From Rhodococcus sp. W8901 (GTDB lineage Bacteria > Actinomycetota > Actinomycetes > Mycobacteriales > Mycobacteriaceae): a stretch of 64,000 nucleotides of DNA. The stretch covers positions 744,001 through 808,000 of the forward strand of contig NZ_CP054690.1 of NCBI RefSeq assembly GCF_013348805.1. The letters run 5' to 3'. The translations under genes and the position numbers were made by a program. Below are positions 1 through 64,000 of this stretch, one piece after another (position 1 is the first letter of the stretch; every line of letters starts with the position of its first letter). Below the pieces are notes generated by a model. It made no database searches. It had not been told where the DNA came from and saw nothing but the letters and a program-made list of their open reading frames with translations.

Positions 1-170
1 GGGATTCGACCTCTCACAAGCTTGCCCAAGACCGATCTGCCTCCTTCGTGCGCCTTGCCCCGGTAGTTCTTCAGGCGGGCACCGACAGAGGAATCACGAG
101 TCGGGCGCACCGGTTCCCTCGAACGGGGAGAATCGAATGCGTCCGTCCACGCCTGGGGCAGGAGGACTTC
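1..170. other. Upstream region, no gene seen
   Basis: No convincing coding region. The frame of the next gene stays open back to position 48, but the ribosome binding site next to position 171 makes the upstream part unlikely to be translated. The window edge may cut a promoter region. Confidence 0.4.
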
Positions 171-536
171 ATGCGCGTCACCCGTATCACCGCCAATCTT
201 CGTGTGCCCGACGTCGATGCTGCCAAACGCTTCTACACGGACTACCTCGGGTTGAGCACCGAGGAATTCGACATGGGCTGGGTCGCTCGTTGCACCGCGC
301 CGGGCACCGGGGCGAGCGTCCAGCTCGTCACGAAAGATGCTTCCGCTCCTGAGGATTCGGTCGTATCGGTTCACATCGACGACGTGGACGCGGCATACGC
401 GGAAGCGCAGGAGCACGGTTACGAGATCGTGTACCCGCTGACCACCGAGCCGTGGGGAGTTCGCAGATTCTTCGTCCGAGCACCGGACGGCAACATTCTG
501 AATATCGTGAGACATCGGGAAGGGCCACATCGGTAA
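171..536 (+). CDS. VOC (glyoxalase/bleomycin resistance) family protein
   Basis: A 121-residue single-domain protein of the vicinal oxygen chelate fold: it opens with a beta-strand and the phrase NLRVPDVDAAKRFYTDYLGL and ends with FFVRAPDGNILNIV, the usual start and finish of the glyoxalase fold. Such proteins act as metal-dependent lyases, isomerases or dioxygenases, or bind small toxic molecules; the substrate here is unknown. The ATG at 171 was chosen because CAGGAGG sits just upstream (159-165). The next gene, an AhpD-like protein, follows on the same strand after 38 bases, so both may belong to one small stress or detoxification unit. Confidence 0.8.
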   Translation: MRVTRITANLRVPDVDAAKRFYTDYLGLSTEEFDMGWVARCTAPGTGASVQLVTKDASAPEDSVVSVHIDDVDAAYAEAQEHGYEIVYPLTTEPWGVRRFFVRAPDGNILNIVRHREGPHR

Positions 537-574
537 CGACCCCGTCGGACGTGCCTGCGTCGAAAGGAATCCGC

Positions 575-1012
575 ATGAGCTCCGTGAACCTCAGCAAGCA
601 GCACCCGGACGCGTACAAGCAGTTGGGCGCCTTGAACGCGCGGGCCGAAACGGCCGTGCAGGAGTCGGGGCTGGACCAGCTGCTGGCCGAACTGGTCAAG
701 ATCCGCGTCTCGCAGATCAACGGCTGCGCGTTCTGTCTGCGCATGCACACCCGCGACGCCATCTCGAAGGGGGAGACCAGCGATCGTCTGGCGGTCGTGG
801 CGGCGTGGTGGGAGTCGCAGTACTTCAGTGCGCGGGAGCGCGCCGCCCTGGCCCTGGCGGAACAGGTCACCCGGCTCTCGGTCCCGGACACACGTACGTG
901 GGACGACGGATCCCTGACCGCCGAGCAGGCGTCGGCGGTCAGCTGGCTCGCCGTCGTGATGAATGCGTGGAACAGGGTCGCGATCACCAGCCACTACCCG
1001 GTTGCCCCCTGA
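575..1012 (+). CDS. Carboxymuconolactone decarboxylase / AhpD family protein
   Basis: A 145-residue all-helical protein with the AhpD-type redox motif CAFCLRMH (Cys-x-x-Cys-x-x-x-His) inside the sequence KIRVSQINGCAFC. Family members are alkylhydroperoxidase-like disulfide enzymes; stand-alone copies with this motif usually have an unassigned antioxidant role. The length is typical for single-domain members. The ATG at 575 is preceded by a GAAAGGA-type ribosome binding site. It lies downstream of the VOC gene and 46 bases before a crotonase gene that seems to have its own promoter. Confidence 0.85.
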   Translation: MSSVNLSKQHPDAYKQLGALNARAETAVQESGLDQLLAELVKIRVSQINGCAFCLRMHTRDAISKGETSDRLAVVAAWWESQYFSARERAALALAEQVTRLSVPDTRTWDDGSLTAEQASAVSWLAVVMNAWNRVAITSHYPVAP

Positions 1013-1045
1013 CGACCGGGTCTTCGCCTGCCCGAGCCGCAAAGG

Positions 1046-1059
1046 TTACTCTCGAGTAA
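1046..1059. promoter_or_regulatory. Palindromic operator candidate over a leaderless promoter
   Basis: TTACTC-TC-GAGTAA is a perfect inverted repeat (6+2+6). It contains the hexamer TACTCT (1047-1052), whose position 6 bases before the crotonase ATG fits a -10 element of a leaderless transcript. A repressor bound here would cover the -10 element and the start codon. The regulator is unknown; TetR-type repressors of lipid genes often use palindromes of this kind. Confidence 0.5.
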
Positions 1060-1889
1060 TGACGGAAAAGCAGAGCTGGAAGGCGTTCACAGTCGAGCGC
1101 AAGGACCACGTCGCCCAGGTGACGCTCATCGGCCCCGGCAAGGGCAATGCGATGGGCCCGGACTTCTGGGAGGAACTGCCCGACATCTTTGCCGAACTCG
1201 ACGCCGACCCCGAGGTCCGTGCCGTCGTGCTCGCCGGATCTGGTAAGCACTTCTCCTTCGGCCTGGACCTGCCCGCGATGAGCGGCGGCTTCGGCGCCGT
1301 CCTCGCCGACAAGGCCCAGGCCGGACCTCGTACCGATTTCCACAACCTCATCAAGCGGATGCAGTCCGGCATCAACGCCGTCGCGGACTGCCGCAAGCCC
1401 GTCGTCGCCGCGATCCAGGGCTGGTGCATCGGCGGCGGCGTCGACCTGATCTCGGCCGCCGACATCCGATACGCGAGCGCCGACGCCAAGTTCAGCATCC
1501 GCGAGGTCAAGGTGGCCATCGTCGCCGACATGGGCAGTTTCGCCCGCCTGCCCGCGATCATCGGTGACGGGCACCTGCGTGAGCTCGCGCTGACCGGCAA
1601 GGACATCGACGCCGCCCGCGCGGAGAAGATCGGTCTGGTCAACGACGTGTTCGAGGACGCCGACGCGGTCCTGGCCGCGGCTCACGCGACCGCCGCCGAC
1701 ATCGCGGCGAACCCGCCGCTCGTGGTGCACGGCGTCAAGGACGTGCTCGACCACGGCCGTTCCGCGGCGGTGAACGACAGCCTGCGTTACGTGGCCGCGT
1801 GGAATGCGGCCTTCCTGCCGTCGGAAGACTTGACCGAGGCCATCACGGCGGTGTTCCAGAAGCGTCCGCCCGAGTTCAAGGGTCGCTAG
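1059..1889 (+). CDS. Crotonase / enoyl-CoA hydratase family protein
   Basis: A 276-residue crotonase-fold enzyme. The oxyanion-hole segments are visible as SGKHFSFGLDL near residue 65 and QGWCIGGGVDLISAADIR near residue 125. The acidic residue of ADIR and the following IREVKVAIVADMGSFARLP segment resemble delta3,5-delta2,4-dienoyl-CoA isomerases (ECH1 type) more than plain enoyl-CoA hydratases, so isomerase activity in unsaturated fatty-acid oxidation is a fair guess. The start at 1059 follows a -10-like TACTCT by 6 bases with no ribosome binding site, suggesting a leaderless mRNA. The exporter gene downstream is 52 bases away. Confidence 0.85.
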   Translation: MTEKQSWKAFTVERKDHVAQVTLIGPGKGNAMGPDFWEELPDIFAELDADPEVRAVVLAGSGKHFSFGLDLPAMSGGFGAVLADKAQAGPRTDFHNLIKRMQSGINAVADCRKPVVAAIQGWCIGGGVDLISAADIRYASADAKFSIREVKVAIVADMGSFARLPAIIGDGHLRELALTGKDIDAARAEKIGLVNDVFEDADAVLAAAHATAADIAANPPLVVHGVKDVLDHGRSAAVNDSLRYVAAWNAAFLPSEDLTEAITAVFQKRPPEFKGR

Positions 1890-1941
1890 GCTCGAAAGGC
1901 GTTTGCCACTGCAGTTGTGAGAGCGACGGCGAGGGACCGAC

Positions 1942-3639
1942 ATGGCCGAGGAACCTCAGGATTCTGATCGGGACGTCGAGTCCGCCGTCGCGCCGGAGGG
2001 TTCCGGGCAGCAGGTCACGTTCACGCACCGCCAGATCCTGGCGATCCTCAGTGGCCTGCTGCTCGGAATGTTCCTCGCGGCGCTCGACCAGACCGTGGTC
2101 GCCACCGCGATGCGCACCATCGCCGACGACCTCGACGGGTATGCGCTGCAGGCGTGGGTGACCACCGCCTATCTCATCACCGCGACCCTGGTCACCCCGC
2201 TGTACGGGAAGCTCTCCGACATCCACGGGCGCAAGCCGTACTTCATGGCCGCGATCGTTCTGTTCGTGATCGGGTCGATCCTGTGCACGTTCGCGCAGTC
2301 GATGTACATGCTGGCGGTGTTCCGGGCAATTCAGGGACTCGGTGCCGGCGGCCTGTTCTCGCTGGCGCTGGCCATCGTCGGCGACATCGTCCCACCGCGC
2401 GAACGCGCGAAATACCAGGGCTACTTCCTGGCGGTGTTCGGCACGTCGAGCGTGCTCGGGCCGGTGATCGGCGGCGTGCTCGCGGGGCAGGACGAGATCC
2501 TCGGGATCGCGGGCTGGCGGTGGGTGTTCCTGGTCAACGTGCCGATCGGACTGGTCGCGCTCGCGGTGGTGTGGCGGGTCCTGCACCTGCCACCCGTGCA
2601 CCGCATGATGCGGATCGACTGGTGGGGTGCGCTGGTCCTCGCGATCGGGCTGGTGCCGCTGCTGGTGGTCGCCGAGCAGGGGCGCACCTGGGGCTGGAGC
2701 AGCGAGAAGGCCCTGATCTGTTACGGAATCGGCGTCGTCGGCGTACTCGGATTCGTCGCCGTCGAATACGCCATGCGCGACGCTGCGCTGTTCCCGCTGC
2801 ACTTCTTTCGCGGCCAGACCTTCGCCCTCGGCGTGCTCATCAGCTTCCTGGTCGGTGCCGTGATGTTCGGTGCCATCACCGTGATCCCGCAGTTCCTGCA
2901 GGTGGTGAAGGGGTCGAGTCCGACGATGGCCGGCTTCCAGATGCTGCCCGCCGTGCTGGGCATAGCGCTCGGATCGATCCTGTCCGGTCAGCTGATCGCC
3001 AGAACCGGCCGCTACCGGATCTTCACGATCGTCGGCGCCGTGCTGATCGCCGTCGCAGCCCTGCTGCTGCACACCGTGACCGCGCAGACCAGCCTGCCGG
3101 TGTTCATGGTGTTCATCTTCGTGCTCGGCCTGGGCCTCGGTAATCTGCTGCAGCCGCTGACCCTCGCGATCCAGAATGCGTTGCCGCCCAAGGACATGGG
3201 CGTCTCGACCGCAGCCGCCACGTTCTTCCGACAGATCGGCGGCACACTGGGCGTCGCGCTGTTCCTGTCGATCCTGTTCGCCCAACTGACGCCGGCGATC
3301 ACCACCCAACTGCACGACGCTGCCCAGTCGCCCGAGTTCCAGCAGGCCGTCGCGGCCGGGGTGAACAGTGCCAACCCCGTCGAAGCCGGGATCGCGCGCG
3401 GCCTCATGAGCGGAGACCCGACCGCCGCACAAGCCGCGATGAACGACACGTCGTTCATCGAGCAACTGAATCCGACGCTCGCCGCACCGTTCAAGGACGG
3501 CTTCGCGACCGCGTTCGAGACGGTCTACCCGCCGATCGTCGTCCTCGCCGTCGCGTCGCTGGTGCTGATCCTGATCTGGCGCGAGGTGCCGCTGCGTCAG
3601 AAGTCGGGCATCGACGAGGCACGATCCGACATCGGCTGA
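1942..3639 (+). CDS. MFS transporter, DHA2 (14-TMS) drug exporter family
   Basis: A 565-residue integral membrane protein with about 14 membrane segments. DHA2 hallmarks are LDQTVVATAMRTI in the first segment and motif A as GKLSDIHGRKP between segments 2 and 3; the antiporter motif C region (SSVLGPVIGGVL) is also present. Such proteins are proton-driven exporters of drugs, dyes or lipids. A loop of about 90 residues precedes the last membrane segment, as in EmrB/QacA relatives. The ATG at 1942 follows GCGAGGGACCGAC. The substrate cannot be inferred, and no regulator gene is adjacent. Confidence 0.9.
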   Translation: MAEEPQDSDRDVESAVAPEGSGQQVTFTHRQILAILSGLLLGMFLAALDQTVVATAMRTIADDLDGYALQAWVTTAYLITATLVTPLYGKLSDIHGRKPYFMAAIVLFVIGSILCTFAQSMYMLAVFRAIQGLGAGGLFSLALAIVGDIVPPRERAKYQGYFLAVFGTSSVLGPVIGGVLAGQDEILGIAGWRWVFLVNVPIGLVALAVVWRVLHLPPVHRMMRIDWWGALVLAIGLVPLLVVAEQGRTWGWSSEKALICYGIGVVGVLGFVAVEYAMRDAALFPLHFFRGQTFALGVLISFLVGAVMFGAITVIPQFLQVVKGSSPTMAGFQMLPAVLGIALGSILSGQLIARTGRYRIFTIVGAVLIAVAALLLHTVTAQTSLPVFMVFIFVLGLGLGNLLQPLTLAIQNALPPKDMGVSTAAATFFRQIGGTLGVALFLSILFAQLTPAITTQLHDAAQSPEFQQAVAAGVNSANPVEAGIARGLMSGDPTAAQAAMNDTSFIEQLNPTLAAPFKDGFATAFETVYPPIVVLAVASLVLILIWREVPLRQKSGIDEARSDIG

Positions 3640-3928
3640 CGTGTGCCCATGACGTCCGCGGCATCTGCATCCACCAGATCGCTGGACAGCAGGCCCGGCG
3701 ACCGACAGGGACTTGTGCGTAATCGAGTTCGATACGGTTGGACCGATATCGGGCGTAACAACGAATTCGACTCGCCGACAAAGGGTTCTGCGCTCGACAT
3801 GCCGACCGCAAGCTGGGCTGGATGGATGACCTCACCGTCGTCGTGGAAGTTGTGTGCGGTGCGTCCCAGAACTGATGCGTTCCAGTGAGAGCCGGCGAGA
3901 TCACGGAAACCTGCCAGCACTCCTTCGT
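3640..3928. other. Intergenic region
   Basis: No supported gene. Several short open frames exist on both strands, but none shows GC-rich third positions or a ribosome binding site. Base composition is visibly less GC-rich than in the flanking genes. Confidence 0.4.
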
Positions 3929-4097
3929 TCATGAACGCTGCAGGAATCTCAGATAGAACGCCGTGAACACCAGGACGATCCCGACATTCACCATCAACCG
4001 CCCCCAGAAATGGTGCCTGAAGAACAGGACGTCCACTAACAACCACTACGGCTACCAGCGCGAGCACGTAGAGCACGACGGTTGCCTGTCTTCCCAC
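3929..4097 (-). pseudogene. Small membrane protein gene with a one-base frameshift
   Basis: Reading leftward from a GTG at 4097 (preceded by AAAGGA), the first 20 codons encode VGRQATVVLYVLALVAVVVV. One extra base near 4037 (in GTTGTT-A-GTGGAC on the minus strand) then shifts the frame. Skipping it gives VDVLFFRHHFWGRL followed by a second hydrophobic segment and the end FYLRFLQRS before TGA at 3929-3931. The repaired product is about 55 residues with two membrane segments, which looks like a natural small membrane protein. Either the gene is broken or the extra base is a sequencing error. The function is unknown. Confidence 0.6.
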
Positions 4098-4323
4098 CTG
4101 TCCTTTCTACTCTCCGAGTTCTCCTGCACAGACTGTCGTGTTCGACGCTCGCTGACCGAGGTCGAAGAACGAACGATATCTTTAGCCTGCGGCGGCACTG
4201 GTCCGTTGAGCTGCGCTCTTGGGTCATGGACGATGTCCACAACGGGGTGTTGGCCAGGGATTCGCTGCTGATTTCGCGGAGCCCTTTGTTATCGAGTCGA
4301 TACTGTGGGATGGCGAAGTCAGA

Positions 4324-5355
4324 TCACTCATCGTCGAGGGAAGGTTCTTCCAGTTCGAGTAGTGCGGCATCGTCCGGGTGGAGGTTCTCGTTCGGTTGCA
4401 CCGAGCGGGTCAGCGAATCGTCCCGCTCGACATCGTCGGGAGTCTGGACGATCTGCAATCCCCGTTCCAGGACGTTTATTCGCTCGAGATCGTCGCCGGA
4501 CGAACCCGCGAAGAAGGCAGCGGCAACCGCGTCACGGACCAGCGCCTCCGCGAGGTCCCAGTCCTGGATGTAGTCCGCGACGGGAACCGACGGGTCCCGC
4601 CGCATCGCGGCATCGCTGCTGCACTCCTGGAAGTAGACCCCGACCAGTTCCTGGGACCGGTCCCATTGCTCCTTCAGACCGGACGCGACGGCCTTGACCC
4701 GCAACTGCGAACGGAGGTCGAGGGCAGCGGCGGACCTCATCGGCGGGGAGGCGCGAACCTGGTCGACGTAGTCGTCGAACCCGATAGCCGCGACATCCCC
4801 GACCGTGTTGACGATCGCCGGCCAGTTCTGCCCCAGATGGTCGAGGAGATCACCGTCCGTGATGGTCGTCGACTCGATGTGTCGAACGATCGTCTCAAGC
4901 GATCTGTTCGGGTCGTCGTACACACCGTCCCGCTGTGCTTGACGAAGCCATTCCATCTCCACGGCCGTTGCATCACCTGGAACCGATGCCGCGAGCTCGA
5001 ACGCCTCGCTGGCGGACAATTGTGTACCGGTAGCGACCTGCCGTCCCCACGCGGCGCCGCGGACGCGCAGCAACTCTCCTGCGCGCTGCATGACGTCCGT
5101 CAATCGCTGCGCTGTGCCGGCGGCTGCGGGTCCATCGCCTTCGGAGGCGCCGGGGGCACATGCCCTGCGTGGTTCAGCGCTCGCCGCGGGGTGATTGATC
5201 TGCGCCGCGGGGTGGTTGATCTGTTTGTTGGTGGCGGTGGACGTGTCCTTGGACTGGTACTTCCACGCTCCGATCGTCACGGCGGTGAGGACCACGACTG
5301 CCGCAACGACCACGAGAGTTGTCAGCCCCTGCTTCCGTGGCGACTGCACGCTCAC
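4324..5355 (-). CDS. Membrane-anchored protein of unknown function
   Basis: About 343 residues with one N-terminal membrane segment (GLTTLVVVAAVVVLTAVTIG) and a long acidic extracytoplasmic part without recognisable domains; I do not recognise the family. A short direct repeat INHPAAQINHPAAS follows the anchor. The frame is open to 5499, but the GTG codons at 5355 and 5349 sit next to GAAGGGA and just ahead of the membrane segment, so I place the start there (5349 is equally possible). The C-terminus is rich in Asp and Glu. A complementary 372-codon frame on the plus strand was judged a shadow. Gene and neighbours look accessory. Confidence 0.55.
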   Translation of the reverse strand: MSVQSPRKQGLTTLVVVAAVVVLTAVTIGAWKYQSKDTSTATNKQINHPAAQINHPAASAEPRRACAPGASEGDGPAAAGTAQRLTDVMQRAGELLRVRGAAWGRQVATGTQLSASEAFELAASVPGDATAVEMEWLRQAQRDGVYDDPNRSLETIVRHIESTTITDGDLLDHLGQNWPAIVNTVGDVAAIGFDDYVDQVRASPPMRSAAALDLRSQLRVKAVASGLKEQWDRSQELVGVYFQECSSDAAMRRDPSVPVADYIQDWDLAEALVRDAVAAAFFAGSSGDDLERINVLERGLQIVQTPDDVERDDSLTRSVQPNENLHPDDAALLELEEPSLDDE

Positions 5356-5501
5356 CGTCCCTTCAACACCGTCTCCGTGGATTGGTCTGGAGAAACTGGA
5401 AACCAATGCGAACGCTACCGGGCAGGCGGTTTCGCTGATCGGCCGATGGGAAGTTGCTTGTCGGTGAATGTCTTCGAGGTCACTCGCTGTTTGTGACACT
5501 C

Positions 5502-5533
5502 GTGGCCGCCCACCCCGCAGGGTGGGCGGCCAC
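5502..5533 (-). terminator. Strong hairpin terminator
   Basis: A perfect 14-bp stem (5502-5515 with 5520-5533) and a 4-base loop CGCA lie 26 bases beyond the stop codon of the RCC1-repeat gene. There is no clear T-run, as is common for actinobacterial terminators. Confidence 0.75.
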
Positions 5534-5559
5534 AGAGTTGGTGGTGTGGTGGGAGCCGG

Positions 5560-6675
5560 TCAGGATCCGAAGATCGGGCCGAGGGAGCCGGTTGCCGAGG
5601 ATTCGGAGGTGACCGACGCGAGCGCGAGGGAATGGAAGCCGCCGGCGGCGACGGCGGTGTAGGTCTGCCCGATAGGCGGCGCCGGCACGACGGACACCTC
5701 GTAGGCGTTGTTTCCCCAGCCGATCACCTGTCCGGCGGAGGTCAACGCGACGGAATGGGCGCGGCCAGCGGCGATCGCGGTGTAGGTCTGCCCGGCCGGC
5801 GGGGCCGGCACGGCGGTCTGCTTGAATTCGTTGCTTCCCCAGGCGATCACCTGTCCGGCGGAGGTCAACGCGAGGGAATGGGAGCGGCCGGCGGCGATCG
5901 CGGTGTAGGTCTGCCCGGCCGGCGGCGCCGGCACGGCGGTCTGACCCTCGTAGTTGTATCCCCAGGCGATCACCTGCCCGGCGGAGGTCAGTGCCAGCGA
6001 ATGGGAGTAGCCGGCGGCGATCGCGGTGTAGGTCTGCCCGGCCGGCGGCGCCGGCACGGCGGTCTGACCCTCGTTGGTGTATCCCCAGGCGATCACCTGT
6101 CCGGCGGAGGTCAGTGCGAGGGAATGGAAGCCGCCGGCGGCGATCGCGGTGTAGGTCTGCCCGGCCGGCGGGGCCGGCACGGCGGTCTGACCCTTGTAGT
6201 CTCCCCAGGCGATCACCTGACCGGCGGAGGTCAACGCGAGGGAATGGGAGCCGCCGGCGGCGACGGCGGTGTAGGTCTGCCCGGCCGGCGGGGCCGGCAC
6301 GGCGTTCTGACCGTTGTCGCCCTCGGGGGCCACCTGCCCGTTGTCGTTGTTTCCCCAGGCGGCCACCTGCCCGGCGGAGGTCAACGCGAGGGAATGGTAG
6401 AGGCCGGCGGCGATCGCGGTGTAGGTCTGCCCGGTAGGCGGCGTCGGCACGGCGGTCTGCCCGTCGTAGTTGTATCCCCAGGCGATCACCTGGCCGCCGG
6501 GCGGGACCGGGACCCCGACCGGGGCCGCGGCCGCGGGAGCGGCCAGCGCCACGGCGATACCGGTCGCGGCGAGAGCCGTCAGGACCGTACGCCGGAATCG
6601 GGGCGCGCGGCGGCCGGTCGAGTGTCGGGGCGGAGCGTCCCCACCGTGTGGTGAGGCCGGGGCGGCGAGCAGCAT
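5560..6675 (-). CDS. Secreted RCC1-like beta-propeller repeat protein
   Basis: A 371-residue protein with an arginine-rich N-terminus, a hydrophobic core and the Ala-rich stretch ALAAPAAAA, a typical signal peptide ending near residue 52. The rest is seven consecutive repeats of about 41 residues, each reading roughly GQVIAWG, a variable 5-15 residue segment, TAVPAPPAGQTYTAIAAG, then HSLALTSA. This is the RCC1 signature, and seven copies match a closed seven-bladed propeller. Repeat 2 carries an insertion of about 10 residues. The start ATG at 6675 follows GAAGGAACC. Eukaryotic RCC1 is a Ran exchange factor; bacterial secreted versions have no settled role, and adhesion or ligand binding is only a guess. 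Confidence 0.8.
   Translation of the reverse strand: MLLAAPASPHGGDAPPRHSTGRRAPRFRRTVLTALAATGIAVALAAPAAAAPVGVPVPPGGQVIAWGYNYDGQTAVPTPPTGQTYTAIAAGLYHSLALTSAGQVAAWGNNDNGQVAPEGDNGQNAVPAPPAGQTYTAVAAGGSHSLALTSAGQVIAWGDYKGQTAVPAPPAGQTYTAIAAGGFHSLALTSAGQVIAWGYTNEGQTAVPAPPAGQTYTAIAAGYSHSLALTSAGQVIAWGYNYEGQTAVPAPPAGQTYTAIAAGRSHSLALTSAGQVIAWGSNEFKQTAVPAPPAGQTYTAIAAGRAHSVALTSAGQVIGWGNNAYEVSVVPAPPIGQTYTAVAAGGFHSLALASVTSESSATGSLGPIFGS
5608..6494 (-). repeat. Seven tandem ~123-bp coding repeats
   Basis: Tandem in-frame units encode the seven RCC1-like blades. Blocks such as the codons for PAPPAGQTYTAIAAG and HSLALTSAGQVIAWG are almost identical at the DNA level across units, implying recent expansion or gene conversion. 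The variable part lies just after each GQVIAWG. Confidence 0.8.
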
Positions 6676-6957
6676 CGAGATCGGTTCCTTCGTATGAGAG
6701 TGGTGAACGGTGACCACCAGCAGGCGGACGTAGCGGCGGCACCACTCGGAAGCAGGCAAAACCGGATAGTCGGCCCACTGCAAATTCGCACCATAACAGG
6801 GCAAATCGGAGGGCATAAGTGGCAATCAGGAGAGATAGCCGAAAGTGGCCAAATACCGAGGGCGCATCCGGGACGTCGGCCGCAACTCGCGGTCGAGATT
6901 TGCGAGCGCAGCGCGCGAAGTCGAGCCGAGGGACGTTCGTTCGCGTGCGTAGCGGGA
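6676..6957. other. Intergenic region upstream of the RCC1-repeat gene
   Basis: Holds the promoter region of the leftward RCC1-repeat gene and the end of the lexA-like gene. The part at 6760-6850 is AT-richer than its surroundings. No supported gene or clear hairpin was found. Confidence 0.4.
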
Positions 6958-7620
6958 TCAGATCCGCCGCATCACCGACACCACCTTGCCGAGGATGACG
7001 GCCTCGTCGCCGTCGATGACCTCGTAGGCGGGGTTGCGGGGCTCGAGGTACACGTGGCCGTTCCGTCGGCGCAGCACTTTCACTGTGGCCTCGCCGTCGA
7101 TCATCGCGGCGACGATCTCGCCGGAATGGGCCTCGTCCTGGCGGCGCACCACGACGGTGTCGCCGTCGCAGATCGCGGCGTCGACCATGGACTCGCCGCG
7201 CACCCGCAGCGCGAACACGGTGCCGGAGCCGACGAGCTCACGCGGCAGGGCCAGTACCTCGTCGGCGTGCTCCTCCGCGAGAATCGGTGCGCCGGCCGCG
7301 ATGTCACCGACGACGGGAACCGCCACCGTGTTCTCCGTCGCCCGTCCCGGCGCGGAACCGGCGAGGAAGGGGCGCACGTCCAGCTGGCGGGTCATCGCCC
7401 CGCCGCGGCGCAGGAAACCGCTGTCCTCGAGGATCCGCAGATGCTTGGACACCGTCGACGTCGAACGCAGTCCCACCGCGTCCGCGATCTCACGGGTACT
7501 CGGCGGGCACCCGTACGCGTCGACCCAGTCCCGGATCGTCAGCAGGATCCGTTGCCGGCGGGGCGGCAGGGTGGAGGCGTCGAGGCCACCGAACATGTCG
7601 AGATCGTCGTAACCGGTCAC
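6958..7620 (-). CDS. LexA-like transcriptional repressor (S24 peptidase family)
   Basis: A 220-residue LexA-type protein. An N-terminal winged helix (TREIADAVGLRSTSTVSKHLRIL) is followed by the self-cleavage domain with the scissile Ala-Gly in DIAAGAPI, the catalytic Ser in RGESMVD and the catalytic Lys in ATVKVL. LexA represses SOS genes until RecA triggers its autocleavage. The DNA-binding helix (STSTVSKHL, then GAMTRQLDV) differs from the usual actinobacterial LexA (STSSVAHQL, NRPRAVDV, from memory), so this may be a second LexA paralogue. The GTG at 7620 is chosen because a TACCAT hexamer lies exactly 7 bases upstream and there is no ribosome binding site, indicating a leaderless mRNA. 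Confidence 0.75.
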   Translation of the reverse strand: MTGYDDLDMFGGLDASTLPPRRQRILLTIRDWVDAYGCPPSTREIADAVGLRSTSTVSKHLRILEDSGFLRRGGAMTRQLDVRPFLAGSAPGRATENTVAVPVVGDIAAGAPILAEEHADEVLALPRELVGSGTVFALRVRGESMVDAAICDGDTVVVRRQDEAHSGEIVAAMIDGEATVKVLRRRNGHVYLEPRNPAYEVIDGDEAVILGKVVSVMRRI

Positions 7621-7663
7621 CCGGCGAATGGTAGTGGGGGCCGGGGACACCCCCGGAAACAGC

Positions 7664-7699
7664 GAAGGTGTGGGACCACGAACGTGATCCCACACCTTC
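7664..7699 (-). terminator. Hairpin terminator of ppa
   Basis: GAAGGTGTGGGA (7664-7675) pairs perfectly with TCCCACACCTTC (7688-7699), with further pairing inside the loop (CACG with CGTG). It starts 13 bases after the ppa stop codon and lies upstream of the lexA-like gene, separating the two minus-strand transcripts. Confidence 0.75.
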
Positions 7700-7712
7700 A
7701 CCGGTGGTTACT

Positions 7713-8204
7713 TCAGTGTCCGCCGTTCGCCTTCAGACGCTCGACGGCCTCCGCGATGACCTTCTCCGCCTCGGCGCGACCGACCCAGTCGGCGCCCGTG
7801 ACGTGCTTGTTCGGCTCGAGATCCTTGTAGTGCACGAAGAAGTGCTTGATCGCGTCCAGTTCGAACTGCGCGACGTCGGCCAGGTCCTGGATGTGATCCC
7901 AGCGCGGGTCACCCGCGGGGACACACAGCACCTTGTCGTCGCCGCCGGCCTCGTCGACCATCTTGAACATGCCGACCGGGCGAGCCTCGACGATGACGCC
8001 GGGGAACACGGACTCGGGCAGCAGCACCATCGCGTCCAGCGGATCGCCGTCCTCGCCAAGGGTGTTCTCGATGTAGCCGTAGTCGGCGGGGTAGCCGAAG
8101 GAGGTGTAGAGGTAGCGGTCCAGCTTCACGCGGCCGGTCTCGTGATCGACCTCGTACTTGTTGCGCTGGCCCTTGGGGATTTCGATGGTGACGTCGAACT
8201 CCAC
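7713..8204 (-). CDS. ppa: Inorganic pyrophosphatase
   Basis: A 163-residue soluble family I pyrophosphatase. It hydrolyses PPi to two phosphates with Mg2+ and so drives biosynthetic reactions. The signature region [19 protein letters not shown] carries the metal-binding acidic residues, and [13 protein letters not shown] at the N-terminus is typical. Length equals the usual bacterial and mycobacterial hexameric enzyme. It is transcribed divergently from dacB, as remembered for mycobacteria, and is followed by a strong hairpin. Confidence 0.97.
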
Positions 8205-8349
8205 GTCTTGTCCTCACTGTCCTGTCTGCGGCTGCCGCCTCGGTAGACGGTTCGGGAAAAGGGTAGCGGGTCGGCGATACTGTGTTGTGCAGGTGCCGGG
8301 CACTTGGTCGGCCCCTCGCGCGAAACGGTCTGAGTAGTCCGAGAAGTCG

Positions 8350-9783
8350 GTGGAGCGAGAACCCGGAGGGATGTTGGCGGGCGAGGGAAAGAAGAAGATC
8401 GGCACCCTGGCGGGGCGTCGACGCCGAAATATCCGGATCCTGATGGCCTTGGCGGCTGTGCTCGTCCTCGCCGCCGCCGGCACCACGATCGTGGTGATGC
8501 AGCGCGGGACCGCCACCGCCGCCGAGGACGTGGTCGCCGCGCCCCCGGAGCCGTCGCCCATCAGCGCGACACCGCAGGTGGCGCCGCTGTCCGACGACGC
8601 CCCGATGCCGACGCCGCAGGCACTGGCGGCGGCCCTCGCGCCGGTCGTGGCCAACCCCGCGCTCGGCGCGTTCACCGGTTCCGTCGCCGACGCCCTCACC
8701 GGCAACGTGCTGTGGAGCCAGAACCCGGACACCCCGATGACGCCGGCATCGACCACCAAGATCCTCACCGCGGCCGCCGCGATGCTCGCGCTGCCCGCCG
8801 ACCACCGGGTCGCGACGCAGGTGGTGCAGGGCTCGCGGCCCGGTGAGATCGTCCTCGTCGGCGACGGCGACCCGACGCTCACCGCGCAGCCGGCAGGGCA
8901 GCCGGGCTACTACCCGGGGGCACCGCGCATCGCGGACCTCGTCGAGCAGATCCAGCGCGCGGGCGCGCCGGTGGACAGCATCGTCGTCGACACCAGCGCG
9001 TACACCGGCCCGACGATGGCACAGGGCTGGATGCCCGACGACGTCGCCGCCGGCTACATCGCGCCCACCGAACCGCTCATGATCGACGGTGGCCGGATCT
9101 CGCCGCTCGCCGACGAGTCGCCGCGCAGCGCCACCCCCGCGCTCGACGCCGGCCGCGTCCTGGCGCAGGCCCTCGGCATCGACCCCGCCCGTGTCACCCT
9201 CGGCAAGGCCGAATCCGGTGCCGCCCCCGTCGCGAGCGTGCTGTCGGCGCCGCTGCGCGACCGGCTCGGTCAGATGATGCGCAAGTCGGACAACGTGCTC
9301 GCCGAGGCCATCGCCCGCGAGGTCGCGGGCGCGAAGAACGCCGAACGATCGTTCGCGGGTGCCACCGCGTCCATCTCGCAGACGCTGTACGACGCCGGTT
9401 TCGGGATGGACGGGCTCACCCTGCACGACGGCAGCGGCCTGTCCGTCGACAACCGCATTCCCGCCCGGCTCCTCAACGAGACGCTCACGGCCGCGGCCGG
9501 CGACACCAAGCCGCAGTTGCGGCCCATGCTCGACGACCTGCCCGTCGCCGGCGCCACCGGCACGCTCTCGGACCGGTACGCCTCGGGGGACCGGACCGGC
9601 GCGGGTTGGGTGCGGGCCAAGACGGGAACTCTCTCGGTCGCCAGCGTGTTGACCGGATATGTCGTCGACGTCGACGGCCGGGTCCTCACCTTCGCGCTGA
9701 TGTCCAACAACAGTCCACCGGAGGCGAGCCGTCCCGCGCTGGACGCGGTCGCCGGGGCGCTGCGGCTGTGCGGATGCCGGTGA
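8350..9783 (+). CDS. dacB: D-alanyl-D-alanine carboxypeptidase/endopeptidase (PBP4 class)
   Basis: A 477-residue membrane-anchored penicillin-binding protein. After a basic cytoplasmic tail and one membrane segment (ILMALAAVLVLAAAG), the three active-site motifs are STTK (nucleophile Ser in TPASTTKI), SDN (KSDNVLAEAIARE) and KTG (RAKTGTLS), as in the S13 peptidase family. It trims peptidoglycan side chains outside the membrane. The start is either GTG 8350 or ATG 8371; the former is used here. It is the first of four co-directional genes ending with hpt, as remembered for M. tuberculosis. Confidence 0.92.
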   Translation: MEREPGGMLAGEGKKKIGTLAGRRRRNIRILMALAAVLVLAAAGTTIVVMQRGTATAAEDVVAAPPEPSPISATPQVAPLSDDAPMPTPQALAAALAPVVANPALGAFTGSVADALTGNVLWSQNPDTPMTPASTTKILTAAAAMLALPADHRVATQVVQGSRPGEIVLVGDGDPTLTAQPAGQPGYYPGAPRIADLVEQIQRAGAPVDSIVVDTSAYTGPTMAQGWMPDDVAAGYIAPTEPLMIDGGRISPLADESPRSATPALDAGRVLAQALGIDPARVTLGKAESGAAPVASVLSAPLRDRLGQMMRKSDNVLAEAIAREVAGAKNAERSFAGATASISQTLYDAGFGMDGLTLHDGSGLSVDNRIPARLLNETLTAAAGDTKPQLRPMLDDLPVAGATGTLSDRYASGDRTGAGWVRAKTGTLSVASVLTGYVVDVDGRVLTFALMSNNSPPEASRPALDAVAGALRLCGCR

Positions 9784-9794
9784 GTTGAGGGGAA

Positions 9795-10859
9795 GTGAGC
9801 GGTGAGGTGACGGAGCCGGAGAGCGGATTCGGGAATGCGGTGGACTGGAGTCTGGCCGCCCGGACGGGTGCGCGGCTGGCTCCGGCCGGGCCGTCGACGT
9901 CCCGGTACACCGCGCAGTCGGTGGTGGCGGAACTCGAGTCCGCGTCGATCCGGGCGGAGGGCCCGGTCCGGGAGGTCACCGGTCTCGCGGACGGGCTGCC
10001 GATCCCGACCGCGCAGGTCGTGGACCGGGCCGGCTGGATCCGTGCCGCCGCGCACTCGATGGCGCAGCTGACCGGGACCGACATCGATGCCGCGCAACGC
10101 ACGCTGATCGCCGGCAAGCCCGGTGGTGTGCAGGCCGGAGCGATGCTGGCCTACCTGTCGTCCGCGATTCTCGGCCAGTACGACCCGTTCACCGGCGAAC
10201 ACGGCACCCTGCTGCTGGTGGCGCCCAACGTGCTGCAGGTCGAGCGCACCCTGAAGGTGCCGCCCAGCGACTTCCGGCTGTGGGTGTGCCTGCACGAGGT
10301 GACCCACCGGGTGCAGTTCTCGTCGGCGCCGTGGATGGGCGAGTACATGCGCCAGTCCGTCGCCACCCTCGGCGAGTCGACCGACGAGCCGATGGGCGAG
10401 TTCGTCGCCCGGCTGTCCGGGGCACTGCGCGACCGCCGCCGCGGCGAGGACCTGCCCGCCGACCAGCGCGGAGTCATCGGGCTCCTGCGGGCCACCCAGG
10501 CCGAACCGCAGCGCCGAGCGCTGGACCGGATGCTGATGCTCGGCACCATCCTCGAAGGGCACGCCGACCACGTGATGGACGCCGTCGGGCCCGAGGTCGT
10601 GCCGTCGGTGGTGCGGATCCGCAATGCGTTCGACGCGCGCCGCCGCCGCAAGAGCAACCCGGTGCAGCGACTGGTGCGGGCACTGCTCGGCATGGACGCC
10701 AAGATGGCGCAGTACGTGCGCGGCAAGAGCTTCGTCGACGCCGTCGTCGCGCGCGTGGGTATGGAGCAGTTCAACGCCGTCTGGTCCGGGGCCGAGGCCA
10801 TGCCGACCGTCGACGAGATCGACAACCCCGACGCCTGGATCACCCGGGTGCTGGGGTGA
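9795..10859 (+). CDS. Zinc-dependent metalloprotease-like protein (DUF2342, F420-associated type)
   Basis: A 354-residue protein of the DUF2342 family, often described as coenzyme-F420-biosynthesis-associated because of its phylogenetic distribution. A zinc-peptidase-like HEVTH motif appears in LWVCLHEVTHRVQFSS, with a further histidine in EGHADHVMDAVGPE as a likely third ligand. The substrate is unknown. The GTG at 9795 directly follows GAGGGGAA; GTG 9807 is an in-frame alternative. Its stop overlaps the tilS start by 4 bases (GTGA), so the two are probably translationally coupled. Confidence 0.8.
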   Translation: MSGEVTEPESGFGNAVDWSLAARTGARLAPAGPSTSRYTAQSVVAELESASIRAEGPVREVTGLADGLPIPTAQVVDRAGWIRAAAHSMAQLTGTDIDAAQRTLIAGKPGGVQAGAMLAYLSSAILGQYDPFTGEHGTLLLVAPNVLQVERTLKVPPSDFRLWVCLHEVTHRVQFSSAPWMGEYMRQSVATLGESTDEPMGEFVARLSGALRDRRRGEDLPADQRGVIGLLRATQAEPQRRALDRMLMLGTILEGHADHVMDAVGPEVVPSVVRIRNAFDARRRRKSNPVQRLVRALLGMDAKMAQYVRGKSFVDAVVARVGMEQFNAVWSGAEAMPTVDEIDNPDAWITRVLG

Positions 10860-11836
10860 CGGTGCCCGCCGTCCTGCCCGAGGCCCCCGCGATCCTCGAG
10901 ATCCGGCACGCGGTGCGTGCGTGGCTGGCGCGGCACGAACCGGCCGGTGGTGTCGTCGTCGCGCTCTCGGGCGGGGCGGACTCGCTCGCGCTGACCGCGG
11001 CCGCCGTCGCCGAGGCACCCGCGGTGCGGGCACTGGTCGTCGACCACCGCCTGCAGGACGGGTCCGGTGACGTCGCCGCCGTCGCGGCCTCCCGGGCACG
11101 CGCATTGGGCTGCGCCGGCGCCGACGTCGTGGCGGTGGACGTGACGGGCCCGGGAGGACTCGAGGCCGCCGCCCGCGCCGCCCGGTACGCCGCTCTCGAT
11201 GCGGGCCGGAGCGGTCGGCCCGTCCTGCTCGGGCACACCCTCGACGACCAGGCCGAGACGGTGCTGCTCGGTCTGGCCCGGGGTTCCGGGGGACGCTCGA
11301 TCCGTGGCATGGCCGAGTACGACGTGCCGTGGGGGCGTCCGTTGCTCGGGGTGCGCCGCGCGACGACACGGACCGCGTGCGCCGAACTGGGGCTCGAACC
11401 GCACGAGGACCCACACAACTCCGATCCCGGGTTCACCCGGGTGCGGCTGCGCACCGAGGTGCTGCCGCTGCTCGAGGACGTCCTCGGGGGCGGTGTCGCC
11501 CCGGCCCTGGCCCGCACCGCCGAGCAGCTCCGCGAGGACGGCGAGGTGCTCGACACACTTTCCCGACAGGCGCTGGCGGCGGCCCGCGACGGCGACGACC
11601 TCGTAGTCGAGCGGCTGATCGATGTCCCGGTCGCGGTGCGGCGCCGTGTCCTGCGGTTGTGGCTCCACGACCGCGGTGCGAAGGCGTTGACCGACCGGCA
11701 GTTACGTGCCGTGGACGAACTGGTCGGGCGGTGGCGGGGGCAGGGTGGTGTCGCAGTCGGGGGCGGAAGACCGGGAGTCAGGTTGGTTGCATCCCGGCGG
11801 CGTGGCAGGCTGTCGGCGGGGTTCGTGAACGACTGA
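10856..11836 (+). CDS. tilS: tRNA(Ile)-lysidine synthase
   Basis: A 326-residue PP-loop ATPase that attaches lysine to C34 of the tRNA-Ile CAU anticodon, switching it to read AUA; it is essential in most bacteria. The PP-loop SGGADS is at residues 38-43, and the family motif GHTLDDQAETVLLGLARGSG follows. The short C-terminal domain agrees with actinobacterial forms. The start GTG overlaps the preceding stop codon (GTGA), and hpt begins 12 bases downstream, an old tilS-hpt pairing shared with many bacteria. Confidence 0.95.
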   Translation: MTVPAVLPEAPAILEIRHAVRAWLARHEPAGGVVVALSGGADSLALTAAAVAEAPAVRALVVDHRLQDGSGDVAAVAASRARALGCAGADVVAVDVTGPGGLEAAARAARYAALDAGRSGRPVLLGHTLDDQAETVLLGLARGSGGRSIRGMAEYDVPWGRPLLGVRRATTRTACAELGLEPHEDPHNSDPGFTRVRLRTEVLPLLEDVLGGGVAPALARTAEQLREDGEVLDTLSRQALAAARDGDDLVVERLIDVPVAVRRRVLRLWLHDRGAKALTDRQLRAVDELVGRWRGQGGVAVGGGRPGVRLVASRRRGRLSAGFVND

Positions 11837-11848
11837 AGGGAATGCTCC

Positions 11849-12403
11849 GTGTACGAGGGCGACATCGCATCGGTACTCATCTCCGAGGAGCAGATCAAGG
11901 AGCGCACGGCCGAACTGGCCGAGGCCATCGCCGAGCGCTATCCGGTGGGCGCGCCGGAAGGTGACCTGCTGCTGGTGGGTGTCCTCAAGGGCGCCATCTT
12001 CTTCATGACCGACTTCGCGCGGGCACTGTCGATCCCCACCCAGATGGAGTTCATGGCCGTCAGCTCGTACGGCTCGTCGACGTCGTCGTCCGGTGTCGTG
12101 CGGATCCTCAAGGACCTCGACAAGGACATCGCCGGTCGCCACGTGCTGATCGTCGAGGACATCATCGACTCCGGTCTGACGCTGTCGTGGCTGATGCGCA
12201 ACCTCAAGACCCGCAACCCGGCGTCGCTCGAGGTCGTGACGCTGCTGCGCAAGCCCGAGGCGTGCAAGGTCGACATCGAGGTCGCGCACGTCGGCTTCGA
12301 CATCCCCAACGAGTTCGTCGTCGGCTACGGCCTGGACTACGCCGAGCGCTACCGCGACCTGCCCTACATCGGCACCCTCGAACCCAAGGTGTACGGCGGA
12401 TAG
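11849..12403 (+). CDS. hpt: Hypoxanthine phosphoribosyltransferase
   Basis: A 184-residue purine salvage enzyme that makes IMP (and usually GMP) from the base and PRPP. The PRPP-binding motif [11 protein letters not shown] spans residues 102-112, and the flexible-loop residues SSYGSST are at 72-78. The GTG at 11849 follows GAAGGGA. The last 40 bases overlap the 3' end of the oppositely oriented kinase gene, an unusually long convergent overlap. Confidence 0.96.
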
Positions 12404-14715
12404 TTCCCCTGCGACACCACGCGCTCGAGGGCGCGTAGGTCCTCTTCGAGCAGGCGGAACAGCCAGTACACCAGCACGAAGGCAACCACACCACCGACGC
12501 ACAGCACCCGCACCGCGTAGATGACGACGGAGATTTCGTCGGGGGACAGGAACGTCACCCCGGCGACTCCGACCAACGGCACTGATGCGGCCACCGCCAG
12601 ATACAGGGTGCTGCGGCGGTCCAGTCCGCGTAGCCGGCGCTCGTCGCTGCTGCTGGTGATGCCGTGCGGCAGCAGCGACGGATACAGGCAGCGGACGGCG
12701 TAGAAGCTGACGACGAAGAACGGGTACGCGACGGCGACCGCGCCGCACACGATCTGCGATCCCAGGAAGTGCACGTACGCGCCATGCGGGATGCTGCCCG
12801 CCGCGAACTGCAGCGAGACTGGGAAGACGATCCCCGCGACCAGCCACAGCGTGAACACCACGGCCACGATCCGGTCGCCCATCAGCAGCGTGTCGGCGCG
12901 GGCCCGCGCGAGGGTGGCGGTGTCGTAGGACTTGCCCTTGCGCAGGCCACGGGGCACCGAGATGACGTGCCGGCAGAAGTACACGATCAGCAGGAACCCG
13001 AGAGGGAACAGGGTGCTGTTGATCACCTGCGAGATCTCGACGAACCGCTGCTGCGCCTCCGGGGAGAGTTCCTCGATGATCAGCGTCTGGTTGTGGTGGT
13101 AGTTGTACATCGCGGCCAGCGCGTTCGGCACGCCCACCCCGACCGCGACGATGGGGATCATCCACGGCCGCAGCCGGGCCCGCCAGCTGTTCGGCGGCGG
13201 ATCGACGAGGTCGCGGGCGCGCGCGTCCAGGCACAGGTCGAACTGCTGCGCCAGTTCGGCGCCGGTCGCCCAGCGCCCCTCGGGATCGGGGGCCAGGCAC
13301 GTCAGCAGTACGCGTCGCAGCGCGGCGGGACAGTCGTCGGGCAGATCGGACTGGAACTGCGGGTCGATGTCGCGTCGGCGCAGCGCGAGCATCCGCTCGA
13401 GGGATGTCGCCGACTCGCCGGCGCCCTGCTCGTCCGCGAAGGGCCGGCGACCTGTGAGCAGCTCCCACAGCATCACACCGAGCGCGTAGACATCGCTGCG
13501 GACGTCGAGGTCGGCCGCCGATCCGGCCATGTCGGGATGGCAGGCCTCCAACTGCTCCGGCGACATGTAGGCCAGCGAGCCGCCGAAGTACGCGACCGGG
13601 CTGGTGCCGGCGACGCAGTCGCTGAAGCTGATGTTGAAGTCCGCGAGCTTCGGGACGCCCTCCGACGTCAGGAGCACGTTCGCGGGCTTGATGTCCCGGT
13701 GCAGGACGCCGCGGCTGTCGGCGTAGTCGAGGGCGTCGGCGAGCCGTCGGCCCAGCCATGCCACCGTCTCGGGCCACGTCAGCCCGGCGATCTCGTCCCG
13801 CACGCTCGAGTCGCTGGGACGGATCTCGCCCTTGCGTTCGAGGGTCTCGTCGATCGCGTCGAGCAGCAGCCGGCCGGTGCGCGGGTGCTCGGGATCGTCC
13901 GGCTCCTCGCGCACGCGGCGCAGCACACCGAGCAGCGTGCCGCCCGGCACGTACTGCATGTACAGCAGCTTCAGCTCGCGGTCCGTGAGGAGCCGCTGGT
14001 CGAACACCCGCACGATGTAGTCGTGGTCCAGCTGGGCGAGGGTCTGCGGCTCGGTGCCGTGGTCGTGCGAGATCTTCACCGCGACCAGTCGTTGCATCGA
14101 CCGCTGCCGCGCCAGGAACACGCGTGCGAACGACCCGCGGCCGAGCCCGGTCAGCAGATCGAAGTCGTCGATGCAGTCGCCGACGTCCACCTGGTCGAGG
14201 GCGTGCTGCGCGCCGGGCTGTGCGATCAGCGTGCTGCGGTAGTCGCCCGCGCCGTTGCCGACCCGGGCCAGCTGCTCGGCGAGTGCGGGGAACTCGCGCG
14301 CGTACGCCTCCGCGTCGGCGACCCGGCCGCAGCGTCGGCGCAGGTGGAAGTCCTCGTAGATCAGGTCGAGGGGCAGCGGCTTCGCGTGCAGGTCCGGGAA
14401 CTCGGAGTGATAGTCCGTCAGCGGCTTCGGCCGGTCGGTCCGCAACAGCCGGTAGTCGAGATCGACCTTGATCAACTCCACCAGCGCGGCACGGCGCAAC
14501 GCGTCGCCCACGGCCAGCCCGCCGGGCAGGAACGTCTCGATGTCGGGCGGCTCGCCGGTGGTCTCCCACTCGGCCGCGAACCGGGCCACCACGTCCGCCA
14601 GGAACGAGACGGTCTGCGCGCCGAGATCCGGCGGCGCTCCGGCTGCGGCCGTGGGAGCCGTCGTCGCAGCGAGGTCCGCCGAACCAGCGCTTGCCGAACC
14701 TGGGCCATCCATCAC
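12364..14715 (-). CDS. Serine/threonine protein kinase with C-terminal membrane domain and DFN motif
   Basis: A 783-residue protein in three parts. Residues 1-180 resemble the N-terminal extension of large bacterial kinases. Residues 182-500 are a kinase domain with glycine loop [11 protein letters not shown], lysine VAVK (214), catalytic HRD (339-341) in [12 protein letters not shown], and SPE in YMSPEQL. The metal-binding DFG is DFN here (359-361, [10 protein letters not shown]). The C-terminal third holds about six hydrophobic segments from [13 protein letters not shown] onward, so the kinase faces the cytoplasm on a multi-pass anchor rather than the PASTA sensor of PknB. The start is GTG 14715 or ATG 14712. 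The 3' end overlaps hpt by 40 bases. Confidence 0.85.
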
Positions 14716-14813
14716 TCGTCACCGTTCGGGAGAGGGCAGCGGCCGGAAGGGTGGGGTGGACTCACCCCTCGGGGTACTCGAAATGATATCGCCGTCGGCG
14801 GCATACTCGGCAG

Positions 14814-16166
14814 GTGCAGGATCACCTGATCGAGGAGTTCACCGCAGTTTCCATCGCTGCCCGCGTGCGTTCCGGTGCGCTGTCGCCGGTAGATGTCGTC
14901 GCGGACGCGCTCCGCCGCATCGAGCAACGCAACCCGCGGATCAACGCGTTCGTGCGAGTGCTGGGGGAGCGGGCTCGCGCCGAGGCCCAGGCCCTGGCGT
15001 CGCGCGCCGACCTGTCGAGCCTGCCGCTGGCCGGGGTGCCGGTCGCGATCAAGGACAACGTCGAGGTCGAAGGCGAGCCGATGCGTGACGGGTCGGCGGC
15101 GACCGATCCGGGCCCGTCCACCCACGACCACCCCACGGTGGCCAGGCTGCGCGCGGCCGGGGCGATCCCGGTGGGGCTGACGGCGGTGCCCGAGCTGTGC
15201 GTCTGGGGTGCCGTCGACTCACCTGGCGTGATCACGCGCAATCCCTGGAATCCGGACCGGGTCCCCGGCGGCTCGTCCGGTGGTTCCGCCGCCGCCGTCG
15301 CCGACGGCATGGTGCCGATCGCGCTGGCGGCCGACGGCATGGGCTCGATCCGGATCCCGTCGGCCGCGTGCGGAGTGTTCGGCATCAAGCCGGGCCGTGG
15401 TCTGGTGCCGGCCGAGCTGGGCGCGCACTCGTGGTTCGGGATGTCGGAGAACGGGCCGATCGCGACCACCGTGGAGGATGCGGCGCTGATGCTGTCGGTG
15501 CTGGCCGATGATCCGTCGCTGGCGGAGATCCCAGTGTCGCGACCCCTGCGCGTCGGTGTCGCGGTCAACACGGCGTCGCCGATCCTGCGCGTCGACGCGG
15601 ACTGGGCGCGCGGTGTCGAGCAGACCAGGCTTGTCCTCGCGGAGGCCGGACACCGGACCAGCGAGACGAGGGTGCCGTACCCGCCGAACATGTCGGCGGC
15701 GTTCCTGCGCTGGTTCGCCGGCACCGCCGACGACGCCGCCGACCTCGATCCCGCGCTGCTGCAGCCGCGGACCCGGTGGCACGCCGCGATCGGGCGGGCC
15801 GTCAACCGGGCGGGGCTGGTGCGGTCGTCGCAGGTGGACCGTCTCGATGCGCGCATGCGGTCCTTCTTCACCGCGTACGACGTGGTGTTGACGCCGTCGC
15901 TGGCCCAACCGCCGATCGAGGCGCTCCCGTGGAGCGAGAAGTCGTGGGCGGCCAACCTTGTCGCAAATGTACGATATGCCCCGTTCAGCGCGATGTGGAA
16001 CGTGCTCGGCTGGCCGGCTGCCAGCGTGCCGGTCGGTATGCACCCCACGTCGGGTACGCCGATCGCGGTCCAGATCGTCGCACCGCCGGGCGGGGAATCG
16101 ACGGTGCTCGCGGTCGCGGCCGAACTCGAGCGGCGACAGGCCTGGCCTCGCCACGCACCCGTGTGA
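14814..16166 (+). CDS. Amidase (amidase signature family)
   Basis: A 450-residue amidase-signature enzyme that hydrolyses a carboxamide. The Ser-cisSer-Lys triad is visible: Lys in PVAIKDNVEV, the cis-Ser in GGSSGGSAAAVADG, and the nucleophilic Ser inside GMGSIRIPSAACG. Substrate range is broad in this family (amides, aryl carboxamides, sometimes Glu-tRNA in GatA), and nothing here narrows it. The GTG at 14814 lies 6 bases after CATACT with no ribosome binding site, consistent with a leaderless mRNA. It is transcribed divergently from the kinase gene. Confidence 0.88.
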   Translation: MQDHLIEEFTAVSIAARVRSGALSPVDVVADALRRIEQRNPRINAFVRVLGERARAEAQALASRADLSSLPLAGVPVAIKDNVEVEGEPMRDGSAATDPGPSTHDHPTVARLRAAGAIPVGLTAVPELCVWGAVDSPGVITRNPWNPDRVPGGSSGGSAAAVADGMVPIALAADGMGSIRIPSAACGVFGIKPGRGLVPAELGAHSWFGMSENGPIATTVEDAALMLSVLADDPSLAEIPVSRPLRVGVAVNTASPILRVDADWARGVEQTRLVLAEAGHRTSETRVPYPPNMSAAFLRWFAGTADDAADLDPALLQPRTRWHAAIGRAVNRAGLVRSSQVDRLDARMRSFFTAYDVVLTPSLAQPPIEALPWSEKSWAANLVANVRYAPFSAMWNVLGWPAASVPVGMHPTSGTPIAVQIVAPPGGESTVLAVAAELERRQAWPRHAPV

Positions 16167-16411
16167 CTTGCGGCACGTATCGTCCTGTGTCGAGTGATTT
16201 CGGCGGCCAGCGGGAACCGGCGGGGGGCCGGCGTGCGTTGAACGGATTGACTCCACTTCTCGGAGTGGATGGCTGCTACCAGGCGTCGAGCATCATCGTT
16301 CGCGGTAATCTGAGGTGTCCGAGCAGCCCGAACGCCGACTGTCCGGGGATCCGGACGGTCGACCCCGTACCTGCACGAGCGTAGCCCGCACTATCGAAAG
16401 GACCGGCCGCC

Positions 16412-16429
16412 GTGGCCGAACCTGTATGA
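16412..16429 (+). CDS. Possible five-codon leader ORF of ftsH
   Basis: GTG GCC GAA CCT GTA TGA lies directly before ftsH. It has a GAAAGGA box 11 bases upstream, and its TGA overlaps the ftsH ATG as ATGA, while the ftsH ATG itself has no good ribosome binding site. The layout suggests re-initiation or coupling. It is also possible that ftsH is simply translated from a weak site. Confidence 0.35.
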
Positions 16430-18771
16430 ACCGCAAGACTGTGTTCCGCAACCTGGCGATAGTCGCTGGAATCCTGTTGGTGATCTACGCCTTCAGTTAC
16501 TTCGGTAACGACACGCGCGGGTTCAAGTCGGTCGACACCTCGGTGGCGATCTCGCAGCTCGACTCCAAGAACGTCGAGAAGGCGCAGATCGACGACCGCG
16601 AGCAGCAGGTGCGCCTGTGGCTCAAGGACGGCAACGAGGCGACCCAGGATTCGAAGCAGATCATCGCCAAGTACCCGAACGCGGCGTCCGAGCAGATCTT
16701 CGACAAGGTCTCCGGATCCGGGGCGCAGGAGTTCAACACCAGCGTCACGCAGGAGAGCTGGCTGACGTCGCTCCTGCTGTTCGTGCTGCCGATGATCATC
16801 CTGCTGGGCATCTTCTTCTTCGTCATGAACCGCATGCAGGGCGGCGGGCGCGGCGGAATGATGGGCTTCGGCAAGTCCAAGGCCAAGCAGCTGTCGAAGG
16901 ACATGCCCAAGACCACCTTCGCGGACGTCGCAGGCGCCGACGAGGCGGTCGAGGAGCTCTACGAGATCAAGGACTTCCTCCAGAATCCGGCTCGCTACCA
17001 GGCGTTGGGCGCGAAGATCCCGAAGGGCGTGCTGCTCTACGGTCCTCCCGGTACCGGCAAGACGCTGCTGGCGCGCGCCGTCGCCGGTGAGGCCGGCGTG
17101 CCGTTCTTCACGATCTCCGGTTCGGATTTCGTCGAGATGTTCGTCGGTGTCGGCGCCTCGCGTGTCCGCGACCTGTTCGAGCAGGCCAAGCAGAACAGCC
17201 CGTGCATCATCTTCGTCGACGAGATCGACGCGGTCGGCCGCCAGCGTGGCGCCGGCCTCGGCGGTGGCCACGACGAGCGCGAGCAGACGCTCAACCAGCT
17301 GCTGGTCGAGATGGACGGCTTCGGCGACCGCACCGGCATCATCCTGATCGCCGCGACCAACCGCCCCGACATCCTCGATCCCGCACTGCTGCGTCCCGGA
17401 CGTTTCGACCGGCAGATCCCGGTCGGCGCGCCCGACCTGGCCGGCCGCCGCGCGATCCTCAAGGTCCACTCGCAGGGCAAGCCGATCGCGCAGGACGCCG
17501 ACCTCGAGGGTCTGGCCAAGCGCACCGTCGGCATGTCCGGTGCGGACCTGGCGAACGTCATCAACGAGGCCGCGCTGCTCACCGCGCGCGAGAACGGCAC
17601 CGTGATCACCGAGGCGGCGCTCGAGGAGTCCGTCGACCGCGTGATCGGTGGTCCGCGCCGCAAGAGCCGGATCATCTCCGAGCACGAGAAGAAGATCACC
17701 GCGTACCACGAGGGCGGTCACACGCTCGCGGCGTGGGCGATGCCGGACATCGAGCCGATCTACAAGGTCACGATCCTGGCCCGCGGCCGCACGGGCGGTC
17801 ACGCGATGACCGTGCCCGAGGACGACAAGGGCCTGATGACGCGGTCCGAGATGATCGCTCGACTGGTGATGGCGATGGGCGGTCGTGCCGCCGAGGAGCT
17901 CGTGTTCCACGAGCCCACGACGGGCGCGTCCTCCGACATCGACCAGGCCACCAAGATTGCGCGCGCGATGGTCACCGAATACGGCATGAGCGCCAAGCTC
18001 GGTGCGGTCCGCTACGGCCAGGAACAGGGCGATCCGTTCCTGGGTCGGTCGATGGGCATGAACTCCGACTACTCGCACGAGGTCGCCCGCGAGATCGACG
18101 AGGAGGTGCGCAACCTGATCGAGGCCGCGCACACCGAGGCGTGGTCCATCCTCAACGAGTACCGCGACGTCCTCGACATCCTGGCGCGCGAGCTGCTCGA
18201 GCGGGAGACGCTCACCCGGAAGGATCTCGAGCAGATCTTCACGAGCGTCGAGAAGCGTCCGCGGATCACCGCGTTCAACGTCTTCGGTGAGCGCACGCCG
18301 TCGGACAAGCCGCCGATCAAGACGCCGCGCGAACTCGCGGTGGAGCGCGGCGAGACGTGGCCGCCGACCGTCGAGCCCGAGCCGACGCCGGAGGTGCCGC
18401 AGCCGACCTTCGTCAAGCGCGATACGGTGCCGACCCCGCCCGCCAACGGGCACGCGGCACCCGATCCGTCACGGCACCAGAAGCAGGCGCACCCGCAGCA
18501 GCCGGCCGCGCCGGTGCAGGGCACGAGACCGGACTACGGCGCCCCCGCGGGCTGGTCGGCCCCGGGCTGGCCTCCGCAGGAACCGGACGGCCGGGGTCGC
18601 CCGCAGAACCCGAGCGGCTGGCAGCCGTATCCGCAGTGGGAGCCGCCGCAGCAGCAGCGGCCCACCGATCCCGAGGGACGTCCGGTCCACCGACCTGGCG
18701 ATCAGGGGACCGGACGGTCTGATGACGATGCGCGGACGCAGGCATGGGAGGGGCCGAGCGGCCCGCAGTAG
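16426..18771 (+). CDS. ftsH: ATP-dependent zinc metalloprotease FtsH
   Basis: A 781-residue membrane AAA+ protease that degrades misplaced membrane proteins and some cytoplasmic regulators. Two membrane segments (about residues 7-25 and 115-133) flank a short periplasmic-side domain. They are followed by the Walker A GPPGTGKT (206-213), the second-region-of-homology arginines, and the zinc site HEGGH (428-432) of the M41 protease. The C-terminus is a Pro/Gln-rich tail of roughly 130 residues, typical of mycolata. The ATG at 16426 is chosen because MNRKTVFR leads straight into the first membrane segment, as in mycobacterial FtsH. Confidence 0.97.
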
Positions 18772-18791
18772 TCGGCTCGGAACTAGGCTTA

Positions 18792-18826
18792 GCCCTGGCT
18801 CACCCCGTTTCGGTGTGGGTCAGGGC
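18792..18826 (+). terminator. Hairpin between ftsH and folE
   Basis: GCCCTG (18792-18797) pairs with CAGGGC (18821-18826), and the interior continues pairing with a few G-U pairs and one mismatch around the loop GTTTC. It starts 20 bases after the ftsH stop and ends 30 bases before the folE start, so it is either the ftsH terminator or a leader hairpin of the fol operon. Confidence 0.55.
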
Positions 18827-18856
18827 ATTCAGCCCCGATACTGGAGGTGCGGTCGG

Positions 18857-19474
18857 TTGTCGGTGAATCAGCTGGGGAGTGAGCCGGTCGCGCTCATGAC
18901 GGGAAGGCCTTTCGATCAGGCACGGGCCGAGGCCGCGGTTCGTGAACTCCTGATTGCGGTCGGTGAGGATCCCGACCGCCCGGGTCTGCTCGATACTCCG
19001 GCGCGCGTTGCGCGCGCATACCGTGAGGTGTTCGCGGGTCTCTACACCGACCCGGACGACGTACTGAACACGACGTTCGACGAGGGCCACCAGGAACTGG
19101 TGCTGGTCCGCGACATCCCCATGTACTCGACCTGCGAGCACCACCTGGTCTCGTTCCACGGCGTCGCGCACGTCGGCTACATCCCCGGTCCGACCGGTCG
19201 GGTGACGGGCCTGTCGAAGCTGGCACGTCTGGTCGATCTCTACGCGAAGCGCCCGCAGGTGCAGGAGCGGCTCACGAGCCAGATCGCCGACGCGATGATG
19301 CGCAAGCTCGATCCCCGCGGCGTGATCGTCGTGGTCGAGGCCGAGCACCTGTGCATGGCGATGCGCGGCATCCGCAAGCCCGGTGCCAGCACTACGACGT
19401 CGGCGGTGCGGGGGCTGTTCCAGTCGAACTCCGCCTCCCGTGCCGAGGCTCTGGATCTGATCCTCCGCAAGTGA
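18857..19474 (+). CDS. folE: GTP cyclohydrolase I
   Basis: A 205-residue enzyme that converts GTP to 7,8-dihydroneopterin triphosphate, the first step of folate synthesis. The zinc ligands are in [10 protein letters not shown] (Cys and His) and HLCMAMRG (Cys). The start is the TTG at 18857: TGGAGGTG lies 8 bases upstream, and the N-terminal residues [13 protein letters not shown] match the expected family start, whereas the ATG at 18896 would cut these off. It is first in a tight folE-folP-folB-folK operon and overlaps folP by 4 bases (GTGA). Confidence 0.95.
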
Positions 19475-20355
19475 TCGCCTTACCGAACCCGGGCCGCCCC
19501 GTCGTGATGGGCGTCCTCAACGTGACCGCCGATTCGTTTTCCGACGGGGGCCGATTCCTCGACCGGGACGCCGCCGTCGCACACGGAGTGCACCTGCACG
19601 ATCTCGGCGTCGACATCGTCGACGTCGGGGGTGAGTCCACCCGGCCCGGGGCCGCCCGCGTCGACCCGGAGGTCGAGGCGGCCCGGGTGGCGCCGGTGAT
19701 CGCCGCGCTCGTCGCGGAGGGTGTCACAGTCAGCGTCGACACGATGAGGGCATCGGTGGCGCAGGCCGCGATCGAGGCCGGTGTCACCATCGTCAACGAC
19801 GTGTCGGGTGGACGCGCTGACGCGGACATGGCCAGGGTCGTCGCCGACGCCGGTGTGCCCTGGATCCTCATGCACTGGCGGCCCACCGGCGGGTTCGTCC
19901 ACGCCGGCGGGTCGACCCACTACGACGACGTGGTCCGCGACGTCCGGGACGAGCTGATGGTCCAGGTGGACGCGGCCGTCGCGGCCGGGGTGGACCCGAA
20001 GGCGATCGCCCTCGATCCGGGCCTCGGTTTCGTCAAGGATCCGCACCACAACTGGCAGCTGCTCAATCGGCTCCCGGAACTGGTCGATCTGGGTTTCCCG
20101 GTCCTGATCGGCGCGTCCCGCAAGCGTTTCCTCGGCTCGCTGCTCGCGGACGCCGACGGCACCGTGCGCCCACCGGCCGGCCGCGAGGTCGCGACGGCGG
20201 TCGTGTCCGCGCTCGCGGTGACCCACGGTGCGTGGGGCGTGCGGGTGCACGACGCGCAGGCCTCGCTCGACGCGATCGCGGTCGCGGGGGCGTGGGCGCG
20301 GGGTTCCCAGAGCCCGAGTCCCAGCGGTGATGTGCCAGGAGGCGGCGGTGAGTGA
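19471..20355 (+). CDS. folP: Dihydropteroate synthase
   Basis: A 294-residue TIM-barrel enzyme that joins 4-aminobenzoate to dihydropterin pyrophosphate; it is the sulfonamide target. The signatures [18 protein letters not shown] near the N-terminus and [11 protein letters not shown] follow the consensus, and [14 protein letters not shown] and [11 protein letters not shown] mark the pterin-binding barrel. The start GTG overlaps the folE stop. The last 8 bases overlap folB. Full catalytic motifs argue for the active FolP1 type rather than the FolP2 paralogue. Confidence 0.96.
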
Positions 20356-20749
20356 TGGCAGTGATGTCTCGGGCGATCGCATCGAGTTGCGGGGACTGAA
20401 GGTCCGTGGCAACCACGGTGTGTTCGATCACGAGAAGCGGGACGGTCAGGACTTCTTCGTCGACGTGACGCTGTGGATGGATCTGGCGCCGGCTGCCGCG
20501 TCGGACGATCTGAAGGACACCTTCGACTACGGCGACCTCGCTCAGCGTGCGGCGACGATCGTCGGGGGACCTGCGCGGGACCTGATCGAGACGGTGGCCG
20601 CGGAGATCGCGGACGACGTGATGCGCGACGCCCGCGTCCGGCGCGTCGAGGTGGTGCTGCACAAGCCGTCCGCGCCGATCCCGTTGACATTCGCCGATGT
20701 CGCGGTGGTCGCGAGTCGATCGCGCGTGGCCGCCGAGGGCTCCCGGTGA
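20348..20749 (+). CDS. folB: Dihydroneopterin aldolase
   Basis: A 133-residue T-fold enzyme that cleaves dihydroneopterin to 6-hydroxymethyl-dihydropterin and glycolaldehyde. Family features are [20 protein letters not shown] and FDYGDLAQ, plus the C-terminal [14 protein letters not shown] with the conserved Lys. The GTG at 20348 is preceded by AGGAGGCGG and overlaps the folP stop by 8 bases; its own stop overlaps the folK start by 4. Confidence 0.96.
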
Positions 20750-21252
20750 GTCGGGCGGTCCTGTCGATCGGCTCCAACATCGGGGACAGCCTCGCGCATC
20801 TGCAGGGTGTCGTCGACGGGCTCCGCGAGTGGATCGTGGCGGTGTCGCCGGTCTACGCGACCGCTCCGTGGGGCGGTGTCGAGCAGCAGGACTTTCTGAA
20901 CGCGACGGTGATCGTCGATGATCCCGGCACCGACTGCCGGGGCTGGCTTCGACGCGGACAGCAACTCGAGGCTGCGGCCGATCGGATTCGTGAGCAGCGG
21001 TGGGGACCGCGCACGTTGGACGTCGACGTCGTCACGTGTGACGGGGTGCGCAGCGACGATCCGGAGCTGACTCTTCCGCATCCCCGCGCGCACGAACGCG
21101 CCTTCGTATTGGTGCCCTGGCTGGATGTGGACCCGGATGCGACGCTCGATGTGGGCGGGATCACCGTCCGCGTCGATGAGCTGGTCACGGGCCTCGACGC
21201 GGCCGAAAGAGCCGGAGTTCGCCGGACGGCGCTGCAACTGGAACTACGGTAG
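20746..21252 (+). CDS. folK: 2-amino-4-hydroxy-6-hydroxymethyldihydropteridine pyrophosphokinase
   Basis: A 168-residue enzyme that transfers pyrophosphate from ATP to hydroxymethyl-dihydropterin. The start [10 protein letters not shown], the [11 protein letters not shown] loop with two catalytic Asp residues and the [16 protein letters not shown] motif are all present. It overlaps folB (GTGA), completing the four-step fol operon apart from the aminobenzoate branch. Confidence 0.96.
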
Positions 21253-21254
21253 CC

Positions 21255-21725
21255 GTGATGAAGCCGACCCGGATCTGGGACCTGCTGTCGCTGGCACTGC
21301 TGGCCGCAGTCGCGACATGGTTGCTGGTGCGTGTCTCGTATGGCTCGCTGCCCCCGATTCCCATCTACGCCGGGGCATCGCTGTACCCGGTGGCGCTCAT
21401 CGAGGTGGTGTTGGCGTTCGTGATCCGAGCCCGGGTTCGCGGGCACGCGATCGGCCCGGGGCCGCGTCAGCTGCACCCGATCACCGCGGCCCGAGCGGCG
21501 GCGCTGGCGAAGGCGTCGGCACTGGTCGGTGCGGCGAGTGCCGGCGTGTGGGCGGGTTTCCTGGTGTTCCTGTGGCCGCAGCGTTCGGAGTTGCGGGCGG
21601 CGGTGTCGGACAGTCCCGGCGCGATCGTCGGGCTGGTTGCCGCGGTCTTGCTGGTGGTGGCCGCGATGTGGCTCGAGCACTGTTGCCGGACTCCGGACGA
21701 GCCGCCGGACGAACCCGCGCACTGA
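21255..21725 (+). CDS. DUF3180 membrane protein
   Basis: A 156-residue protein with four hydrophobic segments (starting DLLSLALLAAVATWLLV), matching the DUF3180 family that sits behind folK in many actinobacteria. The function is unknown. The start may be GTG 21255 or ATG 21258, only 2-5 bases after folK, so it is co-transcribed with the folate genes. A short acidic tail follows the last segment. Confidence 0.85.
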   Translation: MMKPTRIWDLLSLALLAAVATWLLVRVSYGSLPPIPIYAGASLYPVALIEVVLAFVIRARVRGHAIGPGPRQLHPITAARAAALAKASALVGAASAGVWAGFLVFLWPQRSELRAAVSDSPGAIVGLVAAVLLVVAAMWLEHCCRTPDEPPDEPAH

Positions 21726-21806
21726 TCTGCGCAACCGGACAAACGGGATTGGCGCCCGGATGTGTCCGGGCGGAGGTTCCCTCTGAGTGCGGCTACCCTG
21801 ATCTGC

Positions 21807-22922
21807 ATGACGGTTCCGGGTCGCGCCAAGTCAGTACGCCGCAACCGGCGCAGTGCGAGCCAGATGATCATTGCAGGTCTCGTTGTGCTCGCCGTCGCCG
21901 CCTCTTTGTTCATGATCTTCAGCGAAAGCGTCCAGCTGCTGCGGGTCGGTTTGGTGATCGCGCTGTGGGCCGCGACGCTCGGTGCAATCGCGATGACGAA
22001 GTACCGGCGCGAATCCGCCCTCGACAAGGCGAAGGTTCGCGACCTGCAGAAGGTGTACGAGCTGCAGTTGGAGCGCGAGATCGGCGCTCGCCGCGAGTAC
22101 GAGTTGGGCGTCGAGGCCCGGGTTCGTGGAGAACTGGGCGCCGAGGCCGAGAACATCGCCGCGTTGCGCGAAGAGCTTGCGGCGCTGCGCAAGAACCTCG
22201 AGGTCCTGTTCGACGGACGCCTGCCCGAGGAGCGGGTGGCGTTGCGCGCGGAGTCGATGCGGGTCCAGGAGCTGGCAGGTGGCCCTCAGCCGGCGGCGCC
22301 GGGCCTGTTCCGGCCGGGCGCTCAGGCACCGGCGCGGAACAACGCCCCGCGGCCGGCACCGAACAGGCCGTCGTTCGCGTCGCCGTACGACGATCCGGTG
22401 ACCGCCGAAACGTCGGTCGTTCCACCCGAGCCGATCGACGTCGAGGTCGACGAGGTTGCCGAGCCGGTGGTGCCGCAGCCGGTCGTGCGGGCCGAGAAGG
22501 TCGAGCAGGTCAAGCCGGTCGAGCAGGTCAAGCCGGTCGAGCGGGTCAAGCCGGTCGAGCAGGTCAAGCCGGTCGAGCGGGTCAAGCCGGTCGAGCGGGT
22601 CAAGCCGGTCGAGCGGGCCACGCCCGTCGAGCGAGTCACGCGAGAAGAGCGCAAGCCGGCCCCCGCCGTCCAGGAGCGCGTTCAGGAGAAGAAGCCCGCA
22701 CCCGTTCCCACTCCCGTTCCGGATCCCGACACCGGGGCCGACGCCGATGCGGACGCGGCCGGCGAAGTGCCCGCGTCGCGGCGGTCGCGTCGCCGGGCCG
22801 AGGACGCCGGGGACGCCGGGGGCGCGCACTCGAATGGGCTGTCGGTCGCCGAGATCATGGCGAACATGAAGTCGGCGGATTCGGGTGACGCCGAGCCGCG
22901 TCGCCGTCGCCGCGCCGAGTGA
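21807..22922 (+). CDS. DUF6779-type membrane protein with coiled coil and hexapeptide repeats
   Basis: 371 residues. Two N-terminal membrane segments (about 20-60) are followed by a charged helical stretch (residues ~65-150, many Arg, Glu and Leu) likely to form a coiled coil, a Pro/Ala-rich linker, then eight hexapeptides of type VEQVKP or VERVKP and a basic C-terminus. It corresponds to the alanine/proline-rich membrane protein found after DUF3180 in mycobacteria; its function is unknown. The ATG at 21807 lies exactly 7 bases after TACCCT without a ribosome binding site, so the mRNA is probably leaderless and the gene has its own promoter. Confidence 0.8.
   Translation: MTVPGRAKSVRRNRRSASQMIIAGLVVLAVAASLFMIFSESVQLLRVGLVIALWAATLGAIAMTKYRRESALDKAKVRDLQKVYELQLEREIGARREYELGVEARVRGELGAEAENIAALREELAALRKNLEVLFDGRLPEERVALRAESMRVQELAGGPQPAAPGLFRPGAQAPARNNAPRPAPNRPSFASPYDDPVTAETSVVPPEPIDVEVDEVAEPVVPQPVVRAEKVEQVKPVEQVKPVERVKPVEQVKPVERVKPVERVKPVERATPVERVTREERKPAPAVQERVQEKKPAPVPTPVPDPDTGADADADAAGEVPASRRSRRRAEDAGDAGGAHSNGLSVAEIMANMKSADSGDAEPRRRRRAE
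22500..22643 (+). repeat. Eight tandem 18-bp coding repeats
   Basis: In-frame 18-bp units encode VEQVKP, VEQVKP, VERVKP, VEQVKP, VERVKP, VERVKP, VERATP, VERVTR. The first six are nearly identical at DNA level, differing only at the third codon (CAG or CGG). Copy number is likely to vary between strains by slippage. Confidence 0.85.
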
Positions 22923-23067
22923 TCGTCGAGGTCCCGCGGCTGTCGGTCGTGAAGTGAGCTGTAGATCACGTCACTGGCCCGTGGCGGCGTGTCTTCGCGC
23001 GGGGCTATTCTCTCCGCAGAACGTCTGGTACCCGCCGAGCGGGACTGGAACGAACGAGAGGACAAGT

Positions 23068-23994
23068 GTGACCTCTTTCGGGATCACCAACGGGCCTGCG
23101 CCTGCACGATTGACGGTAGGAATCGTCTCGGCGGGCCGGGTCGGAACTGCCGTAGGCGCCGCGCTCGAGCGGGTCGGTCATATCGTCGTCGCCTGTTCCG
23201 CGGTGTCCGACGCGTCCGTCCTCCGTGCCGAGACCCGGCTTCCCGACACCGAGATCCTGCCGGTGCCCGACGTCGCGGCCCGCGCCGAACTACTGATTCT
23301 TGCCGTCCCCGACGATGAGCTCGCGGGCCTGATCAACGGCCTGGCCGCCACCGGAGCGGTGCGCCCCGGCACGATCGTCGTGCACACCTCCGGTGCCAAC
23401 GGCATCGGGATTCTCGAACCGCTCACCGCGCAGGGCGTCGTCCCGCTCGCGATTCATCCCGCGATGACCTTCACTGGTCACGCCGAGGACACCGCGCGTC
23501 TGTCCGACGCCTGCTTCGGCATCACTGCGGCCGACGACATCGGCTACGCGATCGGGCAGTCCCTCGTGTTGGAGATCGGCGGCGAGCCGGTGCGGGTCCG
23601 CGAGGACGTCCGCCCGCTCTATCACGCGGCCCTCGCGCACGGCAGCAATCACCTCGTGACGCTCGTCGTCGACGCGGTCGCGGCGCTGCGGGTGGCCCTC
23701 GAGGGGCAGGAACTGATGGGTCAGGAACTCGTCGGCGACGAGCCCAACGGGTTGCCCGAGCGGGTGCTGCAGCCGCTGCTGTCGGCGGCGCTGGACAACG
23801 CGCTGCGGCGCGGGCAGTCGGCACTGACCGGGCCCGTGGCGCGTGGGGACGCGGCGGCCGTCGCGAAGCACCTCGAGGTGCTCGAGGACGTCGACCCGCA
23901 ACTGGCCGCCGGATATCGGGCCCTGTCGCTGCGGACGGCGCAGCGCACGGGGGCCAAGCCGGAACTGATGGAAGTACTCGATGATCGGGAATGA
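23068..23994 (+). CDS. Rossmann-fold / DUF2520 oxidoreductase-like protein
   Basis: 308 residues. An N-terminal Rossmann-like NAD(P) domain starts [22 protein letters not shown]; a helical C-terminal DUF2520 domain includes HPAMTFTG and [15 protein letters not shown]. The overall shape resembles F420-NADP reductase and ketopantoate-reductase-like enzymes. Its place directly before panC, conserved in actinobacteria, suggests a link to pantothenate synthesis, possibly as the missing ketopantoate reductase, but this is unproved. The GTG at 23068 follows GAGAGGA. Confidence 0.85.
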
Positions 23995-24001
23995 GCAGGG
24001 A

Positions 24002-24952
24002 ATGGGCACTGTGACCGAAGCTTCTGCACTGCAGGGCGGATACAAGCGCGGCGAACTGACCGTGCACCACGACCCCGCGATCGTGACGCGGGTGTCGAAG
24101 GCGCTGCGGGGCGTGGGCCGTCAGGTCGCGCTCGTCCCGACGATGGGTGCTCTGCATTCGGGGCACATCGAGCTGGTCCGCCAGGCGAAGCTGACCGGTG
24201 CGGTCGTGATCGTGTCGATCTTCGTCAATCCGCTGCAGTTCGGTGCGAACGAGGATCTCGACGCCTACCCGCGCACCCTCGACGCGGACCTGGAGTTGCT
24301 GCGCGCGGAGGGCGTCGAGCTGGTATTCGCGCCCAGCGCGAAGGCGATGTACCCGGAGGGCCCGCGCACCACGGTGCTGCCGGGTCCGCTCGGCGCCGAG
24401 CTCGAGGGTGCGAGCCGCCCGACGCACTTCGCCGGCATGCTCACCGTCGTCGCGAAGCTGCTGCAGATCGCGGCGCCCAATGCCGCGTACTTCGGTGAGA
24501 AGGACTACCAGCAGCTGACGCTGATCCGGCAGATGGTGCGCGACCTCAACTTCGACGTCCGGATCGTCGGCGTGCCGACCGTCCGCGAGCAGGACGGCCT
24601 GGCGCTGTCCTCCCGCAATCGCTACCTGGACGCGGAGCAGCGCGAATTGGCGACCGTCCTGTCGGCTGCGCTCGTCGCGGGGGCCCACGCGGCCGCCGGC
24701 GGTGCGGAGGGGATCCTGGCCGTCGCCCGCGACGTGCTCGCGTCCGTTCCCGGCGTCGAGGTCGACTACCTCGAGGTGCGCGGCGTGGACCTCGGCCCGG
24801 CTCCCGAGCGCGGTGACGGCAGATTGCTCGTCGCCGCCCGCATCGGTACCACTCGACTGATCGACAACGTCGGCGTCGCGGTGGGAACCGGATTCCTCGA
24901 GCGCGACCCCCAGCCCGGCGATCCGGCCACTGACGACCTCCTCTCCCACTGA
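24002..24952 (+). CDS. panC: Pantothenate synthetase
   Basis: About 316 residues. It condenses pantoate and beta-alanine with ATP to give pantothenate. The nucleotide motifs are [10 protein letters not shown] (HIGH-like) and LALSSRN (KMSKS-like), with FVNPLQFG and FGEKDYQQL as further signatures. The start is uncertain: ATG 23981 would overlap the preceding gene, ATG 24002 is used here, and GTG 24011 has the best spacing from AGGGA. It forms a unit with panD (16 bases apart) and coaX. Confidence 0.96.
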
Positions 24953-24968
24953 AACCGAAGGGCCGAAG

Positions 24969-25391
24969 ATGCTGCGCACCATGATGAAGTCGAAGATCCA
25001 CCGTGCCACGGTCACGCACGCGGACCTGCACTACGTGGGTTCGGTGACCGTCGATCAGGATCTGATGGAGGCGGCCGACCTGCTCGAGGGTGAGCAGGTC
25101 ACGATCGTCGACATCGACAACGGCGCCCGCCTCGAGACGTACGTAATCACCGGCGAGCGCGGTTCGGGTGTCATCGGGATCAACGGTGCCGCAGCGCATC
25201 TGGTGAACCCGGGCGACCTGGTGATCCTCATCGCGTACGGCGTGATGGACGAGCAGGAGATTCGCGAGTACGCGCCGCGCGTGGTGTTCGTCGATGCCGA
25301 CAACAAGCCGGTGGAACTCGGTTCGGATCCGGCGCACGCGCCCGAGGGCTCCGGACTGATCACCCCGCGGATGCTCTCCAGTCTGGTGTAG
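24969..25391 (+). CDS. panD: Aspartate 1-decarboxylase
   Basis: A 140-residue pyruvoyl enzyme precursor that makes beta-alanine for pantothenate. Self-cleavage takes place between Gly24 and Ser25 in HYVGSVTVD, which are at exactly the standard positions; Ser25 becomes the pyruvoyl group. The substrate-binding region [22 protein letters not shown] is intact. The C-terminal extension past residue 115 is the mycobacterial-type tail. Confidence 0.97.
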
Positions 25392-25394
25392 ACG

Positions 25395-26204
25395 GTGCTC
25401 CTCACCGTCGACGTCCGAAACACCAATATCGTTCTCGGGCTGTTCACCGGCAGCGGTTCGCACTCGAAGCTGGTGCAGGACTGGCGGATGCGTACCGATC
25501 CCCGGTTGACCGCCGACGAGTTGGCGCTCAAGATCCGGGGACTGCTCGCCGTGAACGCGGAACAGGTCACGGGGGTCTCCGCGCTCTCGACGGTGCCGTC
25601 GGTGCTGCGCGAGATCCGGGTGATGCTCGGCCGGTACTGGGATCACGTGCCGCACGTCGTGGTGGAACCCGGTGTCCGGACCGGTGTCCCGCTGCTGGTC
25701 GACAATCCCAAGGAAGTGGGCGCCGACCGTATCGTCAACAGTCTGGCGGCGCACCACCTCTACGACAGCGCGTGCATCGTCGTCGACTTCGGCACCTCCA
25801 CGTGTGTCGACGTCGTTTCCGCGAAGGGGGAGTTCCTCGGCGGGGCGATCGCGCCGGGGATCGAGATCTCCACGGACGCACTGGCTTCCCAGTCGGCGGC
25901 CCTCCGCAAGGTGGAACTGGTGCGGCCGCGCTCGGTGGTCGGCAAGAACACGGTCGAGTGCATGCAGTCGGGGGCGATCTTCGGGTTCGCCGGCCTGGTC
26001 GACGGTCTGGTCAGCCGAGTGCGTTCGGAACTCACGGCGTTCGGTGGCTCGAACGTGGCCGTGATCGCGACCGGGGACAGCGCGCCGCTCATCATGCCGG
26101 AGTGCGCCACCGTGGAGCATCACGAGCCGGATCTGACGCTCGAGGGTCTGCGGCTGGTGTACGAGCGCAACCTCGCCCGGCGGGCACGGCGCACCGAGGT
26201 CTGA
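25395..26204 (+). CDS. coaX: Type III pantothenate kinase
   Basis: A 269-residue ASKHA-fold kinase for the first step of CoA synthesis. The phosphate motif [10 protein letters not shown] (with the Arg seen in actinobacterial forms), GADRIVN and [12 protein letters not shown] are present. The GTG at 25395 lies 3 bases after the panD stop, so panC-panD-coaX is one operon running from precursors to phosphopantothenate. Confidence 0.95.
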
Positions 26205-26272
26205 GCGCCGGAGTAACCGGCGTCACTGCGCGTCCGGGGTTCCGCAGGCTTCCGTCGTCGCTGATGTTGTGT

Positions 26273-26278
26273 CACACT
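26273..26278 (+). promoter_or_regulatory. -10 element candidate of the cysteine leader transcript
   Basis: CACACT ends exactly 7 bases before GTG 26286, the same geometry as the TANNNT elements of the leaderless genes in this window. It would place the transcription start at the first base of the leader ORF. Confidence 0.45.
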
Positions 26279-26285
26279 GTTCGAC

Positions 26286-26327
26286 GTGTCCCATTGCATG
26301 AGTGCCCAGGAGTGTTGTCGAGGCTGA
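26286..26327 (+). CDS. Polycysteine leader peptide, candidate cysteine attenuator
   Basis: A 13-codon ORF, GTG start to TGA: VSHCMSAQECCRG. Three of 13 residues are Cys, two adjacent near the end. It is probably leaderless and ends 39 bases before the cysteine dioxygenase start. Its bases CCAGGAG (26306-26312) can pair with TTCCTGG (26350-26356), which overlaps the downstream ribosome binding site GGAG (26355-26358). A ribosome slowed at the Cys codons (26313-26318) would cover the upstream arm and free that site. Leaderless polycysteine leader ORFs controlling sulfur genes are known in mycobacteria; the role here is inferred from layout. Confidence 0.6.
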   Translation: MSHCMSAQECCRG

Positions 26328-26366
26328 ACGCTGCCTTGACCAATTTCACTTCCTGGAGCTCTACTC

Positions 26367-26942
26367 ATGCTTTCTGCATATTCTTTTGACGTCTTCACGT
26401 CTGCTTCCGACCGCGGTGCCCGCCGCTTCGATGCCGCGCTGCCCTCGCGTCTGCGTCCCGCCGATCTGCTGCGCATCACCGACCAGGGTGCCGCCGATGT
26501 CCTCGAGGGCCGTCACGACCACCTGCTTCCGGGCGCGTTCCCGACGCGGGAGCGGTGGTCGACCCGCCTCTACGCCGACGACGACGTCGACGTCTGGTTG
26601 ATCAGCTGGGTACCCGACAGGTCCACCGAATTACATGACCACGCAGGCTCTTTCGGGGCTCTGACGGTGCTCAGCGGCAACCTCGCGGAGTGCCGCTGGA
26701 CCGGTGGCGAGCTGCGTCGCCGCACCCTCGAGGCCGGCGACCAGGCGTCGTTCCCGCTGGGATGGGTGCACGACGTGATGCGGGCTCCGGGCCCGGTCAC
26801 CGTCACCACCGAACCCACGCTGAGCGTGCACGCGTACTCGCCGCCGCTCACCGCCATGTCCTATTACGAGGTCACCGATCGCGGGGCGTTGCGCCGCACC
26901 CGCACCGAGCTGACCGATCTGCCCGAAGGGGGCTCCAAGTGA
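26367..26942 (+). CDS. Cysteine dioxygenase family protein
   Basis: A 191-residue cupin of the cysteine dioxygenase family, which oxidises cysteine to cysteine sulfinate with Fe(II). The metal-ligand motif is ELHDHAGSFGALTVLSG and the third His is in GWVHDVMR. The Cys-Tyr crosslink partner of mammalian enzymes is not obvious. The ATG at 26367 has GGAG 8 bases upstream. It overlaps the rhodanese gene by 4 bases (GTGA) and is preceded by the polycysteine leader ORF, tying the pair to cysteine and sulfur handling. Confidence 0.88.
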   Translation: MLSAYSFDVFTSASDRGARRFDAALPSRLRPADLLRITDQGAADVLEGRHDHLLPGAFPTRERWSTRLYADDDVDVWLISWVPDRSTELHDHAGSFGALTVLSGNLAECRWTGGELRRRTLEAGDQASFPLGWVHDVMRAPGPVTVTTEPTLSVHAYSPPLTAMSYYEVTDRGALRRTRTELTDLPEGGSK

Positions 26943-27361
26943 CCATCGACCAGATGCTCGACGACGCTCGTTCGCAGATCGACCGCATGTACGTCTTCGA
27001 ACTCACCGAGGCCTGCCGGCGCGGCGCCATCTTCGTGGACATCCGCCCGCAGGCGCAGCGCGCGCTCGAGGGCACGCTGCCCGGCGCGTTGGCGATCGAA
27101 CGCAACGTCCTCGAATGGCGACTCGACCCCACCAGCAGCGCGCACCTGGCGCTCGCCGTCGACCACGACGTCGAATGGGTGATCGTGTGCTCCGAGGGGT
27201 ACACCTCCAGCCTGGCTGCAGCGTCGCTGCGGCAGCTCGGGCTGAACAAGGCCACCGACCTCGTCGGCGGCTACAAGGCGATCAAGTCGGCCGGTCTGCT
27301 CGGCGCGCTGATGGGGGAGCGTCACTGCACCCGCGAGCTGGCGACGGTCTCCGCCCACTGA
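26939..27361 (+). CDS. Rhodanese-like sulfurtransferase
   Basis: A 140-residue single rhodanese domain. The CH2-type start FVDIRPQAQRALEGTLPGAL and the active-site loop VCSEGYTSS with the persulfide-forming Cys are clear. It probably moves sulfane sulfur derived from cysteine breakdown. The GTG start overlaps the dioxygenase stop, so both are made from one message. A large inverted repeat follows 13 bases after the stop. Confidence 0.9.
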   Translation: MTIDQMLDDARSQIDRMYVFELTEACRRGAIFVDIRPQAQRALEGTLPGALAIERNVLEWRLDPTSSAHLALAVDHDVEWVIVCSEGYTSSLAAASLRQLGLNKATDLVGGYKAIKSAGLLGALMGERHCTRELATVSAH

Positions 27362-27374
27362 GGTCACCGGCCGC

Positions 27375-27429
27375 CCGGCCGAATGTCACATACGTTCAGT
27401 TGGACTGAACGCGTGTGACATTCGGCCGG
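27375..27429. terminator. Large bidirectional hairpin overlapping the araC-type gene
   Basis: A perfect 16-bp outer stem (27375-27390 with 27414-27429) is followed by a 2x2 internal loop and a perfect 8-bp inner stem (27393-27400 with 27404-27411) around a TGG loop. It sits between the convergent rhodanese and AraC-type genes. The right half codes for the last residues of the AraC-type protein (PNVTRVQSN), so the terminator is partly inside coding sequence. Confidence 0.8.
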
Positions 27430-28352
27430 CGGCGGAACTCGCGTGGGCTCACACCGTGGTGTCTGGTGAACGCTGCGGTGAGCGCGAACGGACTGGAGTA
27501 ACCCACCGCGGCGGCTATCGACGACACCGTCCGCCCGGGATCCGACAGCAGGTCCGCGGCGACGGACAGGCGCCATCCGGTCAGGTAGCCGACCGGCCCG
27601 ACGCCCATGCGCGCCGAGAACCGTCGTGCGAAAGCGGCTCGGGAACAGTTGCATTCGCGGGCCAGGCCCTCGACGGTCCACGGCTGCTCCGGCTGGTTGT
27701 GGATCAGCCGCAGCGCGTTCCCGATGATCGGGTCGTCGTAGGCCGCGATCCAGTTCGGTGACCGTGATGAGTTGTGGGCCAACCATTCCCGCAGCGATGC
27801 GATCAGGACGAGGTCCAGTAGCCGATCGAGCAGAACGCTCTGGCCGGGACTGTCCAAGGTGATCTGTTGCGCCAGCAGGGCGGTCATCGGTTCGGTGTCG
27901 GTGCTGCGCGGTACCACCGCGATCGGGGTGAGGCAGTCGAGCAGTTGCCGGCTGAGGTAGCTGTCGAACCGGTACGTGCCGGTCAGCATCACGGTCCGGC
28001 CGTCGAGCGCGTTGCCCCAGGTTCGGACGCCGAGGTCGGTCATCCTCATGGCCGGTGCTCCGGCGGCAGTGTGGCAGGCCTGGTTCTCGTCGATGATCAC
28101 GTGCGGCGGCGTGTCCGGGCGGTCGGCGACCGTGTAGGCGTCGGGTCCGCGCACGAGTGCGATGTCGCCCGGTGTGAGAGTCGCGCCGGCGCCGGTATCC
28201 GAGACGACGACCGCGGATCCCCGGAGCAGTGCCACTACCGTCACCGGCGCGTGGTCCTCGATGCGCAGCGACCACGGCGGAGCGAGCACCGAGCGCAGTA
28301 GGAATGCCCCCTCCGCCCGAGAGTCGGAGAGCACCATCGACAGTGCGTCCAT
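27396..28352 (-). CDS. AraC family transcriptional regulator with cupin domain
   Basis: A 318-residue regulator. An N-terminal cupin-like sensor (residues ~1-180, LLRGSAVVVSDTG, GDIALVRGPDAY) is followed by two helix-turn-helix motifs in the C-terminal 100 residues (VEGLARECNCSRAAFARRF and ISSIAAAVGYSS-like SSIAAAVGYSSPFALTAAF). The usual target of such cupin-type regulators is an adjacent oxidoreductase or transporter; the divergent DUF1772 gene is the candidate. The ATG at 28352 lies exactly 7 bases after TACCGT, implying a leaderless mRNA. Confidence 0.88.
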   Translation of the reverse strand: MDALSMVLSDSRAEGAFLLRSVLAPPWSLRIEDHAPVTVVALLRGSAVVVSDTGAGATLTPGDIALVRGPDAYTVADRPDTPPHVIIDENQACHTAAGAPAMRMTDLGVRTWGNALDGRTVMLTGTYRFDSYLSRQLLDCLTPIAVVPRSTDTEPMTALLAQQITLDSPGQSVLLDRLLDLVLIASLREWLAHNSSRSPNWIAAYDDPIIGNALRLIHNQPEQPWTVEGLARECNCSRAAFARRFSARMGVGPVGYLTGWRLSVAADLLSDPGRTVSSIAAAVGYSSPFALTAAFTRHHGVSPREFRRRPNVTRVQSN

Positions 28353-28433
28353 GCCCGCGACGGTAGACGCTCGAGTATGTTTCTGCGACGCTGCGCCATG
28401 GATCGTCTCGCATTGTTGCGGTGGTATCGATTC

Positions 28434-28961
28434 ATGACCACAACAGCGGACGGCACGTCGTCGTCGGGAGCAGTCGCCTTCGAGATCCTCGTCGGAGTGA
28501 CCGCGCTGGGCGCCGTGATCGCCGGCGGGGCCCTGTTCGCGTTCTCCGCGTTCGTGATGCCCGCACTGAGTTCGATTCCCGCACACTCGGCGATCGAGTC
28601 GATGCAGGCGATCAACGTCGCGGCGCCGCGCAGTGCGCTGATGATTCCGCTGATGGGATCCGCGCTCACCGCCGCGGTCTGCGGCGTGTGGGCGGTCGTC
28701 GTCCGCCCCACCGGATGGGTCCTGGTGCTGGTGGGTGTCGTCGGGACGATCGCGGCCTTCGCCGTCACCGCGATTTACCACGTTCCGCGCAACGACGCGT
28801 TCGCGTCGGCGGACCTGGCCGACGCGAACGCCTGGCAGAGCTACCGAACCGGATGGACGCTCTGGAATCACGTCCGGGTCGGCCTCTACTTCGCATCCGG
28901 CGTGGTGCTCGCGATCGCTGCCGCGCTACCGGCCACACGCTCGGCAGATGCCGCCCTATAG
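28434..28961 (+). CDS. DUF1772 (anthrone oxygenase-like) membrane protein
   Basis: A 175-residue protein with four membrane segments and the family motif [10 protein letters not shown] followed by W-x-x-Y and WTLWNHVRV, as in DUF1772 / anthrone oxygenase-like proteins. Enzymatic function is unproved in most members. It is divergent from the AraC-type gene, a layout typical of a regulator and its target. ATG 28434 is preferred; ATG 28398 is an in-frame alternative. Confidence 0.75.
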
Positions 28962-28972
28962 TCTTGTATCCC

Positions 28973-30484
28973 GTGAGTGAAGCACCCGCCCAGCCAGTAG
29001 ACGACACCCCCGAGCAGCTCCGGATCCGCCGCGAGAAGCGGGAGCGTCTGCTTGCCCAGGGGCAGGAGCCGTACCCGGTGTCCGTTCCCCGCACTCACAG
29101 CCTCGCGGAGGTGCGCGCGAAGTACCCCGATCTGGAGCCCGACACCGCTACCGGTGAGCAGGCCGGCGTCGTGGGCCGTGTCATCTTCGTGCGCAACACG
29201 GGCAAGCTCTGCTTCGCGACGCTGCAGGAGGGCGACGGCACCCAGCTGCAGGCGATGCTGAGCCTGGCCAACGTCGGCGAAGAGGCCCTGGCCGCGTGGA
29301 AGTCCGACGTCGACCTCGGCGACTTCGTGTTCGTGCAGGGTGAGGTCATCAGCTCCCGTCGCGGTGAGCTCAGCGTCATGGCCGACTCGTGGCAGATGGC
29401 GGCCAAGTCGCTGCGTCCGCTGCCCGTCGCGCACAAGGAGATGAGTGAGGAGTCCCGCGTGCGTCAGCGCTACGCGGACCTCATCGTCCGCCCCGAGGCC
29501 CGGGAGAACGCCCGCAAGCGTGTTGCCGTCGTTCGTGAGCTGCGCAATGCCCTCGAGCGGCGCGGGTTCCTCGAGGTCGAGACGCCGATGCTGCAGACGC
29601 TGCACGGCGGCGCCGCGGCCCGCCCGTTCGTGACGCATTCCAACGCGCTCGACATCGACCTGTACCTGCGTATCGCGCCCGAACTGTTCCTCAAGCGCTG
29701 CGTGGTCGGCGGCATCGAGAAGGTCTTCGAGATCAATCGCAACTTCCGCAACGAGGGCGTCGACTCGACGCATTCGCCGGAGTTCGCGATGCTCGAGACG
29801 TACGAGGCCTACGGCACCTACGACGATTCCGCGAAGATGATCCGCGAGCTGGTCCAGGAGGTCGCGCAGGCGGCGTTCGGTACGCAGGTGGTCACGCTCG
29901 CGGACGGCACCGAGTACGACCTCAGTGGCGAGTGGAAGACGATGGACATGTATCCGTCGCTGTCCGAGGCCATCGGCGTGCAGGTCACCCCGGACACCAC
30001 GGTCGAGGAGCTGCTGGCGCTGGCCGCCAAGGTGGGTCTCGAGGTCCCGAAGGACAAGGGATACGGCCACGGCAAGCTCGTCGAGGAACTGTGGGAGCAC
30101 CAGTGCGGTGACCAGTTGTACGCGCCGACGTTCGTGCGGAACTTCCCGGTCGAGACGTCGCCGCTGACCCGCCAGCACCGCACCCTGCCGGGTGTCACGG
30201 AGAAGTGGGATCTGTACATCCGCGGATTCGAACTCGCCACCGGATATTCGGAGTTGGTCGATCCGATCATTCAGCGTGAGCGTTTCGTCGATCAGGCGCG
30301 TCTCGCCTCGGCCGGCGACGACGAGGCGATGGCTCTCGACGAGGAGTTCCTGGCGGCGATGGAGCAGGGTATGCCGCCGACGACCGGAACCGGCATGGGA
30401 ATCGACCGTCTGCTGATGGCACTCACCGGATTGGGAATCAGGGAAACCATCTTGTTCCCAATTGTCCGACCGAGCGCGCGCTGA
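28973..30484 (+). CDS. lysS: Lysyl-tRNA synthetase (class II)
   Basis: A 503-residue class II synthetase. An OB-fold anticodon-binding domain ([16 protein letters not shown]) precedes the catalytic core with motif 2 [14 protein letters not shown] and motif 3 [15 protein letters not shown]. The GTG at 28973 follows TAGTCT by 8 bases and lacks a ribosome binding site, so the message is probably leaderless. It ends 131 bases before lsr2. Confidence 0.97.
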
Positions 30485-30615
30485 CCGGGAGTTTCAATTC
30501 GCTCCTATTGCCGAGTCATCACTTTTGGTGATTCAGGGGTACGATTGCATTCGTGTTACCGGCTGGGGCGCATCGCGTCTGAGCAACGTCGCGTCATTCG
30601 GAAGGAATTGACCCC

Positions 30616-30969
30616 ATGGCAAAGAAGGTCACTGTAACGCTCATCGACGACGTCGATCAGGACGCCACTGCCGATGAAACGGTCGAGTTCGGCCTGGATG
30701 GGGTTCTGTACGAGATCGATCTGTCTTCGGAGAATGCTGCGAAGCTTCGTGAACAGTTGGATGTTTGGGTTTCGCATGCCCGCAAGGCGACGGCTCGTCG
30801 TCGTGGCGGCAAGGGTACTTCCAGTAGCAGTGCGACCTCGTCGCGTGTTTCGGTAGACCGCGAGCAGAGTGCGGCGATTCGCGAATGGGCACGCCGGAAC
30901 GGTTATCCGGTGTCCTCTCGCGGTCGAATCTCGGCGGAAATCACCGAGGCGTACAACAAGGCGCACTGA
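30616..30969 (+). CDS. lsr2: Lsr2 nucleoid-associated protein
   Basis: A 117-residue H-NS-like protein that bridges AT-rich DNA and silences foreign genes in mycolata. The N-terminal dimerisation part starts [15 protein letters not shown]; the C-terminal DNA-binding part carries the AT-hook-like SSRGRIS after WARRNGYPV. Length matches mycobacterial Lsr2. The ATG follows GGAAGGA (30600-30606). The upstream 131 bases are AT-richer than average and could be a target for autoregulation; TACGAT at 30540-30545 is a possible -10 element. Confidence 0.97.
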
Positions 30970-31558
30970 TTACGGCCGGACGTCGCCTCCGCCGATTCGG
31001 CCCCGCGTGTAAAGGCGCGCTGCTAGTGTCCGCGATGTGCGGCTGAGGCGATTGTTTACCGACGCAGTGCCTTCGATATTGGACAATCCGGGTGGGTCCG
31101 GGCCGAGATCGAACCACTCGTCGCGTAATCCGCTCGACAGTTATCCGAATCCGGTTGTGCCGGTACACGGCACCGGGGGGAACCGGCCCGGACAATGGGG
31201 CCACGTATGCCCCGCCCCCGGCGACCGAGGAATATTGCGTCTTCTCGCTTCCTCCCGTTCCATTCGCCGATCGCTCCTGGTCGATTCCGGCGTTCGACGG
31301 AATGAAGCCGATCGAGCAGAGGACACGCCGGCGGGGCACCGATTACGGTGGGCATGCGGCGATCGCCGCGGAGTCGATGGCGGCGCGCATGCTCAATGCG
31401 CTGGACCGCGGCCGCCCGCGTCCGATTCCGTGCCAGTTCGTCGCACCGATCACAGGAGGCTGAAGCACCTCGCACAGCACTCCGGCGGCTCCTCAGACTC
31501 GCATTAATTTGCGTCAGTAAGGTTCCGCTCCGGCGATCGGGCCGACGGGAAGGAGCGT
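30970..31558. other. Long region of uncertain coding content after lsr2
   Basis: 589 bases with no gene I can firmly support. TAGTGT at 31024-31029 lies exactly 7 bases before GTG 31037, the leaderless geometry seen elsewhere here, and would start a 156-codon frame with poor coding character. A different frame looks more coding-like at 31190-31463. No clear terminator hairpin follows lsr2. Composition is less GC-rich than in flanking genes. Confidence 0.4.
31092..31463 (+). CDS. Possible hypothetical protein
   Basis: A 123-codon frame whose second half (from about 31190) has mostly G or C in third codon position, for example around GMKPIEQRTRRRG and AAIAAESMAARMLNALDRG. The first half looks non-coding, so the real start may be further in (ATG 31302 gives 53 residues) or the gene may be a remnant. 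No recognised domain. The neighbours lsr2 and the membrane protein give no hint of role. Confidence 0.3.
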   Translation: MGPGRDRTTRRVIRSTVIRIRLCRYTAPGGTGPDNGATYAPPPATEEYCVFSLPPVPFADRSWSIPAFDGMKPIEQRTRRRGTDYGGHAAIAAESMAARMLNALDRGRPRPIPCQFVAPITGG

Positions 31559-33442
31559 GTGCGGGTGCGAGCAGTTCCGGAGGCGGGCCTCGGCGACGAG
31601 ATCGACTTGCCCACACCGACGCGGAATCCCTGGTGGCTGCTCGATTCCCGACGAGTCCTTGCGGTGGCCGCCGCAATGGTCGCCCTGCAGATGGTGGTGC
31701 GGGGCATCGTCGCCTTCTCGGGCGACTTCTACTGGGACGACCTGATCCTCATCAGCCGCTCGGGGCAGTACCCGGCGTTGTCGGGTGAGTTCCTGTTCTA
31801 CGACCACGACGGTCACTTCATGCCTGCCGCGTTCCTGGCGGCCTGGTTCGCGACCACGGTGGCACCGCTGACCTGGGCGGTCCCTGCGTTGATGTTGCTG
31901 TTACTGCAACTGCTGGCGTCGCTCGCGGTCCTTCGCGTCCTGCGGTTGCTGCTCGGGATGCGCCCGATCGTGCTGCTGCCGCTCGCGTTCTACCTGTTCT
32001 CTCCGCTGACCCTGCCGTCGTTCGCGTGGTGGGCCGCGGGACTGAACTCGCTGCCGATGCAGATCGCCCTCGCCTGGGTGGCGGGCGACGCGATCCGGCT
32101 CTGTCGGACCGGACGCGTCCGGTTCGCGGTGTCCGGTTCCGTGGTGACCGCGCTGTCGCTGGCGTTCTTCGAGAAATCGGTGCTGGTGCCGATCGTCGCG
32201 TTCGCGACCGTGGTGCTGCTGTTCCGGCTGGACGGAATCGAGCGGCCGCTGCGTTCGGCGTGGCGGCGGGGTCGGGTGCTGTGGATTCCGCTGGTCGCCG
32301 TCACCGCGCTGTGGGCGGCGGCGTACCTGTACTTCACCGAGTCGAGGTTCGTCGTCCCGAGTCCGGCGCAGACCGTCGGCCTCGCCCACCACGGCACGTC
32401 GCTGGGCCTGGTGCCGACACTGCTCGGCGGACCGTGGGCGTGGGATCGGTGGCCGCCGAGCCCGCCTTGGGCGACGCCGCCGACCGTCCTGGTCGTGCTC
32501 GCCTGGGCGGTGCTGCTGGCGGCGCTGGCGTGGTCGCTGCTGTGCCGGAAGCGCACGGGTGCGGTGTGGCTGGCGCTGGTGGCCTACGTCGCGGCGTCGG
32601 AGGCGGCGATGGTGCTGACCCGGTCCGGTCCCGGTACCGCCTACGAGCTGGCGCAGACGCTCCGTTACGTCGCCGACAGTGCCGTCGTCATCGCGATCGG
32701 CTGGGCGTTGATCGTCCGCGCACCGCGTCGCGAGAATCCTCGGCTGCGCACCCCGGCTGCGCTCCAGAAGCCGGAGAGACGAGCGGTCGTCGCGCTGGCC
32801 CTGACCGTCCTGTTCGTCGTGAGCAGTGTGTGGTCGACGTTCACGTTCGTCCAGCGGTGGCGCGACAACCCCACTGTCGACTACCTCGCGAACGCCCGCG
32901 CCTCGCTGGCCGCGAATCAGGGCTCGCCGCTGCTGGATCAGCCGGTGTCCATCTGGGTGCTGCTGCCCGTCGCGTACCCGCACAACACGACCAGCCACAT
33001 CTTCGCCCCGTTGGACGAGCGCCCCGAGTTCGGCCGGTCCACCAACTACCTGCAACTCCTCGACGACTCCGGCCGGCTGATCCCCGCCGCCGTGACGTCG
33101 ATCCGCAACATCGGTCAGGGGCCGGTGCCGGGCTGTGGCTACCGCGTCGAGGACGGCGCCACCGACATCCCGCTCGACGGCCCGCTGATCGACTGGGAGT
33201 GGACCGCCCAGCTCAACTACTTCGCGAGCGCCGACGGGACGATTGAGGTCGGGCTCAGCGGCAGCGGCCCGGCTACCGACGCTGTGACTGTCCCCGTCCA
33301 GGCCGGGCTGAACCAGGTGTTCGTGCGGCTTTTCGGCCCCGGCACCGCGGTGCGCGTGCAACCGGTGACTCCTGGACTGGCGCTGTGCGTCGGAGCCGGT
33401 CCGGTCGGTGCCGTCGTCCCGGCTGCGGGGTCCGGCTCGTGA
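31559..33442 (+). CDS. Multi-pass membrane protein, GT-C glycosyltransferase-like
   Basis: A 627-residue protein with about 10-11 membrane segments and a C-terminal soluble domain of about 160 residues. The first outside loop carries GDFYWDDLILISR, an Asp-Asp motif like the catalytic acidic pair of GT-C polyprenyl-sugar transferases, followed by HDGHFMPAAF. A cell-envelope sugar transfer role is plausible but unproved. The start is GTG 31559 or GTG 31565; GGAAGGAG precedes both. It overlaps the acyltransferase gene by 4 bases, so the two probably work together on an envelope glycan or lipid. Confidence 0.7.
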   Translation: MRVRAVPEAGLGDEIDLPTPTRNPWWLLDSRRVLAVAAAMVALQMVVRGIVAFSGDFYWDDLILISRSGQYPALSGEFLFYDHDGHFMPAAFLAAWFATTVAPLTWAVPALMLLLLQLLASLAVLRVLRLLLGMRPIVLLPLAFYLFSPLTLPSFAWWAAGLNSLPMQIALAWVAGDAIRLCRTGRVRFAVSGSVVTALSLAFFEKSVLVPIVAFATVVLLFRLDGIERPLRSAWRRGRVLWIPLVAVTALWAAAYLYFTESRFVVPSPAQTVGLAHHGTSLGLVPTLLGGPWAWDRWPPSPPWATPPTVLVVLAWAVLLAALAWSLLCRKRTGAVWLALVAYVAASEAAMVLTRSGPGTAYELAQTLRYVADSAVVIAIGWALIVRAPRRENPRLRTPAALQKPERRAVVALALTVLFVVSSVWSTFTFVQRWRDNPTVDYLANARASLAANQGSPLLDQPVSIWVLLPVAYPHNTTSHIFAPLDERPEFGRSTNYLQLLDDSGRLIPAAVTSIRNIGQGPVPGCGYRVEDGATDIPLDGPLIDWEWTAQLNYFASADGTIEVGLSGSGPATDAVTVPVQAGLNQVFVRLFGPGTAVRVQPVTPGLALCVGAGPVGAVVPAAGSGS

Positions 33443-34644
33443 GAACGGACGGGGACGCCGGGTATCTGGCGTCGCTCACCGGCCTGCGCGCGGTCGCCGC
33501 GCTGCTCGTGGTCGGCGCGCACGCCGCGTTCTGGACCGGCCGGTACACGAACGACCTGGCGGGCGGCGCGTTCTCCCGCCTCGAGATCGGCGTCGCGGTG
33601 TTCTTCGCGCTGTCGGGCTTTCTGCTCTTCCGTCCGTGGCTACGGGCGGCGGCCGGGCAGCAGGAGTTGCCGTCGGCGCGCACGTACCTGTGGCATCGGG
33701 TCCGACGGATCCTGCCGGCGTACTGGATCACCGTCGTCGCGACCTACGTGATCTATCTGTTCCGGGAGCCGGGGGAGACGGGTCTGGGCTGGTCGGGGTT
33801 CGCGCGGAACATGACGCTCACCCAGATCTACGGGACCGGGCACCTGCACACCGGGCTCACCCAGATGTGGAGCCTGGCGGTGGAGGCCACGTTCTATCTG
33901 CTGCTGCCAGTGCTCGGGTGGTTCCTCGTCGTGGTCGTCTGCCGCCGCTCGTGGCATCCGGTCCGGCTCGCGATCGCGCTGCTCGTGGTCGTCGCGATCA
34001 CGCCGTTGTGGACGCTGATCACGCACAACACCGACCTCACGTACACCGCACGGCTGTGGCTGCCGGGATTCATCGCGTGGTTCGCGGGCGGCATGCTGCT
34101 CGCGGTGGCGTCGCTGACGGTGAAGCGGTGCAATCCGTACGCGATGGGTCTGCTGGCGCTGTACTTCCTGCTGCTGGCATGCACGCCGCTGGCGGGCGAG
34201 GCGACGATCATCCCGATGGACGTCACCGAGGCCGTCACCAAATCGACGCTCTACCTGCTGTTCGCGATGTCGCTGATGGCACCACTGGTGATCGGCGACT
34301 GGCCCGGTCCCCTCGGCAAGCTGTGCGCGTCCGGACCGATGGTGTGGCTGGGCGAGATCTCGTACGAACTGTTCCTGGTGCACCTCGTGGTGATGGAGTT
34401 CGTGATGGAGATGCTCGGCTACCGCACCTTCCAGGGCTCGACCGTGGGCGTCTTCATCGTCACCGTCGCCTTCTCCGTCCCCATCGCGTGGGTGTTGCAC
34501 CGGACGCTGGAACGCGTGCTGCCCACCGGCCCGCGGGCGGAGCGGCGGGCGATGACCGTCACCCGGCGCGCATCCGTCGTGGACTCGGCGGTGCCCGACG
34601 TCGACGCGGCGGCGACCCGGGCTACTCCCAGTCGAGTCGATTGA
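33439..34644 (+). CDS. Acyltransferase 3 family membrane protein
   Basis: A 401-residue multi-pass protein of the acyltransferase 3 (OafA/NodX-like) family. The N-terminal LTGLRAVAALLVVGAHAAFW contains the conserved catalytic His region, RVRRILPAYWI is the family Arg motif, and WSLAVEATFYLLLP is the conserved Ser/Glu stretch. Such enzymes O-acylate sugars or lipids outside the membrane. Translationally coupled (GTGA) to the GT-C-like protein. Confidence 0.88.
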   Translation: MRTDGDAGYLASLTGLRAVAALLVVGAHAAFWTGRYTNDLAGGAFSRLEIGVAVFFALSGFLLFRPWLRAAAGQQELPSARTYLWHRVRRILPAYWITVVATYVIYLFREPGETGLGWSGFARNMTLTQIYGTGHLHTGLTQMWSLAVEATFYLLLPVLGWFLVVVVCRRSWHPVRLAIALLVVVAITPLWTLITHNTDLTYTARLWLPGFIAWFAGGMLLAVASLTVKRCNPYAMGLLALYFLLLACTPLAGEATIIPMDVTEAVTKSTLYLLFAMSLMAPLVIGDWPGPLGKLCASGPMVWLGEISYELFLVHLVVMEFVMEMLGYRTFQGSTVGVFIVTVAFSVPIAWVLHRTLERVLPTGPRAERRAMTVTRRASVVDSAVPDVDAAATRATPSRVD

Positions 34645-34990
34645 CGGTGCCGCGACGCGCCGTCCAGCGGGATCACCGTTACGAACCTCGCCGATTCCCT
34701 GTGTCGGCGGTCATTGCGGAAGTGTTCGCTTCAGGCGTACAGCCGGCGGGAAACGATTCCGCCACCTGCGGCGTTGAAGACTTCGAGCAGGTTGACTCCG
34801 CACGTTTGACGGGTGGAGGAGCGGCGGGTCGAATGGCAGCCCACTAGAGTATGAGGTGGGGTCGTGGAACCTTCGTCGGTTCCGGAGGCCGTCAGCCTGT
34901 TGTGCCGGAGCGAAACGCGGCGGGCGGGTACGAGACACTGTGACAAGCGGGGCCTCGGACCTGGACCGCCGGAGAGTGTGAGGGAGAGCG
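34645..34990. other. clpC upstream regulatory region
   Basis: 346 bases with no supported gene. It contains a ClgR-type box (34724-34737) and a -10-like TAGAGT (34845-34850), which would give a 5' leader of roughly 130 bases. Confidence 0.5.
34724..34737 (+). promoter_or_regulatory. ClgR operator candidate upstream of clpC
   Basis: GTTCGC-TTCAG-GCG matches the actinobacterial ClgR consensus GTTCGC-N5-GCG exactly. ClgR activates clp and other proteolysis genes in Streptomyces, Corynebacterium and mycobacteria. It lies 254 bases before the clpC start and about 108 bases before the likely -10. Confidence 0.65.
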
Positions 34991-37543
<2,553 letters not shown>

Positions 37544-37552
37544 GTTCACAGG

Positions 37553-37596
37553 CACGACGACGCCCCGCACGCAGCAGCGTGCGGGGCGTCGTCGTG
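37553..37596. terminator. Perfect 20-bp bidirectional terminator
   Basis: Positions 37553-37572 pair without mismatch with 37577-37596 around an AGCA loop. It lies 9 bases after the clpC stop and 2 bases before the stop of the opposing gene, so it can end both transcripts. Confidence 0.88.
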
Positions 37597-37598
37597 TG

Positions 37599-38198
37599 TC
37601 AGGCGGAGATCGCGGGCCGGCCGATGCCGGTCCGGCCGGACCAGTTGGCGAGGCGTTCCGTCGGTCCCGCTCCCTCGGCCGGCTCGACCACCGCGCCGAA
37701 CGGCACGTGCCCACCGCGGGGGCTGGCGGGGATCGCGCGGCGGGCCACCGCGAGTGCCGATTCGGCGAGTGCGGAGTCGGTCTCGGTGGGTTGCCCGGTC
37801 GCGGCGGCCAGATCCCAGCCGTGGACCAGCGTCTCGTTGAGGTATCCCCAGATCGCGGCGCGGCCGGGTACGCGGCCCCACGGCGCGGTGACGGTGACGT
37901 CGAGCAGCGCGTCGTCGCTCCAGACGGCCCACATCCTCTCGCCGGCGATCCGGTACGCGGCGCACCGATCGCCGTCGACGGCGATCGCGACCAACGGCAC
38001 GGTGGTCGGGTCGCCGCCCTCCCCGATGACACGCGCCCGGTCGACGGTGGCGACCAGGTGGCCCATCAGGGTCGCGACGTCGAACTCGTCGCACGGCGTC
38101 GGATCCGTCAGCTGGTCCGGCCGCACCTCGGCCATCAAGGCGGTCACCCAGGCCAGGGCCTCGCGGTATAGGGGGCGGGGATCGGTGATGTCGGTCAT
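37599..38198 (-). CDS. TIGR03086-type (DinB/mycothiol-dependent-like) metal-binding protein
   Basis: A 199-residue helical protein of the mycothiol-dependent maleylpyruvate isomerase / DinB-like superfamily. The likely metal-binding histidines are in TLMGHLVATVDRA and LVHGWDLAAA, and CDEFDV is the family start motif. The enzymatic role is unknown; relatives use mycothiol as cofactor. ATG 38198 follows GAAAGG. Divergent from the WYL regulator, which may control it. Confidence 0.8.
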   Translation of the reverse strand: MTDITDPRPLYREALAWVTALMAEVRPDQLTDPTPCDEFDVATLMGHLVATVDRARVIGEGGDPTTVPLVAIAVDGDRCAAYRIAGERMWAVWSDDALLDVTVTAPWGRVPGRAAIWGYLNETLVHGWDLAAATGQPTETDSALAESALAVARRAIPASPRGGHVPFGAVVEPAEGAGPTERLANWSGRTGIGRPAISA

Positions 38199-38258
38199 GG
38201 TGGGGCCTTTCGATCGAGTGCACGTGTGCGGACCGCGCCCACTCTCGTCCCTAATCAC

Positions 38259-38271
38259 GACATCTCCTGTC
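38259..38271. promoter_or_regulatory. Inverted repeat in a divergent promoter region
   Basis: GACA-TCTCC-TGTC lies midway between two divergent genes, 25 bases before the WYL regulator start. It could be an autoregulatory operator. The half-sites are short, so chance is possible. Confidence 0.3.
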
Positions 38272-38295
38272 ATGTATTGCTGAGAGGATGGGGCA

Positions 38296-39267
38296 ATGCG
38301 CGCCGACCGCCTCCTCTCGCTGGTATTGCTGCTGCGGAACAGGGGACGGATGTCCGCACCGGCCCTCGCCCGGGAGCTCGAGGTGTCCACTCGCACGGTG
38401 CTGCGTGACGTCGAGGCCCTGTCGACGGCCGGGATCCCCGTCTACGCGGAACGCGGCCGGGACGGCGGGTTCGCCCTGCTGCCGGGGTTCACCACCGACC
38501 TCACCGGGCTGACGGTGGAGGAGGCTAAGGCGCTGCTCGCGGCCGGCGCCGCGACCACCCCTGCGGCGCTGGGGATGGCGCCCGCCTTCGCGTCCGCGAT
38601 GCGGAAGGTGTCGGCCGCCATGCCCGACACGCATCGCTCGGCCGCCACACGAGTTGCGGAACGGGTGCTCGTGCGCCAGGGCGGTTGGCTCACCGACCCG
38701 TCCCACGAGGCGTATCTCGGCCTGATCCAGCAGGTGGTGTTCGCGGGACGCCGGCTTCGGCTCCGGTACGCCGCCCGCGGCAGCGAATCACGCTGGCGCA
38801 CAGTTGATCCGATCGGCCTGGTCAATGCCGGCGGCAGGTGGTACCTGGTGGCAACGCATCGCGGTTCGGAGCGCACGTACCGGCTGTCCCGCATCCAGGA
38901 CGCCGTGGAGCTCGACGAGCCGGCGCGGCGCGACCCCGTCGTCGACCTGGCCGGGATCTGGGACCGGCGGCGGTCCGAGTTCCGTGCGCTGCACGAGTCC
39001 GTGGCGGCCACCGTTCGGGTGCGGGCCGAGCGGCGGGAGGACCTTCTCGACTCGGTGCTCTCCGCCGCCTCGGAGACTCGCGCGGACGGCTGGATCACGG
39101 CCGAGGTCGAGTTCGGCGACGCCGCTCACGCCGGGGGAGTGTTGTGGATGCTCGGCGAGGATGCCGAACTTCTCGGGCCCGAGAGTCTGCGCGAGGGGAT
39201 CAGGCTCCGGGCGTCGGGCATGGCCGATCGGCACCGGGCCGCCCGTCCGGTGCCGGAACCGGGCTGA
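38296..39267 (+). CDS. YafY/PafC-like WYL-domain transcriptional regulator
   Basis: A 323-residue regulator with an N-terminal winged helix (MSAPALARELEVSTRTVLRDVEAL), a middle WYL domain (GGRWYLVATHRGSERTYRLSRI) and a C-terminal WCX-like extension. WYL domains sense nucleic acids or nucleotides, and such regulators often repress a divergent enzyme gene. ATG 38296 follows GAGAGGATGGGG. The target is probably the DinB-like gene next door. Confidence 0.88.
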   Translation: MRADRLLSLVLLLRNRGRMSAPALARELEVSTRTVLRDVEALSTAGIPVYAERGRDGGFALLPGFTTDLTGLTVEEAKALLAAGAATTPAALGMAPAFASAMRKVSAAMPDTHRSAATRVAERVLVRQGGWLTDPSHEAYLGLIQQVVFAGRRLRLRYAARGSESRWRTVDPIGLVNAGGRWYLVATHRGSERTYRLSRIQDAVELDEPARRDPVVDLAGIWDRRRSEFRALHESVAATVRVRAERREDLLDSVLSAASETRADGWITAEVEFGDAAHAGGVLWMLGEDAELLGPESLREGIRLRASGMADRHRAARPVPEPG

Positions 39268-39272
39268 CCCAC

Positions 39273-39878
39273 TCAGGTGCAGGGGCCCGTCGACCCCGTC
39301 ATCACCACGACGTGCGCGGCGCGGCGCGTCCGGTCCGGCCCGAACAACGCCACTTCCTGCCGGGCCCAGCGGTCCCAGTGCGGCCGGAATATGTCGCCGT
39401 CGCGCCGCAGGGCGCGACGCATCCGCTCGTCCGGGGAGGCGTCGACGAACACCCGGACCGCGAAGTACCCGCGCGCGATGCCACAGGTCGATCCGGCACC
39501 CTCGACGATCAGGTAGCGGTGGCGGCGGACCGCGCGCCACTCCGCGTATCCGCCGCGATACCAGTCGTAGCGCCGGTAGCGCGGGATCCGGCCGTGCTCG
39601 GCGGGAGAGAGGACCCACCGGACGAGTAGCGGCACGGACGCCGCAAGACCGTCCCAGCCGGGGTAGAGGTCGTCCATCCGGACGATCGGCGCGTCGCCCA
39701 GCGCCGCGGCGACCCGATCGGCGAGGGTCGATTTTCCGCCGCCCGCGGGACCGTCGATGCCTACCAGGATCGGCCGGCGTCCTCGACGCCGCCGTCGGTG
39801 GGCGGCACGGGCCAGAGCCGCGGTCCGAGCTGCCCCCCCGGCCTGCGCCCGGCCGGTCTGATCGTCGTCGGTGGTCAC
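39273..39878 (-). CDS. P-loop kinase, uridine kinase-like
   Basis: A 201-residue P-loop protein: Walker A in GIDGPAGGGKST, then PIVRMDDLYPGW, a typical uridine/pantothenate kinase-like Asp motif, and the lid arginines in RMRRALRRDGD. It probably phosphorylates a nucleoside or similar small molecule. The open frame runs much further upstream into the exporter region, but GTG 39878 lies exactly 7 bases after TAGCGT and is the likely leaderless start. It converges tail to tail with the WYL regulator gene (5-base gap). Confidence 0.75.
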   Translation of the reverse strand: MTTDDDQTGRAQAGGAARTAALARAAHRRRRRGRRPILVGIDGPAGGGKSTLADRVAAALGDAPIVRMDDLYPGWDGLAASVPLLVRWVLSPAEHGRIPRYRRYDWYRGGYAEWRAVRRHRYLIVEGAGSTCGIARGYFAVRVFVDASPDERMRRALRRDGDIFRPHWDRWARQEVALFGPDRTRRAAHVVVMTGSTGPCT

Positions 39879-40043
39879 GATCAGCACGCTATGCCGATCG
39901 TCGCCCCGGTCGGTATTCGCCGAGGCGGTCGAGTGGGCTCCGGGGGGCTGCCGGGGGCCTGCCACCAGATCACCGCGGGGTTCGTCCCGGTCGTGTCGGC
40001 CTGTCGGTGAGCGGGACGGACCTCGATGGTGTGAACTGGCCGC

Positions 40044-41630
40044 ATGACGTCCGCTGCGGTCGGGACACGCCCCGCCCGGGCCTCGTTGGTCCTGACGGCC
40101 CTGATCCTCGTCGCCGCCGTGGCGAACCTGAACCTGGCGGTGGCCAATGTCGCGCTGCCCGACATCGGTCGGGCCTTCGACGCGAGCCAGACGCAGCTGA
40201 ACCTGATCGCCGTCGGGTACTCCGTCGGGCTCGCGGGTTCGGTGCTCTACCTCGGTGCCCTCGGTGACCGGTTCGGCCGCAAGATGATGCTGGTGCTCGG
40301 CATGGTGCTGTCGCCGCCCGCGTGCATCATCGCCGCGTTCGCGCCGACCGTCGAGGTGCTGATCCTCGCGCGCCTGCTCGGGGGTGTCGCGGCCGGGATG
40401 GCCTTCCCGACCACCCTCGCGCTGATCACCGCGCTCTGGTCGGGGGCCGGCCGGACCAAGGCGATCGCTCTGTGGTCCGCGATCGGGGGCGGCATCTCCT
40501 CGCTCGGCCCGCTCGTGTCCGGTGCCCTGTTGCAGTCGTTCGACTGGGGTTCGGTGTTCCTGGTGACGGTGCCGCTCGCGCTGGTCGCACTGGGGTTCGC
40601 CGTGTTCTTCGTGCCGAGCCACGTCAACGAGTCGACCGATCCGGTGGACCATCTGGGCGGGATCGTTTCCGTGGTCCTGGTGGCTGCACTGGTGTTGGGG
40701 ATCAACTTCGCTCCCGTCGACGGTATGCGCATGACCGCGTTGTCGATGCTGCTGGTCGCGGCCGCCGCGGGCATTGCGTTCGGAATACGGCAGTTGCGGG
40801 CGAAGTACCCGCTGTTCGACCTGCGGGTGGCCCGCAGGCGGATCTTCTGGGTGGCGGCGGTCGCGGGCATCGTCGTGTTCGGCACGCTGATGGGGACGTT
40901 GTACATCGGTCAGCAGTTCATGCAGAACGTGCTCGGCTACTCCACGCTGGCCGCGGGCTCCGCGGGTCTGCCCGCGGCGGCCGTCATGGTGGTGGTGGCG
41001 CCGCAGTCGGCCAAGCTGGTCGAGTCGCACGGCGCGCGGTTCACCCTCTTGCTGGGATACACGGCGATCGTGCTGGGACTGTTGGTGGCCCTGCTGCTGT
41101 GGAAGGAGGACGCGCAGTACTGGAAGATCGCGCTCGGCTACATGTTCCTCGGCGCGGGCGTCGGACTCGCCGGCACGCCCGCCTCGCATTCGCTGACCGG
41201 GTCGGTGCCGGTGTGGCGGGCGGGAATGGCGTCGGGCACCGCGGACCTGCAGCGCGACCTGGGTGGCGCCATCGTGCAGTCGGTGCTCGGCGCGCTGCTC
41301 ACCGCCGGATACGCGGCCTCGTTCGCTGCCTCGATCGCCGCCAGTCCGGACTCCGGCGCCGTCAGTGATCAGACCGAGGCCGCGTTGGAGAAGTCGTTCG
41401 CCGGTGCCGAGAACGTCGCGGAGCGGTACCCGCAGTACGCGGACGCGATCACCGCCGCCGCCCGTGCGGCCTTCCTCGACGGTGACACCCGCGCGTACAG
41501 CGCGGCGATCGTGATCGTCCTGGTCGGTGCGGCGCTCGTCTTCTTCGCCTACCCGCACCGCGATCGGGAACGGGAACTGTTCGCGCAGTATCACGAGACC
41601 GACGAGGCGACCGAGCGCGCCGACCGGTGA
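40044..41630 (+). CDS. MFS transporter (DHA2-type)
   Basis: A 528-residue exporter with about 14 membrane segments. The first segment has NLNLAVANVALPDI, motif A is LGDRFGRKMM, and an extracytoplasmic loop of about 90 residues precedes the last segment, as in QacA/EmrB relatives and in the exporter at 1942-3639. The substrate is unknown. Divergent from the nucleoside kinase-like gene, with 165 bases between. Confidence 0.85.
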   Translation: MTSAAVGTRPARASLVLTALILVAAVANLNLAVANVALPDIGRAFDASQTQLNLIAVGYSVGLAGSVLYLGALGDRFGRKMMLVLGMVLSPPACIIAAFAPTVEVLILARLLGGVAAGMAFPTTLALITALWSGAGRTKAIALWSAIGGGISSLGPLVSGALLQSFDWGSVFLVTVPLALVALGFAVFFVPSHVNESTDPVDHLGGIVSVVLVAALVLGINFAPVDGMRMTALSMLLVAAAAGIAFGIRQLRAKYPLFDLRVARRRIFWVAAVAGIVVFGTLMGTLYIGQQFMQNVLGYSTLAAGSAGLPAAAVMVVVAPQSAKLVESHGARFTLLLGYTAIVLGLLVALLLWKEDAQYWKIALGYMFLGAGVGLAGTPASHSLTGSVPVWRAGMASGTADLQRDLGGAIVQSVLGALLTAGYAASFAASIAASPDSGAVSDQTEAALEKSFAGAENVAERYPQYADAITAAARAAFLDGDTRAYSAAIVIVLVGAALVFFAYPHRDRERELFAQYHETDEATERADR

Positions 41631-41712
41631 TCCTGAGCAAATCGCGAGTACCGGACGAGGTGTCGGTGAACACTGGTGGATGTCACCCGCACACTCCGAC
41701 GGAAGGACTCCC

Positions 41713-42147
41713 ATGCCCACACGTACCGCACGCACCGCCTGGAAAGGGACGCTCGAAAAGGGTTCGGGCCAGGTCGAACTCACCAGTTCGGGGGCGGGCA
41801 CCTTCGAGGTGTCGTTCCCGAAGCGGGCCGCCGAGGACGCCGGGGGCACCACCAGTCCGGAGGAACTGATCGCGGCCGCGCACTCGTCCTGCTACGCGAT
41901 GCAGTTGTCCGCCCTGATCGGCGAGGCGGGTGGGGTCCCGCAGAGTCTCGACATCCGCGCCGACGTATCGCTCGGCCCCGACGATCCGGGCTTCAAGCTC
42001 ACCGGGATCACGCTCACTGTCCGCGGTGAGGTGGACGGCCTGGACGCTGCGGGGTTCGCCCGTGTGGCCCAGGCGGCCAAGGAGTCCTGCCCTGTGAGCA
42101 AGGCCCTCACCGGCGTCACGGTCACGCTGGATGCCGCGCTCGAGTAG
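41713..42147 (+). CDS. OsmC/Ohr family peroxiredoxin-like protein
   Basis: A 144-residue protein of the OsmC branch, which reduces organic hydroperoxides through two cysteines: HSSCYAMQLSALI carries the peroxidatic Cys and AKESCPVSKAL the resolving one. Length is typical. ATG 41713 follows GGAAGGAC. It converges with the cobalt-enzyme operon (58-base gap). Confidence 0.9.
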   Translation: MPTRTARTAWKGTLEKGSGQVELTSSGAGTFEVSFPKRAAEDAGGTTSPEELIAAAHSSCYAMQLSALIGEAGGVPQSLDIRADVSLGPDDPGFKLTGITLTVRGEVDGLDAAGFARVAQAAKESCPVSKALTGVTVTLDAALE

Positions 42148-42205
42148 TCCGTATGGCGGGTGCTCGAACGTTACTGTGGCGGAATCGCTTCCGGTGACCT
42201 TGCGG

Positions 42206-42538
42206 TCAGGCTCGTTCGAGCCTCGCCCGGATCCGGTCCATCTTCGCCTTCAGTTCGTCCTGCGTGACGATGCCGCGGTCGAGCAGCGTGTGCGCGGTGG
42301 TGATCGCGGACCGGGAGTGGACCGGGAACTCGCTGTAGATGGTTTCGCCCAGTTCGTCCTCGGTGTGCCGGCGCTCGAGGTTGTCCCACGCGCCGCGCCA
42401 CGACAGGCATTCGACCGTGGCCTGCATTGCCGACTCCCACGGGTCCGGCTTGCGGTCGGTGTCGGGGAGGGCTCCGCCGCGCTCGGAGCCTTCTTTCAGT
42501 GTGCCGAGGATGACCTCGTATCCCTGTGCCGTGGTCAC
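42206..42538 (-). CDS. Nitrile hydratase/thiocyanate hydrolase accessory (cobalt chaperone-like) protein
   Basis: 110 residues. It shares ECLSWRGAWDN, RR...EDELGETIY and a C-terminal helix ending RIRARLERA with the split beta N-terminal subunit encoded two genes upstream (ECLTWRGSWNS, DLGETQYF, EVRARLQEARK). Activator proteins of Co-type nitrile hydratases and of thiocyanate hydrolase are homologues of the beta N-terminus and deliver cobalt, so this is the likely role. Start GTG overlaps the stop of the metal-site subunit by 4 bases. Last gene of the operon. Confidence 0.7.
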   Translation of the reverse strand: MTTAQGYEVILGTLKEGSERGGALPDTDRKPDPWESAMQATVECLSWRGAWDNLERRHTEDELGETIYSEFPVHSRSAITTAHTLLDRGIVTQDELKAKMDRIRARLERA

Positions 42539-43242
42539 TTGCCACCTCCCGAAGACGGCGCGGACGGCGCCTCGGATGCGTCCCAGTCGGCGGACGGCAG
42601 TGCCACACCGATCATCGTGTCGCGGGTGACGATCTTCTCGAGCTGTTCCTCGGTCCAGCCCTCGGTGCCCCCGGGGCGCATCGGCATGACCATGAACCGC
42701 GACTTCTGGTTCGAATCATGCACGCGCACTTCCACATCGGACGGGAAGTGTAGTCCGAACTCGGCGAGAACCTCGCGGGGGCGCCGCACCATGCGTCGAC
42801 GGTAGTTCGGCGTCCAGTACCAGTCCGGCGACATTCCCAGCACGGGGCGCGGGTAGCACGAGCACAGCGTGCACACGATCACGTTGTGCACCGTCGGGGT
42901 GTTCTCGAGGACGTAGAAGTAGGTGTAGTCACTCGGTGTTCCGGAGCCGGTGGGGTCCCTCCAGTCGATGCCCACCTCCTTACAGGTCTCGGTCCCGTCC
43001 TCGAGCAGGCGCTTTTTGAACTCGGGATCGGTCCAAGCCTTGACCACGAGTTTCGACCCGCCGGAGGGTCCGATCGACTCGGCCCACTCGGAGAAGCGGC
43101 GGTGATCCTCGGCGGAGAACAGACCCTTCTCGATCGCGAGTTCGCGCAGCGCGAGTTCCAGGACCTCGAACTCGCTGACCTCCTCGGAGGCCTGGATGGG
43201 CGCGTGTGCATCCTTGCCGGAATGGCTGTGTGAGTCGCTCAC
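42535..43242 (-). CDS. Co-type nitrile hydratase alpha / thiocyanate hydrolase gamma subunit (scnC-like)
   Basis: A 235-residue catalytic subunit. The metal site VCTLCSCYPR holds the three cysteines (two normally oxidised to sulfinic and sulfenic acid) that bind a non-corrin cobalt; Thr between the cysteines indicates cobalt rather than iron. DWYWTPNYRRRMVRRPREVLAEFG is the family-typical segment after it. A His-rich N-terminus (SDSHSHSGKDAH) is unusual. GTG 43242 follows AGGAGGAG. Hydration of nitriles or hydrolysis of thiocyanate cannot be told apart by eye, but the split beta subunit favours the thiocyanate hydrolase or toyocamycin-hydratase architecture. Confidence 0.88.
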   Translation of the reverse strand: MSDSHSHSGKDAHAPIQASEEVSEFEVLELALRELAIEKGLFSAEDHRRFSEWAESIGPSGGSKLVVKAWTDPEFKKRLLEDGTETCKEVGIDWRDPTGSGTPSDYTYFYVLENTPTVHNVIVCTLCSCYPRPVLGMSPDWYWTPNYRRRMVRRPREVLAEFGLHFPSDVEVRVHDSNQKSRFMVMPMRPGGTEGWTEEQLEKIVTRDTMIGVALPSADWDASEAPSAPSSGGGK

Positions 43243-43250
43243 TTCTCCTC

Positions 43251-43547
43251 CTACTGGTCCTTCTCGGGAGCCCGGAGCCAGCCCTCCGCGCATTCGGTCT
43301 CGAGCGTGTCGATGTCGTACCCGGTGTAGCGGGGCCACAGATCGGTCTGCTTGAACGAGACGACGTAGAACGGTTCCTTGCGGCCGGTCTCGAGCTTGTC
43401 GAAGGCCTCGTCCTCCGGAATCACCCATTCGGGTCGGTGCGCGACGACGGTGCCGGTCTGGTTGCGCACGTAAGCCTGTGTGCGCGTGTGGAAGAGGCTG
43501 GTCTGGTCCTTGACGACCACGCGGTCGCCGACTTTGAACTTCGGCAT
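43251..43547 (-). CDS. Split beta-subunit C-terminal part (scnA-like)
   Basis: A 98-residue SH3-like domain matching the C-terminal half of nitrile hydratase beta: KFKVGDRVVVKD, HTRTQAYVRNQTGTVVAH and the closing LETECAEGWL. In thiocyanate hydrolase this half is a separate alpha subunit. The ATG shares its A with the stop of the upstream gene (TGATG), so translation is coupled. It ends 8 bases before the metal-site subunit. Confidence 0.85.
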   Translation of the reverse strand: MPKFKVGDRVVVKDQTSLFHTRTQAYVRNQTGTVVAHRPEWVIPEDEAFDKLETGRKEPFYVVSFKQTDLWPRYTGYDIDTLETECAEGWLRAPEKDQ

Positions 43548-43978
43548 CACTTCCTCGCCTCCTGCAGCCGTGCCCGCACCTCGTCGATCTTGTCGGAGAG
43601 TTCGTCGAGGGGAATCAGCCCCTTGTCGACCATCACCTTCGCGGCGACGGTGATCCATCGTGCGTAGTACGGGAGCCCGAAGTACTGGGTCTCACCGAGG
43701 TCGACCTCGGCCCGACGGCGCATCTCGGAGTTCCACGAACCGCGCCACGTGAGGCATTCGCACGTGAGGTACGTGTTCATCTCCCAGTCCTCTTCCGGCT
43801 TCTCCTTGTACTCGACCGGGAGTGCCGGCTGCCCGCCGACGTCGTGCAGGACGTGCCGCAGGATGTCGTACTGCGCGTTGGTGATCGAGTACGGCGAGTC
43901 CTGCGCGTCGTGGACTGCGGGGGTGATCTGTGCCAGACCGTCGGTGAGGGTCTGGAATTGTGCCTGGGTGGTGCTCAC
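43547..43978 (-). CDS. Split beta-subunit N-terminal part (scnB-like)
   Basis: 143 residues matching the N-terminal half of nitrile hydratase beta, including ECLTWRGSWNSEMRRR and LGETQYFGLPYYARW, then a helix with VMVDKGLIPLDEL. In thiocyanate hydrolase this is the beta subunit, and the order scnB-scnA-scnC known from Thiobacillus is kept here. GTG 43978 follows AAGGGAG. It lies 64 bases after cbtA. Confidence 0.85.
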   Translation of the reverse strand: MSTTQAQFQTLTDGLAQITPAVHDAQDSPYSITNAQYDILRHVLHDVGGQPALPVEYKEKPEEDWEMNTYLTCECLTWRGSWNSEMRRRAEVDLGETQYFGLPYYARWITVAAKVMVDKGLIPLDELSDKIDEVRARLQEARK

Positions 43979-44042
43979 GGAGGTCTCCCTTCCATGTGGG
44001 TCCGGTGGTTCGTGGTGCTCCGAATCCTCGTCAGGTCCCCTC

Positions 44043-44588
44043 CTACGGTCGTGAGGTGCCGGTCGGCGCCTGCCCCGGCGTGGATGCGGGTGCCGTGGTG
44101 GGGGAGGCCGGGCCGCGCTGTGCCCGTTCGGTGAGGTAGGCGTAGACCAGTCCCAGGCTCAGCCACAGCGTGGCCTGCGTCGCCAGCGACGACACCCGGA
44201 ACTGCCACAGCAGAGTTGCGGGGAAGTCCTCTCCCACCTCGTTCACGGTCGGCAGCAGGAGATAGCCGACGGTGACGATCGCGAGGAAGGTGACGATCGC
44301 GGAGGCGGTCCGTACCGTCCAGTAGTGTTGCGACGCAAGCGCCTTGGCGACGTAGACGGCGGCCCCCACGGCCGCGAGCCCGAGTACGAGCGCGGCCAGC
44401 CACAGCAGCGTCCGCTCGTTGATGGTGTCCGGATCGCCGACTGCGGGCGCGGATTCCTCGATCGTGACGGCAGTCGTGACGTGCGGTTCACCGAGCGCGA
44501 AGGCGACTGCGCCGGTGAGGAGTCCGGCGATCAGCCCGGCGAGAAGGCCTCGCAGCAGCAGGCTCTTCAACGATCCTGCTAGTGGCAC
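44043..44588 (-). CDS. cbtA: CbtA family cobalt transporter subunit, short form
   Basis: A 181-residue membrane protein with four hydrophobic segments. It matches the paralogue at 48138-48941 at both ends (LLRGLLAGLIAGLL, GDPDTINERTLLWLA, INEVGEDFPATLLW-like VNEVGEDFPATLLW), but lacks about 103 residues between IEESA and PAVGDPDT, including a His-rich loop and two membrane segments. CbtA with CbtB is predicted to import cobalt. Its place directly before a cobalt enzyme supports that. The start GTG overlaps the cbtB stop by 10 bases. Confidence 0.85.
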   Translation of the reverse strand: MPLAGSLKSLLLRGLLAGLIAGLLTGAVAFALGEPHVTTAVTIEESAPAVGDPDTINERTLLWLAALVLGLAAVGAAVYVAKALASQHYWTVRTASAIVTFLAIVTVGYLLLPTVNEVGEDFPATLLWQFRVSSLATQATLWLSLGLVYAYLTERAQRGPASPTTAPASTPGQAPTGTSRP

Positions 44589-44773
44589 GGGAGCCCCAGG
44601 AGGTGGCGGCCGTCGTGCATCAGTTCGTGCATGTACATCCCGGTGCGGGAGATCGCGCCCTGGTCGAAGCCGACGAGATAGAGCGTGAGCAGGGCGAGGA
44701 GAACCACACCCACCGCGACGAGCGCGATGCCGAGTGATTCGATCGCCCGATTCGGGCTGTGGACGAGAGTCAT
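44579..44773 (-). CDS. cbtB: CbtB family cobalt transporter subunit
   Basis: A 64-residue protein with one membrane segment followed by the CbtB signature YLVGFDQGAISRTGMYMHELMHDGRH-type tail; the histidines in MHELMHDGRHLLG are likely cobalt ligands. ATG 44773 has a strong AGGAGGAAC site. First gene of a six-gene operon (cbtB-cbtA-scnB-scnA-scnC-chaperone). Confidence 0.88.
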   Translation of the reverse strand: MTLVHSPNRAIESLGIALVAVGVVLLALLTLYLVGFDQGAISRTGMYMHELMHDGRHLLGLPCH

Positions 44774-45108
44774 GGTTCCTCCTGGGGTGCGTCCGAACAC
44801 CGCTGGCTTGTCATGCGCTGCGATCGAAGCGGCCGGAGAACTCGATTCGGCCGGGCGGCCGAAGCCGTGGGCGACCGCCGACTGTGGGAGCGGCCGCCGG
44901 CCGGGCGGAAGGCGTCACTGACGCTACGCGGCCGATGCGGTGGATCTCGCGGACTTGTGGACTTCAGACAACCGCGAATGCATCGTCGGACGCGACGGAA
45001 CGAGACGGGATGTCGGACAAACGGGTACGACCCCGGAAACCGCACTTTCGGCCGATTCGCCGACGTGGTCTGTGCAATACTCCGGCCACTGACGACGGGG
45101 AGCTGGTC
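44774..45108. other. Divergent promoter region of the cobalt-enzyme operon
   Basis: 335 bases between cbtB and the HxlR-type regulator. Contains an 18-bp palindrome (44846-44863) but no supported gene. I looked for a cobalamin riboswitch B12 box and saw none on the cbtB side. Confidence 0.5.
44846..44863. promoter_or_regulatory. 18-bp perfect palindrome, operator candidate
   Basis: TTCGGCCG-GG-CGGCCGAA (8+2+8) lies 73 bases upstream of the cbtB start codon, in the region shared with the divergent HxlR-type regulator. It could be the regulator's operator or a leader hairpin. High GC content makes such palindromes less surprising here. Confidence 0.4.
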
Positions 45109-45582
45109 ATGCGTGGGGGCGGCTACGTAGTGGATCCGGGTGGCGACAACGCGCTCGCAATCGCATTCGGTCTGCTCGGCGACGAATGGAATCTGTGGAT
45201 CCTCGACCATGCCCTGCGCGGGGCGCGACAGTACAGCGACTGGGCGGGTAGGGGGAAGATCTCGAACTCGGTCCTGACCGGACGGCTCGCCTGGCTGACC
45301 GACGCGGGCCTGCTCGACAAGGTCGTGTTCCCGATCGCTTCGGCGCGGCCCGAGTATCTGCTCACCGATCGCGGCCGCGCGGTGTGGCCGATCCTGGCGG
45401 CGATGTGGTCGTGGGAGCGTGAGTGGGCGCCGGACGGTCCGGCCGGTCTGTTGCGGGTGCGGCACGTCGACTGCGGGGCCGAGTTCACCCCGGTGATGGT
45501 GTGCGCGCGGTGCCGGGAGCCGGCCGGGTTGGACGACGTGACTGCGAGTCTCGGTCCGGGCGCCCAGGTCGCGCGTGGATAA
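45109..45582 (+). CDS. HxlR family transcriptional regulator with C-terminal zinc-ribbon-like motif
   Basis: A 157-residue winged-helix regulator: GDEWNLWILDHALRGARQY and the typical ISNSVLTGRLAWLTDAGLL recognition region. The C-terminus adds four cysteine/histidine-type residues (HVDCGAEF, VCARCREP), a small metal-binding ribbon not found in minimal HxlR proteins. As it is divergent from the cobalt-enzyme operon, it may sense cobalt, thiocyanate or a thiol state, which is inference. ATG 45109 follows GGGGAG; longer in-frame starts exist. Confidence 0.8.
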   Translation: MRGGGYVVDPGGDNALAIAFGLLGDEWNLWILDHALRGARQYSDWAGRGKISNSVLTGRLAWLTDAGLLDKVVFPIASARPEYLLTDRGRAVWPILAAMWSWEREWAPDGPAGLLRVRHVDCGAEFTPVMVCARCREPAGLDDVTASLGPGAQVARG

Positions 45583-45599
45583 CAGTCCGTGGTAAATCT

Positions 45600-45615
45600 A
45601 GTGACCTAGATCACA
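45600..45615. promoter_or_regulatory. CRP/GlxR-type operator candidate
   Basis: AGTGACCTAGATCACA matches 15 of 16 positions of the cAMP-receptor-protein consensus TGTGA-NNTANN-TCACA used by Crp/GlxR in actinobacteria. It lies 55-70 bases upstream of the ligase start codon at 45670. Confidence 0.6.
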
Positions 45616-45669
45616 CCTCTAACTGAAGTGACGACGGTCGGGGCGTCGGATCGACGGAAGGGAAGGCAT

Positions 45670-47339
45670 ATGGGGAGCCTGAAGATTCACCCTCAGATCC
45701 GGATCACCGAGTACACCGCTTCCGGCGCGTGGACTCCGGAGACAGTCCGACAACTCTTCGCCGATCGGGTGCGGGACCGTGGATCCCAGCTTGCGGTGGT
45801 CGATCCCGTGAACAAGGCCGAGCAGGTCGACGCGCTGCCGCGTCGGGTCACGTGGGCGAACTCGATGTCGAGGTCGACCGGTTGGCGGCGGTGCTGCTCG
45901 AGGCCGGGATCAGGGCCGGCGAGGTGATCGCCGTCCAGTTGCCGAACACCGTCGAACAGGTCGTCGTCTTCCTCGCATCCTGGCGGATCGGTGCGATCGT
46001 GTCGCCGCTGCCGGTGCATTCGACCGATGCGGAGATCGTCGAGACGTGCAACGAGTCGTGTGCCAGTGCCTTCGTCACCGCGGGTCGGATCGGATCGAGT
46101 CCCGTCGCCGGTCGGGTGATGTCCGTGCGGTCGCAGATCCCCACGCTTCGGGTCGTCCTCAGCTACGGGGTGGGTGTGCCCGACGGCGTCGTGCGGATCG
46201 GGCACACGGTGCCGACGGCAGCCGACATCGAAAGGGTTGCCGAGTACGCGACAACGCACGTCGTCGACCCCAACGACTGCATCGCCATCTGCTGGACGGC
46301 AGGAACGGAGGGCGAACCCAAGGGGGTGCCGCACGCCCACTACGAGTCGCTCGCCCAGGCTCGGGCCCTCGTCCGATACGCGTCGCTGACCGTCGACGAC
46401 GTGATCCTCAACCCGTTCCCGATGATGACGGCCGCGGGGATCGTCGGAACGCTGCTGCCGTGGCTCTCCGTCGGATGTGTGCTGGTGCAGCATCAGCCGC
46501 CCGACCTCGATGTCTTTCTGCGTCAGATCGCGGAGGAGAAGGTCACCTACACCGCGGGGCGGCCGGCGGTACTCGCTGAGATCGAACGGCGTGAGGGGCC
46601 CACGGTCGACCTGTCGACCCTCACCCGGATCGGCGTAGGCGCCGGACCGATGTCGCCCGACACGGTGCGGAAGTGGAAGGAGAGTTACGGGGTCGAGTTG
46701 ATCAACTTCTTCGGCAGCGTCGAGGGCGTGAGCCTGCGCTCGGCGCCGACGGGCGTGGCGCGGGGACAGCGGACTCTGCTGTATCCGCGGGCAGGCGACG
46801 CCACGGGAGCCGAGGTCGATCTGGTGGACGGCCGCACCGGAGACGAGATCGTCGTCCCGGGCGTTCCCGGGGAACTCCGGGTCAAGGGGCCGACGGTGTT
46901 CGCGGGGTACCTCAACCCGGCGCGGGACCGGGATCCGTTCGACGAGGACGGCTTCCTCCGGACCGGCGACCTGTTCGTGATCGACGGTCCGGGCGACGGG
47001 TACCTCAGGTTCGTCGACCGGGCTGCCGACCTCATCGTGCGCGACGGCGTCCCGATCGGATCGGCCGAGTTGGAGATGCTGATCGCGGAGCATCCCTCTG
47101 TCGCGGAGGTGGCGGTCGTCGGATGCCCCGACGGCGGGACGGGCGAACGCGTCGTCGCGGTCGTGGGATGTCGGCCCGGATCGATCCTCGATCTCGACGA
47201 GTTGGTCGAGCACCTCGAGAGCCGGGGTGTCGGCGCCGACGAGGCGCCGCAGCGCCTGGTCGTCTCCAAAGCCCTGCCGCGCAACCGGTCCGGCAAGATC
47301 CTCAAGCGGGAGTTACGGGAGCAGTTGAGTCGCGGCTGA
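45670..47339 (+). pseudogene. Acyl-CoA synthetase (AMP-forming) with a one-base frameshift
   Basis: An ANL-superfamily ligase of about 556 residues, read in two frames. ATG 45670 (after GGAAGG) encodes the N-terminus GSLKIHPQIRITEY to PRRVTW, then the frame shifts at the GGG run 45854-45856; with a fourth G it would continue GELDVEVDRLAAVLLEAGI into the long downstream frame. That frame has CWTAGTEGEPKGVPH (P-loop), FFGSVEGVSL, RTGDLFVID and the catalytic Lys in RNRSGKILKREL. All motifs are intact, so this is either a recent mutation or a sequencing error. The substrate is probably a carboxylic acid activated as CoA ester. Confidence 0.8.
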
Positions 47340-47392
47340 CCGCCCCCGGTGGGCGCGGAACAGGATGCGGGCGGCATGTGTTCGAATGGCTC

Positions 47393-48136
47393 GTGACCAT
47401 CGAGAACAATGCCGCCGTATCCGAATCCGATCAGCCGACCGTTTTGGTCGAGGTGTGGTCGGACATCGCCTGCCCGTGGTGCTACATCGGTAAGCGCCGC
47501 TTCGCGGCGGCCCTCGCCGACTTCCCGCACCGCGACCGTGTCGAGGTGGTGTGGCGGTCGTACCAGCTCGCTCCCGACACCCCGGTGGGTGCCCGGCGCA
47601 GTCAGCTCGAGGTCGTCGCGGAGCGTCGGGGCGTGCCGGTCGAGCAGGCGCGGGAGTTGTACGAGCACGTCGCCCGTACGGCTGCAGTCGACGGTTTGGT
47701 GATGGATCTCGACACCCTGACCGCGTCCAACACGTTCGACGCCCATCGCCTGCTGCATCTGGCCGGCGATCGGCAGGACGAGCTGCTCGAGGCGTTGTTC
47801 CGGGGATACTTCACGGACGGCAAGGTGATCGACGACCGGACCGTGCTCGTCGAGCTCGCCGCGAGCGCCGGCCTGGACGCCGACGAGGTCACAGCGGCGC
47901 TCGACGGCGACGCCGGCGCCGACCTGGTGCGGGCCGACATCGAGACGGCCCGCCAGCTGCAGGTGTCGGGGGTGCCGTTCTTCGTGGCGAATCGGCGTCT
48001 CGCGGTGTCGGGCGCGCAGCCGGCGGACGTGTTCGCGGAGCTGCTCCGTCAGGCGTACGACCAGACGGCAGGCGAAACCAGTGCAGCCCCCGGCGGTGAT
48101 GCCGAGGGCTGCACTGACGATACGTGCGCGATCTGA
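47393..48136 (+). CDS. DsbA family oxidoreductase (FrnE/HCCA isomerase-like)
   Basis: A 247-residue thioredoxin-fold protein with an inserted helical domain. The CXXC motif is in VWSDIACPWCYIGKRRF and the cis-Pro region is VSGVPFFVANRR, typical of the FrnE-like cytoplasmic branch. A Cys-containing tail (EGCTDDTCAI) is unusual and might be a second redox or metal site. GTG 47393 has no clear ribosome binding site. It ends 2 bases before the opposing cbtA. Confidence 0.88.
   Translation: MTIENNAAVSESDQPTVLVEVWSDIACPWCYIGKRRFAAALADFPHRDRVEVVWRSYQLAPDTPVGARRSQLEVVAERRGVPVEQARELYEHVARTAAVDGLVMDLDTLTASNTFDAHRLLHLAGDRQDELLEALFRGYFTDGKVIDDRTVLVELAASAGLDADEVTAALDGDAGADLVRADIETARQLQVSGVPFFVANRRLAVSGAQPADVFAELLRQAYDQTAGETSAAPGGDAEGCTDDTCAI
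48079..48116. terminator. Hairpin inside the 3' end of the DsbA-like gene
   Basis: An 11-bp outer stem (48079-48089 with 48106-48116) plus a 4-bp inner stem (48091-48094 with 48101-48104) lie within the last codons of the DsbA-like gene, just before the convergent cbtA stop. It could terminate both transcripts. Confidence 0.55.
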
Positions 48137-48137
48137 T

Positions 48138-48941
48138 CTAGCGGGTCACGCGGCGGTGGGCGCGTTCCGTGAGGAACGCGAACGCCAGCCCCAGCGCGAG
48201 CCACAGCATGGCCTGCGTTGCGAGCGAAGAGACCCGGAACTCCCACAGCAGCGTGGCCGGGAAGTCCTCGCCGACCTCGTTGATGCCGGGAAGCGCGATG
48301 TACCCGATTGCAGCCACGACGAGGAACGCGGCCACCTGGCCGATGACGCGCAGCGTCACCAGTTGCTGGTTGCGCAGTGCGCGCCCCACGTACACGGCCA
48401 CGGCCACGGCGGCCAGTCCCAGGATCACCGACGCGAGCCACAGCAGGGTGCGCTCGTTGATGGTGTCCGGGTCGCCGACGGCCGGCGGATTCGCCGGGTA
48501 CTTGAAGAACGGCACGGCTTCGATTGCGAGCCAACCGCATCCGGCGACGGCGATTGCCAGTAGCGGCCCGTTCACGGCGGTGAAACGGCGTGCGTAGTGC
48601 ACGACGACCGCGAAGATCGCACCGAGCGCCAGCCCGGCCAGCGCGGTTGCGAGGAACAGGCCTGCGCGCTGGCCGGTGCGGCTGACGAGGGGTTCTTCGT
48701 CACCGTGGGAGTGTCCCGCGGACTCTTCCGCGGCGCCGGGATCCGTGGTGGCCTCGCCCGCGTGATGGTCCGCTCCAGGCGCCTCGGCGGCTGCTGCCGA
48801 CTCCTCGATGTTGATCGCGGCCTGCACGTGCGGCTCGCCGAGCGTGAACGCGACGGCACCGGCGAGCAAGCCCGCGATCAGGCCGGCCAGCAGCCCGCGG
48901 AGGAGGGTCTTGAAACTGTCCGTGAGCGTGGTCAGTGGCAC
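48138..48941 (-). CDS. cbtA: CbtA family cobalt transporter subunit, full-length
   Basis: A 267-residue protein with about six hydrophobic segments and a His/Glu-rich loop at residues 57-83 (GADHHAGE, GHSHGDEE), a likely metal-binding region. The conserved stretches EVGEDFPATLLW and GDPDTINERTLLWLA mark the family. It overlaps cbtB by 10 bases in the same way as the copy at 44 kb, showing that the pair was duplicated as a unit. No cobalt enzyme follows it. Confidence 0.88.
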   Translation of the reverse strand: MPLTTLTDSFKTLLRGLLAGLIAGLLAGAVAFTLGEPHVQAAINIEESAAAAEAPGADHHAGEATTDPGAAEESAGHSHGDEEPLVSRTGQRAGLFLATALAGLALGAIFAVVVHYARRFTAVNGPLLAIAVAGCGWLAIEAVPFFKYPANPPAVGDPDTINERTLLWLASVILGLAAVAVAVYVGRALRNQQLVTLRVIGQVAAFLVVAAIGYIALPGINEVGEDFPATLLWEFRVSSLATQAMLWLALGLAFAFLTERAHRRVTR

Positions 48942-49141
48942 GGCAGGCCCAGCAGGTGCCGACCGTCATGCATGAGCTTGTGCATGTACATGCCGCTGCG
49001 GGAGATTGCCCCCTGGTCGAATCCGACCAGGTAGAGGGCCAGCATTGCGTGGAGAACTACTGCGACGGTGATGGCTCCGATCGCTGCCGGTTCCGTCGAT
49101 CCATCGCTCTGTCGAGCGCACTTTTGCACCCAGGGGGTCAC
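48932..49141 (-). CDS. cbtB: CbtB family cobalt transporter subunit, second copy
   Basis: 69 residues, one membrane segment and the same C-terminal block as the first copy (YLVGFDQGAISRSG, MHKLMHDGRHLLGLPCH). The N-terminus differs (VQKCARQSDG). GTG 49141 is the most upstream start and no ribosome binding site is evident. Confidence 0.8.
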   Translation of the reverse strand: MTPWVQKCARQSDGSTEPAAIGAITVAVVLHAMLALYLVGFDQGAISRSGMYMHKLMHDGRHLLGLPCH

Positions 49142-49207
49142 GGTGTCAATCGAGCGATGGGCACCGTGACCGAACCGGACGATTTGTCCGATGTGGAGGG
49201 GGATTCG

Positions 49208-49522
49208 TCAGGAACCGGACGCCGCTGCGACGTCGAGCACCACGTCGAACTCGAGCAGCGACGCACCGCTGGCGACCGGCTTCGCGCGCTCGCCGGCATG
49301 GGCTTCGCGGGCCGGGCCGCTGGCCCACGCCTGGAACGCCTCGTCGGACTCCCACTGCGTGACGACGAAGTAGCGGTTCTCGCCCTTCACCGGACGCAGG
49401 AGCTGGAATCCGAGGAACCCGGGGGAGTTCTCGACGGCGTGGGCGCGAGCGGCGAACCGCTTCTCCAGCTCGGGGCCGGCGCCCTCGGGGATCTCGATTG
49501 CGTTGATCTTCACGACTGCCAT
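49208..49522 (-). CDS. mhuD: Haem-degrading monooxygenase, MhuD type
   Basis: A 104-residue ferredoxin-like monooxygenase of the IsdG/MhuD group. Haem-handling residues of mycobacterial MhuD fall at the same positions: Asn7, Trp66 and His75 (VKINAIE, FQAWASG, REAHAGE). MhuD frees iron from haem without CO release. The N-terminal motif ENSPGFLGFQLLRPVKGE is nearly identical to the mycobacterial protein as I remember it. It is divergent from the hydrolase gene. Confidence 0.9.
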   Translation of the reverse strand: MAVVKINAIEIPEGAGPELEKRFAARAHAVENSPGFLGFQLLRPVKGENRYFVVTQWESDEAFQAWASGPAREAHAGERAKPVASGASLLEFDVVLDVAAASGS

Positions 49523-49565
49523 GACGTGAGGGTACTCCGGACGTCGGTGGGTTACCGTCGGTCTT

Positions 49566-50306
49566 GTGTTGCACGACGAGGGTGGGACGGGCCGGCCGAT
49601 ACTGCTGCTCCACGGGCTGATGGGCAGCTCGCGGACGTGGGTGCGGCACGTGCCCTGGCTGCGGGACCACGGCCGTGTCTACACATTCGACGCCGCCGGG
49701 CACGGACGCCCCATCGCGTCGGCTCCCACGACCGAACTCTTCGTGGCCGACCTCGCGGACGCGCTCGCCGCCGTCGACGAGCCGATCACCGTCATCGGCC
49801 ATTCCATGGGCGCGCTGCACGCGTGGTGCTTCGCGGCCGCCCATCCCGGGCGGGTTCGCGCGCTGGTGCTCGAGGACATGGCGCCGGACTTCCGTGGTCG
49901 GACGGCAAACGATTGGGCGGCAATGGTTTCCGCGTGGCCGCAGCCGTTCCCCACCGAGGAGTCCGTCCTGGACTACTTCGGAGAGGTGGCCGGCCGCTAC
50001 TTCCTCGACTCGTTCGAGCGCCGCGCCGACGGTTGGTACCTGCACGGTGACGTCGAGACGTTCCGCGACATCTCCGAGGAGTGGGGCACCCGCGACTTCT
50101 GGGCGCAGTGGGAGTCCGTGACGGCCCCCGCGCTGCTGATCGAGGGCGAGTTCACGATCACCCCGGAGGGACAGATGCGCCGCATGCTCGACGGCCACGA
50201 CGACGCCCGCTACGTGTGGGTCGCTCAAGCCGGGCACCTCGTCCACGACGATCAGCCCCAGCGGTACCGTGACGCCGTCGAAGAGTTCCTGAAGACGTTG
50301 GACTGA
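49566..50306 (+). CDS. Alpha/beta hydrolase
   Basis: A 246-residue alpha/beta hydrolase: oxyanion strand LLLHGLMGSSRTW, nucleophile elbow GHSMGALHA, acid near EGEFTITPEG, and catalytic His in AQAGHLVHDD. The substrate is unknown. GTG 49566 lies exactly 7 bases after TACCGT, so the message is probably leaderless. The gene is next to mhuD, as remembered for mycobacteria, and converges with mutY. Confidence 0.9.
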   Translation: MLHDEGGTGRPILLLHGLMGSSRTWVRHVPWLRDHGRVYTFDAAGHGRPIASAPTTELFVADLADALAAVDEPITVIGHSMGALHAWCFAAAHPGRVRALVLEDMAPDFRGRTANDWAAMVSAWPQPFPTEESVLDYFGEVAGRYFLDSFERRADGWYLHGDVETFRDISEEWGTRDFWAQWESVTAPALLIEGEFTITPEGQMRRMLDGHDDARYVWVAQAGHLVHDDQPQRYRDAVEEFLKTLD

Positions 50307-50309
50307 TCC

Positions 50310-51188
50310 TCAACTGCCCTCGCCGGCGAGGGCGAACAGTCCGTCCTCGGTCTGCTCGATCAACCCGTCGACGAGGAGCGAATCGAGTGCGCGGTCGCGC
50401 TGCCCGGGGTCGCTGAGCCACACGAGGTCGAGTCGCGCGCGCTCCACCGGGTGGGAGCTGTCGCGCAGCACGTCCATCAGCTTCCCGCGGACCTGGCGAT
50501 CCGTTCCCGCGAACTTCTGCACCTTGCGGGGCTCGCCGACGTGCGCGGGCCGCCCGGCCTCCACCCATGCGCAGGTCGCCAGTGGGCAGCTCGCACAGTC
50601 GGGGGTCCGGGCGGTGCACACCGTGGCGCCGAGCTCCATCAGTGCGGCGGAGAACCGTGCGGCGCGGGCCCGGGTGCGCGGCAGGAGCGCATCGACGTCC
50701 GCCATGTCGCGCTTCGCGGACGGATTGCCCTGATCCGCCCGGCCGTGAACGGCACGCGCGACGACGCGTCGAACATTGGTGTCCACTACGGGAACTCGCT
50801 GCCCGTATGCGAAACATGCCACGGCACGGGCGGTGTAGTCGCCGATCCCCGGCAGGCCCAGCAGGACGTCGACGTCGGTGGGCACCTGGTCGCCGTGCCG
50901 GTCGGCCAGCACGCCCGCGCACTCGTGCAGGCGCAGTGCCCGGCGCGGGTAGCCGAGCTTTCCCCACGCGCGCAGCACGTCCGCCTGGCTCGACGCGGCC
51001 ATCAGCGACGGCACCGGCCAGCGCCGCACCCATTCCTCCCAGATCGGCGCGACGCGGACGACGGGGGTCTGCTGCAGCATGATCTCGCTCATCAGAATGT
51101 GCCAGGCCGTCACGCCGTCGCGACGCCACGGCAGGTCCCGGGCCTGCTCGTCGTACCAGCGCAGCAGTGCTGAACCGTCCACCGACAT
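50310..51188 (-). CDS. mutY: A/G-specific adenine DNA glycosylase
   Basis: A 292-residue base-excision enzyme that removes adenine opposite 8-oxoguanine. Catalytic Glu is in SEIMLQQTPV (residue 35), the helix-hairpin-helix is LPGIGDYTA followed by VPVVDTNV with the catalytic Asp, and the [4Fe-4S] ligands form C-x6-C-x2-C-x5-C in VCTARTPDCASCPLATC. The C-terminal NUDIX-like domain is reduced, as in actinobacteria. ATG 51188 is the first start that keeps the family N-terminus. Confidence 0.95.
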   Translation of the reverse strand: MSVDGSALLRWYDEQARDLPWRRDGVTAWHILMSEIMLQQTPVVRVAPIWEEWVRRWPVPSLMAASSQADVLRAWGKLGYPRRALRLHECAGVLADRHGDQVPTDVDVLLGLPGIGDYTARAVACFAYGQRVPVVDTNVRRVVARAVHGRADQGNPSAKRDMADVDALLPRTRARAARFSAALMELGATVCTARTPDCASCPLATCAWVEAGRPAHVGEPRKVQKFAGTDRQVRGKLMDVLRDSSHPVERARLDLVWLSDPGQRDRALDSLLVDGLIEQTEDGLFALAGEGS

Positions 51189-51287
51189 CGAAACTCTCAC
51201 CCTTCTCCGCACACTGCCGGGCGCTCGTCGCGCCGTCGCCATCGGTCCAACCGAGACGGCGGCCACGCGAAGGTGCACAATTGCCGC

Positions 51288-51914
51288 ATGCCCAATTCCA
51301 ACCCGATCTCCGCTTGGAAAGCCCTCAAGCAGGGTAACGAGCGCTTCGTCAGTGGCACCCCGCTGCATCCGAGTCAGGGTATTGCCGACCGCGCGAAACT
51401 GGTCGACGCCCAGCACCCGACGGCAGTGCTCTTCGGTTGCGGCGACTCCCGCGTCGCCGCCGAGATCATCTTCGACGTCGGTCTCGGCGACATGTTCGTC
51501 GTCCGCACGGCCGGTCACGTCATCGACAGTTCGGTGCTCGGGTCCATCGAGTACGCCGTCGAGATCCTCAACGTGCCGCTCATCGTCGTGTTCGGCCACG
51601 ACGGCTGCGGCGCGGTCAAGGCCACGCTCGACGCCCTCGACAAGGGCCGGATCCCCAACGGCTTCATCCGCGACGTCGTCGAACGCGTGGCTCCGTCGAT
51701 CCTGATGGGTCGGCAGGAGGGCCTCACAACCGTCGACGAGCTCGAGGGCCGGCACGTGGTCGAGACCGGTTCGCTGCTGATGCAGCGTTCGCGCATCATC
51801 GCCGACCGGGTGGAGAAGGGCACGTGCGCAATCGTCGGCGTCACCTACAAGCTCTCCGACGGCGACATCAAGCTGCAGGGTGTGGTGGGTGACATCGGCG
51901 AGTCGGTGGACTGA
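51288..51914 (+). CDS. Beta-carbonic anhydrase
   Basis: A 208-residue zinc enzyme converting CO2 to bicarbonate. Zinc ligands are the Cys in GCGDSRVAAE, and the His and Cys in FGHDGCGAVKA; the Asp-Arg pair of GDSR is conserved. It corresponds to the canB position next to mutY in M. tuberculosis. ATG 51288 lies 6 bases after CACAAT with no ribosome binding site, a probable leaderless start. Confidence 0.95.
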   Translation: MPNSNPISAWKALKQGNERFVSGTPLHPSQGIADRAKLVDAQHPTAVLFGCGDSRVAAEIIFDVGLGDMFVVRTAGHVIDSSVLGSIEYAVEILNVPLIVVFGHDGCGAVKATLDALDKGRIPNGFIRDVVERVAPSILMGRQEGLTTVDELEGRHVVETGSLLMQRSRIIADRVEKGTCAIVGVTYKLSDGDIKLQGVVGDIGESVD

Positions 51915-52018
51915 GGCCGAGCCGAACGTGTCCACTCGGCCACCCCGGCCGTCTTCGCAGACGCGACACGCCGGGACCGAAGAAGCGAGGGCAGGTCGTA
52001 TGGAATTACGGTTGAGTC

Positions 52019-52702
52019 GTGCTTGAACCGAACGGACCGTTGCCCCCTGAGATCTACTGGCGTCGACGGGCGCTCGCCATCGGTGGTGTCGTCGTGGTCG
52101 TCGCGCTGCTGGTGTGGATCATCGCGTCGGTCCGTGGTGGCGGAGACGACCCGGAGTCGGCGGCCGCGGCGGCCACCTCCGAGCTCACCGAGCCGAGTAC
52201 CACCGCTGGGGCCGGGCCCTCGGACGGGTCGGGGTCCTCGACGGCCGACGCCTCGGGCACCAGCGTGTCCGGAACGACTGCGGCCTCCACGAGTGCCGGC
52301 CCCGAGGTGGCCCCGTGTGCCGACCAGTCGTTGGCGTTGAAGGTGTCGCCCGACCGTCCCCAGTACAAAGCGGGTGACGAGCCGAGCTTCTCGATCGCGA
52401 TCACGAACATCGGCACCAGCAAGTGCGAGCGGGACCTGGGCTCGGGACTGCAGCAGGCGCTCGTGTACTCGCTGAACGGCAGCAACCGGCTGTGGTCCAA
52501 CGTCGACTGCTACCCCGATGCGGATCCGGCGATGCAGGTCCTCGAGCCGGGTGGGCAGGCACGATTCACCGTCAAGTGGTCGGGCACCACCTCGGAGCCG
52601 GGATGCAAGGCCCCGCGCGTTCAGGTCGCGCCGGGCGCCTACACGGTGGTCGCGCAACTCGGCGAGCTGCGTAGCTCCCCGGAGCCGTTCAATTTCTCCT
52701 GA
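52019..52702 (+). CDS. Membrane-anchored protein with Ig-like extracytoplasmic domain
   Basis: 227 residues: short cytoplasmic tail, one membrane segment (LAIGGVVVVVALLVWIIASV), a Ser/Thr/Ala-rich linker (about 50-95), then a beta-sandwich domain with four cysteines likely in two disulfides (APCADQ, SKCERD, VDCYPD, PGCKAP). A homologue sits in this place in mycobacteria; its function is unknown. GTG 52019 lies 6 bases after TACGGT, indicating a leaderless message. Converges with disA (9-base gap). Confidence 0.8.
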   Translation: MLEPNGPLPPEIYWRRRALAIGGVVVVVALLVWIIASVRGGGDDPESAAAAATSELTEPSTTAGAGPSDGSGSSTADASGTSVSGTTAASTSAGPEVAPCADQSLALKVSPDRPQYKAGDEPSFSIAITNIGTSKCERDLGSGLQQALVYSLNGSNRLWSNVDCYPDADPAMQVLEPGGQARFTVKWSGTTSEPGCKAPRVQVAPGAYTVVAQLGELRSSPEPFNFS

Positions 52703-52711
52703 CGCGGCGAA

Positions 52712-53797
52712 CTAGTCGTACGGTCCGCTGATCGAGGCCTCCGCGAGCCGTGAGAGGCCCTCGCGGATGTGCCGGGCCCACAGGCCACCGATGCCGTCGA
52801 CGGACTGCAGGTCCGCGGCCGTGGCCGCGAGCAGCCCCTGCAGGGTCCCGAACGAGCTCACCAGCCGGTGGATCTGCAGGAACTGCAGCCGGGGCACCCG
52901 GGTGAGCACCCGGTAACCGCGCGGGCTCATCGGTGCGTCGAGCGCCTCGATGGTGCCCGGGTAACCGAAGGCGCGGGCCAGGGTGGTGAGGTCGAGCAGA
53001 TCCACGTCGGTGAGCTTGTCGAGCGCGGACAGCGTGCTCTCCACCGCCGTCGTCGAGGCGGGCTCGGATCCGGCCAGGTAATCGCGCACCATGAGCTGGC
53101 GGACCGTGTCGTTGTCGCCGACCAGTTCCTCGAGCTGCAGCGCGAGCTGCCGGCCGTCGGTGCCCAGCTCGAGCACGTCCTGTTCGATCTCGACGGACAC
53201 CCGGCGCACCATCTCGAGGCGCTGCACCACGGTCAGCGCGTCGCGCAGCGTGACGAAGTCCTCGATCTCGACGACCGACAGCTGACGGGTGACCCCGTCG
53301 AGCCGGGCCTTGTACCGCTCGAGGGTCGCGACGGCCTGGTTCGCGCGGGACAGGATGGTCGCCGACCCGTTGATGACGTGTCGGATTCCGCCGACGTACA
53401 CGCTCACGATGCTCATCGACTGGCTCACCGACACGACGGGGTAGCCGGTCTCGATCGCGGTGCGCTCGGCCGCGCGGTGGCGCGTTCCGGACTCCACGGT
53501 GGGGATCTTGTGGTTCGGCACCAGTTGTACGTTGGCGCGGACGATGCGGGTGCCGTCGGTGGAGAGGACGACGGCACCGTCCATCTTCGACAGCTCGCGC
53601 AGGCGGGTGGGCGCGAACTCGACGTCGAGCTCGAATCCGCCGTCGCACAGCTCCTCGACCTGGTCGTCGTAGCCGAGCACGATCAGGGCGCCGGTGCGCC
53701 CGCGCAGGATGCGCTCGAGTCCGTCGCGCAGCGCGGTTCCGGGGGCCAGGCGCGCGATCGTTTCGCGGAGCACCGCGGACGGCGTGGCATCGTTCAT
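52712..53797 (-). CDS. disA: DNA integrity scanning diadenylate cyclase DisA
   Basis: A 361-residue enzyme that makes c-di-AMP while scanning DNA for branched structures. The N-terminal cyclase domain has DGA (73-75) and RHR (106-108), the two catalytic motifs. A helical spine and a C-terminal helix-hairpin-helix DNA-binding domain ([16 protein letters not shown]) follow. It is separated from radA only by the thioesterase gene; RadA is a known partner and inhibitor of DisA in other bacteria. Confidence 0.97.
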
Positions 53798-53937
53798 CGC
53801 GAAATCCCCCCTCGTGCGGTCGGCGCTTTCCGGTCGGCGCCTCGGGTCCGATCGGACGGAATCCCGAGTGCGTTAGACGTCACATCTGGCCGAGCCGCAT
53901 TCCGGCCGCGGTCGGGCCGCCTCTACATTACCTAGTT

Positions 53938-54498
53938 GTGAGCAGTACTTGGACCTTGCCCGATGACCTTGTCCTTCCCGAGCTGCCGGATTTCTTCCCG
54001 GCGCCGGGAGAGCCGCTTCCCCAGCACTGGTCCAAGTGCTTCGGCTGCGGTGACGACCAGCCCGCCGGTATGGCGATGACCTTTCTCGCGGGAGAGAACC
54101 TGTCCGTCACCGGGCGCCTCGAGGTTGCCAAGCGTTACCAGGGTGGCCCCGGCGTGATCCACGGCGGCATCCTCTCCACCGCGTTCGACGAGGTGCAGGG
54201 CATGGCGTGCATGGTTCTCGGCGGCCCCGTCGTCACTGCGCACCTCGAGATCGACTTCGCGCGTCCGATCCCGCTGGGTTCGGTGCTCGAGTTCCGTGCC
54301 CGCATCGAGGGCACGGTCCGCCGCAAGGCGTACACGACCTCGGAGGCGTTCATCGTGGAGGGGCCCGGCGTCGACCCGAAGACGCCCGTCGCGACCTCGC
54401 GCGGCCTGTTCCTGACCGTCAACCCCGAGCACTTCGCTCCGACGGCGGCCTTCGTCGACGGCGAACCGACGTCGCCGTTCGGCACGTCGGCGGTCTGA
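53938..54498 (+). CDS. PaaI family hotdog thioesterase
   Basis: A 186-residue hotdog-fold protein. GGPGVIHGGILSTAFDEVQG contains the catalytic-type HGG and Asp/Glu of the PaaI group, which hydrolyses acyl- or aryl-CoA. A Cys pair near the N-terminus (CFGCG) is typical of this actinobacterial branch. GTG 53938 lies 8 bases after TACATT, probably leaderless. Converges with radA (3-base gap). Confidence 0.88.
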   Translation: MSSTWTLPDDLVLPELPDFFPAPGEPLPQHWSKCFGCGDDQPAGMAMTFLAGENLSVTGRLEVAKRYQGGPGVIHGGILSTAFDEVQGMACMVLGGPVVTAHLEIDFARPIPLGSVLEFRARIEGTVRRKAYTTSEAFIVEGPGVDPKTPVATSRGLFLTVNPEHFAPTAAFVDGEPTSPFGTSAV

Positions 54499-54501
54499 CT
54501 C

Positions 54502-55890
54502 TCACCGAAGATTCAAGGCCCGCAGGGCATCTCCGACGTTTCCCACTTCGACGGGACGGATGCCCTTCGGGAGTTCGCCGGAGTCGAGCGGAACGACGGC
54601 GCGGGTGAATCCCAGCCGGGCGGCCTCCGCGACGCGGCGGCCCACACCCGCCACGCGTCGGACCTCACCAGCCAGGCCGACCTCGCCGAGCACCACGGTG
54701 CCGGCGGGGATCGACCGGTCCTTGCCGGCCGACGCGACCGCGACCGCGAGCGCCAGATCGCACGACGGGTCGGTCATCCGCATGCCGCCGACCGTCGCGG
54801 CGTAGACCTCGCGGTCGGACAGTTTGATGCCGTGGCGGCGTTCCAGGACGGCCAGCACCATCGACACCCGCGCCGAGTCGAGTCCGCTCACGGCGCGACG
54901 CGGCGACGGGTTGTTGGTGGGCGCGACCAGTGCCTGGACCTCGCCGAGCAGGGGACGCTTGCCGTCCATCGTGACCGTGACGGCGGTGCCCGGCACCTCC
55001 TCGGCCCGGTGGTGCAGGAACAGCCCGGACGGGTCGCTCACCCCGACGATGCCGTCCTCGCGCAGTTCGAAGCAGCCCACCTCGTCGGCCGCGCCGAACC
55101 GGTTCTTGATGCCGCGGATCATCCGCAGCGTCGAGTGCTTGTCGCCCTCGAAGTGCAGGACCACGTCCACCAGGTGTTCGAGCGATCGGGGACCGGCCAC
55201 CGCGCCGTCCTTGGTGACGTGGCCGATCAGCAGCACCGGAACCCCGCTGGCCTTCGCGAGCGACGTGAGCGCACTGGTGATGGCCCGCACCTGCGTGACT
55301 CCGCCGACGACGCCGTCGACGTCGGCGGCGAGCATCGTCTGCACGGAGTCGACGATCAGCAGCGTCGGGCGGACCTGCTCGACGTGTCCCAGTACCGTCG
55401 CGAGATCCGACTCGGCGGCCAGATACACCCGTTCGTGCACCGACCCGGTGCGATCTGCGCGCAGCCGGACCTGACCCGCGGATTCCTCGCCTGTGACGTA
55501 CAGCGCGCGGTCGTCGGGTCCGCGGCACGCCCACCGGTGCACGACCTCGAGCAGCAGCGTCGACTTGCCGACGCCGGGCTCGCCGGCCAGCAGCACCACC
55601 GAGCCGGGAACGACGCCACCGCCGAGGACCCGATCGAGTTCGTCGACGCCCGTCGGCTTGGCGCGAGTGGCGGTGCCGTCGATCTGGGTGATGGGGGACG
55701 CCGGCGTGGTCGGCAGCAGCGCGGCGGCACCGGCGCGTGCCAGTGACGCGCCCGGGCGGGACGCGACCGCCGCGAGGACCGGAGCCTCGTCCATCGAGCC
55801 CCACGTGCCGCACTCCGGGCAGCGGCCGACCCACTTGGCCACAGTGTGCTGACACGACGAACACCGGAAGCTCGATTTAGCTTTTGCCAC
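54502..55890 (-). CDS. radA: DNA repair protein RadA
   Basis: A 462-residue recombination ATPase that helps process branched DNA. An N-terminal four-cysteine zinc finger ([17 protein letters not shown]) is followed by Walker [12 protein letters not shown], the RadA motif [11 protein letters not shown], and a C-terminal Lon-like domain ([16 protein letters not shown]). Length is standard. The start GTG is at 55890, 87 bases beyond the lpqE stop and separated from it by a hairpin. Confidence 0.97.
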
Positions 55891-55918
55891 GCGCGCAGCC
55901 TAGTGGTCCCGACCGACA

Positions 55919-55953
55919 GAGGAGCCCGGGCGACGGTGTCGCCCGGGCTCCTC
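55919..55953 (-). terminator. 16-bp hairpin after lpqE
   Basis: 55919-55934 pairs with 55938-55953 around a 3-base loop (GGT). It lies 24 bases after the lpqE stop codon and upstream of radA, so it separates these two minus-strand genes. Confidence 0.8.
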
Positions 55954-55977
55954 CGGAAGTACGTCCGATCCGACGGA

Positions 55978-56577
55978 TCAGTGATGACCCTCGGCCACGT
56001 CGGGGGACTTCTCCGACTCGTGGCGCTCGGTCTTCGGGCCGGCGTCGACCGGCACCTGCACGACGACGTCGCCGGCGTTCTCGAAGGAGAAGGTGACCGG
56101 GAACGTCAGGCCGGGCCGGACGCCCTCGCGGACGTCCTCGAGCGTGACGTCGATCAGGCTGACGTGCTCGGGGGCCTGCTCGGGCACCGAGACGTCGGGG
56201 TTGCCCGCACCGAGAGCGGCCTGCGGCTTGATGTCGCGGCCGCCCTCCTTGTCGTCGATGGTGACGGCGCCGGCGAAGTCGGTCTTGATGCCCTTCAGGC
56301 GGTCGGACTCGTGCTCGCTGAGGTTGATCGCGGTGAACGCGAGCTGCGCGTTGCCGCCCGGTTCGATGCTGAACTCCTCGGAGTTCGGGTACACGACGTG
56401 CACGTTGCGCAGTGCGATGTCGCCGCTGGTCGCCTTGTTGCCGTTCACCGCAGCAACCTGGGTGGCGGTCTGCGAGACCTGACCTGCGCCGCACGCGGAC
56501 AGCACGAGCGTCGCGCCGGCAGCGAGAGCGACAGCGGCCATGACTCGGCGAGTCGGCGACGCATTGAGAGCAGTCAC
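55978..56577 (-). CDS. lpqE: LpqE-like lipoprotein
   Basis: A 199-residue secreted lipoprotein: signal peptide with lipobox LSACGAG (Cys at about residue 29), then a beta-rich domain (NVHVVYPNSEEF, PVTFSFENAGDVVVQVPV) and a His/Glu-rich tail (ERHESEKSPDVAEGHH) that may bind metal. The fold recalls copper-chaperone-like PCu(A)C proteins. The function is unknown. GTG 56577 follows GGAGGACA. It is divergent from carD. Confidence 0.85.
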   Translation of the reverse strand: MTALNASPTRRVMAAVALAAGATLVLSACGAGQVSQTATQVAAVNGNKATSGDIALRNVHVVYPNSEEFSIEPGGNAQLAFTAINLSEHESDRLKGIKTDFAGAVTIDDKEGGRDIKPQAALGAGNPDVSVPEQAPEHVSLIDVTLEDVREGVRPGLTFPVTFSFENAGDVVVQVPVDAGPKTERHESEKSPDVAEGHH

Positions 56578-57363
<786 letters not shown>

Positions 57364-57365
57364 CA

Positions 57366-58058
57366 GTGGGTGAGAACCGAGGACCGGTCGTAGCGCTGGT
57401 CCCTGCAGCCGGACGTGGAGTCCGGCTGGGCGAGTCCGTCCCGAAGGCGTTCGTCGAGTTGGGCGGGCGCAGCATGCTGCGCCGAGCCGTCGACGGACTC
57501 CTCGAGTCGGGCGTCGTGGACACGGTCGTCGTGATCGTGCCCGAGGCGCTCGTGGACGAGGCGCGGGCGGATCTGCCCGGCGGCGTCGTCGTGGTTGTCG
57601 GGGGCGAGGAGCGGACCGACTCGGTCCGCGCCGGACTCGCGGCAGCCACGGGCGCCGAATTGGTGCTGGTGCACGACGCGGCGCGCGCTCTGACGCCGCC
57701 GTCGCTGATCGCTCGAGTGGTCGCGGAACTTCAGGCGGGACGCAAAGCGGTCATTCCGGTGCTGCCCGTCAGCGACACCATCAAGACGGTCGACGTGCTC
57801 GGTGCCGTCACCGGAACACCACCACGCTCGGAGTTGCGCGCCGTCCAGACGCCGCAGGGCTTCGAGGCGTCGCTACTGCGCCGCGCCTACCTGGACGTCG
57901 ACGGCGACGCGACGGATGACGCCGGCCTCGTCGAGCGACTTGGCGAGCGGGTGCGCACCATCGTCGGTGAGCCCGAAGCATTCAAGATCACCACACCGTG
58001 GGATCTCGCTCTGGCCCGGATTCTGCTGGGGCAGGCGGGACCGGCGGAGTCCGAGTAA
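57366..58058 (+). CDS. ispD: 2-C-methyl-D-erythritol 4-phosphate cytidylyltransferase
   Basis: A 230-residue enzyme of the MEP isoprenoid pathway (CTP + MEP to CDP-ME). Glycine-rich [23 protein letters not shown] binds [17 protein letters not shown] and VQTPQGF are family signatures. GTG 57366 lies 2 bases after carD. Three direct repeats of the type TAAGTCTGAG follow at its end. Confidence 0.96.
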
Positions 58059-58105
58059 GTCTGAGTAAGTCTGAGTTTCTTTTTCGAGCACAGGGAGCCC
58101 TACGC

Positions 58106-58582
58106 GTGCGAGTCGGAATCGGCACCGACGTCCATCCGATCGAGCCCGGCCGTCCGTGCTGGATGGCAGGGTTGCTGTTCGAGGACGCCGACGGATGCTC
58201 CGGGCATTCCGACGGCGACGTCGCGTCGCACGCGCTGTGTGACGCGTTGTTGTCGGCCGCGGGCCTGGGCGATCTCGGTTCGGTGTTCGGCACCGGTCGT
58301 CCGGAGTGGGACGGCGTGAGCGGTGTGCGGATGCTCACCGAGGTCCGGAGCCTGCTGTCCGACGCCGGATACGTCGTCGGAAATGCGTCGGTGCAGGTCA
58401 TCGGCAACCGGCCCAAGATCGGTCCGCGTCGGGAGGAGGCGCAGCGCGTCCTCGGGGACGTGCTCGGCGCACCGGTGTCGGTGTCGGCGACGACGACCGA
58501 CGGACTGGGTCTCACGGGTCGCGGAGAGGGCATCGCTGCCGTCGCGACCGCGCTGATCATCCCCGCTGATCGCGACCGGTAG
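58106..58582 (+). CDS. ispF: 2-C-methyl-D-erythritol 2,4-cyclodiphosphate synthase
   Basis: A 158-residue trimeric zinc enzyme of the MEP pathway. The metal ligands are in GTDVHPIE and [19 protein letters not shown], and the C-terminus has [21 protein letters not shown] 58106 follows GGGAG; a longer frame overlapping ispD exists but would add an unrelated N-terminus. Confidence 0.96.
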
Positions 58583-58593
58583 AATCGCACGTC

Positions 58594-60000
58594 GTGACCT
58601 TGCGCCTATACGACACCGTGACACGGGCTCCGCGTGACTTCGTTCCGCTGACCCCCGGACATGCCTCGGTGTACCTGTGTGGCGCCACCGTTCAGGGCGA
58701 CCCCCACATCGGGCACGTTCGCAGTGGCGTCGCATTCGACGTGCTGCGCCGCTGGCTGCTCGCGCACGACTACGACGTCGCGTTCGTGCGGAATGTCACT
58801 GACATCGACGACAAGATCCTGAACAAGGCCGCCGAGGCGGGCCGCCCCTGGTGGGAGTGGGCCGCGACGTACGAGCGGTCGTTCGACTGGGCGTACCAGC
58901 AGCTCGGTGTGCTGCCGCCGTCTGTGGAGCCGCGGGCGACCGGGCACATGACGCAGATGGTCGAGATGATGCAGCGCCTCATCGACAACGGCCACGCGTA
59001 CGCGTCCGCCGGCGACGTCTACTTCGACGTGGTCAGCTACCCCGACTACGGCAAGCTGTCCGGTCACAAGCTCGACGACGTCCACCAGGGCGAGAGCGTG
59101 GCCGAGGGCAAGCGCGATCCGCGGGACTTCACGCTGTGGAAGGCCGCGAAGCCGGGCGAGCCGTCGTGGCCGACGCCGTGGGGCCCGGGACGACCGGGCT
59201 GGCACCTCGAGTGCTCGGCGATGGCCGAGTTCTACCTCGGTAAGGCGTTCGACATCCATTGCGGTGGAATGGATCTGGTGTTCCCGCACCACGAGAACGA
59301 GATCGCGCAGGCGAAGTGCGCGGGCGACGACTTCGCCCAGTACTGGTTGCACAACGGCTGGGTCACCATGGGTGGCGAGAAGATGTCGAAGTCGCTAGGG
59401 AACGTGCTGTCGGTGCCGAACGTGCTCAAGCAGGTTCGCCCGCAGGAACTGCGGTACTACCTCGGCAGCGCCCACTACCGGTCGATGCTCGAGTACTCCG
59501 AGACCGCGCTGCACGAGGGTGCGGCCGCCTACCGTCGCTGCGAGTCGTTCGTGACGCGCGTCGTAGAGCGGGCCGGTGAGGTCCCGGTGGGCAAGTGGAC
59601 GGCGGAGTTCGCCGCCGCACTCGACGACGACCTGGGTGTGCCGTCGGCGCTGGCCGAGATCCACGGCCGGGTCCGCGAAGGCAACATCGCGCTCGAGTCC
59701 GGTGATCTCGACGGTGCTCGCGCGCTGGCGTCGCAGGTGCGGGCGATGCTCGGCATCCTCGGTGTCGATCCGCTGGATCCGCAGTGGGCGTCCGCGACGG
59801 ACAACTCGACGGCGCTCGATGCCCTCGACGTCCTGGTTCGGGCCGAGCTCGACCGGCGTCAGCAGGCCCGGGCCGACAAGAACTGGGCAGTGGCCGACGA
59901 GGTCCGGGACCGGCTGGCCGAGGCCGGTATCGAGGTCACGGACACCGCGAACGGGGCCGAATGGTCCCTCAAGCAAGCTTCTAACGAATCGGGACAGTGA
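58594..60000 (+). CDS. cysS: Cysteinyl-tRNA synthetase
   Basis: A 468-residue class I synthetase. The zinc ligands begin with the Cys of [15 protein letters not shown], which also holds the HIGH motif; KMSKS appears as [10 protein letters not shown]. The C-terminal helical domain binds the anticodon stem. GTG 58594 lies 11 bases after ispF. Its stop overlaps the next gene start (TGATG). Confidence 0.97.
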
Positions 60001-60986
60001 TGGCTGGAAATTCGAGCAGGCGCGGCGCGATCCGCAAGGACGGCACCAAGAAGGGGCAGGTCAGCGGGTCCGGCGGCAAGCATCGCCGGGGTCTCGAGGG
60101 CCGCGGCGCGACGCCTCCGGCGGAGGCCCGCACCAAGCATCCCGCCGCGAAGCGGGCCCGGGCCGCGGCGAAGGCGGCGCAGCAGCGTCCCACCGGCGGT
60201 GGCCGCCCCGGCGCGGGTCGTCTGCCGGCCGGCCGCAAGGCCGAGGACGGTCCGGAGATGGTGCTGGGCCGCAACCCGGTCGTCGAGTGCCTGCGCGCGG
60301 GTGTCCCCGCGACGGCGCTGTACGTCGCGGTGGGCGCCGAGAGTGACGATCGCCTCAAGGAATCCGTGCAGCGTGCGGCCGACATGGGGATCTCGATCCT
60401 CGAGGTGCCGCGCACCGACCTGGACCGTATGAGTGCCAACGGACTGCACCAGGGCATCGGCCTGCAGGTGCCGCCGTACAAGTACGCGCACCCGGACGAT
60501 CTGCTGGCGTCGGCCCGCACCAATCAGGAGCCCGCGCTGCTGGTGGCCCTGGACAACATCACCGACCCGCGCAACCTCGGCGCCGTCGTGCGTTCGGTTG
60601 CCGCGTTCGGCGGTCACGGTGTGGTGATCCCGCAGCGTCGCAGCGCCAGCGTCTCCGCTGTCGCCTGGCGCACCAGCGCCGGTGCCGCGGCCCGTCTTCC
60701 TGTCGCGCGGGCCACGAATCTCACTCGCACACTGAAGGATTGGCAGTCCAAGGGTGTCCAGGTCGTCGGCCTGGACGCCGGCGGCGACACCACCCTCGAC
60801 ACCTACGAGGGCACCGGCCCGGTCGTCATCGTGGTCGGTTCGGAGGGCAAGGGACTGTCGCGGCTCGTGCGCGAGACGTGCGACGCCGTCCTGAGCATCC
60901 CGATGGCCGGACCGGTGGAGTCGCTCAACGCGTCCGTCGCCGCGGGCGTCGTGCTGTCCGAGATCGCGCGTCAGCGTCGTAGCTGA
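60000..60986 (+). CDS. rlmB: 23S rRNA (guanosine-2'-O)-methyltransferase RlmB
   Basis: A 328-residue SpoU/TrmH-family SAM methyltransferase. A basic N-terminal extension of about 80 residues ([21 protein letters not shown]-like) precedes the substrate-binding domain ([14 protein letters not shown]) and the knotted catalytic domain: [26 protein letters not shown] and [20 protein letters not shown] 60000 shares its first base with the cysS stop; GTG 59997 is an alternative. The last 16 bases overlap the opposing pxpC gene. Confidence 0.95.
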
Positions 60987-61837
60987 CGGAACTTGATCCG
61001 ACATCCCGGTCGCAGCTGAGCTGCGGCCGGGATGTCGTCTTCCACGACCACGGCGATCACGGGATAGCCCCCCGTGACCGGATGGTCGGCGAGGAACAGC
61101 ACCGGCATGCCGTTCGGCGGCACCTGTAGCGCACCGGTCACCATGCCCTCGCTCGGCAGTTCGCCGTGACGGGAGCGGTGCAGCGGTCCCGGCCCGTCGA
61201 GGCGTGCGCCCACGCGGTCGGTGTCGGTGCTGACCGTCCACGTCCGGTGCACCAGGGCGGCCAGGGAGGCAGGGGTGAACCAGTCGTCGCGCGGACCGGT
61301 GCGAACGCGTAGTTCGACGGGATCTCCGGGCGGCGCGGGTGGCGGGATCAGTTCCTCGATCGGCAGCTCGCCGTGGAGGCTTCCCACCGGCAGGCGGTCG
61401 CCGTCCCGGATCGGTTCGGGGCCGATGCCGGAGAGGGTGTCGGTGGCGCGGCTGCCCAGGACCGGCGCGACGTCGACGCCGCCGCGCACCGCAAGGTAGG
61501 CGCGCAGTCCCGCGGTGGCCAGCCCCAGCACCACCTCGTCGCCGTCGCGCACGTGCAGGGTCGAGTAGTGCGGGCGGGGTTCCCCGTTCACCGTCAGCGG
61601 TGTCCGCGCGCCGGTGACGGCGAGGGTGGCCGGCCCGACTGCCCGCACCCGCAGACCACCGAGGGTCACCTCGAGCGTCGCGGCGCGGGGATCGTTGCCG
61701 ACGAGGCGGTTCGCGCCGTCGTGCGCGACGATGTCGGCGGCCCCCGAGACGCCGACGCCGAGACGCGCATACCCGGGCCGTCCCCGATCCTGGACGGTGG
61801 TGCGTGCGCCCGCGCGCAGGACTTCGAGCCATGCCAT
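60971..61837 (-). CDS. pxpC: 5-oxoprolinase subunit C-like (biotin-dependent carboxyltransferase family) protein
   Basis: A 288-residue PxpC/KipA-type protein: [32 protein letters not shown] at the start and [11 protein letters not shown] near the end are family hallmarks ([17 protein letters not shown] between them). PxpC works with PxpB and PxpA to open 5-oxoproline to glutamate. No pxpB or pxpA is adjacent, so this copy is an orphan in the window. The 3' end overlaps rlmB by 16 bases. Confidence 0.85.
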
Positions 61838-61892
61838 GGGTCGATTGTCCTCGATCCCGGCAGGAGGTCGCAGTGCTTACTACGATCGATCG

Positions 61893-62582
61893 ATGCTGAC
61901 AGCTGCGCTGTACGGTCTCGGGACGGCTCTACCGTTGCTCTTCGGTGCGTGGGTGGGCCTGCGCTACAGCCTGCCGCGGCCACTGCTGGCCGCGCTCATG
62001 GCCTTCGGCGCCGGCACGATGGTGGCGGCGGTGTCGTCCGAGCTCTTCGCGCCGGCGTTCGCGATCGAGGGCGTGTGGGTCGCCGGGACGGCGCTGCTGG
62101 CCGGCGCCGTCGTGTACGTGGTGGCCGATCACCTCATCGAGAACAAGCTAGGTCCCGCGGCGCTGGGGTGGGCGCTGATGCTCGGGGCCCTGCTCGACGG
62201 CATCCCCGAGAACACCGCCCTGGGCGTCTCGCTCATGGAGGGCGGGGGAGTGGTGCTGTTGGTCGCGGTCGCGGTCGGCAACGTGCCCGAGGCCGTCGCC
62301 GGCGCCGCGTCGATGCGCGAGCAGCCCGGCTTCAACTCGCGGCGGGCGTTCGGGGTGTGGGCCGCCACCGCCGCGGTCCTGGTGCTGGTCGTCGTCGCGG
62401 CCAACGCCGTCTCCGACACCATCCCGGACAGCCGAATTGCCGTCATCCAGGCCTTCGCCGGCGGGGCAACCATTGCGGTGCTTGCGGATTCGTTGATGCC
62501 GGAGGCCTACCGCGAGGGCGGTTGGTGGGTGGGGATCTCCACCGCACTCGGGTTCCTCGTGGCGTTCGCGCTGGGCGCCTAG
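61893..62582 (+). CDS. ZIP family metal transporter
   Basis: A 229-residue membrane protein with about seven or eight segments. The transport-site segments are LLDGIPENTALGVSL and VGNVPEAVAGAASM, equivalent to the two metal-binding helices of ZIP transporters with His replaced by Pro/Glu/Asn-type ligands. The likely substrate is zinc or another divalent ion. ATG 61893 lies 6 bases after TACGAT, consistent with a leaderless mRNA. Confidence 0.85.
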   Translation: MLTAALYGLGTALPLLFGAWVGLRYSLPRPLLAALMAFGAGTMVAAVSSELFAPAFAIEGVWVAGTALLAGAVVYVVADHLIENKLGPAALGWALMLGALLDGIPENTALGVSLMEGGGVVLLVAVAVGNVPEAVAGAASMREQPGFNSRRAFGVWAATAAVLVLVVVAANAVSDTIPDSRIAVIQAFAGGATIAVLADSLMPEAYREGGWWVGISTALGFLVAFALGA

Positions 62583-62604
62583 GAGTGCGAACGCCACGAG
62601 CCAC

Positions 62605-64000
62605 TCAGTCCGTGCGGAAGACGGTCCTGTGCCACGCCTTCCGGGCGTCGCGCGAGAGGTCGAACATCACGTGCTTGACGGTGGTGTATTCCTCGAACGA
62701 GTAGGTCGACATGTCCTTGCCGAATCCGGACTGCTTGACCCCGCCGTGCGGCATCTCGCTGATGATCGGGATGTGGTCGTTGACCCAGACGCAGCCGGCG
62801 ACGATCTCGCGCGTTGCGCGCAGCGCGCGGTGCAGGTCGGTGGTCCACGCCGATGCGGCGAGCCCGTACGGGGTGTCGTTGGCGAGGGCGATGGCCTCGT
62901 CGTCGTCGCGGAACGGTGTCACCGTCAGCACCGGGCCGAACACCTCGTCGCGGTAGATCTCGCTGTCGACCGAGGCTCCGGTGATCAGCGTCGGACGGTA
63001 GTACGCGCCCGTGGCGAGGGGTCCGTCACCGGCGCTGCCGCCGGTGACGATCGTTGCGTAATCGCGTGCGCGCGAGACCATTGCAGCGACGCGGTCGCGG
63101 TGTGCGTACGAGCTCAGGGGGCCCATGTCCGTCGCCTCGTCGCCGGTCGGACCCAGCGTGACCGACTCGTACAGCTCGGCCACGCCCGCGACGAACGCGT
63201 CGATCACCGACTCGTGCACGATCGCGCGGGTTGCGGCCGTGCAGTCCTGTCCGCCGTTGATCAGGCTCGCGGCCACGGCCCCGTGGACGGCGGCTTCCAG
63301 ATCGGCGTCGTCGAACACGACGAACGGTGCCTTGCCGCCCAATTCGAGGTGGACGCGCTTGGCATTGGTGGCGGCGGCCTCGAGGATCGAGCGCCCCACC
63401 GCGGTCGATCCGGTGAACGAGATCATGTCGACGCCGACGTGGCGTGCCAGCGCCGCGCCGGACTCCTGGCCGCTGCCGACGACGATGTTGACGACGCCGT
63501 CGGGGACGCCGGCCTCGGTGATCGCCTCGGCCAGCAGCAGCGCGGTCAGGGGTGTGATCTCGGCGGGCTTGAGGACGACGGTGTTCCCGGCGGCGATCGC
63601 GGGGAAGATCTTCCACACCGCCATCTGCAGCGGGTAGTTCCACGGCGCGATCGCCCCCACGACGCCGAGCGGCTCGCGGCGGATGCTCGAGGTGTGCGTC
63701 GGCGAGTACTCGCCCGTCGCCTTTCCCTCGAGGATGCGCGCGGCGCCCGCGAAGAATTCGATGTTGTCGATCGAGCCGGGGACGTCGAACTCCCGTGCCA
63801 GCCGGATCGGCTTACCGCACTGCCGGCTCTCGAGCGCCGCGAGTTCGTCCGAGCGGCCGCGCAGGATGTCGGCGACGCGGAGCAGGAGCGCCGAGCGTTC
63901 GGCCGGGGTGGTCCGCGACCACGATCCGAAGGCGCGGCGCGCGGCTGCGACCGCGCGGTCGACGTCGTCGCTGCTCGCGAGGGTGACGGTGACGATCGTC
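62605..64000 (-). CDS. Aldehyde dehydrogenase (aminobutyraldehyde/betaine-aldehyde type), partial
   Basis: About 465 C-terminal residues; the start lies beyond the window edge. NAD-dependent aldehyde dehydrogenase motifs: VVGAIAPWNYPLQM, the general-base Glu in LELGGKAP, and the catalytic Cys in NGGQDCTAATR (codon near 63241). The form GQDC instead of GQVC is typical of gamma-aminobutyraldehyde and related polyamine-pathway dehydrogenases, which makes putrescine-type amine breakdown the best guess. The end SFEEYTTVKHVMFDLS is the usual ALDH finish. Confidence 0.92.
   Translation of the reverse strand, partial: TIVTVTLASSDDVDRAVAAARRAFGSWSRTTPAERSALLLRVADILRGRSDELAALESRQCGKPIRLAREFDVPGSIDNIEFFAGAARILEGKATGEYSPTHTSSIRREPLGVVGAIAPWNYPLQMAVWKIFPAIAAGNTVVLKPAEITPLTALLLAEAITEAGVPDGVVNIVVGSGQESGAALARHVGVDMISFTGSTAVGRSILEAAATNAKRVHLELGGKAPFVVFDDADLEAAVHGAVAASLINGGQDCTAATRAIVHESVIDAFVAGVAELYESVTLGPTGDEATDMGPLSSYAHRDRVAAMVSRARDYATIVTGGSAGDGPLATGAYYRPTLITGASVDSEIYRDEVFGPVLTVTPFRDDDEAIALANDTPYGLAASAWTTDLHRALRATREIVAGCVWVNDHIPIISEMPHGGVKQSGFGKDMSTYSFEEYTTVKHVMFDLSRDARKAWHRTVFRTD

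Follow-up and report, generated by a model that had tools for sequence, protein, structure and literature searches.

The minus strand of the window, the 64,000-nucleotide stretch of DNA analysed here, carries six close-set genes between positions 42206 and 44773, namely cbtB, cbtA, scnB, scnA, scnC and a gene for a P15K-like activator (Table 1). A preliminary description had claimed such a six-gene cluster, and indeed all six open reading frames were found on this strand at these positions. Neighbouring genes overlap or are 8 bp apart, with the single exception of the 64 bp between cbtA and scnB. In gene order, the matching Pfam families are CbtB, CbtA (in two pieces), NHase_beta_N, NHase_beta_C, NHase_alpha and NHase_beta_N, all scoring above the curated cut-offs. 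These profile matches and the CTLCSC loop bear out the proposed scnB-scnA-scnC order, the three-subunit enzyme of the thiocyanate hydrolase (SCNase) type and the Co-type metal loop, as well as the chaperone-like gene after the enzyme genes (PF21006) and the cobalt-transporter genes ahead of them (CbtB and CbtA matches); the importer genes are, however, merely adjacent to the enzyme genes and not directly fused to them as had been described. The same six genes in identical order are present in nine further genomes of the genus (L140-L148), which excludes a chance arrangement.

Table 1. Features of the operon, its upstream region and the second cbt locus
Feature	Position	Strand	Basis
cbtB1, 64 aa, one predicted membrane helix, C-terminal His/Cys motif HELMHDGRHLLGLPCH	44579..44773	-	Pfam CbtB, hydropathy, family alignment
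cbtA1, internally deleted, 181 aa from GTG start	44043..44588	-	split PF09490, alignment, AlphaFold helices
scnB, SCNase beta subunit (N-terminal half of NHase beta)	43547..43978	-	PF21006; best PDB match 2dd4_B, E 1.4e-37
scnA, SCNase alpha subunit (C-terminal half of NHase beta)	43251..43547	-	PF02211; best PDB match 2dd4_A, E 4.5e-18
scnC, SCNase gamma subunit, cobalt loop CTLCSC then YPRP	42535..43242	-	TIGR03887; best PDB match 2dd4_C, E 7e-90; tree
P15K-like predicted activator/maturation protein, NHase beta N-terminal fold	42206..42538	-	PF21006, 33.3 bits; sole PDB match 2dd4_B, E 1.3e-12
Candidate operator, imperfect inverted repeat GTTGTCTGAAGTCCACAAG	44954..44972	-	180 bp upstream of cbtB1; conserved in genus
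Conserved GTAGCGTC, possible -10 region	44920..44927	-	identical in 9/10 genus loci
cbtA2, intact CbtA paralogue, 267 aa	48138..48941	-	PF09490, 249.7 bits
cbtB2, pairs with cbtA2, start codon uncertain	48932..49141	-	PF09489, 39.8 bits on shorter reading

Upstream region and neighbouring genes

The inverted repeat upstream of cbtB1 is kept in nine of the ten aligned loci of the genus, being absent in L148, and takes the exact form GTTGT-N9-ACAAC in six of the ten. As a regulon motif it was rejected: allowing up to two mismatches, the pattern has one site in the genome as against five for the reversed-pattern control, so that neither a regulon nor a regulator can be named. No sigma-70 consensus site was found upstream of the operon, where the promoter and terminator scan was empty. 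Control of the cbt copies by a B12 riboswitch was also rejected, as Rfam gave no match between 41000 and 50500 even at E <= 1; no cobalamin riboswitch exceeded the gathering score in the window, and the two cobalamin sites of the genome that pass the cut-off lie elsewhere. An HxlR gene is not supported as the regulator, since its position varies: it adjoins the operon in L140 and lies about 3 kb away in L141-L143, while L144-L148 gave no match and the SCNase-less L151 has the gene too.

A carbonyl sulfide hydrolase next door was likewise considered and rejected. The gene at 51273-51914 encodes a beta-carbonic anhydrase, with a match at E 1.6e-89 to 2a5v (which we take to be M. tuberculosis Rv3588c) and a weak one at E 2e-4 to the carbonyl sulfide hydrolase 3vqj, and the mutY-disA neighbourhood to which it belongs is also seen in relatives that lack SCNase. 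The genome yielded no cyanase domain.

Identity of the enzyme

Thiocyanate hydrolase breaks thiocyanate down, yielding carbonyl sulfide and ammonia, with Co(III) held by oxidised cysteines, and P15K is its activator. For the three subunits and the activator alike, the best PDB match is a chain of 2dd4 that bears the name thiocyanate hydrolase, presumably the Thiobacillus thioparus enzyme. As expected for SCNase, the nitrile hydratase (NHase) beta subunit is split into separate scnB and scnA genes, followed by gamma and the activator. Against the NCBIfam models, ScnC scores 385.2 bits with SCNase gamma (TIGR03887, cut-off 291.45) and 226.6 bits with NHase alpha (TIGR01323, cut-off 249.85), and thus passes the first and misses the second. 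Its CTLCSC loop is followed by Arg at the position of Arg136, as in SCNase, where PDB entry 3vyg has Trp. The motif CxLCSC followed by YPR is found in 122 of 135 ORF rows; the remaining 13 have Trp (10) or Ile (3) and are more distant members of the family (42-51%), presumed to be nitrile hydratases or their kin. The preliminary description had asked for a phylogeny of the CTLCSC subunit, and in the resulting tree, whose rows include no characterised enzyme's own sequence, a 100/100 branch separates 93 Arg rows from the 13 others, with the ScnC of the window on the SCNase side.

By the sequence tests run, the enzyme is thus likely a thiocyanate hydrolase, itself an enzyme of a known kind. Where the substrate had earlier been left open, thiocyanate is now clearly the best prediction because of the two model scores, the Arg after the loop and the side of the tree, in comparisons that covered SCNase and NHase relatives. 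We consider it very improbable that the enzyme is instead a nitrile or cyano-nucleoside hydratase, of NHase or ToyJ type, with an organic nitrile as natural substrate. Such an enzyme would share the fold and the cobalt loop, and the NHase alpha model does match well; enzymes with three subunits are also known beyond SCNase (toyocamycin nitrile hydratase is reportedly one), so that a split beta subunit alone is no proof. The NHase alpha score nevertheless stays below the equivalog cut-off while the SCNase gamma score is well above its own, the residue after the loop and the tree both speak for SCNase, and amidase or nucleoside-biosynthesis genes are absent among six neighbours in the window scanned with Pfam.

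Among 80 named SCNase loci, a separate ORF homologous to the P15K-like gene is present in 79 and missing in L075, each ORF being assigned by its best query since the activator query can score on ScnB too. Fusion of scnB and scnA into one ORF is seen at 23 of the 80 loci, nearly all mycobacterial. A literature search on P15K returned nothing relevant among the matches listed. As many species of Rhodococcus, Nocardia and mycobacteria carry such an enzyme, its identity matters for the question of which organisms break down thiocyanate and give off carbonyl sulfide.

The cobalt genes and their link to the enzyme

CbtAB is only a "candidate" cobalt importer in the excerpted text of PMC2667541, and NCBIfam words it as "proposed". 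Membership of the family rests on Pfam, whose cut-offs are passed (53.7 bits for cbtB1, cut-off 27), whereas cbtB1, cbtA1 and cbtA2 miss those of NCBIfam TIGR02459/02458 (19.7 bits for cbtB1 with TIGR02459, cut-off 64.4).

Alignment to relatives shows that cbtA1 has lost its middle third, about 94 residues, without a change of frame, and its PF09490 match accordingly falls into two separated pieces (profile positions 2-40 and 131-238). Lost are predicted helices 2 and 3, the HSH loop with two invariant histidines, and KYPANPP; four of six predicted helices remain, modelled by AlphaFold at low confidence (pLDDT 69.8). The intact cbtBA pair 4 kb upstream of the operon includes a CbtA2 that retains both the His pair and KYPANPP. 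The loss probably happened recently, since P0009, a near relative of cbtA1 (98% across the aligned stretch), has the full length; P0009 has 269 aa as against 175 aa in P0008, and their ends are identical. Four sequences on three contigs of at most 13,684 bases cluster under the 175-aa form, which suggests that the short form is not confined to this assembly.

The preliminary description had seen a self-contained metal-supply unit in the operon, and this fails on cbtA1: with its middle third missing, cobalt probably enters via the intact copy 4 kb away, CbtA2 being the likely working partner as judged from its sequence. The shortened CbtA could still work, as its frame is intact, four helices are predicted and the 175-aa form stands at the head of the cluster just described. 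That it is a minimal transporter subunit which makes the operon self-sufficient for cobalt is nonetheless improbable in our view, given that residues common to all 27 aligned full-length CbtA, the two His and KYPANP among them, are gone from it, that the other linked CbtA of the genus are full length in 9 of 9 cases, as is P0009, and that the genome holds an intact paralogue.

Copy counts suggest that it is CbtB, and not CbtA, that is tied to SCNase. All 12 genomes searched that have this close SCNase, the window's own included, have a linked CbtB, while the linked CbtA is intact in nine, carries the deletion in the window and is missing from G033 and G035. At least two CbtB are found in 11 of these 12 genomes versus 3 of 49 others. 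The copies of CbtA look interchangeable, because in G005 the scn-linked cbtBA, which is intact, is the sole copy. An extra CbtB without CbtA adjoins the enzyme in Rhodococcus, with R. jostii and R. opacus (L030, L051) as examples, and in two mycobacteria. We tentatively propose, as a rather doubtful possibility, that CbtB is a membrane-anchored cobalt handler dedicated to SCNase, which by its HELMHDGRHLLGLPCH tail would route cobalt from a shared CbtA, or alone, to the P15K-like activator and on to a non-corrin cobalt enzyme. The adjoining CbtA would therefore be dispensable and would be disappearing: it is missing altogether in Rhodococcus and internally deleted in the operon of the window. 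If true, CbtB would act as a subunit of a cobalt importer that routes the metal to one particular enzyme. In proteobacteria, genes for cobalt uptake have already been reported next to SCNase; a link between CbtB and SCNase is not described in the titles, abstracts and excerpts of the literature matches listed.

The linkage might also be a positional accident, with the SCNase operon having landed by an ancestral cbtBA and the extra cbt genes being local duplications without functional meaning. Consistent with this, cbtBA2 occupies the same place in the SCNase-less relatives G004, G008 and G012, and no cbt gene lies in the examined flank of 56 of the 80 named SCNase loci, including all 15 of Nocardia, so that cbt linkage is not generally needed for SCNase function; the same count tells against the tie of CbtB to SCNase. 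At three such loci (L031, L079, L081), one neighbour each was run against Pfam and none was a metal transporter, in a search that listed the ORFs of L031, L064, L079 and L081 by a rough script and was far from exhaustive. An accident is unlikely, however, to account for the recurrence of the linkage in other arrangements in Actinomadura, Nonomuraea, Dactylosporangium and R. coprophilus, for a lone CbtB, which is downstream in L043 and upstream, in divergent orientation, in L048, for CbtB exceeding CbtA by exactly one in all seven genomes checked that have a lone linked CbtB, or for G028, where one of two cbtBA pairs stands beside a presumed nitrile hydratase.

Proposed function and comparison with known systems

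The sequence establishes the order of the genes, the family of the enzyme, its metal loop and the deletion in cbtA1, and leads us to favour, with a probability of roughly 70%, a three-subunit cobalt enzyme of the SCNase family, with thiocyanate as the likely substrate and carbonyl sulfide and ammonia as the products, its cobalt probably being imported by the CbtB of the operon working with the intact CbtA2 4 kb away. ScnB, ScnA and ScnC would associate in the manner of the Thiobacillus subunits, cobalt may be loaded into the CTLCSC loop with the help of the P15K-like protein, and the conserved inverted repeat may be the target of a regulator. Ammonia from thiocyanate would probably serve as a nitrogen source, as the analogy with M. 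smegmatis suggests. The operon alone is ordinary, since the enzyme is of a known kind; the useful part is the cobalt module. Here it is CbtB that, by the copy counts, goes with the enzyme in this group, and these counts make the poorly characterised CbtAB family testable, with SCNase activity at low cobalt as a simple readout.

Co-type nitrile hydratase operons are ordered beta-alpha-activator, and that of R. rhodochrous J1 is said to include the cobalt transporter NhlF. They share with the operon of the window the fold, the metal loop, the activator and the idea of a linked cobalt transporter, and differ in that their beta subunit is not split, their loop is followed by Trp and their transporter is of another family. 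The candidate transporter CbtAB has the Pfam CbtB and CbtA matches in common with the operon, whose CbtA is internally deleted; elsewhere CbtB adjoins SCNase without CbtA.

T. thioparus THI115 ScnABC (2dd4), with a gene order that we take to be scnB-scnA-scnC, likewise has three separate subunits and a CTLCSC loop with Arg136, and the arginines at the positions of ScnB Arg90 and Arg91 are shared. Our operon differs in its actinobacterial host, a ScnA of 98 rather than 126 aa and the cbtB-cbtA genes in front. The activator gene is last in both, as far as the excerpt of a 2020 review goes (PMC7193024); the order given there for SCNase is alpha-beta-gamma-activator, as opposed to beta-alpha-gamma-activator here. 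In M. smegmatis, MSMEG_6266/6267 are of the same family by name (annotated thiocyanate hydrolase), and according to the excerpted text of PMC4617892 their expression is raised under nitrogen limitation, with ratios of 3.68 and 3.42. These genes likely belong to another SCNase lineage with a fused beta subunit, and the nitrogen analogy is therefore a loose one.

Identity of the operon enzyme

The genome of Rhodococcus sp. W8901 (G000) consists of a single contig of 5.71 Mb, in which the window is G000:C1:744001-808000. The preliminary description of a six-gene operon joining cobalt transport genes to a three-subunit thiocyanate hydrolase (SCNase) or nitrile hydratase was right, as six minus-strand ORFs fill the stretch with the Pfam domains, in order of transcription, CbtB, CbtA, NHase_beta_N, NHase_beta_C, NHase_alpha and a second NHase_beta_N. 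At E ≤ 0.001, the operon's own member was the only match to the enzyme family in G000.

Features of the operon region and of the distant carbonic anhydrase gene (window positions unless marked)
Feature	Position	Strand	Remark
Six ORFs filling the stretch	42206-44773	minus	ORF reading
Inverted repeat, candidate control site	44954-44972		kept in 9/10 genus loci
HxlR-type regulator gene	45109-45582		divergent from operon
AMP-binding ligase and DsbA-family genes	45729-48136		between operon and cbtBA2
cbtBA2, intact	48138-49141		
Beta-carbonic anhydrase gene (locus L126)	G000:C1:5091845-5092270		outside window

Equivalog scores, a conserved arginine and a tree allow a sharper assignment from sequence than was ventured before, to the SCNase type. 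Against the SCNase-gamma equivalog, ScnC scored 385.2 bits, above the cut-off of 291.45, and its 226.6 bits against the nitrile hydratase-alpha equivalog fall under the cut-off of 249.85. The best PDB matches were to thiocyanate hydrolase 2dd4, which we take to be the T. thioparus enzyme (gamma 7e-90, beta 1.4e-37, alpha 4.5e-18), and the operon's fourth gene matches the beta chain of the same entry (1.3e-12). Aligned to 2dd4 gamma, the ScnC cobalt loop reads CTLCSCYPRP; by counting, the arginine after the loop is residue 136 of 2dd4 ScnC, and entry 3vyg has Trp at this place. ScnB keeps arginines at the Arg90 and Arg91 positions, which presumably matter for the metal site. Over the loci compared, CxLCSC occurs in 135 ORF rows (106 distinct), followed by YPR in 122, YPW in 9, YPI in 3 and TAW in 1, the last with Trp at the same place as in the YPW rows. 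In a maximum-likelihood tree of the 106 distinct rows, all uncharacterised enzymes and with the window's protein present twice (L001, L104), one 100/100 branch splits 93 Arg rows from 13 others, presumed nitrile hydratases, several of which are long branches.

Among the best 80 of 181 loci, the set of named relatives used here, the closest for the enzyme are Prescottella/Rhodococcus equi-group strains (91-92%), though this set may lack the genome of the window itself or one very close to it. In 23 of these 80 loci (L076-L080, L083-L100), scnB and scnA are fused into one ORF; they form a second, mostly mycobacterial SCNase branch, where CALCSC replaces CTLCSC in most rows with the same Arg behind it. 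The SCNase gamma of Ktedonobacter racemifer (L064, Chloroflexota) is nested among Rhodococcus sequences (89/69, long branch), a position hinting at transfer from actinobacteria.

A shortened CbtA and a second cbt locus

That the operon supplies its own cobalt, as had been proposed, is unlikely for this strain, given that its cbtA1 is internally deleted and that an intact cbtBA2 lies nearby. The cbtA1 product (P0008) matches PF09490 in profile positions 2-40 and 131-238 only, and compared with relatives is without the HSH loop, helices 2-3 and KYPANPP except its last residues. It has 175 aa, 94 residues fewer than its homologue P0009 of Rhodococcus sp. AG1013 (269 aa, same start), which is 98% identical over the aligned part (120 of 652 matches listed). 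AlphaFold predicted four helices in the short CbtA (pLDDT 69.8), against six in CbtA2 (75.5). P0008 heads a 4-sequence cluster on 3 contigs (longest 13,684 bases), which suggests that the short form also exists in other assemblies, be they other strains or not. The other linked CbtA of the genus are full length (9/9), and all ten form one clade, with the window's copy sister to that of G001.

cbtBA2 adjoins hydrolase, mutY, carbonic anhydrase and disA genes, a place it shares with the SCNase-less genomes G004, G008 and G012; G001 has no cbtBA there and carries its second pair on another contig. The AMP-binding ligase and DsbA-family genes in between hold the same place in many genus relatives and have no evident link to thiocyanate.

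CbtB beside thiocyanate hydrolase genes

Searching 61 genomes gave 51 CbtB matches in 37 genomes, that of G019 being below cut-off. By coordinates, CbtA lies beside 48 of the 51, counting the window's short CbtA. Two of the three lone CbtB (G033, G035) are directly upstream of scnB; the third (G027:C12:792229-792393) is on a different contig from its genome's SCNase. A close three-subunit SCNase (at least 86%) is present in 12 genomes (G000-G003, G005, G007, G009-G011, G013, G033, G035). All 12 have a linked CbtB; the linked CbtA is intact in nine, shortened in one (the window) and absent in two. Two or more CbtB occur in 11/12 of them versus 3/49 others (G021, G027, G028), a count over related genomes and thus no test of independent events. 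G005 is the mirror image of the window, with one cbtBA pair in all, linked and full-length. One of two pairs in G028 (G028:C6:51573-53578) and a presumed nitrile hydratase alpha gene (YPWP) are approximately 0.5 kb apart, and thus cobalt genes may be linked to more than SCNase alone.

We picked a further 12 genomes behind named loci, seven having a lone CbtB close to SCNase and five lacking one. In each of the seven, CbtB outnumbers CbtA by exactly one (matches over the cut-off), with the surplus CbtB in a position agreeing with the SCNase locus (7/7), and the five each have one CbtB and one CbtA. Because the genomes were picked on CbtB linkage, this surplus is partly expected; the gain is that each of these genomes turns out to have a CbtA, which in the two mycobacteria is away from SCNase. 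Flanks of up to 8 kb (shorter on some contigs, L045 among the Nocardia) contain cbtA or cbtB in 24 of the 80 named loci and neither in 56, including 15/15 Nocardia loci, so the enzyme can do without a linked CbtB. This holds for Nocardia although their ScnC share 80-85% identity with that of the window. What merits testing is the CbtB pattern.

Proposed thiocyanate use and known systems

The T. thioparus SCNase has a cobalt centre, and in the window's enzyme CTLCSC would hold a putative Co(III) centre as the site of catalysis. The products of thiocyanate hydrolysis would be COS and ammonia, as stated for the SCNase class in a passage of PMC5328954. The fourth gene's product would help cobalt insertion; an excerpt of a review (PMC7193024) has the SCNase gene order end with an activator gene. 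By analogy, thiocyanate may be used as nitrogen source; MSMEG_6266 is listed at 3.68 and MSMEG_6267 at 3.42 when the culture was limited for nitrogen (PMC4617892), and for a PII mutant grown on nitrate the values are 2.37-fold and 2.35-fold, respectively (PMC11001197). Control may act through the inverted repeat, for which no regulator could be named. The HxlR-type gene is likewise divergent in L140, lies approximately 3 kb off in L141-L143 and was not found in L144-L148.

Outside the window, G000 encodes an Rv1284/COSase-type beta-carbonic anhydrase, whose best PDB matches are 1ylk and 3vqj. Compared with L133, its gene has lost 33 internal codons in frame, and with them the HHTDCG motif, which we take to be zinc ligands. 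Matches are split in two at the lost stretch in 10 of 13 other genus genomes. Clade D, according to part of PMC7308577, is the kind tied to COS breakdown in actinomycetes. A Pfam search found one more beta-carbonic anhydrase in G000, the window's; COS would leave the cell if there is no further COSase. G000 has two short in-frame losses, in cbtA1 and in the carbonic anhydrase, both genes plausibly tied to thiocyanate use, and their pairing may be coincidence.

Actinobacterial SCNases are already in family trees (PMC10098168, in part). Among the literature matches listed, with most subscription papers outside scope, there was no description of SCNase-linked CbtB. Cobalt uptake genes adjoining SCNase are described in Thiobacillus and Thioalkalivibrio in passages of PMC5328954, but the transporters at those loci differ from the window's CbtAB, itself a predicted cobalt transporter (PMC2667541, in excerpt).
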